Below, piece by piece: positions 1-64,000 of a stretch of 64,000 bases of DNA. Origin of the DNA: Bacteroidetes bacterium RIFCSPLOWO2_12_FULL_35_15 (GTDB lineage: Bacteria; Bacteroidota; Bacteroidia; 2-12-FULL-35-15). The notes beneath the pieces are model-generated. The model saw nothing but the letters and a program-made list of their open reading frames with translations. It did not search any database and was not told the origin of the DNA. The position numbers and the translations under genes were made by a program. The stretch spans positions 124,001 through 188,000 of the forward strand of contig MEPB01000019.1 of assembly GCA_001769385.1 (NCBI GenBank), in the 5' to 3' direction. Positions within the stretch are counted from its first letter, which is position 1; each line of letters starts with the position of its first letter.

Positions 1-844
1 TGGATATGAATCGAGAATTACTCCTTTGCAGATCTTGAACTTTTATAGTGCAATTGCAAACAATGGAAAAATGATGCGCCCAATGTTTGTAAAAGAAATT
101 CGCAATAGAGGGAAGACTACAAAAATATTTGAACCAGAAGTTATTAATCCATCCATCTGTTCTCAAAGTACAGTCAATAAAGCCAAGTTAATGATGGAAG
201 GTGTTGTGTCAAGAGGAACCGGAAAAAGTTTGAAGTCAGCGAACTATCAAATTGCCGGCAAAACTGGAACTGCACAAATGGGCATTGTAAATGGGAAAAT
301 GACATATCAAGCTTCATTTGTTGGTTATTTCCCGGCAGATAATCCAAAGTATTCATGCATTGTTGTAATTAGTGCCCCTAGCGGTGATGCTTACTATGGT
401 GGTGTTGTAGCTGGTCCTGTATTTAAAGATGTAGCTGATAAAGTATATTCCACAAGTCTGGAGATTCATAAAGAAATAAATGCCAAGCAAGCATCATTCG
501 CAGTGAAGGCTCCAGCGGTAAAAAATGGTTCTCAAAAAGAAATAAAAAATGTATTAAACAAACTGAAAATAAAAAATCTTTCACTGGATCAAAAAGCTGA
601 TTGGGTTTCAACATCATTGATAGATTCTTCTTCTATTAAATTATCATCACAAAGTATTGAGAATGATTTAAAGAAAAATATTGTTCCTGATTTAAGAGGA
701 ATGACAGCAAGAGATGCTTTATTTCTATTAGAACCAAAAGGATTGAGAGTAAAAATTATCGGTAGTGGAGCTGTTTCAACACAGTCAATTCAAGCAGGAG
801 CAACTTTTATTAAAGGGACACAAATTATTTTGCAATTGATTTAA
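1..844 (+). CDS. ftsI: Penicillin-binding protein 2/3 (FtsI family transpeptidase), C-terminal part with PASTA domain; 5' end outside the window
   Basis: Frame is open to the window edge (GYESRITPLQILNFYSAIANNGKMMRP); KTGTA transpeptidase motif (AGKTGTAQ); C-terminal PASTA-like VPDLRGMTARDALFLLEPKGLRV; directly upstream of murE. Confidence 0.93.
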   Translation, partial: GYESRITPLQILNFYSAIANNGKMMRPMFVKEIRNRGKTTKIFEPEVINPSICSQSTVNKAKLMMEGVVSRGTGKSLKSANYQIAGKTGTAQMGIVNGKMTYQASFVGYFPADNPKYSCIVVISAPSGDAYYGGVVAGPVFKDVADKVYSTSLEIHKEINAKQASFAVKAPAVKNGSQKEIKNVLNKLKIKNLSLDQKADWVSTSLIDSSSIKLSSQSIENDLKKNIVPDLRGMTARDALFLLEPKGLRVKIIGSGAVSTQSIQAGATFIKGTQIILQLI

Positions 845-2307
845 TGAAATTATTAAAAGACATATTATATAAAGCAGGATTAATAGAAGTAGTTGGTTCT
901 ACCAATATTACGATCAGTGCTATCAGTTTTGATTCAAGAAAAATCGAAAAGGATAGTTTGTTTGTTGCTGTGAGAGGGACATTAAGCGATGGGCATAAAT
1001 ACATCGATGAAACTATTTCAAAAGGTGCAATTGCTATTTTATGTGAAGTGTTCCCAAAGCAAATAAATGAAAATGTAACATACATAAAAGTAAAAGATAC
1101 TACTCTATCATTGGGGATTATTGCAAGTAATTATTTTGATAATCCATCTGAACAACTAAAATTAGTGGGTGTTACAGGTACAAATGGAAAAACAACAACG
1201 GTTACCTTGTTGTTTAATTTATTCAGACTATTAGGATATAAAGTTGGTTTGCTTTCAACTGTAAAAAATCAGATCAATGATGAAATAATTCCCTCAACGC
1301 ATACAACGCCTGACGCAATTCAATTGAATGCATTACTGCGGCAGATGGTAGATAAGGGTTGTACGCACTGTTTTATGGAAGTAAGCTCTCACGCAGTGGT
1401 TCAAAACCGCATTTCAGGAATTCATTTTGTGGGTGGTGTATTTACAAATATTACACATGATCATTTAGATTATCACAAAACATTTGCGGAATATATTAAA
1501 GCAAAGAAATCTTTTTTTGATTCATTAGGAAGTGATGCATTTGCCTTGACTAATAAGGATGACGCGAACGGAGAAGTTATGTTGCAAAATACCCGTGCTT
1601 CAAAACATACCTACTCGCTTCGTTCCATGGCTGATTTTAAATGCAGAGTAGTTGAAAATCAATTCAGTGGTTTGCTTTTAAATATCGAAAATCAAGAAAT
1701 GTGGAGCAAACTAATTGGCAGTTTCAATGCTTATAATTTGTTAGCTGTTTATGCTACAGCGGTGTTGTTGAAAGAAGAGAAATTAAATGTCCTTACCACT
1801 TTAAGTTCATTGAATTCTGTTGAGGGGCGTTTTCAATATGTGAGAAGTGATAATGGAATAATTGGAATTGTAGATTATGCACACACTCCGGATGCATTAC
1901 TAAATGTATTAAAAACAATTGCTGATATCCGTACCGGAAATGAACAAGTAATTACTGTTGTCGGTTGCGGAGGTGATAGAGATTCTGCCAAGAGGCCGAT
2001 CATGGCAAAGATTGCATGTGACCTAAGTAACAGAGTAATTATTACTTCAGACAATCCACGGAGTGAAGACCCTAATGAAATTATTAAACAAATGCAGCAA
2101 GGTGTGGATGCCGTTAATCATAAGAAAACGATTTCTATTACTGATAGAAGTGAAGCAATAAAAATTGCGTGTTCATATGCAAGTGCAGGAGATATAATAC
2201 TTGTAGCCGGTAAAGGACATGAAAAATATCAGGAAATAAAAGGCGTAAAGCATGCATTTGATGACATGCAGGTGTTACAGGAAAATTTAAAACTATTTGG
2301 AAAATAA
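844..2307 (+). CDS. murE: UDP-N-acetylmuramoyl-L-alanyl-D-glutamate--2,6-diaminopimelate ligase
   Basis: [16 protein letters not shown]-loop, [14 protein letters not shown] motif typical of the DAP-adding MurE; cluster context. Confidence 0.95.
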
Positions 2308-3560
2308 TGTTCTACTATCTATTTAATTTTTTAGACAAGCATTTTAATTTCCCGGGAGCCGGAGTGTTTCAATACATCTCGTTTCGGGCAGCAATGGCTA
2401 TTCTTGTTTCCCTAATTATTTCAATGGTACTGGGAGGAAAGATTATCCGTCTGCTGCAAAGAAAACAAGTTGGGGAAACTATACGTGATCTTGGACTTGC
2501 CGGAGAAAAACAAAAGGCCGGAACACCAACAATGGGAGGACTCATCATTATTGCGGCAATTCTTGTTCCGACACTTCTATTCGCACGGTTAGATAATATA
2601 TATATCATCATCATGATAGTTTCTACCATTTGGCTTGGATTAATTGGATTCTTGGATGATTATATTAAAGTATTTAAAAAAGATAAAAAGGGTCTTGCAG
2701 GAAAATTCAAAATAATGGGGCAAGTAGGACTTGGTTTATTTGTGGGTTTTACTGTTTATTTCCATCCGGAGATAAAAACAAAAGTAGAGATTCCTATGGA
2801 GTTGGTGCAGAAAGTAGATACTGATAAAGTGATCAAAGTTGTTGAAACGGATGGTCAGATACATTATATGCTGGATCGAAAACTACCTAACACCACCATC
2901 CCTTTTGTGAAAAATAATGAATTTAATTACTCTTCCTTGTTGGCTGTTTTTGGTGAAGGCATGAGAAAATATACCTGGATAATTTATATTCTTGTCATCA
3001 TCATCATTATCACTGCTGTTTCAAATGGTGCCAATATCACGGATGGAATTGACGGGCTTGCAACAGGGACTTCCGCTATCATTGGTTCAACACTTGGAAT
3101 ATTTGCTTATGTATCCGGCAACATGATTTTCGCAGATTACCTCAACATCATGTACATTCCCAATTTTGGTGAGATGGTAATATTTATCTCGGCATTTGTT
3201 GGCGCCTGCGTTGGATTTCTTTGGTATAACGCATATCCTGCTCAGGTGTTTATGGGCGATACAGGTAGCCTCACGCTTGGCGGTATCATTGCTGTGTTTG
3301 CAATCTCCGCGAGAAAAGAATTGTTGATCCCTATTTTCTGTGGAATTTTTCTTATTGAAAATGTTTCGGTGATGCTTCAGGTTGCCTACTTCAAATACAC
3401 GAAAAATAAATATGGAGAAGGAAGACGGATTTTTCTCATGTCTCCTTTACATCACCATTACCAGAAAAAAGGAATGCATGAATCAAAAATTGTTTCACGT
3501 TTCTGGATCATCGGTATTATGCTGGCAATTCTGACAATAGTAACATTGAAATTGAGATAA
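2307..3560 (+). CDS. mraY: Phospho-N-acetylmuramoyl-pentapeptide-transferase
   Basis: [47 protein letters not shown] motifs. Confidence 0.96.
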
Positions 3561-3561
3561 C

Positions 3562-4902
3562 ATGAAACGCCTGGTAATACTTGGTGGTGGTGAGAGTGGA
3601 GTAGGTACTGCGGTGCTTGCACAAAAAAAAGGGTTTGATGTTTTTCTTTCCGATAAAGGAAAAATAAAAGATAAGTACAAAGACGTTCTTTCAAAATATA
3701 GAATTAAATGGGAAGAAGAAAAACATTCTGAAGAATTGATCCTGAATGCAGATGAAGTTGTTAAGAGCCCTGGTATTTCTGATAAAGCAGAGTTAATAAA
3801 AGCGTTAACAAAAAAAGGAATTCCGGTGATCTCGGAAATAGAATTTGCCGGAAGATATACAAATGCAAAAAAAATTTGTATCACAGGAAGCAATGGAAAA
3901 ACGACAACAACGCTGCTGATTTATCACATGTTAAAAAAAGCAGGATTGAATGTAGGGCTTGCAGGTAATGTAGGACAAAGTTTTGCAATGCAGGTGGCAG
4001 AAAACAATTTCGATTATTATGTAATTGAATTAAGCAGTTTTCAGTTGGATGGAATGTTTGATTTTAAAGCAGAGATAGCAATTCTGTTAAACATCACTCC
4101 CGATCATTTAGATAGATACGATTACAAATTAGAAAACTATGCAGAATCAAAATTCAGAATAATTCAAAACCAAACTTCAGAAGATGCATTCATTTATTGT
4201 ATCGATGATGAAGTAACTATGAACATTATTAAAAACAAAAAAGTTAAAGCAAAACAATTTCCTTTTTCGATCAAACAAAAGGTTGAAACAGGTGCATTTT
4301 TAAACGAAAACAATCAACTAGTAATAAACACAAACAACACTAATCCTTTATTTATGACAATTCAAGAACTAGCACTACAAGGTAAACACAACATGTACAA
4401 TTCAATGGCCGCTGGTGTTGCCGGGAAATTGATCGACATCAGAAAAGAGACGATCCGCGAAAGTCTTTCTGATTTTCATAACATCGATCATCGATTGGAG
4501 TTAGTGGGCAATGTACACGGTATTGAATTTATTAATGATTCAAAAGCTACAAATGTTAATTCAACATGGTATGCTTTGGAAAGTATGAATAATCCTGTGA
4601 TCCTTATTCTCGGGGGTGTTGATAAGGGTAATGATTATTCTATGCTGAATGATCTGGTGAAGGAAAAAGTAAAGGCGATCATTTGTTTGGGTGCGGATAA
4701 TAAAAAAATTATCAAAGCATTTGGCGGAATGGTTGAAACTATTGTGGAAGCGAATTCTGCGAAAGAAGCTGTGGCGCATGCATACAAAATTGGAAAAAAA
4801 GGCGATACTGTTTTATTATCTCCTGCTTGTGCAAGTTTCGATTTGTTTGAAAATTATGAGGATCGCGGAACACAATTTAAACAGGCTGTAAGGGCCTTGT
4901 AA
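3562..4902 (+). CDS. murD: UDP-N-acetylmuramoyl-L-alanine--D-glutamate ligase
   Basis: GSNGKTTTTLLIYHML, LNITPDHLDRY, NDSKATN, LSPACASFDLFENYEDRG motifs. Confidence 0.95.
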   Translation: MKRLVILGGGESGVGTAVLAQKKGFDVFLSDKGKIKDKYKDVLSKYRIKWEEEKHSEELILNADEVVKSPGISDKAELIKALTKKGIPVISEIEFAGRYTNAKKICITGSNGKTTTTLLIYHMLKKAGLNVGLAGNVGQSFAMQVAENNFDYYVIELSSFQLDGMFDFKAEIAILLNITPDHLDRYDYKLENYAESKFRIIQNQTSEDAFIYCIDDEVTMNIIKNKKVKAKQFPFSIKQKVETGAFLNENNQLVINTNNTNPLFMTIQELALQGKHNMYNSMAAGVAGKLIDIRKETIRESLSDFHNIDHRLELVGNVHGIEFINDSKATNVNSTWYALESMNNPVILILGGVDKGNDYSMLNDLVKEKVKAIICLGADNKKIIKAFGGMVETIVEANSAKEAVAHAYKIGKKGDTVLLSPACASFDLFENYEDRGTQFKQAVRAL

Positions 4903-4917
4903 AATCAGAATAAAATC

Positions 4918-6066
4918 ATGAATTTATTTAAATACATAAAAGGGGATAAGGTTATCTGGACAGTAGTTTTGCTACTTTCCCTTTTATCTGTATTGGTTGT
5001 TTATAGTTCGGTTGTGGCTTTAGCATATCGCTTTAAAGGAGGCGATACAGGATCTTATTTGATCAAACATGTTTTTATTGTTGCTTCCGGAATATTTTTA
5101 ATGTATTTAATTCATAAAGTAAAATATTCATATTTTTCACGTATATCTCAGATCGCCCTGTTTATAGCAGCACCATTGTTACTTTATACATTATTAAATG
5201 GGGTAAGCGCAGGAGAAGCCAGTCGTTGGTTAGCAATACCCGGGACATCATTGACTTTTCAAACATCAGATTTTGCAAAACTTGCATTGATAACATATGT
5301 AGCACGTATGTTGTCAATTAAGCAGGATGTTATCAAAGATTTTAAACAAGCATTTTTGCCTATTGTAGTTCCCATAGGAATTATTTGCGCATTGATTTTG
5401 CCTGCCAATTTTTCAACCGCTGCTTTATTGTTCTTAACCTGTCTCGTATTAATGTTCATTGGTAGAATGAATGCAAAACATTTATTGATTTTAGTTGGAT
5501 CTGGAATTGTTTTGGGTGCATTATTAATCGTATTGATATTTAATTTCCCAAAAATAATCAAACGGGGAGAAACCTGGAAAGCGCGGATAGAAAATTTTAG
5601 GACCGGTGATAGCGAAAGTAATTTTCAGGCGGAACAAGCAAAAATTGCCATTGCAAGAGGAAGAGTGCCGCAGGGACCCGGCAATAGTATGCAACGAAAT
5701 TTTTTGCCCCAGGCATCATCCGATTTTATTTTTGCTATAGTTATTGAGGAATGGGGTTTAGCAGCAGCAGTAATTATTATTTTTTTATATCTCGTTTTAT
5801 TATTTCGTGGTGTTAGTATCGCTAATAAAAGTGAAAAGACATTTGGAAGTTTACTCGCCATCGGATTAACATTTAGTTTGGTTTTTCAGGCGATGATAAA
5901 TATGGCAGTGGCAGTAAATTTATTTCCGGTTACCGGTCAGCCTCTCCCATTAATAAGTATGGGGGGGACATCCATTTGGTTTACAAGCATATCAATAGGC
6001 ATAATATTAAGTGTTAGTCGAGAAAATGAAATTGAAAAGGAAGGAGGTAAACTTGCAACCGCTTAG
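4918..6066 (+). CDS. ftsW: Peptidoglycan glycosyltransferase FtsW (SEDS family)
   Basis: Multi-TM SEDS protein; FAKLALITYVAR, PLPLISMGGTS motif; position between murD and murG. Confidence 0.94.
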   Translation: MNLFKYIKGDKVIWTVVLLLSLLSVLVVYSSVVALAYRFKGGDTGSYLIKHVFIVASGIFLMYLIHKVKYSYFSRISQIALFIAAPLLLYTLLNGVSAGEASRWLAIPGTSLTFQTSDFAKLALITYVARMLSIKQDVIKDFKQAFLPIVVPIGIICALILPANFSTAALLFLTCLVLMFIGRMNAKHLLILVGSGIVLGALLIVLIFNFPKIIKRGETWKARIENFRTGDSESNFQAEQAKIAIARGRVPQGPGNSMQRNFLPQASSDFIFAIVIEEWGLAAAVIIIFLYLVLLFRGVSIANKSEKTFGSLLAIGLTFSLVFQAMINMAVAVNLFPVTGQPLPLISMGGTSIWFTSISIGIILSVSRENEIEKEGGKLATA

Positions 6067-7162
6067 AATAATTGTTAGTGGAGGAGGTACTGGCGGACAT
6101 ATTTTTCCTGCCATTGCTATTGCTAATGCAATCAAAACTCTACGACCAGATACTGAATTTTTATTTGTTGGCGCAGAGGGAAAAATGGAGATGGAAAAAG
6201 TACCTGCTGCAGGATATAAAATTGAAGGACTTTGGATTTCAGGATTTCAGCGTAAATTTTCTATGTCGAATTTTGCTTTTCCATTTAAAGTGATAAGCAG
6301 TTTAATGAAAGCAAAGAAAATTATAAGATCATTTAAGCCTGATGCGGTAATCGGTACGGGAGGTTATGCAAGTGGTCCAATGTTACGGGTTGCGTCAAAT
6401 TATGGAATACCAACTTTGATACAAGAACAAAATTCATACGCAGGAGTAACAAATAAAATTCTTTCAAAAAAAGTAGATCGTATTTGTGTCGCTTATTCCG
6501 GAATGGAAAAGTTTTTTCCAAAAGAAAAAATAAAATTGACCGGTAACCCGGTTCGTCAGGATATATTAAGTTTAGAAGGAAAGCGCGATAGAGGATTGGA
6601 ACAATTTGGTTTGAGTGGAGATAAAAAAATAGTTTTAGTGATTGGTGGCAGCCAAGGTGCACGAACAATTAATGAAAGTATTTTAAAGTGCCTGGAAACT
6701 TTTGAAAAAAATAATATTCAATTAATTTGGCAAACAGGTACCGGTTTTCATGAAACAGCAAAACAAGCTGTTTCGAACTATATAGGGAAAGGAATCAAAA
6801 CATTTGATTTTATTCAGAAAATGGATTATGCGTATGCTGTTGCTGATATGGTAATTTCAAGAGCAGGAGCAAGTTCAGTGTCAGAATTATGTTTAGTTAA
6901 AAAACCTTGCATCTTTATTCCATTGCCAACTGCAGCAGAAGATCATCAAACAAAAAATGCTATGGCTCTGGTAACCTATAATGCAGCAATTATAATTAAG
7001 GATTCAGAGGCTCGTGAAAAATTATGCGAGCAAGCTATTAACCTTATTAAAGATGAAGAAATGTGTTTTAAACTTTCAGATAACATTGCCAAATTGGCAA
7101 TGCATGATTCAGCAAAGGTGATCGCAAATGAAGTATTGAGTTTGATAAACAATAGGAAATAA
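6053..7162 (+). CDS. murG: UDP-N-acetylglucosamine--N-acetylmuramyl-(pentapeptide) pyrophosphoryl-undecaprenol N-acetylglucosamine transferase
   Basis: SGGGTGGHIFPAIA, GTGGYASGP, EQNSYAGVTN, GGSQGAR motifs; alternative start ATG 6026. TTG 6053 is preferred because AAGGAGG lies just upstream. Confidence 0.93.
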   Translation: MQPLRIIVSGGGTGGHIFPAIAIANAIKTLRPDTEFLFVGAEGKMEMEKVPAAGYKIEGLWISGFQRKFSMSNFAFPFKVISSLMKAKKIIRSFKPDAVIGTGGYASGPMLRVASNYGIPTLIQEQNSYAGVTNKILSKKVDRICVAYSGMEKFFPKEKIKLTGNPVRQDILSLEGKRDRGLEQFGLSGDKKIVLVIGGSQGARTINESILKCLETFEKNNIQLIWQTGTGFHETAKQAVSNYIGKGIKTFDFIQKMDYAYAVADMVISRAGASSVSELCLVKKPCIFIPLPTAAEDHQTKNAMALVTYNAAIIIKDSEAREKLCEQAINLIKDEEMCFKLSDNIAKLAMHDSAKVIANEVLSLINNRK

Positions 7163-7177
7163 AATTAATAAAGAGAA

Positions 7178-8584
7178 TTGAAAAACTTTTCAAACATATA
7201 TTTTCTGGGTATTGGAGGCATTGGAATGAGTGCGCTGGCTCGTTATTTCAAAGCTATGGGAAAGAATGTAAGCGGGTATGATAAAACATCAACAAAGCTT
7301 ACGGACGACTTGATTGCAGAAGGAATTGAAATCCATTTTGAAGATAATGTGAACTTGATTCCTGAGAGTTTTAAATCCCAAATTCCTAGTCTCAAATCTC
7401 AAATCTTAATAGTTTATACGCCTGCAGTTCCAAAGGATCACAGCGAATTTGTTTTTTTTAATTTAAAGGGGTTTAACATTAAAAAAAGAGCTGAAGTATT
7501 GGGAATAATTACAGAAGCTTCACAAACAATCGCTGTATCCGGAACGCATGGCAAAACAACAACATCATCACTGATTGCACACATTTTAAAATCTGCAAAC
7601 CTAGATCCTTCTGCATTTTTGGGAGGTATCACAAAAAATTATAACACAAATTTATTGTTGAGTTCAAAACTTAATTCTAACAACCAGCAACCCACAACCA
7701 ACAGCCTAATTGTTGTGGAGGCTGATGAATATGATCGTTCTTTTTTAACCCTGCATCCTGAGATAGCTGTTATTACTTCTGTTGATGCAGATCATCTGGA
7801 TATTTATGGTGATAAAGGTCAGGTGGAAGAATCATTTTCTTTGTTTGCGAAACAAGTAAAATCAAAATTGATCCTGAAGAAAAATATTGTCAGTAAAATT
7901 AATTCAGGTAAGACACCAATTACTTATTCGGTTAATGATTCAACGGCAAATTATTTTGCTCAAAATATAAAAATTGAAAATGCTGTTTACCATTATGAGA
8001 TAGTAACTCCGTCAGCTGTTTTTAAAAATATGACTTTAGGATTACCAGGATTACATAATGTTGAAAATTCGATTGCTGCAACTGCAGTAGCTTGTGAAAT
8101 GGGTGTTTCGGAAATGCAAATTCGCGAAGCATTAAAAACATTTAGCGGGGTGAAACGAAGATTTGATTACCAAATAAAAACAGATAAACTCGTTTTTATT
8201 GATGATTACGCACATCATCCCGAAGAATTGAAAGCAACCATTAATTCAGCAAAGCAAATGTATCCCGGAAAAAAAATCACCGGAATATTTCAACCGCATT
8301 TGTTTTCACGCACACGTGATTTTGCAGATGATTTTGCAAAGAGCCTGGATCTCTTGGATGAGTGTATTTTGATGGAGATCTATCCAGCACGTGAATTGCC
8401 AATTGAAGGCATAACTTCCAAAATGTTATTGGATAAAATGAAATCTTCGAATAAAATTATTTGTCAGAAAAAAAATTTATTAGAAGAATTAAGCAAAATG
8501 AAACTGGAAGTGTTGATTACGATGGGAGCCGGTGATATCGATACGTTTGTTGAGCCGATAAAAATAAAGTTGAGTAATAATTAA
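7178..8584 (+). CDS. murC: UDP-N-acetylmuramate--L-alanine ligase
   Basis: FLGIGGIGMSALARYF, SGTHGKTTTSSL, EADEYDRSFL, DDYAHHPEE, FQPHLFSRT motifs; TTG start. Confidence 0.95.
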   Translation: MKNFSNIYFLGIGGIGMSALARYFKAMGKNVSGYDKTSTKLTDDLIAEGIEIHFEDNVNLIPESFKSQIPSLKSQILIVYTPAVPKDHSEFVFFNLKGFNIKKRAEVLGIITEASQTIAVSGTHGKTTTSSLIAHILKSANLDPSAFLGGITKNYNTNLLLSSKLNSNNQQPTTNSLIVVEADEYDRSFLTLHPEIAVITSVDADHLDIYGDKGQVEESFSLFAKQVKSKLILKKNIVSKINSGKTPITYSVNDSTANYFAQNIKIENAVYHYEIVTPSAVFKNMTLGLPGLHNVENSIAATAVACEMGVSEMQIREALKTFSGVKRRFDYQIKTDKLVFIDDYAHHPEELKATINSAKQMYPGKKITGIFQPHLFSRTRDFADDFAKSLDLLDECILMEIYPARELPIEGITSKMLLDKMKSSNKIICQKKNLLEELSKMKLEVLITMGAGDIDTFVEPIKIKLSNN

Positions 8585-8613
8585 TTTCACTACGCTTCTT
8601 GCGTTAAAAAAAA

Positions 8614-9420
8614 TTGAAAAAATTAAAAAAAATACTATTCATTACCATGTGGTCGGTATTAATTATCGGCTTGTTTCTAACAATGGGTTTTGTTAATAAA
8701 CAACAGAGTGCATTGCATTGTAATAGTCTTTATGTTAATGTAAACCAGGAGGGAGATTTAGATTTTATAGATAGCAATGATATTAAACAACTGCTTAAAG
8801 ACAGAGGTGATTCTATAATTGGTCAACCTAAATCGACTATAAATATACCTGAATTGGAAAAGGTTTTAAATAGCCATGCGGACATTGCCAATGCTGAAGT
8901 GAGCATGTCAATTGATGGTGAAGTGAAAATCAATGTAAAGCAACGAAAGCCTGTTATACGTGTTATAAATAATAATGGTGACAGTTATTATTTGGATGAG
9001 GAAGGCAAATTGATGCCACTTTCAGATAAATACACAGCCAAGGTATTGATAGCTAACGGTAATATTTTAGAGCCATTTGCCTCCTTATATAAGTATTCTG
9101 TTGCAGATATTTCGAAGGATAGTTTGTTACGTGCAAAAAGTATGTTAGGCGAATTATTTGCAATGGCAAATTATATTAATGGGGATGAATTTTGGAGATC
9201 ACAAGTACATCAGATATATATCAATGATGAAAAAGATATGGAAATAGTACCAATGGTTGGGAATCAAAAAATAATATTTGGAGATACAACTGCAATGGAT
9301 GAAAAATTCAAAAAGCTACTTACATTCTATCAACAAGGATTAAATACTACCGGTTGGTGGGATAAATATTCAACAATAAATTTAAAATTCAAGAATCAAA
9401 TAGTTTGCACTAAAAAATAA
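8614..9420 (+). CDS. ftsQ: Cell division protein FtsQ
   Basis: Single N-terminal TM, POTRA-like region, position between murC and ftsA; TTG start. Confidence 0.82.
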   Translation: MKKLKKILFITMWSVLIIGLFLTMGFVNKQQSALHCNSLYVNVNQEGDLDFIDSNDIKQLLKDRGDSIIGQPKSTINIPELEKVLNSHADIANAEVSMSIDGEVKINVKQRKPVIRVINNNGDSYYLDEEGKLMPLSDKYTAKVLIANGNILEPFASLYKYSVADISKDSLLRAKSMLGELFAMANYINGDEFWRSQVHQIYINDEKDMEIVPMVGNQKIIFGDTTAMDEKFKKLLTFYQQGLNTTGWWDKYSTINLKFKNQIVCTKK

Positions 9421-9426
9421 ATTGTA

Positions 9427-10701
9427 ATGGAACCATCAGAAATTGTAGTAGGCTTAGACATCGGAACAACAAAAATTGTTGCTATCGTAGGCCGCAGAAA
9501 TGAATTCGGAAAAATTGAGATTCTGGGAATGGGAAAATCCGAATCTTTTGGTGTTGCACGTGGCGTTGTTCAAAATATTGATCAAACTGTTCAGTCTATT
9601 AAAACAGCTGTTGCTGACGCTGAAGCAAAATCAGGTGTGGATATCAAAATAGTGAACGTAGGTATTGCGGGGCAGCATATTCGCAGTATGCAGCATCGGG
9701 GCATAAAAACCCGTTCAAGTGGCGAAGAAGAAATTTCTCAGAAAGATATCGATTCATTAATTGACGACATGTTTAAATTAGTGATGCAACCCGGTGAAGA
9801 AATTATCCATGTATTGCCGCAGGAATATATTATTGATAGCGAACCTGGAATAAAAAATCCAATTGGTATGTCTGGTATTCGTTTAGAAGCTAATTTTCAT
9901 ATTATCTCCGGACAAATTGCTGCTGCAAAAAATATTTACAAATGCATTCAAAAATCTGGTTTGGCAGTTTCTGAATTAACCTTGGAACCACTAGCTTCTG
10001 CTGATGCTGTGTTGAGCGATGAAGAAAAAGAAGCGGGTGTTGTATTGGTTGATATAGGTGGCGGAACAACAGATGTTGCTATTTTTCAGAATGGAATTAT
10101 TCGTCACACAGCGGTAATACCATTTGGCGGAAACATAATTACAGAGGATGTAAAAGAAGGATGTACGATCATAAAAAATCAGGCGGAATTATTAAAAATA
10201 AAATTCGGTTCTGCATTAGCCAGTGAAAATCAGGAAAATGAAATTGTTTCAATTCCAGGTCTTAGAGGGCGTCCGCACAAAGAAATTTCAGTAAAAAATC
10301 TTTCCAATATTATTCAGGCTCGAATGGAAGAGATCATAGAGCATGTGTTTTATGAAATAAAAAATTCAGGTTACGAGAAAAAATTAATTGCAGGAATCGT
10401 AATTACCGGAGGCGGAGCTCAGCTGAAACATGTTACACAATTAGTGGAATATATTACCGGCATGGATACACGTGTTGGTTATCCGAATGAACATTTGGCA
10501 AAGGGGAGTGAGGAAGTGACCAGTCCAATGTTTGCAACTTCTGTAGGTTTAGTTATGAAGGGATTGCAAACACTTGATAAAAAAAACAAAACAAGTCCGG
10601 TTGTCTCAGAAACCTCTATAAAAGGACATTCAAAAGAGAAATCAACCGGATTTATAGATAAGATAAAAAAATTCTTTGATGAAGATTCTGTGCAAAAATA
10701 G
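9427..10701 (+). CDS. ftsA: Cell division protein FtsA
   Basis: VGLDIGTTKIVAIVG, VDIGGGTTDVAIF, ITGGGAQLK actin-fold motifs. Confidence 0.96.
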   Translation: MEPSEIVVGLDIGTTKIVAIVGRRNEFGKIEILGMGKSESFGVARGVVQNIDQTVQSIKTAVADAEAKSGVDIKIVNVGIAGQHIRSMQHRGIKTRSSGEEEISQKDIDSLIDDMFKLVMQPGEEIIHVLPQEYIIDSEPGIKNPIGMSGIRLEANFHIISGQIAAAKNIYKCIQKSGLAVSELTLEPLASADAVLSDEEKEAGVVLVDIGGGTTDVAIFQNGIIRHTAVIPFGGNIITEDVKEGCTIIKNQAELLKIKFGSALASENQENEIVSIPGLRGRPHKEISVKNLSNIIQARMEEIIEHVFYEIKNSGYEKKLIAGIVITGGGAQLKHVTQLVEYITGMDTRVGYPNEHLAKGSEEVTSPMFATSVGLVMKGLQTLDKKNKTSPVVSETSIKGHSKEKSTGFIDKIKKFFDEDSVQK

Positions 10702-10850
10702 ATTTTATAACAATGGAAATTAACAGTCAATAGTTAGTAACTATGAATTGGTGTCTTAATTTTCACTAAAAAAAAGCAGCAAATTTATACATTGAAAAAT
10801 AGTATATCGGCAAAGAACCACTAATACCAAACGTTTTAAACAAAAAGAAT

Positions 10851-12419
10851 ATGATGAAATTCGATTTACAACAGGACAATTCTTCAATTATCAAAGTAAT
10901 TGGAGTAGGCGGAGGAGGCAGCAATGCTGTAAACCACATGTACAAGCAAGGTATTAAAGGTGTAGATTTTATTGTTTGCAATACCGATTTGCAAGCATTG
11001 GATATTAGTCCCGTACCATTAAAAATAATTTTAGGAGCAAGTTTAACAAAAGGTCGTGGAGCAGGTTCATTGCCGGAAGTTGGAAGAAATGCTGCTATCG
11101 AAAATATCGAAGAAGTAAAAGCAATATTGGCAAACAATACTGAAATGTTATTTGTTACTGCAGGTTTGGGCGGTGGTACAGGTACAGGAGCCGCTCCAAT
11201 CATTGCAAAAGCTGCAAAAGAAATGGGAATTTTGACGGTTGGCATTGTTACAATTCCTTTTGGATTCGAAGGCAAAAAACGTAAAGCTCAGGCAGATTTA
11301 GGGTTAGAAGAATTAAAAGCAAATGTAGATACACTTCTTGTGATCAGCAATGATAAATTACGTGAGATCTATGGAAATTTAAAAGTTACAGAAGCATTCG
11401 GTCATGCTGATGATATATTAGCAACAGCAGCAAAAGGAATTGCCGATATTATTACAACCACGTTACAGATCAATACGGATATCAATGATGTAAAAACAGT
11501 AATGAAAGATAGTGGTGTTGCAATTATGGGCTCAGCACAAGCTTCAGGAGAACAACGTGCATTACGTGCTGTTGAACAAGCCATGTCATCACCATTGTTG
11601 AATGATAGTAATATTAAAGGTGCTCGTTATGTATTAGTAAATGTTACTTGTGGGGAAGACGAAATTACCATGGATGAATTAGGTGAAATAACTGATTATA
11701 TTCAGGATGCAGCCGGTATGACTGCCGAAGTAATTAAAGGTTATGGGGTGGATCTGTCATTAGGGGATAAAGTAAACGTAACTATTATCGCTACCGGATT
11801 TACTTCAAAAGCTGATTTAGGTATTTCATATGAAAAAGCTCCTGAAAAGAAAGTTTTTAATTTAATGGAAGATATTAAAAAGGTTGAAGCTCCTGTTGTG
11901 TACGAAACTACAAAGGAAGAGGAAATTACGGCTTTGGTTAAGCAGAACGAAATTGCACCACTGGTAAATGAAGAAAAAACTGAATTAACAACAGATGAAC
12001 CTTTTGTGTTTTTCAGAGAAGAAGAAGCTATTGTAAATAAGGTAGAAGAAACACACAGTTTTGAATTTGAAATTACGAATAATAATTCTGTATCAACTGA
12101 AGAACCTGTAATGAACACAGAACCAGTTGTTGAAAATAAACAGGAAAATGTAATTGTAGCAAAAGTTCAGAACGAAGAGCAATTGAAAAAAGCACAAGAT
12201 CGTGTTGCTAAATTAAAAGAGTTAAGTTTTAAATTGAAACAACCAAATGGCTTGACAGAATTAGAAAATGAACCTGCATATAAAAGAAGAAATGTTAATT
12301 TAGGATCTACTCCACATTCCTCCGAATCACAAGTTTCACGTTATACATTGTCAGAAGGGGATGATAACAAAGCAGAAATAAAACCAAATAATTCTTTTTT
12401 GCATGACAATGTAGATTAA
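10851..12419 (+). CDS. ftsZ: Cell division protein FtsZ
   Basis: GVGGGGSNAVNHM, GGGTGTGAAP tubulin signature, GFTS; acidic C-terminal extension. Confidence 0.97.
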   Translation: MMKFDLQQDNSSIIKVIGVGGGGSNAVNHMYKQGIKGVDFIVCNTDLQALDISPVPLKIILGASLTKGRGAGSLPEVGRNAAIENIEEVKAILANNTEMLFVTAGLGGGTGTGAAPIIAKAAKEMGILTVGIVTIPFGFEGKKRKAQADLGLEELKANVDTLLVISNDKLREIYGNLKVTEAFGHADDILATAAKGIADIITTTLQINTDINDVKTVMKDSGVAIMGSAQASGEQRALRAVEQAMSSPLLNDSNIKGARYVLVNVTCGEDEITMDELGEITDYIQDAAGMTAEVIKGYGVDLSLGDKVNVTIIATGFTSKADLGISYEKAPEKKVFNLMEDIKKVEAPVVYETTKEEEITALVKQNEIAPLVNEEKTELTTDEPFVFFREEEAIVNKVEETHSFEFEITNNNSVSTEEPVMNTEPVVENKQENVIVAKVQNEEQLKKAQDRVAKLKELSFKLKQPNGLTELENEPAYKRRNVNLGSTPHSSESQVSRYTLSEGDDNKAEIKPNNSFLHDNVD

Positions 12420-12440
12420 GAAAAACAAAACAAAATGAAA

Positions 12441-12469
12441 AAATCCTGCGATATTGCGGGATTTTTTTT
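12441..12469 (+). terminator. Rho-independent terminator downstream of ftsZ
   Basis: AAATCCTGC-GATATT-GCGGGATTTTTTTT hairpin plus T-run. Confidence 0.8.
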
Positions 12470-12545
12470 GCTCTGCAAAATACACCCTGATTTTTAATTT
12501 TATTTTTCATAGTGCCTAAAAATTTTATCTACACTGAAAAGAAAA

Positions 12546-13760
12546 ATGTTCCGCTTACTAACTTTATATCGTAGCTCTTTCGCAAATATCCAAAGTAATA
12601 TCTGGATCCTTTCTGTTGCCATGTTTATCAATAGAAGCGGGTCCATGGTATTGCTTTTTACTTCACTTTATCTCACTAAAGAATTACATTTTACAATTGC
12701 AGAAGCAGGCGTTGCATTGAGTTTTTATGGCGTAGGAAGTGTGCTTGGTTCTTATGCCGGAGGATGGTTAACGGATAGAAAAAACTTTTTTGACATTATG
12801 CTTTTTTCGCTCATCAGTAGTGGTTTAATATTGTTGCTTTTACTAATAGCGAAAACTCCTTTTCAAATTGCACTTGTTATTTTTGCATATGCATTTGCTT
12901 CAGATGTTTTCAGACCTGCCAATTCTAAGGCGATTGCAGCATACAGCACTGTATTAAACCGAACACGCTCTGTTTCATTACTTCGGTTAGCAATTAATCT
13001 TGGTTTTTCAATAGGCCCTGCAACAGGTGGTTTTGTTGCGTTATACCTTGGTTATAAATGGTTATTTGTGATAGATGCATGTACTAGTTTTGCTGCCGCT
13101 TTAATGTTGTTTATTTATTTGCCGAGACATAATGATGAACCTAAAAATGCTGAATCTAATTTATTGAGTGATAGTAAAAAATCCGCCTATCGAGATATGC
13201 CATATTTGTTTTTTATTGTTTTAGTAGCGTTATATGGAATCAGTTTCTTTCAATTGTTTGCAAGTGTGCCTCAGTATTTCAATAAAGAGTGTCATTACAA
13301 CGAAGGTACAATTGGATTACTGCTAGCCTTAAATGGTTTATTGGTCGTTATCATTGAAATGCCGTTTATTGCTTTTCTCGAAAAAAAACAGAAAATATTT
13401 CCTTTCATCATTACAGGGACTCTTTGCATTCCTGTTGCTTTTAGTTTTTTAATATTTGGAAAGGGGGTGATGGTCTTTGCAGTGCTTTACACGATTATTA
13501 TTACATTTTCAGAAATCTTTGCCATGCCATTTATGTTTAATTACGCTTTATCCAGACCTGGTAAAGAACGACAAGGGCAGTATTCTGCATTGTATTCAAT
13601 TTCTTACGGACTGGCAAATATAGTGGCACCATTGCTTGGGTTGGGAATAGCAGGAAAATATGGTTTTAATAAAATGTTTTATTTTTTTATCGGCTTGAGT
13701 TTAGTTACTACAATCGGATTTATCCTGTTGAATAGGAAAGACAGAGCAAATAGGACTTGA
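12546..13760 (+). CDS. MFS transporter
   Basis: ~12 TM helices; GSYAGGWLTDRKN MFS signature. Confidence 0.85.
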   Translation: MFRLLTLYRSSFANIQSNIWILSVAMFINRSGSMVLLFTSLYLTKELHFTIAEAGVALSFYGVGSVLGSYAGGWLTDRKNFFDIMLFSLISSGLILLLLLIAKTPFQIALVIFAYAFASDVFRPANSKAIAAYSTVLNRTRSVSLLRLAINLGFSIGPATGGFVALYLGYKWLFVIDACTSFAAALMLFIYLPRHNDEPKNAESNLLSDSKKSAYRDMPYLFFIVLVALYGISFFQLFASVPQYFNKECHYNEGTIGLLLALNGLLVVIIEMPFIAFLEKKQKIFPFIITGTLCIPVAFSFLIFGKGVMVFAVLYTIIITFSEIFAMPFMFNYALSRPGKERQGQYSALYSISYGLANIVAPLLGLGIAGKYGFNKMFYFFIGLSLVTTIGFILLNRKDRANRT

Positions 13761-13983
13761 AATTTCAAGTAAATATTTTAAAACCTAAATAGGATCGAGG
13801 ATCAGGCAGGATCCGGTTTTTAACCAGTGTCAGTTATTATTTTGCATCTTGCCGGTATCATATTGAAATTTCAATCCTTGAAAGTCTTATTTCACCTGCA
13901 ATCTTCTCAAAAAACAATTCACTCGATCAATACAATAAATTATATTTTAATTTTTGTATCTTTATGAGTATAAAATAGTTCAA

Positions 13984-15921
13984 ATGAAAATTAATTTTTT
14001 TCTTATATTAATGTCTGCTTTCTTCCTTACAAAAGCACAAACCCCCAAAAACGATTTTACTACAGATGATATTTCTGAAATAGAACAAAAAGGACAATCC
14101 GGAAAATTTAGGGCATTGTTGTCAAGTGCGGCTGATAATTACAATGTAATTTATCATCGTTGTGTTTGGGAAGTTGATCCGGCAGTTTATGCAATTAAAG
14201 GGAATATTACTACTTATTTTAAGCCAACTATAAACGGATTTAATCAGATTGAATTTGACTTAGATAGTTCACTTACTGTAGATTCTGTGAAATTTCACGC
14301 ATCTGATTTATCCTTTACCCAACTGGCAACTGATATATTACAAATTGATTTTGTTTCAGCAATTCCCATCAATTCACTTGATTCAATAACTGTTTTTTAT
14401 CAAGGAACACCTCCATCAAATGGCTTTGGTTCGTTTATTCAATCTACTCACAATAGCACTCCAATTCTTTGGACCTTGTCTGAACCTTATGGAGCAAAGG
14501 ATTGGTGGCCATGCAAGCAAACCTTGAATGACAAAATTGATTCTCTCGATATTTTTGTTAGAGTTCCCCAAGTTAATCGGGTGGGAAGCAATGGCATTTT
14601 ACTTTCAGAAGATACTGTTGGAACAGATAAAATATTTCATTGGAAAACGAGATATCCGATTGCTGCATATCTGGTTGCTATTGCGGTGACCAATTATTCC
14701 TATTATTCCGATTTTGTTCCGCTGCAAAGTGGTGGTTCACTCGAAGTATTAAATTATGTATATCCGGAAGATCTCGCAACGGCTCAAGCACAAACACCTG
14801 ATATTATTAATGTAATAAAATTTTATGACAGCTTAACCATTGAATACCCTTTTTCAAAAGAAAAATATGGACATGCTCAATTTGGTTGGGGTGGAGGAAT
14901 GGAACATCAAACAATGACTTTCCTTGTAAATTTTGGCCATGCCCTAATGGCACATGAATGTGCCCATCAATGGTTTGGCGATCATGTTACATGCGGTAGC
15001 TGGCAGGATATTTGGCTTAATGAGGGGTTTGCCACATATTTTGAAGGACTTACAGAGGAACGTTATTTCCCGGGTATCTGGATGGCTTGGAAAACTGATA
15101 AAATTAACAGCATTACTTCTCAGCCCGGAGGTTCTGTTTTATGTGATGATACTACAAGTGTGAATAGAATTTTTGATGGTCGTTTGTCATACAATAAAGG
15201 AGCGTATTTGTTGCACATGCTTCGTTGGAAATTAGGAGATTCATTGTTTTTCTTAGCCCTGAAAAATTATTTGAATGATCCATTAATTTCGGGTGGTTAT
15301 GCCAATACGCCACAATTAAAAGCTCATTTAGAAGCTACCAGTGGTCAAAATCTGACCACCTTTTTTGATCAATGGTATTATAAACAAGGGTATCCTTCCT
15401 ATCATCTTTTATATGGACAAACAGGAAGTGCCGTATCATTAACCGTTAATCAAACGCAATCAGATCCTTCAGTAGCATTTTTTGAAATGCCTATACCTGT
15501 TAAATTTATTGGTCAAACAAAAGACACAACAATTGTTTTTGATCATCAAAATTCAGGGCAGGTCTTTTCAGCAACAGTAAATTTTCCTATTGTAAATGCA
15601 CAATTTGATCCAAATTTATGGATTATATCTGCTAACAATACTGTTGCAGGAATATCTGAATATCCGTCAATTGATGATCAGGTTACTGTTTATCCAAATC
15701 CGGCAAAAGATATTTTAAACATTCTTTCCTTAAACAATGCTAATACTGTTGAATCTTTTGAAATAACAGATGTTTTGGGGCAATTGGTTTTTAGATCCGA
15801 TAAATATAAAGGAATTCAAAAAAATATTTCTATAAACACCTCATCATTAAAAAAAGGAACTTATTTTATAAAAGTCGCTCTGCGAGCAGGAGTAAATTAT
15901 AAATCATTCGTAAAAGAATAA
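13984..15921 (+). CDS. M1 family metallopeptidase with T9SS type A C-terminal sorting domain
   Basis: Signal peptide MKINFFLILMSAFFLTKAQ; HECAHQWFGDHVTCGSWQDIWLNEGFA (HExxH-x18-E), GGGMEHQTM (GAMEN-like); C-terminal VYPNPAKDILNI...GTYFIKV sorting domain. Confidence 0.92.
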   Translation: MKINFFLILMSAFFLTKAQTPKNDFTTDDISEIEQKGQSGKFRALLSSAADNYNVIYHRCVWEVDPAVYAIKGNITTYFKPTINGFNQIEFDLDSSLTVDSVKFHASDLSFTQLATDILQIDFVSAIPINSLDSITVFYQGTPPSNGFGSFIQSTHNSTPILWTLSEPYGAKDWWPCKQTLNDKIDSLDIFVRVPQVNRVGSNGILLSEDTVGTDKIFHWKTRYPIAAYLVAIAVTNYSYYSDFVPLQSGGSLEVLNYVYPEDLATAQAQTPDIINVIKFYDSLTIEYPFSKEKYGHAQFGWGGGMEHQTMTFLVNFGHALMAHECAHQWFGDHVTCGSWQDIWLNEGFATYFEGLTEERYFPGIWMAWKTDKINSITSQPGGSVLCDDTTSVNRIFDGRLSYNKGAYLLHMLRWKLGDSLFFLALKNYLNDPLISGGYANTPQLKAHLEATSGQNLTTFFDQWYYKQGYPSYHLLYGQTGSAVSLTVNQTQSDPSVAFFEMPIPVKFIGQTKDTTIVFDHQNSGQVFSATVNFPIVNAQFDPNLWIISANNTVAGISEYPSIDDQVTVYPNPAKDILNILSLNNANTVESFEITDVLGQLVFRSDKYKGIQKNISINTSSLKKGTYFIKVALRAGVNYKSFVKE

Positions 15922-16070
15922 ATATATTTTCTCATCATATTAAGAGGAATAATAACTTCATCATAGAGATATCTCCTTATATTATACAGAAGCCATGTTA
16001 TTTTAATGGAATTCATTAAAAAAATGGCAGTATTTTTTGTACTTTTGCAACCCTAAAAAAAATAGCATAA

Positions 16071-18002
16071 ATGATTTCAGTTAATTCGGTTACAGTGTCC
16101 TTTGGTGGATTCGATTTGTTTGATAACGTTAGTTTTTTGATTAATCCCAAAGATAGAATCGGACTTGCAGGTAAAAATGGTGCGGGGAAATCTACGATGC
16201 TAAAACTATTAGCGGGGGAGCAAAACCCAACAAAGGGTGAGATTTCTAAGCCTAATGATTTTACCATAGGTTATTTGCCACAAGATATGATTCATCAGCA
16301 TGGACGCACGGTCTTTGATGAAACAGCTACTGCATTTGAAGAAATTCAACGATTAGAGGTTCGGTTAGAAAATATCAACCATCAATTAACTACACGTACT
16401 GACTATGAAAGTCCGGCATATATGCGATTGATAGAAGAGCTTACCGAAATAAATCATCGCTTAGATATAATTGGGGCTGGAAACAAAGAGGAGGAAATAG
16501 AAAAAATATTAAAAGGATTAGGTTTTGAACGAGCAGATTTTATTCGTCAAACATCTGAATTTAGTGGTGGCTGGCGAATGCGCATCGAACTTGCAAAAAT
16601 TCTTTTGCAAAAACCTGACGTTCTTTTACTGGATGAGCCTACCAATCACCTGGACATTGAATCTATTCAATGGTTGGAAGAAACGATGGAAACTTTCCCT
16701 GGTTCGGTAATGCTTATCAGCCATGATAAACATTTTTTGGATAATGTAACTACTCGTACAATTGAAATTTCAAATCAGAAAATTTACGATTATAAAACTA
16801 ATTATTCCCGTTATTTAGTATTACGTCAGGAACGAAAAGAACAACAAGAATCAGCTGCCAAAAACCAACAAAAGGTTATCGATCAAACAGAAGCATTAAT
16901 TGATAAATATCGTGCAAAAGCTAGTAAAGCTGCATTTGCACAGTCGCTTATCAAGAAATTAGATAGAATGGAAATTGTGGAAGTGGATGAAGGCGATACA
17001 AGTACCATGGCTTTTCGTTTTCCTCCTCCTGCTCTTTCAGGGAAAATTGTTGTAACAGTTGAAAATGCAGGGAAGGAATATGGTCCAAAACGTATTTTTA
17101 AAAATGCCAATTTTATTTTAGCCAAAGGTGAAAAAATAGCATTGATCGGAAGGAACGGAGAAGGCAAAAGTACCATGATGAAAATGATCGCACAGCAAAT
17201 TGATTTCGAAGGTACCGTGCAGCTGGGCCATAATGTAATGATGGGCTATTTTGCACAGGATCAGGCAGAAAAATTAGATCAGAATAAAACTGTGTTTGAA
17301 ACCATTGATGAGCTTGCTGTAGGTGATATCCGTAAAAATGTACGCGCTATGTTGGGTTCATTTTTATTTGGCGGAGACGATATTGATAAAAAAGTAAAAG
17401 TATTAAGTGGTGGTGAACGAGGTCGTTTGGCCTTGTGTAAATTATTATTACAACCGTATAATTTATTGGTGTTGGATGAGCCGACAAATCACTTGGATAT
17501 AAGAAGTAAAGAAGTTTTAAAGCGCGCAATCCTTGCGTATGAAGGAACAGCTATCATCGTTTCGCATGATAGAGATTTTTTAACTGACCTTACTGAAAAA
17601 ATGTATGAGTTCAGGAATGGAGAAGTAAAAGAACATCTTGGTGGTATTGGTGAATTTATGGAAAAAGTGAAGATGCAACGATTAACCGAAATGAATTCGA
17701 AAAATCCTTTTGTGAAAGCGAAAGTAGAGGTTAAAAAAGAAAAAGCACAAGCTGATATTCAAAATGAAGAGCGTGAAAAAGAATTAAAACAACTTAAAAG
17801 TCAGGTTACAAAATCTGAAAGAGAGATCGAACGATTAGAAAAAGAAATAAAAATTGTAGATGATAAACTTTCTGATTCTGCACAATATTTAACGATCATA
17901 AGCGATAAACAAGCATTTGCAAAATATGAGCAAATGAAAAAGCAATTAGAAGCTGAAATGCTTAATTGGGAATTGTTACAAGGTGAATTAGAAAATAAAT
18001 AA
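16071..18002 (+). CDS. ABC-F family ATP-binding cassette protein
   Basis: Two Walker A motifs (GKNGAGKST, GRNGEGKST), two signature/Walker B sets (SGGWRMRIELAKILL, LSGGERGRLALCKLLL), coiled-coil C-terminus, no TM. Confidence 0.93.
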   Translation: MISVNSVTVSFGGFDLFDNVSFLINPKDRIGLAGKNGAGKSTMLKLLAGEQNPTKGEISKPNDFTIGYLPQDMIHQHGRTVFDETATAFEEIQRLEVRLENINHQLTTRTDYESPAYMRLIEELTEINHRLDIIGAGNKEEEIEKILKGLGFERADFIRQTSEFSGGWRMRIELAKILLQKPDVLLLDEPTNHLDIESIQWLEETMETFPGSVMLISHDKHFLDNVTTRTIEISNQKIYDYKTNYSRYLVLRQERKEQQESAAKNQQKVIDQTEALIDKYRAKASKAAFAQSLIKKLDRMEIVEVDEGDTSTMAFRFPPPALSGKIVVTVENAGKEYGPKRIFKNANFILAKGEKIALIGRNGEGKSTMMKMIAQQIDFEGTVQLGHNVMMGYFAQDQAEKLDQNKTVFETIDELAVGDIRKNVRAMLGSFLFGGDDIDKKVKVLSGGERGRLALCKLLLQPYNLLVLDEPTNHLDIRSKEVLKRAILAYEGTAIIVSHDRDFLTDLTEKMYEFRNGEVKEHLGGIGEFMEKVKMQRLTEMNSKNPFVKAKVEVKKEKAQADIQNEEREKELKQLKSQVTKSEREIERLEKEIKIVDDKLSDSAQYLTIISDKQAFAKYEQMKKQLEAEMLNWELLQGELENK

Positions 18003-18012
18003 ATTATTCCTA

Positions 18013-18894
18013 TTATTGACTTGTTTTCGTCATTGATTCAGGAGTGCAAATAATATAATCAGCCATATTCACCGAAACTTTTGCCAGCGTATCAATACCT
18101 GCCTGTTCTGTTGAACCAATTGTAAATACTTTTAAATCCGGATTCGTTTGTTTTAAATACCATTCAATTCCCTGATGAAAATTGCTGTGATAGGTGCCAT
18201 TATAATGAATCACGGTTTTCCCCTTGCTCCAGTTCTTTAAAATAAAATAAGCCATTGTAGCGTCTTTTATTGCTTGTGATTTCGGTAGGTTTTCGCTGTT
18301 ATGTCCTTCTGCAGCTTCACAAATATCATCGTAACATTTTAAGTTAGCATCATATTTCATGGGCAAAGGGCAGATCCATTTTTTTGCTTCGGTATCAATA
18401 CTATCAAGCCTTTCTAGTCCTTTGCTGTAAACCATATTGGCATAACGTCTTGGAATGTTTGCCGCAATAAAATTCAAATGGTTTGTTTTGGCAAATGAAA
18501 GTAAAGGTTTGTAGTCAGTGGTATAATTCGGCCAAAGTTTTACTTCATCTTTAAGGGTTTTATCCGATAACTTTCCTTGCAGGTATTCTGTTAGTGCAAT
18601 TTGATCATCCGCTTCAAACATTTCAGCGGAAAGTATTAATTTTTCTTTTTTTGAATCATATAGATCTTTTGTTAATTCCAGTTGCAACCAATGACAAATT
18701 GGGTTATTATGCAATTCACCAAAAAGAATGACATCCGCATTTTTAGCATCGTTCAACATTTTTGAATAATTACTTTCTTTCCCTTTAATATCATAAATTT
18801 GATACGCTAATTTATCCTCTTTAAAAGCCAAAAGAATCACTAAGAGTATAATAATTGATATGTTTTTTAGTTTCATTTTTTTATGTTTGATCAA
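18013..18894 (-). CDS. ChaN family lipoprotein-like (haem-binding uptake, Tiki superfamily)
   Basis: DVILFGELHNNPICHWLQLEL, LSAEMFEADDQ, NIPRRYANMV motifs; likely start 18876. Confidence 0.78.
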   Translation of the reverse strand: MIKHKKMKLKNISIIILLVILLAFKEDKLAYQIYDIKGKESNYSKMLNDAKNADVILFGELHNNPICHWLQLELTKDLYDSKKEKLILSAEMFEADDQIALTEYLQGKLSDKTLKDEVKLWPNYTTDYKPLLSFAKTNHLNFIAANIPRRYANMVYSKGLERLDSIDTEAKKWICPLPMKYDANLKCYDDICEAAEGHNSENLPKSQAIKDATMAYFILKNWSKGKTVIHYNGTYHSNFHQGIEWYLKQTNPDLKVFTIGSTEQAGIDTLAKVSVNMADYIICTPESMTKTSQ

Positions 18895-19146
18895 ATGTAC
18901 ATAAAAATTAAATTCAAATATTTCTGAGTGTTTTATAAATTTCTAAATGAAATGTTTCGGTTTTAACAGATGCTAATGAATGTTTTTATCAAATAAAAAG
19001 ACTTTATTTCCTCAAATCTCAAGAGAACGGTTTAATTATTTTTGATAAATAAATGGTATTATTTGTAGCGATATTTAATTTAATTTCTTATTATTGACTA
19101 TTATTTTGCCCTAACAGTTTGTAATTTTTGAATTAGAGTAATTTTT

Positions 19147-19725
19147 ATGGATTTAAATAAGAGCGGTTCGGTTGAAGAAACCATTTTTACTTCTAAAGTA
19201 AATGGAATCAAAGCTGCTTATACCGGGGATAATAAAAAGGTCTTGGTTTCTCATGTTGGGGAGCTCAATCAAGATATGGTGAATACTATTTCTTCTATTG
19301 TTGAAACTCAAATGGAGAATTTAGGTGTTAGTAAAAATGCCGTAAAACGGATTTTCAATATTGTTATCGAAGCACTTCAGAATATTTGCCTTCATGGCGA
19401 AAAGGATAACAATGGCTATCAAATGACTTATTTTATTATTGGTAAAAAAGGGAATGAATTTAATATATATTCCGGAAATATTATTTCAAATTCAAGAGTG
19501 GATAGTTTAAATAGAAGACTAAATGCTATTAAATCTCTTAGCGATACTGAACTTAAAAAACACTATATGGAAGTGTTATCAAATGGTGAATTATCAGTAA
19601 AAGGAGGGGCGGGCTTAGGTTTTTTAACAATTCAGTTAAAATCAAATAAAACAATGGATTTTGAATTTCAAACATTGAACAGAGATTTTTCATTATTTTC
19701 ATTACATTCAAAAGTAGAAGGGTAA
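19147..19725 (+). CDS. SiaB family protein kinase-like (DUF6272)
   Basis: HATPase-like NIVIEALQNICLHGEKDN, GGAGLGFLTIQLKS; adjacent SiaC-like gene. Confidence 0.75.
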   Translation: MDLNKSGSVEETIFTSKVNGIKAAYTGDNKKVLVSHVGELNQDMVNTISSIVETQMENLGVSKNAVKRIFNIVIEALQNICLHGEKDNNGYQMTYFIIGKKGNEFNIYSGNIISNSRVDSLNRRLNAIKSLSDTELKKHYMEVLSNGELSVKGGAGLGFLTIQLKSNKTMDFEFQTLNRDFSLFSLHSKVEG

Positions 19726-19726
19726 T

Positions 19727-20104
19727 ATGAACCGTTTAGAAATACTAGAAACTGGTAATACACCATACATTTTATTTGACTCCTCAGCTAATGTGTTCAG
19801 GATCGAAGGAAAATCTTTTCCGGAAGATTGTAAGGAATTTTATTCCCCTGTTATTGCCTGGCTTGATAAATTCAAAGCCGTTAATCCAAAAACCTTGGCT
19901 GTTTCTTTTAACTTGTTTTATTTAAGTTCCTCTTCTATTATATCAGTGAAACAATTGTTGTTAAAGCTGGCAGATTTTCAATCTATGGGCACCGATGTTA
20001 CCGTTATCTGGAATTATGATGATGATGATGACGATATAAAAAAAACAGGGGAAGATTATTTGAAGATCACCAAACTGAAATTTCAATTTCAGGTGAACCC
20101 ATAG
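19727..20104 (+). CDS. SiaC family regulatory phosphoprotein-like (DUF1987)
   Basis: PYILFDSSANVFRIEGKSFPEDCKEFYSPVIAWLD, FNLFYLSSSSIISVKQLL; immediately after the SiaB-like ORF. Confidence 0.78.
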   Translation: MNRLEILETGNTPYILFDSSANVFRIEGKSFPEDCKEFYSPVIAWLDKFKAVNPKTLAVSFNLFYLSSSSIISVKQLLLKLADFQSMGTDVTVIWNYDDDDDDIKKTGEDYLKITKLKFQFQVNP

Positions 20105-20150
20105 TTTTTTGATACTTCTGCAAAAAAAAATGGTGGTACACTCTCTTATC

Positions 20151-20768
20151 TCAAATACGATTCTTTCTTTTCTTCAGTTCAAGATTTAGCCGGACATCTA
20201 TAGAAATTAAATGGCGGTAATAGTCTTCTGCCTCAAATGATCCTAATATAGGTCTGTAAAAAGCAGCAACAGTAATTGTCCTGTTAAATAGATATTCAAC
20301 ACCAAAGGTACCTCCTAAAGTATTAACAGTTTTTTTAATCTTAGGCAAATGAGCTGTATAATCAATGTATTGAAAATTATAGTTAGTGAAATTTAATCCA
20401 AAAATTCCGCCAAAAGAATGATAAATAGGTCGATGATACACTAATTCTGCATATTTTGAGCCGATGCTCGTTTTAGTGCCTTCTGCTGAATAATCAATGA
20501 TGCCTATCGGGGAGGATAGATCTTCAGTTGTACCGCAATTTAAAGAAATTTTATTTTTATCTTTTTGATAATACGCAGCGATCCCAAGTCCAAAAAAGCC
20601 GGATTTGTTTTTATTTACGTTTTGTTTATAATCAAAATAATTATAAAAATTTACCCACGGAAACGAAAATGTAATACCAGCCGATTTGGTGCTATCCTTA
20701 GGTAATGGCTGTCCTTGAGTAGAAAGAGTGAAAAAAAACGAAAAAAAAACGAAAAAAAATGTCTTCAT
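20151..20768 (-). CDS. Hypothetical secreted/outer-membrane beta-barrel-like protein
   Basis: Signal peptide; alternating aromatic beta-strand pattern; no family recognised. Confidence 0.55.
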   Translation of the reverse strand: MKTFFFVFFSFFFTLSTQGQPLPKDSTKSAGITFSFPWVNFYNYFDYKQNVNKNKSGFFGLGIAAYYQKDKNKISLNCGTTEDLSSPIGIIDYSAEGTKTSIGSKYAELVYHRPIYHSFGGIFGLNFTNYNFQYIDYTAHLPKIKKTVNTLGGTFGVEYLFNRTITVAAFYRPILGSFEAEDYYRHLISIDVRLNLELKKRKNRI

Positions 20769-20887
20769 AAAACGAAATCAACAACATAAAACCGTTTGAC
20801 CAAATTAGGTAAATTTTTAAATATATAGAACGAACATTTTTTAGAAATATTTTTATATTTTAAAAACTTTTTATTATACATTAAAGG

Positions 20888-20917
20888 AAAAACCATTGTT
20901 TAATAAGACAATGGTTT
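20888..20917 (-). terminator. Bidirectional-looking hairpin terminator, 3' of the 606-aa ORF
   Basis: AAAACCATTGT-TTAATAAG-ACAATGGTTTTTTT. Confidence 0.75.
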
Positions 20918-20956
20918 TTTTATGTGTTTAAAGTAATCCTATGTGTGAAAATCTGA

Positions 20957-22777
20957 TTATTTGTGTACGGCAGCCATTTCTGGAATAACAAGATTTTTTA
21001 AGGCAAGTTCTATATTGGTAAGTTCTTCTTTCATTGCAGAGATTTTACGCTCTGTTTCTAATTTTATGGAGGGGATCAGATTCTTGTAGTAGTCAATTCC
21101 TTCCAGTAAATTAGATTTAAAGTTCTGTAAATAGCGTGATTGTTTTTCTGAAAATGTATCAAAGCTTTTCTCAATTTCTTTCTTTAAATATTCAGCATAT
21201 AATACCAATTCATTTACAAACATATAAGGTCGCGGAACAGAATTAAGAATATTTGTTCGCCCGTATATATGTTCTACCATTTCGCGAAGTGAATGAATGC
21301 CTGAAAAATAAGCAAGGTTTGGTCCGGGACATATACTTGTAGCTGTAAGATTATGGGGAACCGGAATGTTGTTTTTTACTAATACCGGTGCCGCTAATCC
21401 TTCGCACAAACAATCTTTTACAACAATAGCATCAAATTCTTTCTGATACTCTGCAGGCGAAAGATTTTTTTCTTTTAACTGTTTTATTTTTAAATGCTGG
21501 TATTCGCGGGATGAGCCACAAATCGGTTTATTACTGAATTCAGTATTAAATGCCAAAAAAGTTTTATAACAGGCACTACCGGGTCTTCCTTTTTCAATTC
21601 TTTCAATACGTTGTTTTTCGGCTGAACTTTTTCTGAAATTATTAAACGGAATTCCAAGCGGTGAAGCGTAGCTTAAATAATAATCTTCTTTTTTTGCAAC
21701 AGACAATTGGTTTAATGTTTCATTATCTACATTGGTTACTTCAGGAACAAGTAAAAACGGACTTCCCCAACCGGTCCCATCCACCTCATAATATTCCATC
21801 AGAAATTTGTTTTCATTGGCAGTACCAATTCCTCCCTGCACAGTGATCTTCAGTTTTGGTAATTGAACAAAGGATTCATGACCTTTAACAATAAGTGCAT
21901 TGTTGCACATGCTAAAAAGTTCCTCAACAATTTCCGGTTTTTTATTCTTGAATTCTTCTAATATTGGTCCAAGTAAAATACCGTCAGTAGCAAATGCATG
22001 TCCTCCGCAATTTAAGCCCGATTCAACTCTGAATTCAGAGATCCAAAGTCCTTTTTTTGCGAAGAATTTTCCTTGTATTAAAGCAGAACGATAATCGCTA
22101 ACTTTTAGGATGATTTTCTTTTTCAAGTTTCCGTTTTCGTCCGGAAAAAAATCTTTGAATGATTCGCAATAGGTGTAAAGTCGTGGATTTAATCCGGCAG
22201 AAAAAACAACTGAAGACGATAGGTCACTTAAGGCAAAGCCTCTTAGAGCAGCCATTGCATCAGCATATTCTACCGGTAAAAGCGTACCGTCTTTGGCGAA
22301 ATTCATCCGGTCGCATTTGGTCATGATGTTAACATCTATGGAGCCTGCAACTATTTTTTCACGTAATTTTTGTTGTACTAATTCTTTTGCAGCGCCTTCT
22401 TCCATTTTTGTCATCTCCAAATACAACAACTTTAACGAAGAATCGTCTGGCAGCATTTCAAAATATTTTACAATCTCATTTCCTTCTACAAATGCCTCAG
22501 CTTTTAATCTTTTGGTTTGTTTTGCAACAATCTTATTTAAAAGATTCAGATAAGCTGTAATTCGTTTTGCACGATGGTCAATGTCCTCATGAGGAATTGC
22601 AATGTACTCTTCTTCCTCTTGTTCACAATAGAATTTACGCATTTGCTCTACAAGAATGTCTTCAATAATTGAAACAACTGAGGAAATTCCGAAACGAGCA
22701 ACTTTTAATGGGGTGTCAATTGTATATGCCAGGCCCATTACAGGAATGTGAAATGTATGATGTTCTGATTTTGTCAT
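20957..22777 (-). CDS. Uncharacterised 606-aa protein, possibly a divergent FMN-type TIM barrel with a Cys-rich C-terminal part
   Basis: Long ORF with good coding character; ITVQGGIGTANENKFLMEYYEVDGTGWGSPF resembles late beta-strands of FMN TIM-barrels; KPICGSS, KDCLCEGL, TSICPGP cysteines. Confidence 0.6.
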   Translation of the reverse strand: MTKSEHHTFHIPVMGLAYTIDTPLKVARFGISSVVSIIEDILVEQMRKFYCEQEEEEYIAIPHEDIDHRAKRITAYLNLLNKIVAKQTKRLKAEAFVEGNEIVKYFEMLPDDSSLKLLYLEMTKMEEGAAKELVQQKLREKIVAGSIDVNIMTKCDRMNFAKDGTLLPVEYADAMAALRGFALSDLSSSVVFSAGLNPRLYTYCESFKDFFPDENGNLKKKIILKVSDYRSALIQGKFFAKKGLWISEFRVESGLNCGGHAFATDGILLGPILEEFKNKKPEIVEELFSMCNNALIVKGHESFVQLPKLKITVQGGIGTANENKFLMEYYEVDGTGWGSPFLLVPEVTNVDNETLNQLSVAKKEDYYLSYASPLGIPFNNFRKSSAEKQRIERIEKGRPGSACYKTFLAFNTEFSNKPICGSSREYQHLKIKQLKEKNLSPAEYQKEFDAIVVKDCLCEGLAAPVLVKNNIPVPHNLTATSICPGPNLAYFSGIHSLREMVEHIYGRTNILNSVPRPYMFVNELVLYAEYLKKEIEKSFDTFSEKQSRYLQNFKSNLLEGIDYYKNLIPSIKLETERKISAMKEELTNIELALKNLVIPEMAAVHK

Positions 22778-22981
22778 TATTAATTTTTTTTTCTAAAAAT
22801 CTGCGAAAATCTTCAATTAGTGTGAAATCAAATTTGAGTTCTAAAACTCAAATCATTTATGATAAATATCATATTTTTTGTAAGTCAATTATCACAATTT
22901 TGAACTGAATACAAATTGCCTTCGCCTGATTTTTATGTAAATCGAATACTAAGGTACGAAATAATTTTAAAATAGTATAAA

Positions 22982-23374
22982 ATGAACTATCATTTCTCTA
23001 AAATCTTGAATTCTGATTTTGATACTGCTATTGCAAAAATTACTGATGAATTAAAGAAAGAAGGCTTTGGAATAGTTACAGATATTGATATGAAGGAAAC
23101 ATTAAAGAAAAAAATTGATGTTGATTTCAGGAAATATAGAATACTTGGGGCCTGTAACCCAAAATATGCTTATCAGGCACTTTTGCTTGAAGATAAAGTT
23201 GGAACGATGTTACCATGTAATGTGGTGGTCCAGGAACTTACGGATGGTCGTATTGAAGTTAGTGCAGTTGATCCTTTAGCTTCCATGATTGCAATTGAAA
23301 ATGAGAAACTTATCCCATTGGCAAAGGAAATTAGAGAAAAATTACAAAGAGTAATTGAAAATTTTAGAAATTAA
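22982..23374 (+). CDS. DUF302 domain-containing protein
   Basis: GFGIVTDIDMKETLKKKIDVDFRKYRILGACNPKYAYQALLLEDKVGTMLPCNVVVQE is a classic DUF302 pattern. Confidence 0.85.
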   Translation: MNYHFSKILNSDFDTAIAKITDELKKEGFGIVTDIDMKETLKKKIDVDFRKYRILGACNPKYAYQALLLEDKVGTMLPCNVVVQELTDGRIEVSAVDPLASMIAIENEKLIPLAKEIREKLQRVIENFRN

Positions 23375-23401
23375 AGCGCAAAAGCGGGTTAGAAAATTCG
23401 A

Positions 23402-26215
23402 ATGAAACAAATTAAATTAAAAATAAACGGCAAACAATACGATCTTTTGGTGAATAACCATGAGATGCTTTCGAGTGTGATTCGCGAAAAAGCTGGTTTG
23501 ACCGGAACAAAAGTTGGATGTGAACAAGGAAGTTGTGGTGCATGTACAGTATTGGTAAATAGAGAACCTGTATTGAGTTGCATTACTCCGGCTTTGCGTT
23601 TTGACAATGCAGAGATTACCACTATAGAAGGTGTTACTAAAGGTGGAGCGTTACACAAATTACAGGAAAAATTTGTTGAAAAAGGAGCCATTCAATGTGG
23701 ATTTTGTACTCCCGGTATGGTAATGACTTCGTTAAGCCTTATCCCTGCGCTTAATAAAAAAGAGGGTGCAGAGTCAATGATACATCAAATTAAAGATGGT
23801 TTGTCAGGAAATTTATGCAGATGCACCGGCTATAAAAAAATTATTGAAGCTGTTGCTGAATATGCTTTGGAATCATCTGATCTGATTTCAAAAAAAGATG
23901 AAAAAAAATCGAACCCTATTTCTGGTGCAGTCGGAGTCGGCAGACCATATATAGAGGCAGAAAAAAAAGTAAAGGGTACAGCAGATTATGCAGATGATAT
24001 TCAAACGAAAAATGCTTTGCATTGTAAGTTTTTACGTAGTATATATCCGCATGCAAAAATTGAAAGCATAGATACTTCCGAAGCAATGAAGTTGGATGGA
24101 GTGCATTACATTGCAACAGGAAAAGAATTACCGGTAAAATTTGGTGTGCTTCCAATTTCTCAGGATGAAACTGCAATTGCAATTGATAAGGTGCGTTACA
24201 TTGGTGAAATTGTTGCTGCTGTTGCTGCTGATAACGAAGAGATTGCGGCCTCAGCATGTAAGCTCATCAAAGTCAGCTATAAACGCATCAAAGAATTTTT
24301 ACAGATTGAAGATTCATTGAATGATGTTGGTGAAAATGAAAAAATTCATGAGTATGGAAAGTTCAATAATAACATTCATAAAAAAGCAGAACTGCGTTTT
24401 GGTGACCAACAGCAAGGATTGAAAGATGCGGATGTTACAACAAAAATGTCGTTTGAGTTCGAAGGCATCAATCATGGATTTACTGAACCACATGCGGCAA
24501 CAGCTTTTTGGGATGAAAACGGTTTAACAATTACTACTGCAACACAAGTTCCTCATTATTTGCATCGTGCACTGGCTAAAGTTATGGAAGTTCCATTGAG
24601 TCGTGTTCGTGTAATAAAACCCTATGTTGGCGGTGGTTTTGGCGGCAAGAGCGATCCTTTCCCACATGAAATGATTATTTCGCACATTGCACGTAAAACC
24701 GGCAGACCTGTTCGTGTTCGATTGTCACGCGAAGAAGTTTTTCTGACAAATCATGGAAGACATCCTTCGAAAATGACTGTAGAAATGGGCATTTCAAATG
24801 ATGGGTTCATGCAAGTGTTGGATGCTGATGTTGCTATCGATGGTGGTGCTTACGGAAGTTTTGGTGTGGTTACATCCTATTACAATGGGGTACTATTACA
24901 AGCACCTTATAAATTAGATAATTTCGGATTTCGCACGTATCGTGTTTACACAAATAAACCGCAATGTGGTGCCATGCGTGGGCACGGAGCCGTTAATTCC
25001 CGTTTTGCCGTGGAGTCGATCATTGATGATCTGGCACATAAAATTAAAATGGATCCCTGCGAATTAAGGATGAAAAATTTCCTTGATTCCAATACATTGA
25101 CTGTTGGGCATTATCGCATTACTTCAAATGGAAGTCGTGAATCATTGCAAAAAGTAATGGATCAATCCGAATGGAAAAAACGCATCGGAAAATTAAAAAC
25201 AGGAAGTGGACTTGGCGTTGGTTGTGGCTTTTTTATCAGCGGAAGCGCACTGCCAATTCACTGGAATGAATTACCACAATCTGTTGTTCATTTAAAACTT
25301 GATTTTGACGGACGGGTGTTGATCACATCGGGTGCAAGTGATATCGGACAAGGCAGTGATACGATGCTTGCAATAATTGTTTCAGAAGTATTAGGCCTTG
25401 GAATGGATAAATTAGTTGTGCTTGGCGCAGATACATTATTAACTCCTGTTGATTTTGGAAGTTATTCAAGTCGTGTAACATTTATGGCTGGTAATGCGGC
25501 AAAAGATGCAGCTGAAAATCTTAAAAAAGAAATCATAGCATCAATCGTAAAACAAAAGGACGTTGCAGCAGAAGAACTTAATTTTTCTGATAGCCGCGTA
25601 GTTAGTAATGATAAAAAAGTGGATCTGTCCTGGATGGAAGTGGTTGATATTTTAACCGCAAATCGGGGAGCTGTTTCTGTTAGTGGAAAATATATTTCTC
25701 CCAAATTAGGAGGTGATTTCAAAGGTGCCGGAGCAGGATTAAGTCCTTCTTATACATTCGGTGCCTGTGTAGCTGAGGTGAATGTAGATACTGAAACCGG
25801 TCATGTAAAAGTATTGAATGTTTGGGGAGCACATGATTGTGGAAAAGCAATTAATCCCCTTGCAGTGGAAGGGCAGCTGGAAGGTTCTTGGCATATGGGA
25901 ATAGGACAGGCAATGAGCGAACAAATGAAATATTATAATGGATTATTAGTGAATAATAATTTCCTTGATTATAAAATTCCAACTTCGTTAGATACTCCCG
26001 ATATCCATGCAAACATTATTGAAACGAATGATCCGGAAGGTCCATTTGGAGCTAAAGAAGCAGGTGAAGGTGCAATACATCCTGTGATTCCGGCTATTGC
26101 AAATGCAGTATTCAATGCCGTAGGAGTACGTATCACCAAATTGCCGATAAGTGCAGAAGATGTATTGAAACAAATGAAAGAGAATAAACTATTTAAAGAA
26201 AAAAGTATCGCATAA
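23402..26215 (+). CDS. Xanthine dehydrogenase family molybdopterin-binding protein with fused N-terminal [2Fe-2S] subunit
   Basis: N-terminal GCEQGSCGACTVLV and QCGFCTPGMV...GNLCRCTGY; Mo subunit GGGFGGKSDPFPHE, GAMRGHGAVNSRFA, GAKEAGEGA (catalytic Glu). Confidence 0.9.
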   Translation: MKQIKLKINGKQYDLLVNNHEMLSSVIREKAGLTGTKVGCEQGSCGACTVLVNREPVLSCITPALRFDNAEITTIEGVTKGGALHKLQEKFVEKGAIQCGFCTPGMVMTSLSLIPALNKKEGAESMIHQIKDGLSGNLCRCTGYKKIIEAVAEYALESSDLISKKDEKKSNPISGAVGVGRPYIEAEKKVKGTADYADDIQTKNALHCKFLRSIYPHAKIESIDTSEAMKLDGVHYIATGKELPVKFGVLPISQDETAIAIDKVRYIGEIVAAVAADNEEIAASACKLIKVSYKRIKEFLQIEDSLNDVGENEKIHEYGKFNNNIHKKAELRFGDQQQGLKDADVTTKMSFEFEGINHGFTEPHAATAFWDENGLTITTATQVPHYLHRALAKVMEVPLSRVRVIKPYVGGGFGGKSDPFPHEMIISHIARKTGRPVRVRLSREEVFLTNHGRHPSKMTVEMGISNDGFMQVLDADVAIDGGAYGSFGVVTSYYNGVLLQAPYKLDNFGFRTYRVYTNKPQCGAMRGHGAVNSRFAVESIIDDLAHKIKMDPCELRMKNFLDSNTLTVGHYRITSNGSRESLQKVMDQSEWKKRIGKLKTGSGLGVGCGFFISGSALPIHWNELPQSVVHLKLDFDGRVLITSGASDIGQGSDTMLAIIVSEVLGLGMDKLVVLGADTLLTPVDFGSYSSRVTFMAGNAAKDAAENLKKEIIASIVKQKDVAAEELNFSDSRVVSNDKKVDLSWMEVVDILTANRGAVSVSGKYISPKLGGDFKGAGAGLSPSYTFGACVAEVNVDTETGHVKVLNVWGAHDCGKAINPLAVEGQLEGSWHMGIGQAMSEQMKYYNGLLVNNNFLDYKIPTSLDTPDIHANIIETNDPEGPFGAKEAGEGAIHPVIPAIANAVFNAVGVRITKLPISAEDVLKQMKENKLFKEKSIA

Positions 26216-27145
26216 ATGATAATAGAAAAATTATATCTCAAAGCGAAAACGATTGAACAAGCTATTTATGAGGCCAATGAGCATGTAGATAGTTTTAGAT
26301 ATATCGCTGGAGGAACAGATGTATTAGTAAACAAATTTCAAGGGAATGAAGAATCAAGTTATCTGATAGACATCTCAGGAATTGAGGAATTGAAAAATAC
26401 TTTTCTTATCGGAAACTCCCTTGCTATTGGAGCATTGGTTCGTCTGGATGATTTGAAAAAAAACAAGCACATCCTTCAGCATTTTCCTGTTTTGCTTGAA
26501 GCAGCTCATTCTGTTGCTTCTCCAATGATTCGTAAAACAGCAACACTTGGAGGGAATTTGCTTTGTGAGAACCGTTGTTCTTTTTATAATCAAAGTGAAT
26601 GGTGGAGAGAAGCTGTTGGTTATTGTTTAAAATGTGATGGCGAGATTTGCATTGCAACAGGTGGAAAGAAAAATTGTTTTTCGAAATTTGTTTCAGATAC
26701 TGCTGTTGCTTTGATAAGTATGAATGCAAGTATTGAAGTGATAGAAAATAGTTCACCATCCATTGTTCCCCTCGAAAGTATTTATACCGGGGATGGTGTA
26801 AATCCACGCAAGTTCAATAAAACAGCAATCATTAAATCCATTCATATTCCTATCAATGAAGGATTCAAATCTGTTTACAAAAAATTACGTCAGCGCGAAA
26901 GTTTAGAATTCAGTTCCCTTACAACTGCTGTAACATTAAATAAAGCTGGGAAAATAAAAATTGTTTTAGGTGGTGTTGATCCTAAACCTGTTGTTGTTGA
27001 AGGAACAACGAAAGATGATAAAAATGAACTAATTAAGCAAGCTGTAAAAATGGCTCGTATTGTCGATAATGATGTGTATTCAAGAGAATACAGAAAAGAA
27101 ATGATCAGCGTGTATTTAAATAGAAGTTTTGAAGAATTAAACTGA
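26216..27145 (+). CDS. FAD-binding subunit of a molybdenum hydroxylase, with a cysteine loop like 4-hydroxybenzoyl-CoA reductase beta subunit
   Basis: YIAGGTDVLVNKFQG and TLGGNLL FAD motifs; insert RCSFYNQSEWWREAVGYCLKCDGEICIATGGKKNC. Confidence 0.87.
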   Translation: MIIEKLYLKAKTIEQAIYEANEHVDSFRYIAGGTDVLVNKFQGNEESSYLIDISGIEELKNTFLIGNSLAIGALVRLDDLKKNKHILQHFPVLLEAAHSVASPMIRKTATLGGNLLCENRCSFYNQSEWWREAVGYCLKCDGEICIATGGKKNCFSKFVSDTAVALISMNASIEVIENSSPSIVPLESIYTGDGVNPRKFNKTAIIKSIHIPINEGFKSVYKKLRQRESLEFSSLTTAVTLNKAGKIKIVLGGVDPKPVVVEGTTKDDKNELIKQAVKMARIVDNDVYSREYRKEMISVYLNRSFEELN

Positions 27146-27322
27146 TTTCGGATTTCGAATTCAATCACGGATTTAATAAAAATTTAATTTAACATTTCAA
27201 ATAAAGATAGAAAATCCAAGGATATGTATATAAAGGATTTCTCTTTTTTGTCTAAAAAATAAAATAAAGAATTTAGTGTCTTAGCGCCTTTTTTGGCAAA
27301 ATATTTTTAAAGTAAAATTAGT

Positions 27323-30300
27323 ATGAAGAATAAAACAAAGATTATGGATGGCAATGAAGCTGCGGCTTACATTGCTTACAAGACAAGCGAAGTATGTGCG
27401 ATCTATCCTATTACACCCTCTTCAACCATGGGCGAATTCTGTGATGAATGGTCAGCCGATGGACAGAAAAATGTTTTTGGTGAAATACCACGGATAATGG
27501 AAATGCAAAGTGAAGCGGGTGCTGCAGGTGCTATTCATGGTGCATTACAAGGCGGGGCATTGGCATCAACTTTTACATGTTCGCAAGGGTTATTATTGAT
27601 GATCCCCAATATGTATAAAATTGCCGGAGAGCTAACGCCTACTGTTTTTCATATTGCTGCTCGTACATTAGCAACTCATGCTCTTTCTATTTTTGGTGAT
27701 CATTCCGATGTGATGTCGGTTCGTCAAACAGGCTGGGGGATGCTCTTTGGGCGTAATGCACAGGAAGCTATGGATATGGCAATGATCGCGCAAGCAGCAA
27801 CACTCCGTTCAAAAGTTCCTTTCCTCAATATTTTCGATGGCTTTCGAACTTCACATGAATTGATGAAAGTAGAGGTGATACCTGATGAAGTGATCTTAAA
27901 AATGATTGATGAAGGTGATCTGCTTACCTTGCGTAGTCGAGCCATGTCAACAGAAAAGCCATCTATCAGAGGAACAGCTCAAAATCCGGATGTGTTTTTT
28001 CAAGGCCGTGAAGCATCAAATAAATATTATTTGAATGTTCCGATTGCTGTAAATGATGCAATGAAACGGTTCGCAGAACTAACAGGAAGAGCTTATAAAC
28101 TCTATGAATACTTCGGGCATGAAAATCCAGATCGCATTATTGTTATAATGGGATCCGGAGCAAATACGGTTCATGAAATGATTGACGATATGAACACAAA
28201 AGGAGAAAAAGTGGGTTATATTTATGTTCGATTATATCGTCCGCTTGATGCCAAAGCATTTGTAAATGCAATTCCAAAATCAGTAAAAAAAATCGCTGTA
28301 CTTGATCGTTGTAAAGAACCGGGAAGTGTTGGCGAACCACTTTATCAGGATGTTGTTTCGGCAATTGCTGAAGAATGGACCGGTGAGAAATTGAAAATCA
28401 TTGGTGGCCGTTATGGTCTTGCTTCCAAAGAATTTACCCCTGCAATGGTAAAAGCTGTTTTTGATGAATTGAATGTGGTGGTTTCAAAAAAACATTTTAC
28501 AGTTGGTATCGAGGATGATATCACACATTTAAGTTTGGATTATGACAAAAAATTCTCATTGGAAAAGCAGCATTTGTTCCGGGGGTTATTTTTTGGATTA
28601 GGAGCAGATGGAACCGTAAGTGCCAACAAAAATTCAATCAAAATTATTGGTGATACAACTGATTATTATGTGCAAGGATACTTTGTTTACGATTCAAAAA
28701 AATCGGGTTCACTTACAGTGTCACATTTGCGTTTCGGAAAAAAACCTATTCTCTCTACCTATTTAGTAAGTTCAGCAAATTTTATTGCATGTCATCAATT
28801 TAATTTCATAAATAAATATGATATTCTAAAGACTGCAGAACAAGGAGCTACATTCTTATTAAATACTCCATTTGAAAAAGAAGAAGTTTGGAAAAAACTT
28901 CCCAAAAAAATTCAGGAAGAAATCATTAATAAAAAAATTAATTTTTATGTTATTGATGCTTCCAAAGTTGCACGTGAAGCAGGAATGGGCTCAAGAGTAA
29001 ATACTATTTTACAAACTTGTTTTTTCGCAATTGCAGGCATACTTACAAAAGAAGAAGCCATCAAACGAATCAAAGATGCTATTCAAAAAACATATTCTGA
29101 TAAAGGCGAAAAAGTAGTCTTGAAAAATTTTGAAGCCGTTGATAAAGCAATTGAAAATCTTCACCAGATTGATTACTCAAAATATAAAACAGGAATCATT
29201 GAAAGTGAAAAAATGGTTGCAGATAATGCACCTGCATTTGTTAAAAATGTGTTAGCGAAAATTATGTCTTTCGAAGGCGATGAATTACCTGTGAGTGCTT
29301 TTCCGATTGATGGTACCTATCCGGTAGCAACAACCCAATGGGAAAAAAGAAACATTGCTGATAAAGTTCCTTCCTGGGATGCTGAATTATGTTCTCAATG
29401 CGGAAAATGTTTCTTGATTTGTCCGCATGCTGCGATACGATGTAAAGTGTATGAAAAAGATAAATTATCAAAAGCTCCTGGAGATTTCAAACATATTGCG
29501 CCAATCGGAAAAGAATTTGTGAAAGAGAACGAAGCATATACATTACAGGTTGCTGTTGAAGATTGTACAGGTTGCAATTTATGTGTTGAATATTGTCCGA
29601 TTGAAAGCAAAACAGAGCCCGGGCATAAAGCAATCAATATGGTTGCTCAACTTCCAATTAAAGAAAAGGAAATAGAGAATTGGAATTTCTTTTTATCACT
29701 TCCTGAAATTGATCGTTCCCGTGTGAATAAAAATACAGTGAAAGGAACACAATTATTGCAACCATTGTTTGAATTCTCCGGAGCATGTTCCGGTTGTGGC
29801 GAAACACCCTATGTAAAATTATTATCACAATTATATGGCGATAAAATGGTGGTTGCTAATGCAACCGGATGCTCTTCCATTTATGGCGGTAATTTGCCAA
29901 GTACTCCATGGGCTACAAATAACGAGGGTTGTGGGCCGGCTTGGGCAAATTCATTGTTTGAGGATAATGCAGAATTCGGACTCGGAATAAAAATGGCGTA
30001 TGATAAAAAAGCGGATATTGCAAAAACACTTTTAAATAGCATCCGCGATATTATTGGTGAAAGTTTTGTTGAGGAAATTTTAAATGCTGACCAAACTACA
30101 GAAGACGGAATACGTAAACAACGTGAAAAAATAAAAGTCATTCGTCAGCGCATCGCTCCATTCAGCAATTTTGCAATGAAACAATTAACACTCCTCGCTG
30201 ACCATTTAGTAAAAAAATCGCATTGGATCATTGGTGGTGATGGATGGGCTTATGATATTGGTTTTGGTGGATTGGATCATGTTCTTTCTACCGGAGAAAA

Positions 30301-30850
30301 TGTAAATATTATTGTACTTGATACCGAGGTTTATTCGAATACCGGAGGACAAAAATCAAAATCAACTCCAATTGGAGCAAGTGCAAAATTCTCTGTGAAC
30401 GGAAAAACAAATGGTAAAAAAGATCTGGCACTTCAGGCCATTGCCCATGGATCTGCTTATGTAGCTCAGATCGCAATGGGTGCGAATGATGCACATACCA
30501 TAAAAACAATTCAGGAAGCGGAAGCATTCCCCGGCACATCGATAATCATTGCTTACAGTCATTGTATCGCTCATGGATATGATATGGTACATGGTGCCGA
30601 ACACCAGGTAAATGCAGTGAAATCAGGCTACTGGCCATTATTCCGTTATAACCCTTTGAAACCTAAAGGTGAACGATTTACGATTGATTGTAAAGAACCA
30701 TCATTACCTTTGAAAGAATTCTTATATAATGAAACCCGTTTTAGTATTTTAACCCGACAAGATCCTGCAAATGCTGCAAAATTGCTGACACTAGCTGAAC
30801 TTGGAATTAGCGATCACTGGGAACGATTAAATGCATTGAAGGCATTGTAA
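27323..30850 (+). CDS. nifJ: Pyruvate:ferredoxin (flavodoxin) oxidoreductase
   Basis: 1175 aa; MDGNEAAAYIAYKTSEVCAIYPITPSS; CSQCGKCFLICP and CTGCNLCVEYCP; TPP region GDGWAYDIGFGGLDHV. Confidence 0.95.
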   Translation: MKNKTKIMDGNEAAAYIAYKTSEVCAIYPITPSSTMGEFCDEWSADGQKNVFGEIPRIMEMQSEAGAAGAIHGALQGGALASTFTCSQGLLLMIPNMYKIAGELTPTVFHIAARTLATHALSIFGDHSDVMSVRQTGWGMLFGRNAQEAMDMAMIAQAATLRSKVPFLNIFDGFRTSHELMKVEVIPDEVILKMIDEGDLLTLRSRAMSTEKPSIRGTAQNPDVFFQGREASNKYYLNVPIAVNDAMKRFAELTGRAYKLYEYFGHENPDRIIVIMGSGANTVHEMIDDMNTKGEKVGYIYVRLYRPLDAKAFVNAIPKSVKKIAVLDRCKEPGSVGEPLYQDVVSAIAEEWTGEKLKIIGGRYGLASKEFTPAMVKAVFDELNVVVSKKHFTVGIEDDITHLSLDYDKKFSLEKQHLFRGLFFGLGADGTVSANKNSIKIIGDTTDYYVQGYFVYDSKKSGSLTVSHLRFGKKPILSTYLVSSANFIACHQFNFINKYDILKTAEQGATFLLNTPFEKEEVWKKLPKKIQEEIINKKINFYVIDASKVAREAGMGSRVNTILQTCFFAIAGILTKEEAIKRIKDAIQKTYSDKGEKVVLKNFEAVDKAIENLHQIDYSKYKTGIIESEKMVADNAPAFVKNVLAKIMSFEGDELPVSAFPIDGTYPVATTQWEKRNIADKVPSWDAELCSQCGKCFLICPHAAIRCKVYEKDKLSKAPGDFKHIAPIGKEFVKENEAYTLQVAVEDCTGCNLCVEYCPIESKTEPGHKAINMVAQLPIKEKEIENWNFFLSLPEIDRSRVNKNTVKGTQLLQPLFEFSGACSGCGETPYVKLLSQLYGDKMVVANATGCSSIYGGNLPSTPWATNNEGCGPAWANSLFEDNAEFGLGIKMAYDKKADIAKTLLNSIRDIIGESFVEEILNADQTTEDGIRKQREKIKVIRQRIAPFSNFAMKQLTLLADHLVKKSHWIIGGDGWAYDIGFGGLDHVLSTGENVNIIVLDTEVYSNTGGQKSKSTPIGASAKFSVNGKTNGKKDLALQAIAHGSAYVAQIAMGANDAHTIKTIQEAEAFPGTSIIIAYSHCIAHGYDMVHGAEHQVNAVKSGYWPLFRYNPLKPKGERFTIDCKEPSLPLKEFLYNETRFSILTRQDPANAAKLLTLAELGISDHWERLNALKAL

Positions 30851-30890
30851 AAAAACACCTCATTTGTTATTCAAATGAGGTGTTTTTTTT
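30851..30890 (+). terminator. Rho-independent terminator after nifJ
   Basis: AAAAACACCTCATTTG-TTATT-CAAATGAGGTGTTTTTTTT perfect stem. Confidence 0.92.
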
Positions 30891-30968
30891 AGATTATACC
30901 AATTCTAAATATATTATTTCCGAAATTTAGCCCAACACAATCTCGATGTGTCTGCTTCAACGCAGAAT

Positions 30969-31001
30969 GCTCGAAATGACTGCGCTGGTGTCATTTTGAG
31001 C
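30969..31001. repeat. REP-like short palindrome
   Basis: GCTCGAAATGAC-TGCGCTGGT-GTCATTTTGAGC (11/12 match). Confidence 0.6.
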
Positions 31002-31085
31002 GGAGTCGAGAAACGAGCGAGGCAATTTAAATTGGACTAATTTACTGGTAAATGGTATTATTTGAATTACATCGGAAAGGTTTTA

Positions 31086-31187
31086 TTATACCAATTGAAA
31101 TAAAAGTCCAAGATCTTCTCCTTTTTTCAGGGAGAGGGTTTGGGTGAGGTTTTAAAAATGGATTATTTTATATTTCAATTGGTATTA
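31086..31187. repeat. Inverted-repeat-bounded intergenic element
   Basis: TTATACCAATTGAAATA ... TATTTCAATTGGTATTA (16/17 complementary) around ~68 bp. Confidence 0.65.
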
Positions 31188-32219
31188 TTTCCCTTTAATT
31201 CTGATGAATAAAGATGAGAATGTTTCGGAAAAAGAAGTTTTGAATTTACTTCTATTCAATGCCAATGAATTATCCGCATTTTTATTTAATCTGAATGAAA
31301 ATACGAAAGAGGAGTCCGGCCCATCCCAGCCACCCATTTGTCCGAAACGAATATCATTAAAATAAATAGAAGAATCGTTTTTTGAAACCACATAATATCC
31401 TTGTGAGAATTGTTTTAAGATTTTTACTGATTCATCATTTGAAAATGGTAATAACAAGGAATCGTTTTGCATCACATGGTACCAATCAATGGTATTTGAT
31501 TTATCAAAAATGGAGTAATAACCAAACCAATAGCCTGTTTTATCAGGAGAATACGCCATCCATAAAAAATTATTTAATGGAGTTGGAGTAGTTACAAGAC
31601 CTGTTCCTGAAAGGGGCGAAGTATCTGATGTTTGAATATTTTTTTTTGTAAAAGATTCAGCCATTTCAGAATGTACATGCCACTTATTAAAGACTGTAAA
31701 AACCAAATAACAGGTGCTTATTATCAATCCCGCTTTATTCCAGTTCAATCGTTTTGCTGAACCATTTTTTGCAATTAAAGCAAGGAGGATACAAATTAAA
31801 AAAGGTACAGTATAAAATGGATCGGCAACAAAAATGGTATTAAAGGAAACCCGATAACTACTGAATGGTTCAAACCACCCTGTACCATAAGTAGTGAGTG
31901 CATCAATAAATATATGCGAGAACATTCCTAGGAAAAATAATACGGTCCAGCTTTTCCAATGTATTTCTGTTTTCTTGAACCATTTACTAAATAAGTATCC
32001 CAGGATTGGCGACATAAGTATAACAAATAACAACGAATGGGTAATGCCACGGTGAATCATTAATTGTTGGGCATTCGAAACACAAGGAGAAGCAAATACG
32101 TCAAAATCAGCAATCGTATCAGCAAAAGCACCCCATAGCATGGCTTTTCTGCCGATCTTTTTGCCCAATACTGCTTCTCCGATTGCAGCACCCAAAACCA
32201 AATGTGTTAATGAATCCAT
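31185..32219 (-). CDS. Metal-dependent hydrolase, membrane-bound YdjM/YbcI-like
   Basis: MDSLTHLVLGAAIGEAVLGKKIGRKAMLWGAFADTIADFDV, HRGITHS, SHIFIDALTTYG. Confidence 0.85.
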   Translation of the reverse strand: MDSLTHLVLGAAIGEAVLGKKIGRKAMLWGAFADTIADFDVFASPCVSNAQQLMIHRGITHSLLFVILMSPILGYLFSKWFKKTEIHWKSWTVLFFLGMFSHIFIDALTTYGTGWFEPFSSYRVSFNTIFVADPFYTVPFLICILLALIAKNGSAKRLNWNKAGLIISTCYLVFTVFNKWHVHSEMAESFTKKNIQTSDTSPLSGTGLVTTPTPLNNFLWMAYSPDKTGYWFGYYSIFDKSNTIDWYHVMQNDSLLLPFSNDESVKILKQFSQGYYVVSKNDSSIYFNDIRFGQMGGWDGPDSSFVFSFRLNKNADNSLALNRSKFKTSFSETFSSLFIRIKGK

Positions 32220-32375
32220 AAAAATAGTTAAGGATATAAAATTAGCTTTTTTTATATAAAGTTTTAAACCAAGAAAAATATATAATCAGTGACCAAAATC
32301 AATTGATTGAAAGCTGATGTTTTTTTACTTAATTTTACTGGAATTAATTTAATACTAACCCTAAATCTTATAGCC

Positions 32376-32834
32376 ATGTTTTTTAAATTAGCTTTATTGT
32401 TATCGGTAGAAATGTTTGTATTGGTAGCTGCAATTTTCTTATTGGTATATATCATCAAGTCACAAGTAAGTAAATGGTTTACCTATGGTGCCGCCCTAAT
32501 TATTATAAAAGTTTTAATAATGATGATCTGTACGGTCTTTGGTGCAATTTGTATAAAACATTGTTCACAAAAAAATCAGCAGAAAGAGTGTCATTTTGGA
32601 GACAATAAGTGTGAAAAGGGAATGATGTCCAAGGGAGGGCAGCATGGATGTTCGAAAGAAATGATGCAAGAAAGCAAATGTGAACCTTCAATGAAAAGAT
32701 GCGAAATGGATAATAAAGAGTGCAAAGAAAAAAAGGGTTGTGAAGAGATGGAAAGAAAATCCATGTGTAAAGAAATGATTATAATTAATGACGATAGCTT
32801 AGCTAAAAAGCAAATTATTATCAAAAAGAAATAA
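32376..32834 (+). CDS. Small two-TM protein with Cys/Met-rich tail (possible metal binding)
   Basis: ATG 32376 in frame with the longer ORF; two hydrophobic helices, then a tail rich in Cys and Met (KECHFGDNKCEKGMMSKGGQHGCSKEMM...). Confidence 0.55.
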   Translation: MFFKLALLLSVEMFVLVAAIFLLVYIIKSQVSKWFTYGAALIIIKVLIMMICTVFGAICIKHCSQKNQQKECHFGDNKCEKGMMSKGGQHGCSKEMMQESKCEPSMKRCEMDNKECKEKKGCEEMERKSMCKEMIIINDDSLAKKQIIIKKK

Positions 32835-32973
32835 ACCGGCAGCCTTCAAATTCTAGAAACTATTGCTCTCTTGGTAATAAAGGAATAAAGAAACAAGAAT
32901 TTGAAATTCGACTTTCTTAATTCCTAGGAAATAAGTATAATTAAAATTCTGTTTTTGTTTTTAGCTTTATTGT

Positions 32974-34083
32974 ATGCAATCAAAGTCGAAATTGTTTTTT
33001 ATTGCAATTGCAATAATATTAATAGCATTAATGGTTTGGTATTTAAAAACGATTGTTTTTTACATTATCATTTCTATTGTGCTTTCCTTAATTGGGCAAC
33101 CATTAGTGCAATTGTTCTCAAAAATTAGAATCAAAAATTTTCGTCTTCCAGCTTCTCTTTGTACAATCCTCTCACTTTTTTCGATGTTAGCAGTTATTGC
33201 TGCTTTATTTTCTCTGTTCATTCCACTTATTGCTGAAGAGGTAAGAATTGTAAATAAAATTAATCCAAATGAAGTTGTTGCAACATTTCAGGAACCTTTA
33301 AAAAGTCTGGAATCTATTTTGCAGAAATATCAAACAGGGTATGATAGTGGTGAATCTATTGAAAAATACCTGGCAGAAAAACTTTCTTCTGTACTTGGAT
33401 TCAATGAAATTTCAACATATGCGCAACAACTTGTTGGATTTATGGGAAGCATTATTGCTGCTTTTTTTTCAATTTCATTTATTACATTTTTCTTCATGAA
33501 AGATGAACATTTGATCTATAACAGCATTTTACTTTTAACACCACCCAAACACACCGAAAGAGTAAAAGATATTATGCGGGATACAAAGTATATTTTAACC
33601 AGGTACTTTATCGGAGTATTATTGGATATGGCATTTGTAGCGAGTTTAACGTCAATTGGATTATCAATTCTTGGTTTAGAAAACGCGATGCTAATTGGTC
33701 TATTTGCCGGAATTTTAAATGTAATCCCTTACGTTGGTCCTTTGCTGGGTGTTGGTTTTGCTCTAATCATTGGGGTTTCAGGTAATTTAGATTTAAATTT
33801 TTATTCTGAGATGATTCCTTTGATGGAAAAAATTGCCCTTATATTTTTAATTGTACAATTGATAGATTCACTTTTTTTTCAACCAATTGTAATTTCAAAC
33901 CGGGTAAAAGCGCATCCACTGGAAATATTTTTGGTAATTCTTATTGCGGCTAAAATTGGGGGTATCATTGGAATGGTAGCTGCTATTCCTATTTATACAA
34001 TTATTCGAATTATTGCGAAAGAGTTTTTTTATAATTTTAAAATTGTTCAGAAACTTACCGAGGATTTAGAAGAAGAATGTTAA
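32974..34083 (+). CDS. AI-2E family transporter
   Basis: Multi-TM; GLFAGILNVIPYVGPLLGVGFALIIG and HPLEIFLVILIAAKIGGIIGMVAAIP motifs. Confidence 0.88.
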   Translation: MQSKSKLFFIAIAIILIALMVWYLKTIVFYIIISIVLSLIGQPLVQLFSKIRIKNFRLPASLCTILSLFSMLAVIAALFSLFIPLIAEEVRIVNKINPNEVVATFQEPLKSLESILQKYQTGYDSGESIEKYLAEKLSSVLGFNEISTYAQQLVGFMGSIIAAFFSISFITFFFMKDEHLIYNSILLLTPPKHTERVKDIMRDTKYILTRYFIGVLLDMAFVASLTSIGLSILGLENAMLIGLFAGILNVIPYVGPLLGVGFALIIGVSGNLDLNFYSEMIPLMEKIALIFLIVQLIDSLFFQPIVISNRVKAHPLEIFLVILIAAKIGGIIGMVAAIPIYTIIRIIAKEFFYNFKIVQKLTEDLEEEC

Positions 34084-34107
34084 TTATTGTTTTAATTACT
34101 ATGTTAA

Positions 34108-34767
34108 ATGATTAATAAATCTACAATACAATTTCTGGCTCAACTCAGCAAAAATAATAATAAGGAGTGGTTTGATAAAAATCGTCCTTCTTACGAAATG
34201 GCAAAGAATAATTTCAAGGGGTTTGTTGAAGAACTTATTTTAAATGTTTCAAAATTTGATCCTTCCATAAAACATCTGGAAGCCAAAGATTGTATTTTTA
34301 GAATAAATCGGGATGTTCGTTTTTCAAAAAATAAAGATCCCTACAAAAATAATTTTGGAGCTATACTTGCACCGGGAGGAAAAAAGTCCTTTTCTGCCGG
34401 CTATTATTTTCAACTTCAACCTAATGCTTCTTTTGTTGCAGGTGGTGTTTGGCAGCCACCCAGTCCTCAGATCAATGCAATCAGGCAAGAAATTGATTAC
34501 AATGCAAAGGAGTTTAAAAAAATTATCGGTAACAAAGATTTTAAAAAATATTTCGGTGAATTATCAACTGAAGATAAATTAAAATCTGTTCCAAAAGGCT
34601 ATGATAAAACCCATCCGGAAATAGAATTATTAAAATATAAGAGTTTTATTGCTGTTCATCATTTGAAAGATAAAGAAGTAGTTGCGGAGGCTTTTCTTAA
34701 AAATATTACAACTGTTTTTAAAGCTATGTATTCTTTTAATTTGTTTTTAAGAAGAGCTTGTGACTAA
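34108..34767 (+). CDS. DUF2461 domain-containing protein
   Basis: NNKEWFDKNRPSYE, IFRINRDVRFSKNKDPYKNNFGA, GGVWQPPSPQINAIRQEIDYN. Confidence 0.88.
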   Translation: MINKSTIQFLAQLSKNNNKEWFDKNRPSYEMAKNNFKGFVEELILNVSKFDPSIKHLEAKDCIFRINRDVRFSKNKDPYKNNFGAILAPGGKKSFSAGYYFQLQPNASFVAGGVWQPPSPQINAIRQEIDYNAKEFKKIIGNKDFKKYFGELSTEDKLKSVPKGYDKTHPEIELLKYKSFIAVHHLKDKEVVAEAFLKNITTVFKAMYSFNLFLRRACD

Positions 34768-34808
34768 TTTTTTCTGTTTTGAATAGAAGCAGACGGTAAA
34801 AACAGAGC

Positions 34809-34846
34809 AAAAAAAATCCCATGAATTTTTTCATGGGATTTTTTAA
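34809..34846. terminator. Bidirectional terminator between convergent DUF2461 gene and gldN
   Basis: AAAAAATCCCATGA-ATTTTT-TCATGGGATTTTTT. Confidence 0.88.
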
Positions 34847-34860
34847 TAAAATAAAGATGC

Positions 34861-35724
34861 TTAGAAATGCCACAAATCATGTTCAAAAGTGAATATATCA
34901 TTTTTAACACGTTCTGCTTCTAATAAAGCATTTATACTTGATGTGTATTCGGATATTACCCTGTCGTACACATTTGTTTCCTTAACAACATAACTTGAAA
35001 ATAATCGTTTCCAGAAAATCTCATCGAAGGTTCTCCTTTCTGCATCATTATGTCGCATATAAACCTCCTCATTGGCTAATACTGGCCTTGCTTCCGGAAA
35101 ATAAATCCAAAAAAGAGGGGAATCACCAACAAACTCTCCAGTTCCTTCGGCTTTTTTTGCTTTAATAACTAACAAGCCAATAATTCGAACATCTAAAACG
35201 GATCGTTGTTTATCAAAAAACCAATCTTCTTTTAGTTCATACTTAGTAATTTCATCAGATGTGATGTCTTTTTTAATTGGAGCAGCAATCATGACACCAG
35301 GGTTATTTACATCCTCTGCTTGGTTTGTAGAATCCCAGGCGGACAACATTTTTTCAACTTCTGTTTTTGTCAGATCCATTCTAAATTCATCATCAGATCC
35401 ATTAAAACAGGTGATGGTGCCATTTGTTATAGCAGCAGTTTTAACCACATCAAACAAACTTTTTCTGTCCAATATTGGGCTTGTGGGATAATATAATGGT
35501 AAATTTATCTTCTCCCGAAGATCAATTATCCGCCATATTCTTTTACTCCACATTACATCTGCTTCACGTAGATGGGTATAGGAAATTGCTTTTTTTGTTC
35601 GCGTGTTTTCCTTTGTATAAACACCGTCAGGATATTTAGGGGGTTTAATAACCTCCTGAGCATCCATATCAACCTTTACCATGGTAAAGATTAATAAACA
35701 AAGAATGACTTTTAAAGTTCTCAT
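34861..35724 (-). CDS. gldN: Gliding motility / type IX secretion protein GldN
   Basis: READVMWSKRIWRIIDLREKINLPLYYPT; last gene of gldKLMN. Confidence 0.93.
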   Translation of the reverse strand: MRTLKVILCLLIFTMVKVDMDAQEVIKPPKYPDGVYTKENTRTKKAISYTHLREADVMWSKRIWRIIDLREKINLPLYYPTSPILDRKSLFDVVKTAAITNGTITCFNGSDDEFRMDLTKTEVEKMLSAWDSTNQAEDVNNPGVMIAAPIKKDITSDEITKYELKEDWFFDKQRSVLDVRIIGLLVIKAKKAEGTGEFVGDSPLFWIYFPEARPVLANEEVYMRHNDAERRTFDEIFWKRLFSSYVVKETNVYDRVISEYTSSINALLEAERVKNDIFTFEHDLWHF

Positions 35725-35747
35725 AGGATTTGATTTTAATTAAATTC

Positions 35748-37373
35748 TTATTTAACTTTTATAACACAACCATTTATTTTTCGAGGGCCTTCTGGTGCCA
35801 TAACTCTAACATCTTCAATCAAAATTTTTGTTCCTTTTTTGGCTTTAGATAACATATCCCTCATGGCACTTGTTAATCCTGGTCCTTGACCTGGAGCATC
35901 CACAAACAAACCATTAATGTTCATAGACATATTCCAGGAAATAACAGGGAATTTTAAATCAAAAACAAAATCTTCCAGCTTAGGAATAATTCCTCCCACT
36001 GCTTGCAAATCTGCTTTATTAACCGGGCCATCTCCAACAACTCCGGCAAATGAAGCATTAGGACTTGGTACTTTCTTTACACGGAAAGGAACGGGAGGTC
36101 CAGCTGATTTAGCGCCATCTTTAGTTTTTTTACTAACATTCACCATTATCATTCCTTTTGCATCTCCCGATTTAACTGTTACTTCATAATGACCTTGGCC
36201 TTTATTAGCTATCGTTCCAACTCCACCACTCATCGTAGCCTGAACATCCAATGGCGCAACACCGGCAACTGAAATATCAACAGGATTAGGAACACCAATA
36301 TAAAATACGTTCATTTTTGTTGGAGACACCGCCATAGAAGGTTTTGCAACAGTATATTTTCCATGAAAAGGATAAGGTTTTACTGAACCATCAGGAGCTT
36401 TTACATTAATAACCCCACTATATTCTTGGTCTCCTTCTGCTCCTGTAGTAACAACGTATTTTCCAACACCGGCTGTAACAGGAACAGGTGTTCCGGTTCC
36501 AACAATTTTTGCAACTTTCGTGGTAGTATCAATATTTCCAATAAGAATTTCAGGATCTTGTGTAGAACTATGCGCAGAAACGAAAATGTCTGCAGTGTAC
36601 TCTTCACCTGCCAAAATATAACTGGTTGGTGCTACTACTTTAGCATCAATAGCATCAAATTTGAAATCGCCTGCATCTATTGATTTTAATAATAAAGTAA
36701 CAACATCGCTTTCTGCATTCTTGATGTCATTTTTTATTTTTGCTAAAACGCTAAATACAGCGGCAGCAGGGTTGTGTTCAAATAAATTGGCTTCCCACTT
36801 AACCATCTTTTCATCACCAATATTATACATTTCCTCTGTGCTTAACCCCAATTTTAAATTTTTCTGTTCATCTAAAGGAACAAGGGCCTTCATATCGATT
36901 TTAAACTTTTCTATTTTTTCTTTTAATTCTCTTGCTTTTCCGGTTGCGTGTTCACCATCTGCTCCTGCACCAATAAGAATTTCAGTCGGAATGTTGTTTT
37001 CATCCTTACTATCCAAATTCCTTAACTGAAACGTATCTGCTACGTCTTTTGGTAATTTTTGAATTCTCATAAACAATTCGCTCTTTATTTCATCAACATA
37101 ACCGCATAAATCAGCTGAAAGTTTTTTTGCTGTTTGAGCTTTATCAAACCAGGGTTTTGTTTTAACTTTATTTTCTTCATAAGCTTTTTGGAACTTGGAA
37201 TACAATATTCCATTCTTATTATCAAAGTTTGTATTTGTTACATTCAAACCTTCTTCAATAATAACAAAGGCGTTCAGAATCTCTTTTGATACGTTAAGCG
37301 CCAAGAGTGCAGTTAACACCAGGTACATCATACCAATCATCTTTTGCCTTGGGGTTTCTTTACCACCTGACAT
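35748..37373 (-). CDS. gldM: Gliding motility / type IX secretion protein GldM
   Basis: GGKETPRQKMIGMMYLVLTALLALNVSKEILNAFV N-terminus; locus order. Confidence 0.96.
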   Translation of the reverse strand: MSGGKETPRQKMIGMMYLVLTALLALNVSKEILNAFVIIEEGLNVTNTNFDNKNGILYSKFQKAYEENKVKTKPWFDKAQTAKKLSADLCGYVDEIKSELFMRIQKLPKDVADTFQLRNLDSKDENNIPTEILIGAGADGEHATGKARELKEKIEKFKIDMKALVPLDEQKNLKLGLSTEEMYNIGDEKMVKWEANLFEHNPAAAVFSVLAKIKNDIKNAESDVVTLLLKSIDAGDFKFDAIDAKVVAPTSYILAGEEYTADIFVSAHSSTQDPEILIGNIDTTTKVAKIVGTGTPVPVTAGVGKYVVTTGAEGDQEYSGVINVKAPDGSVKPYPFHGKYTVAKPSMAVSPTKMNVFYIGVPNPVDISVAGVAPLDVQATMSGGVGTIANKGQGHYEVTVKSGDAKGMIMVNVSKKTKDGAKSAGPPVPFRVKKVPSPNASFAGVVGDGPVNKADLQAVGGIIPKLEDFVFDLKFPVISWNMSMNINGLFVDAPGQGPGLTSAMRDMLSKAKKGTKILIEDVRVMAPEGPRKINGCVIKVK

Positions 37374-37467
37374 AGTTTATATTATTTTGTACTATTAATA
37401 TTAATTTAATAAATCGTTAGGAAGAAAATTGCTCCTCAAAAAAAAGTAATAATAAGGAGTAACCTCA

Positions 37468-38301
37468 TTACTTTCTCATTGCGGTAAGCATGTTACCATA
37501 AATTGTATTCAATGATTCTAAATTAGTAGAAAGTTGAGCAATTTGTTCTTTATATTTCTTAGTGTCGTCAACCGAATCATTTAAGTTTTTCATTAAATCA
37601 TTTAAGCCATCATAGAATTTAGAGGTAGCTTTTAAATGATCATTTGATCCTTGCAACTGAAGTTCATACGAAGCATTTAACGCAGAAAGATTTTTTGAAA
37701 TTTTTGAAATGTTTTCACCAAGTGAATCGCTATCATCTTTTAAGATTGTTAATCCTAATAAAGATTCAGAAGCTTTAGAATATGAATTGGAAAGAGTATC
37801 TACATTTCCCAAAAGAGATTCTGATGCTTTTGTATAAGAATTGGATAATGTATCAACACTTTTTGAAGCTGATTTTACATTTAAAACGTATTCATCAGTT
37901 GCCATTGTAGCATCAGTGATATTTGTTAGTTTTCCGGTTTGATCAGTTAGATTACGAATACCATCTCCTAAGCTTGCAATTAGTTCCGGGCCAATTTTTG
38001 CTTCCTCAAGCATGTTATCCAGTTGCTCTGTGATTGTTCCTTTATCTTCCTCTAATACTCCTATAGCTTCTTCGCCATGCATACCGGCTAATTCAGGGTA
38101 AACTAAACTCCAATCCACTTCTTCATGAGGTGGCTCAAATGCCGAGAAAAAGAAGATTACCGCCTCAGTAGATAATCCGATAACAAGCATTGGACCAGCA
38201 CCTGGCCAGTGCATAATTTTAAACATCGCGCCAATGATTACGATTGCAGCACCAAATCCGTACAATTTGGCCATGAAATTTTTCCATTTTTTACCACCCA
38301 T
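37468..38301 (-). CDS. gldL: Gliding motility / type IX secretion protein GldL
   Basis: KLYGFGAAIVIIGAMFKIMHWPGAGPMLVIGLSTEA two-TM N-terminus; locus order. Confidence 0.95.
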   Translation of the reverse strand: MGGKKWKNFMAKLYGFGAAIVIIGAMFKIMHWPGAGPMLVIGLSTEAVIFFFSAFEPPHEEVDWSLVYPELAGMHGEEAIGVLEEDKGTITEQLDNMLEEAKIGPELIASLGDGIRNLTDQTGKLTNITDATMATDEYVLNVKSASKSVDTLSNSYTKASESLLGNVDTLSNSYSKASESLLGLTILKDDSDSLGENISKISKNLSALNASYELQLQGSNDHLKATSKFYDGLNDLMKNLNDSVDDTKKYKEQIAQLSTNLESLNTIYGNMLTAMRK

Positions 38302-38358
38302 GATTTTTAAATTTTAATTAATTATTATTATTTAGATTAGAGATTACAAATTTATTAA

Positions 38359-39813
38359 TTATAGACCACCAGGTCCTGCTACATCGCCTTTTGCACGTCC
38401 TAAATAGGTTTGTACGCAACGGAATCCGATATAACATTTAGCAGTGTCCTGATATTCATATGTTCTAGTGCTGGTTTGTAAATAGTAACCGACATCTTTC
38501 CAGGAACCGCCTCTTATTACTTTCCGTTTTAATACATTAGCTTCATTATCTTGAGCCTCATACACATAATCCGGATTTAAGTCGTGATCAAAATCATAAG
38601 CAGCTTCGTCAAAAGCATTACTCGTCCATTCTGCAGCATTTCCAGCCATACAATATAGTCCATAATCGTTTGGATTATAAGATTCAATTTTTACAGTATG
38701 GAATCCTCCATCATCAATATAACTTCCACGCATTGGTTTAAAGTTACCTAAGAAACAACCTAATGCATTCCTTATGTATGGCCCACCCCATGGATACGGA
38801 CTTAATGAAAGTCCACCGCGGGCGGCATATTCCCATTCAGACTCTGTAGGTAAACGGAAATCGTTAACATAAGATTGGCCATTTGACAAAAGCCAATTAT
38901 TAAATAATTGCGTTCTCCAAACGCAAAAAGAACGAGCTTGTTTCCAGGTTACACCAACAACGGGATAGTCATCATAAGCAGAGTGCCAAAAATACATATT
39001 GGTCATAGGCTCATTGAATGAATAGGTAAAATCATGAACCCAGGCTAAAGTATCCGGATAAACATTTATTACATCTTTAACAATAAATACACTTCTATCT
39101 TTATCTTTTCTCTCACGTGTGCTATATTTTCCGCTTCCGTCAGAAATTCCGTCTTTTACGTCATAATGACCAAGCGTTTTCGCATCGCCAACACTTGTAT
39201 TCTGGTATCCGTTAATAAAATCCAATCCTGTTTTTTCATCAGGTGTTTTTGATGGTTTAAAGCGGTTTGACTTTTGAGCAGCTAATCTTAGATTGATCCA
39301 GTAATATTCATAATTTAATTTTCTGGTATCAATTTCTCTTCTTCTATAAAATCTTTCTTCTGGTGGTAAATACATAAATTCCAGAACTTCACGAACATCT
39401 TGCTCATCATAACCAATAGGTTCCTCAAAATTTACCAATGGAGGATCAAGGGGTTGGTCATAATCATCTGTTTCTACACCATGTTCAGCTCTTCCGTCTT
39501 CAAACAATGCTCTATGTGCAATTGAGTCCCTTACCCAATAAACAAATTGGCGATATTCATTATTTGATATCTCGGTTTGGTCAATGTAAAATGCCTGAAT
39601 AGAAACCGTTTTTGACTTAGTAGTGTGTGCATAAGGATTGTCCTCATCATCCGGGCCCATATTGTAACTTCCCATAGGAATATACAGCATACCAAAAGGA
39701 TCTATATCGAACCATTCGGTACGGGGATGAACACCTACAAGTTCTCCGGAGCTTTTGACACAACTTGTACCTAAAACCGCTACCAAAGAACCTAACAAGA
39801 GCAACTTTTTCAT
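38359..39813 (-). CDS. gldK: Gliding motility / type IX secretion lipoprotein GldK (FGE-sulfatase fold)
   Basis: Lipobox GTSC; FRLPTESEWEYAARGG, NAAEWTSNAFDEAAY, VIRGGSWKDVGYYLQ. Confidence 0.94.
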   Translation of the reverse strand: MKKLLLLGSLVAVLGTSCVKSSGELVGVHPRTEWFDIDPFGMLYIPMGSYNMGPDDEDNPYAHTTKSKTVSIQAFYIDQTEISNNEYRQFVYWVRDSIAHRALFEDGRAEHGVETDDYDQPLDPPLVNFEEPIGYDEQDVREVLEFMYLPPEERFYRRREIDTRKLNYEYYWINLRLAAQKSNRFKPSKTPDEKTGLDFINGYQNTSVGDAKTLGHYDVKDGISDGSGKYSTRERKDKDRSVFIVKDVINVYPDTLAWVHDFTYSFNEPMTNMYFWHSAYDDYPVVGVTWKQARSFCVWRTQLFNNWLLSNGQSYVNDFRLPTESEWEYAARGGLSLSPYPWGGPYIRNALGCFLGNFKPMRGSYIDDGGFHTVKIESYNPNDYGLYCMAGNAAEWTSNAFDEAAYDFDHDLNPDYVYEAQDNEANVLKRKVIRGGSWKDVGYYLQTSTRTYEYQDTAKCYIGFRCVQTYLGRAKGDVAGPGGL

Positions 39814-39849
39814 ATTTGTTGTTTTTAAATTTTACCCTATTTTGTCAGA

Positions 39850-39880
39850 AAAATCATCTTACAAGAAGTAGGATGATTTT
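39850..39880 (-). terminator. Hairpin terminator between porP and gldK
   Basis: Minus strand AAAATCATCCTAC-TTCTT-GTAAGATGATTTTT, 13-bp stem with one wobble. Confidence 0.7.
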
Positions 39881-39932
39881 AAAGGAAATAGGATAGTTTG
39901 AACGATACTAATAAATAAAGGTTACAAAAAAA

Positions 39933-40886
39933 TTATAAAAATCTAACGTTAGTATGAGACTGACGATGTTCTGGCTTCGTAAATCTGTGACAATAACCTA
40001 ACATGATCTCATGAGAACCACTACTGTGATTCTTTATTGCTGAAGTTGTCATATCATAAGAATAGCCAAAACGAATTCCATTCCATTCCAATCCAACAAT
40101 TCCCACCAAAGCATCACTTAAACGATAAGAGGCTCCGATGAAGACCATTTTTTTCCAATATGCCAATAAGTTAATATCAACCTGTGTTGAAGAGGCATCA
40201 GATTTTGCTAAAACAGATGGTCTTAAATCAAATGTACTTCCCAATTGAAATGTATAGCCAGCCATTACATAATAATGACGGGCAACTTTGAAATTAAAAT
40301 CATATGTGGTACTTGCTGCCCCCCCCTTTTTTGTTAATTGTTGTTCAGGTAAATGCAATGATGATAATCCAACATATAATTGCTTTGTTTGATAATACAA
40401 TCCTAATCCTACATCATAAGTTGTTGCAGAAGTTCCGGTCCAGGGTATTGCTTGGTCAGTACCTCCACCGCCCGCGGTGCTAGTCCCGTCAGGAGCAATA
40501 AAAGCGCCTGAAAGAGATTTTTGAATCATACCGACATCTAACCCAATCCCTAATGTTCCCGGACCAACTGGACGATGAAAGGAATACGCTAATTTTGCTT
40601 TTAATGTTTTATCGAAGCCTAATGCATCCTGATCAACTGTTATTCCTAAGCCTCCTCCCAAAATTTGACCATAATCAACACTTAAAAGTACTGTTTTTGG
40701 TGCACCAGGGAAATTAGTCCATTGTTGACGATATAGTAACGTAGCACATAATGCTTTGTTCATTCCTGCGTATGCCGGATTAACGGCTAAACGGTTAAAC
40801 ATATTCATACTGAACTGCGCATCTTGCTGTGCAAATGTCACTAAACCAGTAATTGAAAATGCAATAATAGTAAGAGTTTTTCTCAT
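39933..40886 (-). CDS. Type IX secretion system membrane protein PorP/SprF family
   Basis: QQDAQFSMNMFNRLAVNPAYAGMNKALCATLLYRQQWTNFPGAPKTVLLSVD; likely start MRKTLT at 40886. Confidence 0.93.
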   Translation of the reverse strand: MRKTLTIIAFSITGLVTFAQQDAQFSMNMFNRLAVNPAYAGMNKALCATLLYRQQWTNFPGAPKTVLLSVDYGQILGGGLGITVDQDALGFDKTLKAKLAYSFHRPVGPGTLGIGLDVGMIQKSLSGAFIAPDGTSTAGGGGTDQAIPWTGTSATTYDVGLGLYYQTKQLYVGLSSLHLPEQQLTKKGGAASTTYDFNFKVARHYYVMAGYTFQLGSTFDLRPSVLAKSDASSTQVDINLLAYWKKMVFIGASYRLSDALVGIVGLEWNGIRFGYSYDMTTSAIKNHSSGSHEIMLGYCHRFTKPEHRQSHTNVRFL

Positions 40887-41019
40887 GTTTATCTTGTTAA
40901 AAATTAACAAATTTTGACAATTTTCCATTGTAGTTAGGTCGCTAAATTAAGTATATAGTTTATAAAAACAAATTTTTTAAACATTTTATTGTTCAGTACT
41001 CAAAATATTATTTTTCAAT

Positions 41020-42189
41020 CTAACCTAACTTTTGATATGTTTGCCACCATTTATCAGGCATTTCATCCCTGCATGCGGTCTCATAATCGCTGTATGAGCA
41101 AGGAACCATGTGGTGACGCTCAAATTTTAGCCGGTGATTTACCGGGTAAGGGACATCCATCCACCAACGATCACTTTTGTTGCTTTTGTAAAAAACTATT
41201 TCATGTTCATGATCCTTTATCGAAACACGATATTTTGTGTATTCAGATTTATCAACAATTGGATAATCTTGTTTTCGATTATAAAATCCATCAATAAAAT
41301 ACCAGATCATTTGCGCAGCCAAATGTGCTGTTTGTTTATTTGTATCAAATGCCGGATTTATTTCATAAAATCCTATAGATGAAAGTTTATCACTTAAACC
41401 CGCATAGCGTGCAATTTGACAAGCTTCCTCACCATAAAACCCATTTGGTGAGGCATTTCCATTTCCCGGAGCATCACTTTGGCGAACAGAAGAAATGTCA
41501 AAACTTACTACATCAGCATTTCTAACGATGGGTTCAACATCTTCAATTTTAGATCGAACCTGACCTAATCGATGTGAATCAAAAAATAATTTATCCATCA
41601 GATCAATTGAATTTTGTTCCACAAAATAGGTTTGATAACCAACATTACTAAAATTAAAAAGAACATTTGGTTTATGTAAAATTATTTTACTCAGATAACT
41701 TTGGGAATTCAGCTCCTTTTCGCCATCACCAATATCAAAACAGGAATCCACAGCAACAATATTGATGGTTTGTTCCAGTTTTTGGTAGGCCAAATAATTG
41801 CAATAGGTAATATCTTGTCCTCCCCCAATAATGATCGGGATAATATTTTTTTTCAGTAATTGAGAAATCACATCGGATACCGCATAATAACTGTCGTCAA
41901 TAGTGTTCCCTTTTTTTATATTTCCAAGGTCAGCAATTTTTGTAGGATAATTCCCTTGAAATAATTTATATAGATTTTCACGGACATAATCAGGTGCTAA
42001 TCCACAACCTTCATTGTTCAATGCTTTTCTATCTTCTTCAACTCCAACAATTGCCAGGTGAATGTTTTCTAAACTTGGAAAATCTCCTTCTTGAATATAT
42101 GCACTGATGCATTTACCGTATGAGGTGCCTGTGTACCGTTCAGACTCGCTAAAAGATCTGGGATTTATGGTTGTAAAGTATTCTTGCAT
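41020..42189 (-). CDS. Arginase/formimidoylglutamase family ureohydrolase
   Basis: IPIIIGGGQDITYCNYLAYQ, VAVDSCFDIGD, VVSFDISSVRQSDAPG (variant ureohydrolase motifs). Confidence 0.82.
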   Translation of the reverse strand: MQEYFTTINPRSFSESERYTGTSYGKCISAYIQEGDFPSLENIHLAIVGVEEDRKALNNEGCGLAPDYVRENLYKLFQGNYPTKIADLGNIKKGNTIDDSYYAVSDVISQLLKKNIIPIIIGGGQDITYCNYLAYQKLEQTINIVAVDSCFDIGDGEKELNSQSYLSKIILHKPNVLFNFSNVGYQTYFVEQNSIDLMDKLFFDSHRLGQVRSKIEDVEPIVRNADVVSFDISSVRQSDAPGNGNASPNGFYGEEACQIARYAGLSDKLSSIGFYEINPAFDTNKQTAHLAAQMIWYFIDGFYNRKQDYPIVDKSEYTKYRVSIKDHEHEIVFYKSNKSDRWWMDVPYPVNHRLKFERHHMVPCSYSDYETACRDEMPDKWWQTYQKLG

Positions 42190-42266
42190 TTTGTAATTTC
42201 CTTTTGAAAATTCAATGTTTCAAATCTATAACTCTTTTATTAAAAAAAGTTACAGTTTTTTTACAA

Positions 42267-44690
42267 TTATTTTTTCTTCGAAACTTTCTTTACTGTTTTT
42301 TTCGCTGTCTTTTTTACTGCCACTTTTTTTGGTGCTGCCGTTTTTTTTGCTGCAGCTTTTTTAAATGGTTTTGCTGTTGTGGTTTTTTTGAAGCGATTTC
42401 CTTTACTTGCATTTTTAGGATCTGCGGCAATGTCCAAACATTCCTGCAAAGTTAAATTTTTTGCATCAATATTTTTTGGCAATTTAAAATTGTTTTGTCC
42501 TATTACTAAATACGGTCCCCAACGTCCGTTCAGTACTTGTACTTCCGGATTTTCAGGAAATGTTTTAATATATTTATCGATCTCCGCCTGACGTTTTGCT
42601 TCTATCAATTCGATGCAACGTTCTGCTGAAACGGTCATTGGGTCATCTTCTTTTTTTAAGGAAACAAATTTACCATCGTGACGGACATACGGACCAAAAC
42701 GCCCTACAGCAACCACCATTTCTTTTCCTTCAAATTCCCCGGCAACCCTTGGAAGTTTAAATAAATCTAAAGCGTCCTGAAATGAAATCGTATCGATGCG
42801 TTGATCTTTGCGTAAGCTTGCAAATTTCGGTTTGTTGTTTTCATCGTTACTTTCTCCCATTTGTGCCATTGGTCCGAAACGGCCGATACGCACATAAACA
42901 TTTTTACCGGTAACAGGATCAACGCCTAATAAACGTTCACCACTTGCCCGCTCTGAATGTTCAGAGGTGTGTTCAACACTTTTGTGAAAAGGTTTGTAAA
43001 AATCAGCTAACATTTTTGTCCAGTTAATTTTTCCTTCAGCAATTTCATCAAATTCTTCTTCCACTTTTGCTGTAAAATTAAAGTCCAGTATCTGTGGGAA
43101 TTCTTTCAATAAAAAATCATTAACCACCATACCAATATCAGTAGGAAATAATTTTGATTTTTCGGCACCGGTACCTTCTGTTCTGATCTCTTCTGTTATT
43201 TTACCGCCTTTTAATGTTGCAACATTGTAATTACGTTGCACACCTTCTCTGTCTTCCTTTACAACATATTCACGTTTTTGAACGGTTGATATAGTTGGTG
43301 CATACGTTGATGGGCGACCAATTCCTAATTCTTCTAATTTTTTTACTAAACTTGCTTCTGTATAACGAGCGGGATGGTGCGTGTAACGCTCTATAGCAGT
43401 AATTTCACTTGCCTCTAATTTTTCTCCCACTTTCATTGGAGGCAACATTCCTTCTTGATTTTCTTCATCTTCTTCATCTGTTCCTTCCAAATATATTTTC
43501 AAGAAACCATCAAATTTTAGTACTTCACCTTGAGCAACAAATTTTTCAGTTGCACCTGAAATAGTGATCACGGCAGTAGTTTTCTCCAGTTCAGCATCAC
43601 TCATTTGTGAAGCGATCGTACGTTTCCAGATTAATTCATACAAACGTTTATCGGCCGAATCACCAGTTATTGTTGAGTGTTCGATATAGGTAGGACGGAT
43701 GGCCTCATGTGCTTCTTGCGCTCCTTTTGATTTTGTTTTATACTGATGGATATTTAAATATTTTGCCCCATAATTTCCTGTAATTGCTTCTTTCGCCTGA
43801 TTAATTGCAGTATCTGAAAGATTTACGGAGTCAGTTCTCATATAAGTGATCTTTCCACTTTCATACAAACGTTGCGCTACCACCATGGTTTGAGCTACAG
43901 AGAAACCAAGCTTACGGCTCGCTTCCTGTTGTAATGTTGACGTTGTAAATGGTGCTGCAGATGTTTTTTTTGTTGGTTTGGTTTCAACACTTTCGATAGT
44001 GAAATCAGAATGTTCGCATTTTTTCAAAAATGTACGGGCTTCCACTAACGTTTTAAATTTCGTTGAAAGTTCTGCCTTTACAAGTGAATTGCCTGAAACA
44101 AAATTAGCTGTTACTTTATATGCTGAAGTACTATTGAAACTCATAATGTCACGTTCGCGTTCCACAATTAATCGAACAGCAACTGATTGAACTCGCCCTG
44201 CTGACAGGGATGGACGGATTTTTTTCCATAGAATGGGAGATAATTCAAAACCCACTAAACGGTCAAGAATTCTACGGGCTTGTTGTGCATCAACCAAGTG
44301 TTTATCTATTGTACGCGGATTTGCAATAGCATTTTTTATTGCAGATTTAGTGATCTCATGAAAAACAATTCGCTTGGTATTTTTCTCATTTAAATTCAAT
44401 GATTCGAACAAATGCCAGGAAATAGCTTCACCCTCGCGATCCTCATCCGTTGCTAACCAAACCGTTTCAGCTCCTTTTGCGAGCTTTTTAAGTTCGGCTA
44501 CTACTTTTGCCTTATCAGGCGATATTTCATAATTAGGAGTGAAATTGTTTTCAATATCAACACCAAATCCTTTTTTTGCCAAATCACGGACATGACCATA
44601 ACTTGATTTTACAATAAACCCTTCTCCTAAAAAACCTTCGATTGTTTTTGCCTTTGCAGGGGACTCAACGATTACTAAATTTTTGCTCAT
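42267..44690 (-). CDS. topA: DNA topoisomerase I with Lys/Ala-rich C-terminal tail
   Basis: NLVIVESPAKAKTIEGFLG, ATDEDREGEAISWHL, SAGRVQSVAVRLIVERE, ITYMRTDSVNLS. Confidence 0.97.
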   Translation of the reverse strand: MSKNLVIVESPAKAKTIEGFLGEGFIVKSSYGHVRDLAKKGFGVDIENNFTPNYEISPDKAKVVAELKKLAKGAETVWLATDEDREGEAISWHLFESLNLNEKNTKRIVFHEITKSAIKNAIANPRTIDKHLVDAQQARRILDRLVGFELSPILWKKIRPSLSAGRVQSVAVRLIVERERDIMSFNSTSAYKVTANFVSGNSLVKAELSTKFKTLVEARTFLKKCEHSDFTIESVETKPTKKTSAAPFTTSTLQQEASRKLGFSVAQTMVVAQRLYESGKITYMRTDSVNLSDTAINQAKEAITGNYGAKYLNIHQYKTKSKGAQEAHEAIRPTYIEHSTITGDSADKRLYELIWKRTIASQMSDAELEKTTAVITISGATEKFVAQGEVLKFDGFLKIYLEGTDEEDEENQEGMLPPMKVGEKLEASEITAIERYTHHPARYTEASLVKKLEELGIGRPSTYAPTISTVQKREYVVKEDREGVQRNYNVATLKGGKITEEIRTEGTGAEKSKLFPTDIGMVVNDFLLKEFPQILDFNFTAKVEEEFDEIAEGKINWTKMLADFYKPFHKSVEHTSEHSERASGERLLGVDPVTGKNVYVRIGRFGPMAQMGESNDENNKPKFASLRKDQRIDTISFQDALDLFKLPRVAGEFEGKEMVVAVGRFGPYVRHDGKFVSLKKEDDPMTVSAERCIELIEAKRQAEIDKYIKTFPENPEVQVLNGRWGPYLVIGQNNFKLPKNIDAKNLTLQECLDIAADPKNASKGNRFKKTTTAKPFKKAAAKKTAAPKKVAVKKTAKKTVKKVSKKK

Positions 44691-44881
44691 ACACTAGCTA
44701 ATTTATTATTTAAAAATGAAAATGAACTGTTTTTTTGAGATGCCATTTCTCAAAATTCGGTGCAAAGAAAAATAAAACAAAAAGACTTTTCCAAATTTAA
44801 TTTGCAAATGTCAGTTACTATATATATAAATATATATATAAAATTTTCAAAATATTTTCAAAATAATTCAAAATGCGCCAT

Positions 44882-44912
44882 TTTGTCACCTGTTTTATTT
44901 TAATTACCTTTG
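44882..44912 (+). promoter_or_regulatory. Bacteroidota-type promoter upstream of miaB
   Basis: TTTG (44882-44885), 19-nt spacer, TACCTTTG (44905-44912), matching TTTG-N19-TAnnTTTG. Confidence 0.6.
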
Positions 44913-44964
44913 CAATCCTATTTTTTGCTCCATATCAAATTGGAGCATTTTATTGAAAACGAAA

Positions 44965-46395
44965 ATGAGCGGGAATAAAGTAATTGATGAAAGTAAACAA
45001 GGGGAAGCATTGGTGATAGAAAAACCGGTGATTCCGAACGGAAAAAAATTATTCTTGGAAAGTTATGGATGTGCCATGAACTTTTCTGATAGTGAAATTG
45101 TAGCATCTATTCTAAAAGATAAAGGATATACAACAACGGCTAATTATTTTGATGCAGATGTAATTTTTGTAAATACGTGTGCTATCCGAGAAGGAGCAGA
45201 ACAGCGTGTGCGTCAACGTTTAACGGAATATAAAAAAGCTAAAAAAACAAACCCAGATCTTATTGTTGGTGTTTTAGGTTGTATGGCGGAACGTTTAAAA
45301 TCACAATTTTTAGAAGAAGAAAAATTAGTTGATATCGTGGTTGGTCCGGATGCATACCGTAGTTTACCTGAGCTGATTGAAGTTGCAGAAACAGGGCAAA
45401 AAGCTGTGAATGTGCTTTTGTCAAAAGAAGAAACATACGCTGATATTGCACCTGTCCGTTTAGGTTCCAATGGAGTAACCGCATTTATAAGCATTACGCG
45501 TGGTTGTGATAATATGTGTGCATTTTGTGTGGTGCCGTTTACACGAGGCAGGGAACGAAGCCGTGATCCGGAAACAATTACAAAAGAAGCACAAGATTTA
45601 TTTAACGAAGGGTATAGGGAAGTAACGTTGCTTGGACAAAATGTAGATTCCTATTTATGGACAGGAGGAGGGTTAAAAAAAGAAAACATAACAGAGGAGG
45701 AATTGAAAAGTGCTACCACGTTTGCGCAATTGCTTGAAAAAGTTGCATTGGTTCATACTGATTTACGTGTGCGTTTCAGCACATCTCATCCGAAGGACAT
45801 GCATGATGATGTGCTTTATACGATTGCTAAACATGAAAACATTTGCAGTTATATTCATTTACCGGTTCAATCCGGTAATTCACGCATTTTAGAAATGATG
45901 AACCGTGGCTATTCGCGCGAATGGTATTTAAACAGGATCGATGCGATACGCAGAATTATTCCTGAAGCAGCTATTTCCATGGATGTTATTTCAGGGTTTT
46001 GTTCAGAGACAGAAGAAGAGCATCAGGATACATTATCATTGATGGAGACTGTAAAATATGATTTTGGATATATGTTCGCATACAGCGAACGTCCAAAAAC
46101 ATTAGCAGAACGAACTTACAAAGACGATGTGCCAGCAGAGGTAAAAAGCAGAAGATTAGCAGAGATCGTTGAATTACAATTAAAACATTCGGCATATAGA
46201 ACAAAACAAGGTGTCGGAAAAATTCATAGAGTATTGGTGGAGGGTGTTTCAAAAAAATCAAAGGAGCAATTATTTGGAAGGAACTCTCAAAATACGGTAG
46301 TTGTTTTTCCAAAAGAAAATTTTAAACCGGGAGATTATGTGAATGTTTTGGTTAATGATTGCACAGGAGCTACATTGATTGGGAAAGCAATATAG
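44965..46395 (+). CDS. miaB: tRNA (N6-isopentenyl adenosine(37)-C2)-methylthiotransferase MiaB
   Basis: [38 protein letters not shown]; upstream TTG 44953 is an alternative start. Confidence 0.96.
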
Positions 46396-46595
46396 AACCA
46401 AGAGGTTAGAACCAGGAGCCAAGCTCTTCTTATGAATTAGAAACACAATTGTTGATTAGTGAAAGAAGAAAATATGGCAAGGAAGAATTAGTAGAACAAT
46501 CATTAGGTTTAGTTACAGAAGTTCAAAAAATGATATTTACATTTAGAGAAAAAGTAGCTTATGAATAAGACTTGTAAGTCTTGATTCTTGGTTCT
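46394..46595 (+). pseudogene. Remnant of a four-helix-bundle (S23 / 23S rRNA intervening-sequence-type) protein, flanked by AGAACCAAGA inverted repeats
   Basis: Start-less frame ...NQEPSSSYELETQLLISERRKYGKEELVEQSLGLVTEVQKMIFTFREKVAYE* resembles the family C-terminus; IR at 46394-46403 and 46586-46595. Confidence 0.65.
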
Positions 46596-46618
46596 TTCAT
46601 CTTAATTCTATTAAAAAA

Positions 46619-47857
46619 ATGACATTACAAGAAATAAAAAACCGTTTTGGAATTATAGGTAGTTCACCATTGCTTGATAGAGCAATTGATATCGCAAAAC
46701 AGGTAGCACCAACAGATCTGACAGTATTAATTACCGGGGAAAGCGGAACAGGAAAAGAGGTTTTTCCGCAGATAATTCACAATTTAAGTGCCCGTAAACA
46801 TGGTCAGTATATCGCGGTTAATTGTGGTGCAATACCCGAAGGGACAATAGATTCGGAGCTTTTTGGGCATGAAAAAGGTTCCTTCACCGGTGCACATGAA
46901 GCACGAAAAGGATATTTTGAAGTTGCTAACGGAGGAACTATTTTTTTAGATGAAATAGCCGAAATGCCTATTGCGACACAGGCTCGTTTGTTACGGATTT
47001 TAGAGAGCGGAGAGTTCTTAAAAGTAGGCTCTTCAAAAGTTTTAAAGACGGATGTCCGTGTTGTAGCTGCAACCAATGTAAATATTCAACAGGCGATTGA
47101 GAAAGGGAAATTCAGGGAAGATCTCTATTATCGATTAAATACAGTGCCCATTATTGTTCCATCTTTGCGGGATCGAAAGCAGGATATTTTTTTACTTTTC
47201 AGAAAATTTGCTGCAGATTTTTCAGCAAAGTACCGTATGCCCACAATAAAGCCTGATGCAGAAGCAGAACAGCTTTTGGTGAATTATTACTGGCAAGGAA
47301 ATGTGCGTCAATTAAAAAATATTACCGAGCAAATTTCAGTGATAGAGAAACAACGTGAAATTAGTGCAGAAATAATGCGTAATTATTTGCCACAACGTCA
47401 AACTTCACAATTGCCAATGGTATTGAACACGGCTTCACAAGGCGGGGATTTTAGTGAAAGGGATCTGTTATATAAAGTGCTTTTTGATATGAAGAAAGAC
47501 CTAACAGATTTGAAAAAAATTGTAGTTGATCTGATTGAAAATGATAATCAGCATAATCAAAATTTTCACCCGGAAAATGATTCGTTGATTAAAAAATTAT
47601 ACCAGGAAGTTGGGGCTCCGGAAGGTCAGATTCAATTAGGATACAATACTTCAAGTCCTTCGATGATAAAATCAAAAGATGAAATCCCCATGAATGCTGT
47701 TGTTACTGAAGAAAATTTTTCATTGCAGGAAATTGAAGAAGATATGATCAAAAAAGCATTGACAAAGCACAAAGGAAAACGGAAGAATGCCGCAAAAGAA
47801 TTAGGAATTTCGGAACGGACATTGTATCGGAAAATAAATGAATACAGCATTAAGTAA
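46619..47857 (+). CDS. Sigma-54-interacting transcriptional regulator without receiver domain
   Basis: GESGTGKEVFPQIIH, ELFGHEKGSFTGAHEARKGYFE (GAFTGA variant), FLDEIAEM; C-terminal Fis-type HTH KGKRKNAAKELGISERTLYRKINEY. Confidence 0.95.
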   Translation: MTLQEIKNRFGIIGSSPLLDRAIDIAKQVAPTDLTVLITGESGTGKEVFPQIIHNLSARKHGQYIAVNCGAIPEGTIDSELFGHEKGSFTGAHEARKGYFEVANGGTIFLDEIAEMPIATQARLLRILESGEFLKVGSSKVLKTDVRVVAATNVNIQQAIEKGKFREDLYYRLNTVPIIVPSLRDRKQDIFLLFRKFAADFSAKYRMPTIKPDAEAEQLLVNYYWQGNVRQLKNITEQISVIEKQREISAEIMRNYLPQRQTSQLPMVLNTASQGGDFSERDLLYKVLFDMKKDLTDLKKIVVDLIENDNQHNQNFHPENDSLIKKLYQEVGAPEGQIQLGYNTSSPSMIKSKDEIPMNAVVTEENFSLQEIEEDMIKKALTKHKGKRKNAAKELGISERTLYRKINEYSIK

Positions 47858-47883
47858 ATAGGAAAAAGGTAATAAATAGTTAA

Positions 47884-48438
47884 ATGAGGGAAATATTCAT
47901 GAACGGAATTTTTCAAAAAAAACATACAATTCAAGTAGTAATATTAATTTCATGCTTACTATTAACTATTCACGTACTAACCGGATGCAAACTGCATTAT
48001 GGCTTCAGTGGGGCAACTATTCCACCAGAAGCAAAAACTGTTTCAGTTCAGTATTTTCAAAACAATGCAACACTTGCACCACCAACATTGAGTCAAACTT
48101 TTACGGAAGCATTGCGGGACAAGCTAAGTTCACAAACACGGTTGGGGCTTGTAAATAAAGAAGGAGACCTTAATTTTGAAGGTAGTATTGTGAATTATAC
48201 CACTGCTCCTATTGCTATCCAAAGTACTGATAAGGCTGCCATGAACCGATTAACAATTGCAGTCATTGTAAAATATTCCTGTTCGTTTGATGAAAAGAAA
48301 AATTTTGAACAAACCTTTTCTCGATTTGCAGATTACATAAGTACAGAAAGTCTTTCGGCAGTTGAAGGGGATTTGATCAAAGAGATTAACAATCAATTAG
48401 TTCAAGATGTTTTTAATCGCGCATTAAACGATTGGTAA
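47884..48438 (+). CDS. lptE: LPS assembly lipoprotein LptE-like
   Basis: Lipobox LTGC; GCKLHYGFSGATIPPEAKTVSVQYFQN typical of Bacteroidota LptE. Confidence 0.82.
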   Translation: MREIFMNGIFQKKHTIQVVILISCLLLTIHVLTGCKLHYGFSGATIPPEAKTVSVQYFQNNATLAPPTLSQTFTEALRDKLSSQTRLGLVNKEGDLNFEGSIVNYTTAPIAIQSTDKAAMNRLTIAVIVKYSCSFDEKKNFEQTFSRFADYISTESLSAVEGDLIKEINNQLVQDVFNRALNDW

Positions 48439-48474
48439 AGGAGTTTAAAAGTTTGAAAGTTAAAAAAACAGTTA

Positions 48475-49626
48475 ATGAATCGCTCTCAGTTTATATCCTA
48501 CCTTGAAAATCCTGATAAATTATCAGGGAATGACGGAGTTATGCTTTCAGAACTATTAAAAAACTTTCCTTATTTTCAAACTGCTCATTTGTTGTATGCA
48601 AAGAGCTTACATAATCAAAACAGTATCCATTACAATAACCAATTAAAAATTGCTGCCGCTTTTGTAACCGACCGTAAAAAACTGCATCGCTTAATTACAA
48701 AACAATATATTCCGGAGATTGATAGTCAAATAGAACGAATAAAAGAAAAAGTAACAGTAACAGAGGAAAGTAATGAGAAAGCTGTAATAGAAATTGTAAA
48801 AGAGGAGATAAAGGAACAACATGTTGTTATTGTTACTGAGGAAATACGGGTTGTGGAGACAGTATCGCAAGATATTGAAATTCCACAGGTAGTCAAAACA
48901 GGAGAAAAAGTAATTGAAAAAATAACGGAGTTTATCAAGGAAGATAAGGTGATTATCATTGAACAACCTGTTGAAATAAAGCTCGGACAAGAAGAGCAAA
49001 TCAATGCTATTGAGAAACCTTATGAAAGAATCGATGCCTTGGAAGTTGAATATTTATCAAATGTTGCCAATGCTAGTTTTGAGCTGGAAATAGAAAATTA
49101 TGGAAGTAATTCGGATGGAAATAATGCTGAAAGTATTGATATTAAGGTTGAAGAGGAACAAAAAGGATTTGAATCTAATTTTGTTTTAAATACGCCTGTT
49201 GAAATAGTTGTTGAAGAGAAAATATCACAAAATGATTTCGATTCATCTCAATCTCATTCATTTGCTGATTGGTTGAAAAATGTTTCACACACCACATCTG
49301 AAACATTCATCAGTGGAATTAAAGAAAACGAAAGTGTCAAAAAAACTACCGTTGAGAGTTTGATTGATAAGTTTTTACGTGAAGAACCCAAAATTTCAAA
49401 ACCGAAGGCAGAATTTTATAACCCAATAAACAAAGCTAAACAAAGTGTAGCGGATGATATTACCTTTGTAAGTGAAACTTTGGCAAAAATTTACGTTTTA
49501 CAAGGCAATTATAACAAGGCTTTGCAGGCTTATGAAAATTTACGCTTGAAATATCCAGAAAAAAAACTTTACTTTGCAGCCCAAATTAAAAATTTAAGAA
49601 AATTAATTAATCAACAAAAAGAATAA
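48475..49626 (+). CDS. Hypothetical protein with C-terminal TPR-like segment
   Basis: Acidic Val/Glu-rich middle; C-terminal FVSETLAKIYVLQGNYNKALQAYENLRLKYPEKKLYFAAQI. Confidence 0.7.
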   Translation: MNRSQFISYLENPDKLSGNDGVMLSELLKNFPYFQTAHLLYAKSLHNQNSIHYNNQLKIAAAFVTDRKKLHRLITKQYIPEIDSQIERIKEKVTVTEESNEKAVIEIVKEEIKEQHVVIVTEEIRVVETVSQDIEIPQVVKTGEKVIEKITEFIKEDKVIIIEQPVEIKLGQEEQINAIEKPYERIDALEVEYLSNVANASFELEIENYGSNSDGNNAESIDIKVEEEQKGFESNFVLNTPVEIVVEEKISQNDFDSSQSHSFADWLKNVSHTTSETFISGIKENESVKKTTVESLIDKFLREEPKISKPKAEFYNPINKAKQSVADDITFVSETLAKIYVLQGNYNKALQAYENLRLKYPEKKLYFAAQIKNLRKLINQQKE

Positions 49627-49627
49627 A

Positions 49628-49987
49628 ATGGGATCTATCGTTTCAGTATTAATCGTAATTGTTTGTATCTTCCTGATATTGGTTGTGCTTGTTCAAAACT
49701 CTAAAGGAGGAGGTTTAGCATCGTCTTTTTCGTCATCAAACCAAGTTATGGGAGTGAGAAAAACAGCTGACTTTTTAGAAAAAGCTACTTGGTCTTTGGC
49801 AATTGCTTTATTAGTTTTAAGTATCCTTTCAACATCGTTTAATACACCCTCTACCAGTACGACAACAGGTGGAACAACGTCTAAGACACGCGAAATAGGA
49901 ACAACAAAAACTGATAATGCTGCTCCGGCATCAAAAACAGCACCTATAGCGCCTATTGCACCGCCAACAGGTCCTGAAAAGAAATAA
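49628..49987 (+). CDS. secG: Preprotein translocase subunit SecG
   Basis: VLVVLVQNSKGGGLASSFSSSNQVMGVRKTADFLEKATW. Confidence 0.93.
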   Translation: MGSIVSVLIVIVCIFLILVVLVQNSKGGGLASSFSSSNQVMGVRKTADFLEKATWSLAIALLVLSILSTSFNTPSTSTTTGGTTSKTREIGTTKTDNAAPASKTAPIAPIAPPTGPEKK

Positions 49988-50008
49988 ATACAAATGATAA
50001 TTTTATAA

Positions 50009-50043
50009 ATGTCAGAGTGTCACCACAACTCTGACATTTTTTT
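50009..50043 (+). terminator. Rho-independent terminator after secG
   Basis: AATGTCAGAGT-GTCACCACA-ACTCTGACATTTTTTTT. Confidence 0.88.
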
Positions 50044-50171
50044 TCTTTTTAATCTCAAAACTGAAAAATTGTCTAGTCTAACAATTATTCGGCCTTTGGG
50101 AATAATAATTGACTAATTGGGAACGCAATTTTAAATTCTAAACATTTTTAAACTTTAAATACTAAATAAAT

Positions 50172-50462
50172 ATGGCAAAAGTAAGCATCAAACCTGTAGC
50201 AGGCACTCAAAACAGAGTTGTAGTAGAAGCCGCTGCAGCTGAAGAAAAAACAGCTGGAGGAATTATTATTCCGGATACCGCTAAAGAAAAACCACAACGT
50301 GGAAAAGTTATCGCAGTTAGTGATATTGATGATAAAGGCAATAAACCGGCCGTAAAAGTTGGAGATACTGTGTTGTATGGAAAATATGCAGGTACCGAAG
50401 TTCAGGTTACCGGAAAAGACTATCTGATCATGCGTGAAAGTGATATTTTCGCAATCGTATAA
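50172..50462 (+). CDS. groES: Co-chaperonin GroES
   Basis: [32 protein letters not shown]. Confidence 0.96.
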
Positions 50463-50477
50463 AGCTACGAAATACCG

Positions 50478-50500
50478 CCCTTCGACAGGCTCAGGGTGAC
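50478..50500. repeat. Dispersed intergenic repeat fragment CCCTTCGACAGGCTCAGGGTGAC
   Basis: Matches a word commonly seen as a dispersed intergenic repeat; lies between groES and groEL. Confidence 0.5.
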
Positions 50501-50567
50501 AACGAATTTACGAATCTGTGTTTTATAAAACTAAGGGAATTAAAATATTAACCTAATTAACCAATAA

Positions 50568-52217
<1,650 letters not shown>

Positions 52218-52239
52218 TTCAATCATTTTAAAACAAATA

Positions 52240-52272
52240 AAAACCTCTTGAATTTTTTCAAGAGGTTTTTTT
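52240..52272 (+). terminator. Rho-independent terminator after groEL
   Basis: AAAACCTCTTGA-ATTTTT-TCAAGAGGTTTTTTT. Confidence 0.88.
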
Positions 52273-52459
52273 ATGTACTTTGTTTTACGTTTCTGAATGA
52301 TTTTTCTCTCGATCCCTTTTTGACTTCGATTGGCTCAAACGATTGTGTGTATTCCTGTTGAACTTGTCGAAACAGGTGTGATGTCTTTCCGGATCAATGA
52401 ACGCCACATGACAGCCACATAATAATTCAGAAGTTTACGAGATTTAAAAACAGCAATTT

Positions 52460-52903
52460 TTATTTGCTTAATAATTCTTTAACAAACGTTGAAATTATTT
52501 TTCCATCTGCCTTGCCTGCTAATTGTTTCGAAGCAACACCCATCACTTTTCCCATATCAGCGGGTGATGAAGCCCCAACACTTGCAATAATTTTTGCTAC
52601 TTCTGCTTTAATTTCTTCTTCACTCATTTGCTTTGGCAAATAAGATTCTATAACAGCTGCTTGTGTTAATTCAACTTCTGCTAAATCAGTTCTGTTTTGT
52701 GTTTTATAAACTTCTGCAGTTTCTTTACGTTGCTTCACCATTTTTTGCATTGCCTTCAATTCGGTTTCATCCGTGTATCCTTCAGGCGATGTTTTTAATA
52801 ATAATATTGCCGATTTAACAGCACGTAACGATTCTAATTTTGCAGCATCTTTCGCTAACATCGCTGATTTAATATCAGCATTTATTTTTTCTTCTAAGGC
52901 CAT
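52460..52903 (-). CDS. GatB/YqeY domain-containing protein
   Basis: LESLRAVKSAILL, AVIESYLPKQMSEEEI, SPADMGKVMGVASKQLAGKADGKIIS. Confidence 0.92.
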   Translation of the reverse strand: MALEEKINADIKSAMLAKDAAKLESLRAVKSAILLLKTSPEGYTDETELKAMQKMVKQRKETAEVYKTQNRTDLAEVELTQAAVIESYLPKQMSEEEIKAEVAKIIASVGASSPADMGKVMGVASKQLAGKADGKIISTFVKELLSK

Positions 52904-53011
52904 TTTATTTCAGTTTAAAGTTAGAAAGTTGAAGGTTTAAAGTTAAATATTTTTTAATAACAATTATTTAAGTGTTTTTTGCATTCCGTTAGTTCAATTA
53001 CAGTAATTTGA

Positions 53012-53180
53012 TTAAGAGCCTGTTTAAATTTTAATAAAAAATCTAATTAGGATATTTTTAATCATTCTGTCATTTCGACCAGAGGGAGAAATCTCAATAA
53101 AATTAAGATAAAAACGAGATTTCTCCCTCTGGTCGAAATGACATATAATATATTTTTCGTAAAATTTAAACAGCGTCTAA
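53012..53180. mobile_element. MITE-like nested palindromic element
   Basis: Outer imperfect IR TTAAGAGCCTGTTTAAATTTTA / TAAAATTTAAACAGCGTCTAA enclosing a perfect 27-bp IR (53069-53095 / 53116-53142). Confidence 0.65.
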
Positions 53181-53203
53181 GTAAACGCAAATTCTTTTAT
53201 TTT

Positions 53204-54142
53204 TTAATGCTGTGTAATAAAATCACCAATTGCATTTGTGTAATTCAGAAAACCCATTGTTGAAGGAATGCTGCTGTGTCCCGCATTTGGTATTCGGTGC
53301 GCTTCTTTATATGTTCCCTTATAATTTGCATACACCACTTCACCATGAGTGGTGATGTTTAAAAAATCATCTTCCACTCCGTGAATCCAGAAAAAGGGTT
53401 GTTGTACACTTTTTATTTCTTCGCCATTGTTTATTTTTAAGTCGGTAACACAAGTACCCGGCAACGCTAATCCTGTTGCGTCCTGTACCATTACTTCCGC
53501 TGAAGCGAATGGAGCTTCCAATATGAGTTTACAAGGCTTCAAGCTTCGTGGTTCAGCGCTTAATTTTGTTGCAGGCGCTGTTCCCATACTAAATCCATAG
53601 ATCACTAATCGATCATTTGTCAAACCACTATTTTTCAGCCATTTTAAACCTGCCTCAACATCGGTGTACAAGGCATCTTCAGTAGGTTCTCCTTCCGACA
53701 TCCCGAAACCGCGATAATCGATCATTAATACACCAAAACGATTTTTACTTTTTGTATTTGCCAATAATTTGGCACGTTGCCAGTAAAAATCCATGTGGTC
53801 CTTGTTCCCATGACAATACATTATAACTGTGTCACTTGCAATAGTATTGATGTTGCCAATGTACAGTGCGTAAATGTTGGTAGCGCTGGATTCATCATTT
53901 GACTGTGATTGAAGTGTAAAGACATGCACTAAACTATCGGGTATGTGATAACTATAATCAAGGGTGAAATCAACCTCTCCGGTATAATTATCCAATTTGT
54001 ATTCTGTTAGTTTTGTTTTATTATACAGATTATCATCTAAACGCAGACAGCTTGAAAAGCTTAAGGTCATTGCAAAAATTAAGGTTCCTGCTTTTGTTTT
54101 TCCCGAAAGGAAAAAGTGTTGGTATAAAAAAAATATTTTCAT
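53204..54142 (-). CDS. Alpha/beta hydrolase
   Basis: MYCHGNKDHMDFYWQRA, IDYRGFGMSEGEPTEDALY, IYGFSMGTAPA nucleophile elbow, NAGHSS. Confidence 0.85.
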   Translation of the reverse strand: MKIFFLYQHFFLSGKTKAGTLIFAMTLSFSSCLRLDDNLYNKTKLTEYKLDNYTGEVDFTLDYSYHIPDSLVHVFTLQSQSNDESSATNIYALYIGNINTIASDTVIMYCHGNKDHMDFYWQRAKLLANTKSKNRFGVLMIDYRGFGMSEGEPTEDALYTDVEAGLKWLKNSGLTNDRLVIYGFSMGTAPATKLSAEPRSLKPCKLILEAPFASAEVMVQDATGLALPGTCVTDLKINNGEEIKSVQQPFFWIHGVEDDFLNITTHGEVVYANYKGTYKEAHRIPNAGHSSIPSTMGFLNYTNAIGDFITQH

Positions 54143-54144
54143 GA

Positions 54145-54810
54145 CTAATTAAATTTGTAAGTATAGCCTAAATAAATCCCTAAAGCACCATGGTTTTTAA
54201 ATGGTGTTTGATATTCTACCGTTAATTTTTCATTGGATAAATTAGGGGCAATTATTTTTGCCTCCATTTTAAAATTCCATTTTTTGCCAGTAAAATCATG
54301 TCCGATCAAAGGTGTGAACATCCAGCGATTAGACTGTTTTATGTCATACGCTTTTTTTTGTGATAATTCAAACCAATTATCAAAGCCAACATAAAAAAAG
54401 TTTTTTCGTTTTCCATATTCCCAAAATACATTGATATCCAATTGAGGATAAAATTTGTGGGCATCTTTATCCCGATAAATAATATTAGCAACTGTAGAAA
54501 TTGAAAGTGCGGGAATATATTTTTTTTGTTTGAGCAATTGTTTTGTTGCACCAAGTTCCATTTGAAAATTTCCGTACAATGCTGAGGTGACATTAATGGC
54601 AGCAAATCCTGTAAGTGTACTGTCAATACCGTAACCGTAGCTTGCTGTTAAAAACGGAACCGGAATAGTTGCAGTCCCGTATTTAAACAGGGGGCCACCC
54701 AATGATACATTTGCTGCATGTTGTTTCTTCTCCAATGGTTTTACAAAACGTGAAGGCGCACATGAAAAGAAGAAGCTGAGAAATAAAAAAAACAGAAATT
54801 TAAGTCGCAT
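54145..54810 (-). CDS. Hypothetical outer-membrane beta-barrel-like lipoprotein
   Basis: Lipobox FFSCAPS; amphipathic beta pattern; GIYLGYTYKFN C-terminal Phe-type end. Confidence 0.55.
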   Translation of the reverse strand: MRLKFLFFLFLSFFFSCAPSRFVKPLEKKQHAANVSLGGPLFKYGTATIPVPFLTASYGYGIDSTLTGFAAINVTSALYGNFQMELGATKQLLKQKKYIPALSISTVANIIYRDKDAHKFYPQLDINVFWEYGKRKNFFYVGFDNWFELSQKKAYDIKQSNRWMFTPLIGHDFTGKKWNFKMEAKIIAPNLSNEKLTVEYQTPFKNHGALGIYLGYTYKFN

Positions 54811-54975
54811 AAACAGTTTTTTTGAATCTCACAAAATTACAGCATTATACTAAAGATATTTTATTTATTTGGACAAAATATTAATGCTTATGATTTGAAA
54901 AAATGCAATAGAAATTCTTTTCGCAACCCTATTTTGTTTCGGTTTATGAGAAAAATATTAACTTTGAGGTCGAAA

Positions 54976-55188
54976 ATGAAAGATATTTTTTATACCGTAT
55001 TAGTAGTCTGGATAATTTGGCGTGTACTTAACAGTGTCAGTGTTTACAGAGCAAAGCGGTCGAATCCTCAACCACCACCTTCACGCAAAGAAGGCGAAAC
55101 GACTGTTGATTATGTTCCTCCTGCAAAAAAAGCGATCAGTGATGAGGAAGGAGAATACGTTGATTACGAGGAGATAAAAAAAGAATAA
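54976..55188 (+). CDS. DUF4834-like small membrane protein
   Basis: MKDIFYTVLVVWIIWRVLNSVSVYR plus acidic tail; ATG 54976 in frame. Confidence 0.5.
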   Translation: MKDIFYTVLVVWIIWRVLNSVSVYRAKRSNPQPPPSRKEGETTVDYVPPAKKAISDEEGEYVDYEEIKKE

Positions 55189-55201
55189 GTCGTTTTTTAT
55201 A

Positions 55202-56242
55202 TTAAAAAGTTTCGCAGTCTTTACACAGGTCAATTTCTTTCTTTTTTCCTTTCATGAATTTATGAAGCATCTCTAAACGCAAGGGTTTGCTGTAGATGGA
55301 AAACAATTTATCCTTATTAATATTGCCAATAACGCCTTTTGAATTTAAATCGGCACAACAAACAGTAATATCACCGTTTGGCAACAATACCAATTGATGC
55401 ATCAATAAACTACAGCCGATCTTGTGACTTTTCAAGCTTTTATTTTTTAGTTCTTCAATCTCCACTTCTCCTCCCCAATTATGAGCATAACGAAGCTCAT
55501 AGCCATCCACCATGTTCAATAGTGTTATAAATTCCTCACTCATCCATTTTGTATTGAGTTTGTTTTTATAATCAACCAAAGTAATGATTCCTGTTGGGAT
55601 CGGCTTAGAAGTTTTTTTATTGAGTTCAACAAATATGTTAATGTTTTTTACAAATTCATCCCATTTTGCACGCACCCTCATTTCTTCAAATTTTTCTCTG
55701 CTTCCACCATCCATGCTAAATCTGATATAATCTAAAACACCTGACTCAATGAGCGTTTTAGAGTTTTTATCATCTAAAATAGTAGCGTTGGTAAGTAAAG
55801 AAATCTTAGGAAAAGATATTCTTTTGTCTCGTGCAAGATCTTTATAATGCTTGATAATCGAAAGCATTTCATCTAAATTTGGATGGAGTAATACTTCTCC
55901 TGCATTATATAAATGAAGTGTTTTGACACTGCTGAAACGACTGTCACTTAATAGATCTTCAAAAAAATGTTTTAAAATTGCAGGACTCATCCGCACTTTC
56001 GTTTTCTCGTGATCGAGAGAACAAAGTTTACAGCGTAGATTGCAATAGCTTACAAATTCAATGTTAATTTCAGTAATAGAACTTTTGCTTTTGACAAGCT
56101 TTAATTTGTAATACAGCCAATAATTGAATGAATAGGAAAGTCCTTGCATGAATTCAACAATGCGCCAGATGAAAGTACTTTTGCCAATGCGCTGAACCAA
56201 AAAATTTTTAAACTCAAATGTATTTACTTGAAATCCGAACAT
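55202..56242 (-). CDS. Radical SAM/SPASM domain protein
   Basis: CNLRCKLCSLDH (CxxxCxxC); C-terminal LPNGDITVCCADLNSKGVIGNI...LCKDCETF. Confidence 0.9.
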   Translation of the reverse strand: MFGFQVNTFEFKNFLVQRIGKSTFIWRIVEFMQGLSYSFNYWLYYKLKLVKSKSSITEINIEFVSYCNLRCKLCSLDHEKTKVRMSPAILKHFFEDLLSDSRFSSVKTLHLYNAGEVLLHPNLDEMLSIIKHYKDLARDKRISFPKISLLTNATILDDKNSKTLIESGVLDYIRFSMDGGSREKFEEMRVRAKWDEFVKNINIFVELNKKTSKPIPTGIITLVDYKNKLNTKWMSEEFITLLNMVDGYELRYAHNWGGEVEIEELKNKSLKSHKIGCSLLMHQLVLLPNGDITVCCADLNSKGVIGNINKDKLFSIYSKPLRLEMLHKFMKGKKKEIDLCKDCETF

Positions 56243-56372
56243 AATTTATTATTGAATGATACACAAAATTAAGGAATATATGAATGAGAAAACTGACCAA
56301 AATCATGTTTGGAGGATAAGCAAAGCAAAAATGAAAAAATGGTTTTTTTGGAAGGGATTGATTTAAAAAAAA

Positions 56373-57170
56373 TTATTTTTTTGTCATCAAACGCATCAAT
56401 TTGTAAAATGTTTTTGGAAAAAATTGTTTTATATATACTGAAAATATTTCATAATTACCGATATATTTATGATGTCTGTTTGTCTTTATTGCATTAACAA
56501 TGCCTTTGGCGCAGTCCATCGGATCCATTCCTTTTTTTTGAGCAGGACTTTTCTTGTTGAATTCGCTGCCATCTTCTGTTAAAGATTTTACTCCTACATC
56601 TGTATTTATAAAGCCCGGACTAACAATTAAAACATCAATATTATCGGGATGCAATTCTTCCCGGAGGGATTCAAAATAACCATAAAGCGCATGTTTAGAA
56701 GCAGCATAGGTTGTATATAATGGCAATCCAAATTTCCCTAAAATACTTGTTATTACTACTAATTTTCCGCTTTTTTGTTTGCGCATCACATGAGCCACAG
56801 CTTTGGTTAATGCAACCGTTCCGAAAAAATTAATTTCCATAATTTTTCGTTCCACTTCCATTTGTGTTTTAAGCGCGTTACTTCTTTGTGCAATACCTCC
56901 ATTGTTGATCAAAATATCAATTCGCCCAAATTTGGAAACTACTTGTTGCACTTTTTCTTCAATGTTTTCGGTATGTTCCAGATCGATGGGTAGAATAAAT
57001 AATTGATTTGATTCTGTTTTACAGTTTTCTGCAACACGCTTTAACTCCGCATCTCTGCGTGCCGAAATAATTACCGTTGCCCCTTCAGCGATACAAACAT
57101 ATGCTAGTGCTTCTCCTATTCCGGATGATGCACCGGTAACCCAAATCACTTTATCTTTTAAATCAGACAT
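56373..57170 (-). CDS. SDR family oxidoreductase
   Basis: WVTGASSGIGEALAY, NNGGIAQRS, YTTYAASKHALYGYF. Confidence 0.93.
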   Translation of the reverse strand: MSDLKDKVIWVTGASSGIGEALAYVCIAEGATVIISARRDAELKRVAENCKTESNQLFILPIDLEHTENIEEKVQQVVSKFGRIDILINNGGIAQRSNALKTQMEVERKIMEINFFGTVALTKAVAHVMRKQKSGKLVVITSILGKFGLPLYTTYAASKHALYGYFESLREELHPDNIDVLIVSPGFINTDVGVKSLTEDGSEFNKKSPAQKKGMDPMDCAKGIVNAIKTNRHHKYIGNYEIFSVYIKQFFPKTFYKLMRLMTKK

Positions 57171-57381
57171 TCCTTGTTGTTTTCTAAACTCAAAAATACT
57201 AAAGATTATGATTACAATATAAGTACTTTTTGTAGCAAATAAATAACCATTCAGCCTTAAAAATTACCATTTAACAAAATCATTTTGCCATATTGTTGAA
57301 TTAAGGTAAATTCGTTGCAATTATTAACAAAAGATAAAACAAAAGTTCGCGAGTACAACAAAAAAAATAATCATATTAAAG

Positions 57382-59424
57382 ATGAAAAAAAACATTTTAA
57401 CACTTTCAGCAATTGCAGGAATTATTGCATTGTTTTCTTTTGTAGGTGACCCTACAAGTGAAAAAGTTCCGGGTATCGATATTAAAAATATGGATGTTTC
57501 AGTAAAACCAACCGATGATTTTTATCGTTTTGTTAATGGAAATTGGCTGAAAAATAATCCTATTCCTGCTTCAGAAAGTCGCTGGGGAAGCTTTAATGAA
57601 CTAAATGACAAGAATACAGCAAAGTTAAAGATCATTTTAAATGAGGCTGCTGCCGATAAAAATGCATTAAGCGGAAGTAATCGTCAAAAAATAGGTGATT
57701 TTTATTCTGTGGCGATGGATTCAGTTAAATTAAATACAGATGGAGCTGCTCCGTTAAAGGATGAGTTTACGACAATTTTGAATATTAAATCATCTCACGA
57801 TCTTATAAAAACTGTTGCACACTTACATTCAATTGGAATTGGTCCGATGTTTAGCGGTTACATTGGCCAGGATCCAAAAATCAGTACTGAATATATTACT
57901 CAAGTTGGGCAAGGTGGTATTGGATTGCCTGACAGAGATTATTATACGAAGACAGATGAACGTACTTTAGGAATTCAGAAAGCATATTTGGAACATATGA
58001 AGAATATGTTTGTTTTGATTGGGGATAAAGCTGAAGCAGCAGAAAAAAATGCTCAAACTGTTTTTAATATTGAAACTAATTTCGCAAAAGGTTCGATGAC
58101 AAAAGTAGAATTGCGCGATCCTGAAAAACAATACAATAAAAAAACACTGAAAGAATTAACAGAACTAACACCAGCCTTTAACTGGGATATTTATTTCAGT
58201 TCCGTTGGAATCAAAAACATTTCAAATGTAATTGTTGCACAACCTGATTTTTTTGCAGCATTAAACACTTCCATGAAAACTATTTCAATTGAGGACTGGA
58301 AAACTTATTTACGTTGGTGTTTAATTGATGCTACAGCAAACAAATTGAGTGATAATTTTGTGAATGAACATTTTAAATTTTATGGGACAAAGTTAATGGG
58401 TGTTCCTGCTTTGAAACCAAGATGGAAACGTGCTTTGGAAGCAACGGATAATTGTTTAGGTGATGCCTTGGGCCAACTATTTGTAGAGAAACATTTTACA
58501 GAGAGCAGCAAAAAACGCGTGGGTGAAATGGTGAAAAATTTAATTGCTGCTTATCGTGTTCGTATTGCGAGTCGTGATTGGATGAGTGAAGAAACAAAGA
58601 AACAAGCCAATTTTAAATTGGATAAGATAATGTTGAAATTAGGTTTCCCTGACAAGTGGAAAGACTATTCATCATTAGCTATTAACCGTGATTCGTATGT
58701 TAAAAATTTTATGCATGCCAATACTTATTCATTTCATGAAATGATAAATAAATTAGGTAAGCCAATTGATCGTACGGAGTGGGGAATGACACCACCAACA
58801 ATCAATGCCTATTATAATCCATCCATGAATGAGATCGTTTTCCCGGCCGGGATCATGCAACCGATATTTTTCAATCCTGAGGCTGATGATGCTGTAAACT
58901 ATGGTATCATGGGTGCAATTATTGGTCATGAATTAACACATGGTTTTGATGATGAAGGTTGCCAGTTTGATGCAGATGGAAATTTGAAAAATTGGTGGAC
59001 AGATGCTGACAAAGCAAACTTCAAGAAAAAAACCGATATGGTTGTAAAACAATACAATGACTATGTTGCTGTGGATAATGTCCATGTAAATGGCGAACTT
59101 ACATTGGGTGAAAATATTGCAGATCTTGGTGGTTTAACCATCTCCTATTATGCATTGAAAAAATCATTAGAAGGGAAACCTGTTCCTGCAAAAATTGATG
59201 GATTTACAGTAGAGCAACGGTTTTTCCTCGCCTGGGCACAAGGTTGGAGAAATAATGTTCGTCCAGAATTTCTGAAAAACATGGTACAAACAAATCCTCA
59301 TGCACCCGAAAATTTCCGTGGAAACGGACCATTGAGTAATATGCAAGAATTTTATGATGCATTCGGTGTGAAAGAAGGTGATAAAATGTATCGTCCGAAA
59401 GCCGAAAGAGCTGAAATTTGGTAA
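57382..59424 (+). CDS. M13 family metallopeptidase (neprilysin/PepO-like)
   Basis: GAIIGHELTHGFDDEGCQFDADGN, GELTLGENIADLGGL, NPHAPENFRGNGPLSNMQEFYDAF. Confidence 0.95.
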   Translation: MKKNILTLSAIAGIIALFSFVGDPTSEKVPGIDIKNMDVSVKPTDDFYRFVNGNWLKNNPIPASESRWGSFNELNDKNTAKLKIILNEAAADKNALSGSNRQKIGDFYSVAMDSVKLNTDGAAPLKDEFTTILNIKSSHDLIKTVAHLHSIGIGPMFSGYIGQDPKISTEYITQVGQGGIGLPDRDYYTKTDERTLGIQKAYLEHMKNMFVLIGDKAEAAEKNAQTVFNIETNFAKGSMTKVELRDPEKQYNKKTLKELTELTPAFNWDIYFSSVGIKNISNVIVAQPDFFAALNTSMKTISIEDWKTYLRWCLIDATANKLSDNFVNEHFKFYGTKLMGVPALKPRWKRALEATDNCLGDALGQLFVEKHFTESSKKRVGEMVKNLIAAYRVRIASRDWMSEETKKQANFKLDKIMLKLGFPDKWKDYSSLAINRDSYVKNFMHANTYSFHEMINKLGKPIDRTEWGMTPPTINAYYNPSMNEIVFPAGIMQPIFFNPEADDAVNYGIMGAIIGHELTHGFDDEGCQFDADGNLKNWWTDADKANFKKKTDMVVKQYNDYVAVDNVHVNGELTLGENIADLGGLTISYYALKKSLEGKPVPAKIDGFTVEQRFFLAWAQGWRNNVRPEFLKNMVQTNPHAPENFRGNGPLSNMQEFYDAFGVKEGDKMYRPKAERAEIW

Positions 59425-59445
59425 TCTGTTTTAGTGATATTTTGA

Positions 59446-59480
59446 AACACCTCGTTCATTTTGTGAGCGAGGTGTTTTTT
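59446..59480 (+). terminator. Rho-independent terminator after the M13 peptidase
   Basis: ACACCTCGTTCA-TTTTG-TGAGCGAGGTGTTTTTT. Confidence 0.85.
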
Positions 59481-59739
59481 ATTGTTTTTTTTCTTCAGCG
59501 TTTTTTCTATGGCTTTCATATTCAGATTCTTCAATCGCTACCCAATTTCGTTCATAATCAAAGGTCATATCGTAAATAAAATTTCGATCCGGTAAAATTT
59601 TTACTGTAAAATAATGTAAAAAGGACTTGCTTCCAATTACCTGAATTTCTTCCCATTCTGTTGCAGAAATAATTTTGAAATAAGCTTTGTTGTTCGGGTA
59701 TTTTCGATATTGAGGATAAGTTATTGAATGTTGATTCAT
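59479..59739 (-). CDS. Hypothetical 86-aa protein
   Basis: Open frame with coding-like composition; start directly preceded by intergenic DNA. Confidence 0.5.
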   Translation of the reverse strand: MNQHSITYPQYRKYPNNKAYFKIISATEWEEIQVIGSKSFLHYFTVKILPDRNFIYDMTFDYERNWVAIEESEYESHRKNAEEKKQ

Positions 59740-59953
59740 ACGAAGAAAAAATAAAAATTATTTAAATATTGTTTGCCATTTCGAGCCCTTCGGCTTCGCC
59801 CAGGATAAACTTCTTTAGAAATCTTTATACAAATTTGAAATTATGATTATAAATATAAAGATTCCTCCGCTGCGGTCGGAATGACATTTAGAATAAAAAT
59901 AAATAATCATTACAAATTTACTATTCTTAATTTGCAATTCTTAATTTCGCCTG

Positions 59954-62821
59954 ATGCAATCTTTCCTAGAAAAAACAGTAAGATACCTTTACGGAAAATA
60001 TGGTGATGATATTTGCGATTTGTGCATTGTTTTACCTAATCGTAGAGCCGGATTGTTTTTGAAAACACATTTAGCAAATAATCTCAAAAAGACTTTCTGG
60101 AGTCCTGAGATCTATGCCACCGAAGATTTTGTTGCTTTGCTTGCCGAGTTAGAAATTGCAGATTCAACCACCCTTTTGTTTGAATTGTATGAAACTGTAA
60201 AAAGTGTCAGCACAAAAGAAGCGGAGAGTTTTGATGAATTCAGTAAATGGGGGCAAATATTATTAAGTGATCTGAATGAAATTGACAGATATTTAGTTGA
60301 TGCAAGTCAATTGTTTGGAAATTTAAAAGACATCAAAGAGTTGGAATCATGGACATTAAATGCAGATGAACTAACAGATTTTCAAAAACAATATCTTCGT
60401 TTTTGGCAATCTTTAGGCAGCTATTATACTGATTTTGGTAAAAGATTGCTTGCAAAACATCAGACTTATCAAGGATATGCTTACCGGATGGTAGCAGATA
60501 ATGTAGGAGAGCGGATACAAAAACATTCCTGGAAAAAAATAATATTCGCAGGATTTAATGCGCTCAACAAAGCAGAAGAACAGATCATTGAAAAATTAAT
60601 TAATCTTGGAAAGGCCGAAATAATTTGGGATACAGATGATTATTATGTGAATGATGTAAAACAGGAAGCCGGGAAGTTCATCCGTAAATATGATAATTAT
60701 GCCAATTTTAAAAAGTCCGCGGAGCGAAATTTTGTGTTTGCTGAAAATTTACTTTCTACCGAGGCAAAACAAATTACAATTATTGGAGCAGCAAAAAATG
60801 TTGCACAGGCAAAAGTTGCAGGAAGTTTAGTTAGCGAATTACAAAAGCAAGATCAGCGTTTACAGAATACAGCTCTTGTTCTTGCGGATGAAAATTTACT
60901 ATTTCCTGTTTTACATTCATTGCCTGAAAATTTGCAGGATATAAATGTTACAATGGGTTATCCCTTAAAAAACACACCTGTTGCGGGATATTTTGACTTA
61001 GTACTTAATTTACATATTAATGCAATAAAATTAAATCAGGGTAAAGCGACTTATAGCTTTTATCATAAAGATCTATTGAAGCTTCTGAATCATCCTTACA
61101 CGAGCATTCTAATTTTTAATAATAAGAAATCACATTCTGTGAAATCAATTATAAAAACAATTAAGGATAGAAATATTGTGTTTGCAGCCCGATCAACAGT
61201 TGAAAAACTATTTATTTCACAAGAAGAAATATTTGAGATATTAAAACCTGTTTTTGATCTTTGGAAAACTCCTACAGATGCAATTGCGTGCATTAATTAT
61301 TTAATTGAGACATTAAAGAATTCGATTGTTGTTCAGCAGACTAATTCAGCAGAAAATAAAGCAAGTTTAGAATTAGAATATTTATTTGCGTTTACCAAGA
61401 TCAGCAAACTTATTCAAGGATTAATGCTTGATTATCCGGGAAGCATTTCTGATCTGCAAACATTCCAAAGCTTATTTACTCAAACTGTAAAAACTTCTAC
61501 ATTACCATTTTATGGTGAGCCCTTAATGGGTTTGCAAGTAATGGGAATGCTTGAAACACGAACGTTGGATTTTGAAAATGTTATTTTGCTTTCTTGCAAT
61601 GAGGATATTTTACCATCCGGAAAATCAGTGAATTCATTTATTCCATTTGAATTAAAAAGCCATTTCGGATTGCCAACCTATAGTGATAAGGATTCAATTT
61701 TTGCATACCATTTTTATCGTTTAATACAACGGGCAAAAAATATTTATCTGCTATATAATACAGAAAGCGATGCCTTGGGCAGCGGAGAAAAAAGCAGGTT
61801 CCTTACACAATTGATCTATGAATTGCCGAAAATAAATCCAAATGTTGTGATCAAAGAACAGTTATTGAATATACCTGTAAATTCTGACAATAAATCGAAT
61901 GAGATCATCATTGAAAAAACAGATACTATTTTTGAAAAATTAAAAGCGAAATCTGAAAAAGGATTTTCGCCTTCTGCATTAAATACCTATCGTAATTGCT
62001 CCTTGCAGTTTTATTTTCAAGCTATTGCCGGATTAAGAGAAGTAGAAGATGTGGAAGAAACAATTGGTGCAGATACTTTAGGAAGTGCTATTCACGAAGT
62101 GCTGGAACTTTTTTATACACCATTTGTTGGCAAAAAAATTACGATAGTCGATATTAAAGAGATGAAAAAAAATGTGGAAAGTGCCACCATTTCTATGTTT
62201 GAAAAAGAATACAGCAAAAATGAGATCAATTATGGACAAAATTATCTTATCCTGAAAGTTGCCATAAAATTCATTAATAATTTTTTAGATTCGGAAATAA
62301 AGAACATTGCAATTTCAGAAAAAAATGGACAGCCGATTATCATAAAATCACTGGAACAAAATTTAGAAACTACCATCGCTGTTGGGTCTGAAACAATTAA
62401 AATACATGGCAAGGCCGATCGTATTGATAGCATTGGAAACATTACCCGAATTGTAGATTATAAAACAGGGTTAGCCACTAACAACGAATTGAAATTCGAC
62501 AATTGGGAGGAGATCCGAACAAATCCCGATCTGGCAAAGAGCTTTCAGTTGTTGATGTATGCCTGGATGTATCAAAAAATGAATCCGGCAATTACTGAAA
62601 ACATATTATCCGGAATTATCACCTTCCGAGAATTGAGTGCAGGTTTAAAAACGGTAAAAGCTATTGGTAGCGATTTGTTGAATACAACAATTTTAAGTGA
62701 ATTTGAGATTCAGTTAAAAGTTTTATTGGCGGAAATAGTTGATCCAGAAAAACCATTTACACAAACGGCAGAAATCGACAATTGCGAATACTGTAATTTT
62801 AAAGGAATTTGTAATCGGTAA
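59954..62821 (+). CDS. PD-(D/E)XK nuclease family protein, AddB-like
   Basis: C-terminal FSPSALNTYRNCSLQFYFQAIAGL, HGKADRIDSIGNITRIVDYKTG nuclease motif, CEYCNFKGIC cluster. Confidence 0.88.
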   Translation: MQSFLEKTVRYLYGKYGDDICDLCIVLPNRRAGLFLKTHLANNLKKTFWSPEIYATEDFVALLAELEIADSTTLLFELYETVKSVSTKEAESFDEFSKWGQILLSDLNEIDRYLVDASQLFGNLKDIKELESWTLNADELTDFQKQYLRFWQSLGSYYTDFGKRLLAKHQTYQGYAYRMVADNVGERIQKHSWKKIIFAGFNALNKAEEQIIEKLINLGKAEIIWDTDDYYVNDVKQEAGKFIRKYDNYANFKKSAERNFVFAENLLSTEAKQITIIGAAKNVAQAKVAGSLVSELQKQDQRLQNTALVLADENLLFPVLHSLPENLQDINVTMGYPLKNTPVAGYFDLVLNLHINAIKLNQGKATYSFYHKDLLKLLNHPYTSILIFNNKKSHSVKSIIKTIKDRNIVFAARSTVEKLFISQEEIFEILKPVFDLWKTPTDAIACINYLIETLKNSIVVQQTNSAENKASLELEYLFAFTKISKLIQGLMLDYPGSISDLQTFQSLFTQTVKTSTLPFYGEPLMGLQVMGMLETRTLDFENVILLSCNEDILPSGKSVNSFIPFELKSHFGLPTYSDKDSIFAYHFYRLIQRAKNIYLLYNTESDALGSGEKSRFLTQLIYELPKINPNVVIKEQLLNIPVNSDNKSNEIIIEKTDTIFEKLKAKSEKGFSPSALNTYRNCSLQFYFQAIAGLREVEDVEETIGADTLGSAIHEVLELFYTPFVGKKITIVDIKEMKKNVESATISMFEKEYSKNEINYGQNYLILKVAIKFINNFLDSEIKNIAISEKNGQPIIIKSLEQNLETTIAVGSETIKIHGKADRIDSIGNITRIVDYKTGLATNNELKFDNWEEIRTNPDLAKSFQLLMYAWMYQKMNPAITENILSGIITFRELSAGLKTVKAIGSDLLNTTILSEFEIQLKVLLAEIVDPEKPFTQTAEIDNCEYCNFKGICNR

Positions 62822-62841
62822 TTTTTTATTAAATTTGATTT

Positions 62842-63258
62842 ATGAAATATTTTACCCTATTCATAATTATAGTTTTCTTTCTTTTCTCCTGTAAAAAAGA
62901 GAAGCCATATAATCCAGATGATCACATCACCTACACACATTGGCAAACAACAAGGAGCGATTCCACTGATAGCATGAGCTATTCAATCGCTATCCCTAAT
63001 GCATTTTCTCCAAATGGTGATGGAATAAATGATTGCTTTATTATGAAGGGAACAGCGATTATCAATAGTTTTAGTATGAAAATTTATAGCCGTAATGGTA
63101 ATTTAGTTTATTCGGGGGATGATTTTTACAAAGGATGGGATGGCAAAATCAATGCAGGTTCTACTGCACCGATTGGTGTATATATTTTCGAAACGGAATT
63201 GGCTGAAGCAAGCGGAAGATCTAACAAATACCAAGGCTCGGTCACTCTTTTCAGATGA
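62842..63258 (+). CDS. Small lipoprotein-like protein with T9SS type B (gliding motility-associated) C-terminal domain
   Basis: FSCKKEK lipobox; PNAFSPNGDGINDCFIMKG...MKIYSRNGNLVYSGDDFYKGWDGK...PIGVYIFE. Confidence 0.88.
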   Translation: MKYFTLFIIIVFFLFSCKKEKPYNPDDHITYTHWQTTRSDSTDSMSYSIAIPNAFSPNGDGINDCFIMKGTAIINSFSMKIYSRNGNLVYSGDDFYKGWDGKINAGSTAPIGVYIFETELAEASGRSNKYQGSVTLFR

Positions 63259-63259
63259 A

Positions 63260-64000
63260 CTAAATCATTCTTATGGTTTTGAAATCACCTGTTTTTTTGT
63301 GACTCTTAAGAAACCAGATCATATGTCCTTCGTGGCATCCACGGGTTACGTTCTTTAAGGATGATACCGTATTGTCATATGAATAGGCAAGTTTAAACAA
63401 TCTGAATTGGACTCCGGCATTTATAATAAAAGCATCTTGATTTCTGTAGCTTACTCCTATAACAATCCATTTAAGTTTTATATTTATTCCTGCTAAAAGT
63501 TCTTGAAAATCTTGTTGATGAAGGTAAAGGAGATTTGGAGAAAAAATAAATTTGTTTTTTATATCTTTTTTGAAGCTTAAGTTTGCTCCCACATGTAGCG
63601 TTGTTTTAATTGGCAATTTAGAGGGTCCAGCAAAGCCCTCATCTGGTTGATTAATATGATGAATTGCAATTCCGCCATAATATTTTGAACTATAAATAAA
63701 TACTCCTGCAGATAAATCCAGATTAGATTTTTTTGTTGTACCGGGAACTTCTTGTGTGTCATACACAAAACCTCTTCTTGCGTCAATCTCATCCCCAAAA
63801 ACAAGTTTTTCCCAATTAATTTCTTTCTGGAAATAAGCGATACCAATTGCGGGTTGTACTGCCAGTTTGTGTTTAAATAATTCAATATGAGGTGCATAAT
63901 TTAATTCAAATCTTGTTGTTGTTATTGTGCCATTTCCTTCGTTATCATGTAAAAAATTAAGACCTAAACCCCCTCTTAAAAATCTAAAATAATTGTCAGC
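63260..64000 (-). CDS. PorP/SprF family type IX secretion membrane protein (5' end outside window)
   Basis: Frame remains open upstream of the ORF-track start: GIAYFQKEINWEKLVFGDEIDARRGFVYDTQEVPGTTKKSNLDLSAGVFIYSSKYYGGIAIHHINQPDEG. Confidence 0.9.
   Translation of the reverse strand, partial: ADNYFRFLRGGLGLNFLHDNEGNGTITTTRFELNYAPHIELFKHKLAVQPAIGIAYFQKEINWEKLVFGDEIDARRGFVYDTQEVPGTTKKSNLDLSAGVFIYSSKYYGGIAIHHINQPDEGFAGPSKLPIKTTLHVGANLSFKKDIKNKFIFSPNLLYLHQQDFQELLAGINIKLKWIVIGVSYRNQDAFIINAGVQFRLFKLAYSYDNTVSSLKNVTRGCHEGHMIWFLKSHKKTGDFKTIRMI

Follow-up and report, generated by a model that had tools for sequence, protein, structure and literature searches.

Among described members of the xanthine oxidase family, E. 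coli PaoABC, an aldehyde-oxidizing enzyme, has an inserted cysteine loop in its FAD subunit that holds a [4Fe-4S] cluster. HcrABC, the hydroxybenzoyl-CoA reductase (HCR) of Thauera aromatica (PDB 1rm6/1sb3), has a loop of this kind in HcrB, with C122, C138, C146, and C155 at the structural ligand positions. Urolithin C dehydroxylase (Ucdh) is an HCR-related reductive dehydroxylase of the same family, described with FAD, two 2Fe-2S clusters, and NADH as the donor (PMC12771579), and in these cofactors and this donor it differs from what is predicted for the enzyme considered here.

The stretch of DNA analysed, referred to below as the window, comprises 64,000 nucleotides from a Bacteroidota genome and carries a two-gene set in which Mo, FAD, and two [2Fe-2S] modules are all present. 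Judged from the sequences, these genes probably encode a hydroxybenzoyl-CoA reductase of the xanthine oxidase family that has an extra [4Fe-4S] cluster, is fed by ferredoxin, and converts 4-hydroxybenzoyl-CoA to benzoyl-CoA, which would then enter a class I benzoyl-CoA reductase (Bcr) pathway. HcrABC is the closest match for both large subunits. The features concerned are as follows.

22982..23374, + strand: DUF302 protein directly upstream of the Mo-FAD pair; the same neighbour is present in relatives L004, L008, L009, and L066
23402..26215, + strand: fused HcrC-HcrA-like subunit, 937 aa, with [2Fe-2S] domain at about residues 1-155 and molybdopterin domain at about 172-930
24881..24883, + strand: codon of Tyr494, equivalent of HcrA Tyr326 by alignment; invariant in 72 sequences
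26066..26068, + strand: codon of Glu889, catalytic-type, equivalent of HcrA Glu726 by alignment; invariant in 72 sequences
26216..27145, + strand: HcrB-like FAD subunit (FAD_binding_5), 309 aa, from ORF, alignment, family scores, and fold match
26576..26677, + strand: C121-x15-C137-x7-C145-x8-C154 loop, predicted [4Fe-4S] site, from the 1rm6_B alignment and conservation
26633-26635, + strand: codon of C140, clade-specific fifth Cys (CLKC), from conservation
27323..30850, + strand: NifJ-type pyruvate:ferredoxin oxidoreductase (PFOR), 177 bp downstream of the FAD gene, candidate source of reduced ferredoxin

The original prediction had placed a C-x15-C-x7-C-x8-C loop with an additional Cys (LKC) at 26576-26677 and had likened it to the loop of HcrB. 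Translation of the ORF agrees with it in spacing, in the additional Cys (C140), and exactly in position, the codon of C121 lying at 26576-26578 and that of C154 at 26675-26677. The likeness to HcrB was put to an alignment with 1rm6_B, set beforehand as the refuting test, in which C121, C137, C145, and C154 fall on HcrB C122, C138, C146, and C155, the FYNQSEWWR sequence around the aligned cysteines is identical, and C140 stands where HcrB has Tyr141. When the FAD subunit is searched against the PDB with phmmer, 1rm6_B is the best match (E 3.9e-38); next come PaoB (5g5g_B) and the medium subunit of an aldehyde oxidase (5y6q_B), both of which also have an inserted cysteine loop. With the FAD subunits of CO dehydrogenase, nicotinate dehydrogenase, and similar enzymes, the alignment is lost at the loop. 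The prediction is to be refined in that subunits of the PaoB type do have an inserted cysteine loop. Since the PaoB cysteines are spaced differently (x9-x8-x18), the HCR-like trait is the spacing together with its surrounding sequence, rather than a cysteine loop as such. The motif is absent from the other two FAD_binding_5 proteins of the same genome. (A second xanthine-oxidase-family set in this genome, with 2Fe-2S, Mo, and FAD genes at L118:1530-6411 on contig C6, is loop-less; the gene beside it resembles, by sequence, an indolepyruvate:ferredoxin oxidoreductase subunit.)

The spacing of the loop is not a product of chance, because shuffling the protein 100,000 times reproduces it just twice and because, when the ORFs of 100 aa or longer in the fetched loci (1,940 in total) are scanned, all 89 that have the spacing also carry the Asn-Gln of a FYNQSEWW-type signature. 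The four cysteines are conserved in every one of 84 distinct loop sequences from relatives, with slight variation of the spacing in four (a last gap of x9 in three and a 7-residue insertion in one). The fifth Cys, which forms a C-x2-C pair with C137, is found in 68/68 members of a mainly Bacteroidota clade and in 0/16 proteobacterial HcrB homologues; this invariance is not a selection effect of the pattern scan that gathered the relatives, since the query peptides included FYNQSEWW but not CLKC. With four cysteines at the structural ligand positions of HcrB, by both alignment and conservation, the loop very probably carries an additional [4Fe-4S] cluster, and it very probably serves as the iron-sulfur site in an enzyme for the oxygen-independent removal of a hydroxyl group from aromatic acids.

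The partner gene ends in a stop codon that abuts the ATG of the FAD subunit gene. Its product has, for the two [2Fe-2S] modules, eight cysteines at 40, 45, 48, 60, 99, 102, 139, and 141, and its best PDB match is HcrA (E 7e-182). It retains the equivalents of the HcrA active-site residues Tyr326 and Glu726, which have catalytic roles; a literature search for papers on the active-site role of Tyr326 gave unrelated monoamine oxidase work. The top NCBIfam models for the two subunits are those of HCR, but both scores lie under the equivalog cut-offs: 209.2 bits against 404.55 for the FAD subunit (TIGR03195, beta) and 834.1 against 994.55 for the fused Mo subunit (TIGR03194, alpha). By these cut-offs the enzyme is outside HCR in the strict sense, though it is predicted to work like HCR. 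With TIGR03195, the five proteobacterial relatives tested score 411-441, above the cut-off, while the Bacteroidota-clade proteins tested score 209-225, and in a quick tree the Bacteroidota clade stands apart from the proteobacterial group, a separation to be read with caution given the long branches of PaoB and the outgroup. On sequence grounds, then, the FAD subunit belongs to a divergent, mainly Bacteroidota clade in which the small subunit is fused and the fifth Cys is invariant; current HCR models miss this clade. The proteobacterial HcrB homologues (L064, L067-L083) share the loop and its four cysteines but not the fifth, and they are 31-34% identical to the window protein; their Mo subunits have 770-847 aa, compared with about 930 aa for the fused subunit in the window clade. 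The window enzyme differs from HcrABC itself in the same fusion and fifth Cys, as well as in its Bacteroidota host and its scores below the cut-offs.

In the proposed mechanism, the four loop cysteines would hold the extra [4Fe-4S] cluster, which would receive low-potential electrons from reduced ferredoxin, possibly supplied by the adjacent PFOR. From there the electrons would pass to FAD, then to the two [2Fe-2S] clusters in the fused subunit, and finally to the Mo centre, the predicted site of reductive dehydroxylation of 4-hydroxybenzoyl-CoA, the predicted substrate, to benzoyl-CoA. A PFOR gene is near the HCR-like operon in 9 relatives. Ahead of the Mo-FAD pair, relatives often have genes for a MobA-like nucleotidyltransferase, an XdhC maturation factor, and an SDR, and the pair is often beside BcrB and BcrC. 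(In the window, a 606-aa protein at 20957-22777 on the - strand, divergent from the DUF302-Mo-FAD genes, has no Pfam match at 1e-6.)

Benzoyl-CoA formed by the window enzyme most likely enters a pathway that starts with a class I benzoyl-CoA reductase. This ATP-dependent pathway (Bcr, Dch, Had, Oah) would be encoded elsewhere in the genome: contig C60 (loci L116 and L117) contains BcrC, B, A, and D, Had, Oah, an ADP-forming acyl-CoA synthetase, and the MobA-like/XdhC/SDR trio, with a Dch candidate near the Bcr cluster. BcrB, BcrC, BcrD, Had, and Oah score above their curated cut-offs, and the BcrA and Dch candidates below theirs. The location of the Mo-FAD pair on a different contig from these genes counts against the proposed reading; in its favour, the BcrC gene is divergent from the trio that directly precedes the Mo-FAD genes in relatives. 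A dedicated 4-hydroxybenzoate-CoA ligase was not identified, which also counts against it; within the Bcr cluster, an ADP-forming acyl-CoA synthetase takes the place of an obvious AMP-forming aromatic CoA ligase.

Across 395 genomes of the same class as the window genome, an HCR-like FAD subunit is encoded in 47 and BcrB in 51. All 47 carriers have BcrB, which is absent from 344 of the 348 non-carriers (Fisher 1e-56, a value that overstates independence, as the genomes are related), and in 25/47 carriers the two genes lie 7-25 kb apart on one contig. This link is not a by-product of having any xanthine-oxidase-family enzyme: 104 genomes have some FAD_binding_5 protein (PF00941), and of the 57 without an HCR-like one, just 2 have BcrB. 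Within the genus of the window genome, BcrB is present in 7/8 carriers vs 2/17 non-carriers (p = 0.0005, again among related genomes). The shared ancestry of the genomes makes the exact p-values less reliable but leaves intact the pattern itself, which spans 30 genera.

Because both large subunits score under the equivalog cut-offs, the substrate could differ from that of HCR. A reductase of the HCR type, its cofactor chain unchanged, might act on something else in the pathway, for instance the CoA ester of a different hydroxylated aromatic or alicyclic compound. Along with the scores, this would accord with R389, D480, and Y493 of the Mo subunit in the window clade, where proteobacterial relatives have L/K, R, and L, and with the position of some relatives (L012, L021, L024, L026, L047) amid acyl-CoA dehydrogenase, 3HCDH, and thiolase genes. 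Such a substrate is nevertheless unlikely given the tight link to benzoyl-CoA reductase and the invariance of the HcrA-type Tyr and Glu. Far less probable still is an oxidative enzyme, acting on an aldehyde or a purine, whose loop merely looks like that of HcrB. While PaoB and 5y6q_B are the next PDB matches and have cysteine loops of their own, the co-occurrence with BcrB and the different PaoB spacing speak against such an enzyme, as does the Mo subunit, whose score with the HCR alpha model far exceeds the 298.7 bits that it attains with the PaoC model (NF041671, cut-off 1180). A xanthine dehydrogenase is rejected on spacing and context and on scores of 566 against a cut-off of 780 (XdhA) and 119 against 310 (XdhB). 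Family scores and context thus go most of the way towards refuting an oxidative role.

The loop itself might also have descended from that of HcrB without keeping a [4Fe-4S] cluster, or might use another ligand set (e.g. C137/C140/C145/C154) owing to the fifth Cys. The invariance of C140 and its pairing with C137 would suit a change of ligands, but C121 is invariant too, as in HcrB, and a loop of this sort is improbable. The AlphaFold model of the FAD subunit (pTM 0.86) has HcrB (1rm6_B) as its top Foldseek/PDB fold match and leaves the loop undefined, with pLDDT <50 at residues 125-153; since pLDDT is likewise <50 across the loop of a bona fide control, a proteobacterial HcrB homologue, the model argues neither for nor against a cluster. 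It is conceivable, though doubtful, that the enzymes of Bacteroidota constitute a class of hydroxybenzoyl-CoA reductases in their own right, marked by the [2Fe-2S]-Mo fusion and by a fifth Cys that alters the ligation or redox potential of the cluster, and perhaps using another substrate or donor. The invariant fifth Cys offers a clean, testable handle on the ligation and tuning of the extra cluster of HCR.

These results suggest that a sizeable share of the sampled genomes in this class of Bacteroidota (47 of 395) may be capable of oxygen-independent dehydroxylation and dearomatisation of aromatic acids, a capacity mostly associated with Proteobacteria. The relatives fetched almost all bear a metagenome-assembled label, so culture work would have missed this capacity. 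A search of a limited collection of papers found no study devoted to HCR or benzoyl-CoA reductase in Bacteroidota; some account of it in the phylum or close to it may already exist, however, since one MAG from a culture that degrades benzene (apparently Ignavibacteriaceae MAG 20) is reported to express enzymes of anaerobic benzoyl-CoA degradation (PMC8099898).

Two further genes recur around the operon in relatives. A gene of the tryptophanase/tyrosine phenol-lyase family is near it at L061:11002-12408 and also in L008 and L010, making a route from tyrosine to phenol conceivable. The Mo-FAD pair commonly has a gene for a hemerythrin-like protein behind it (L015:9934-10464 and 28 other loci); this protein possibly serves in oxygen protection, and in the window genome the only homologue found is weak (29% identity) and is encoded on another contig.
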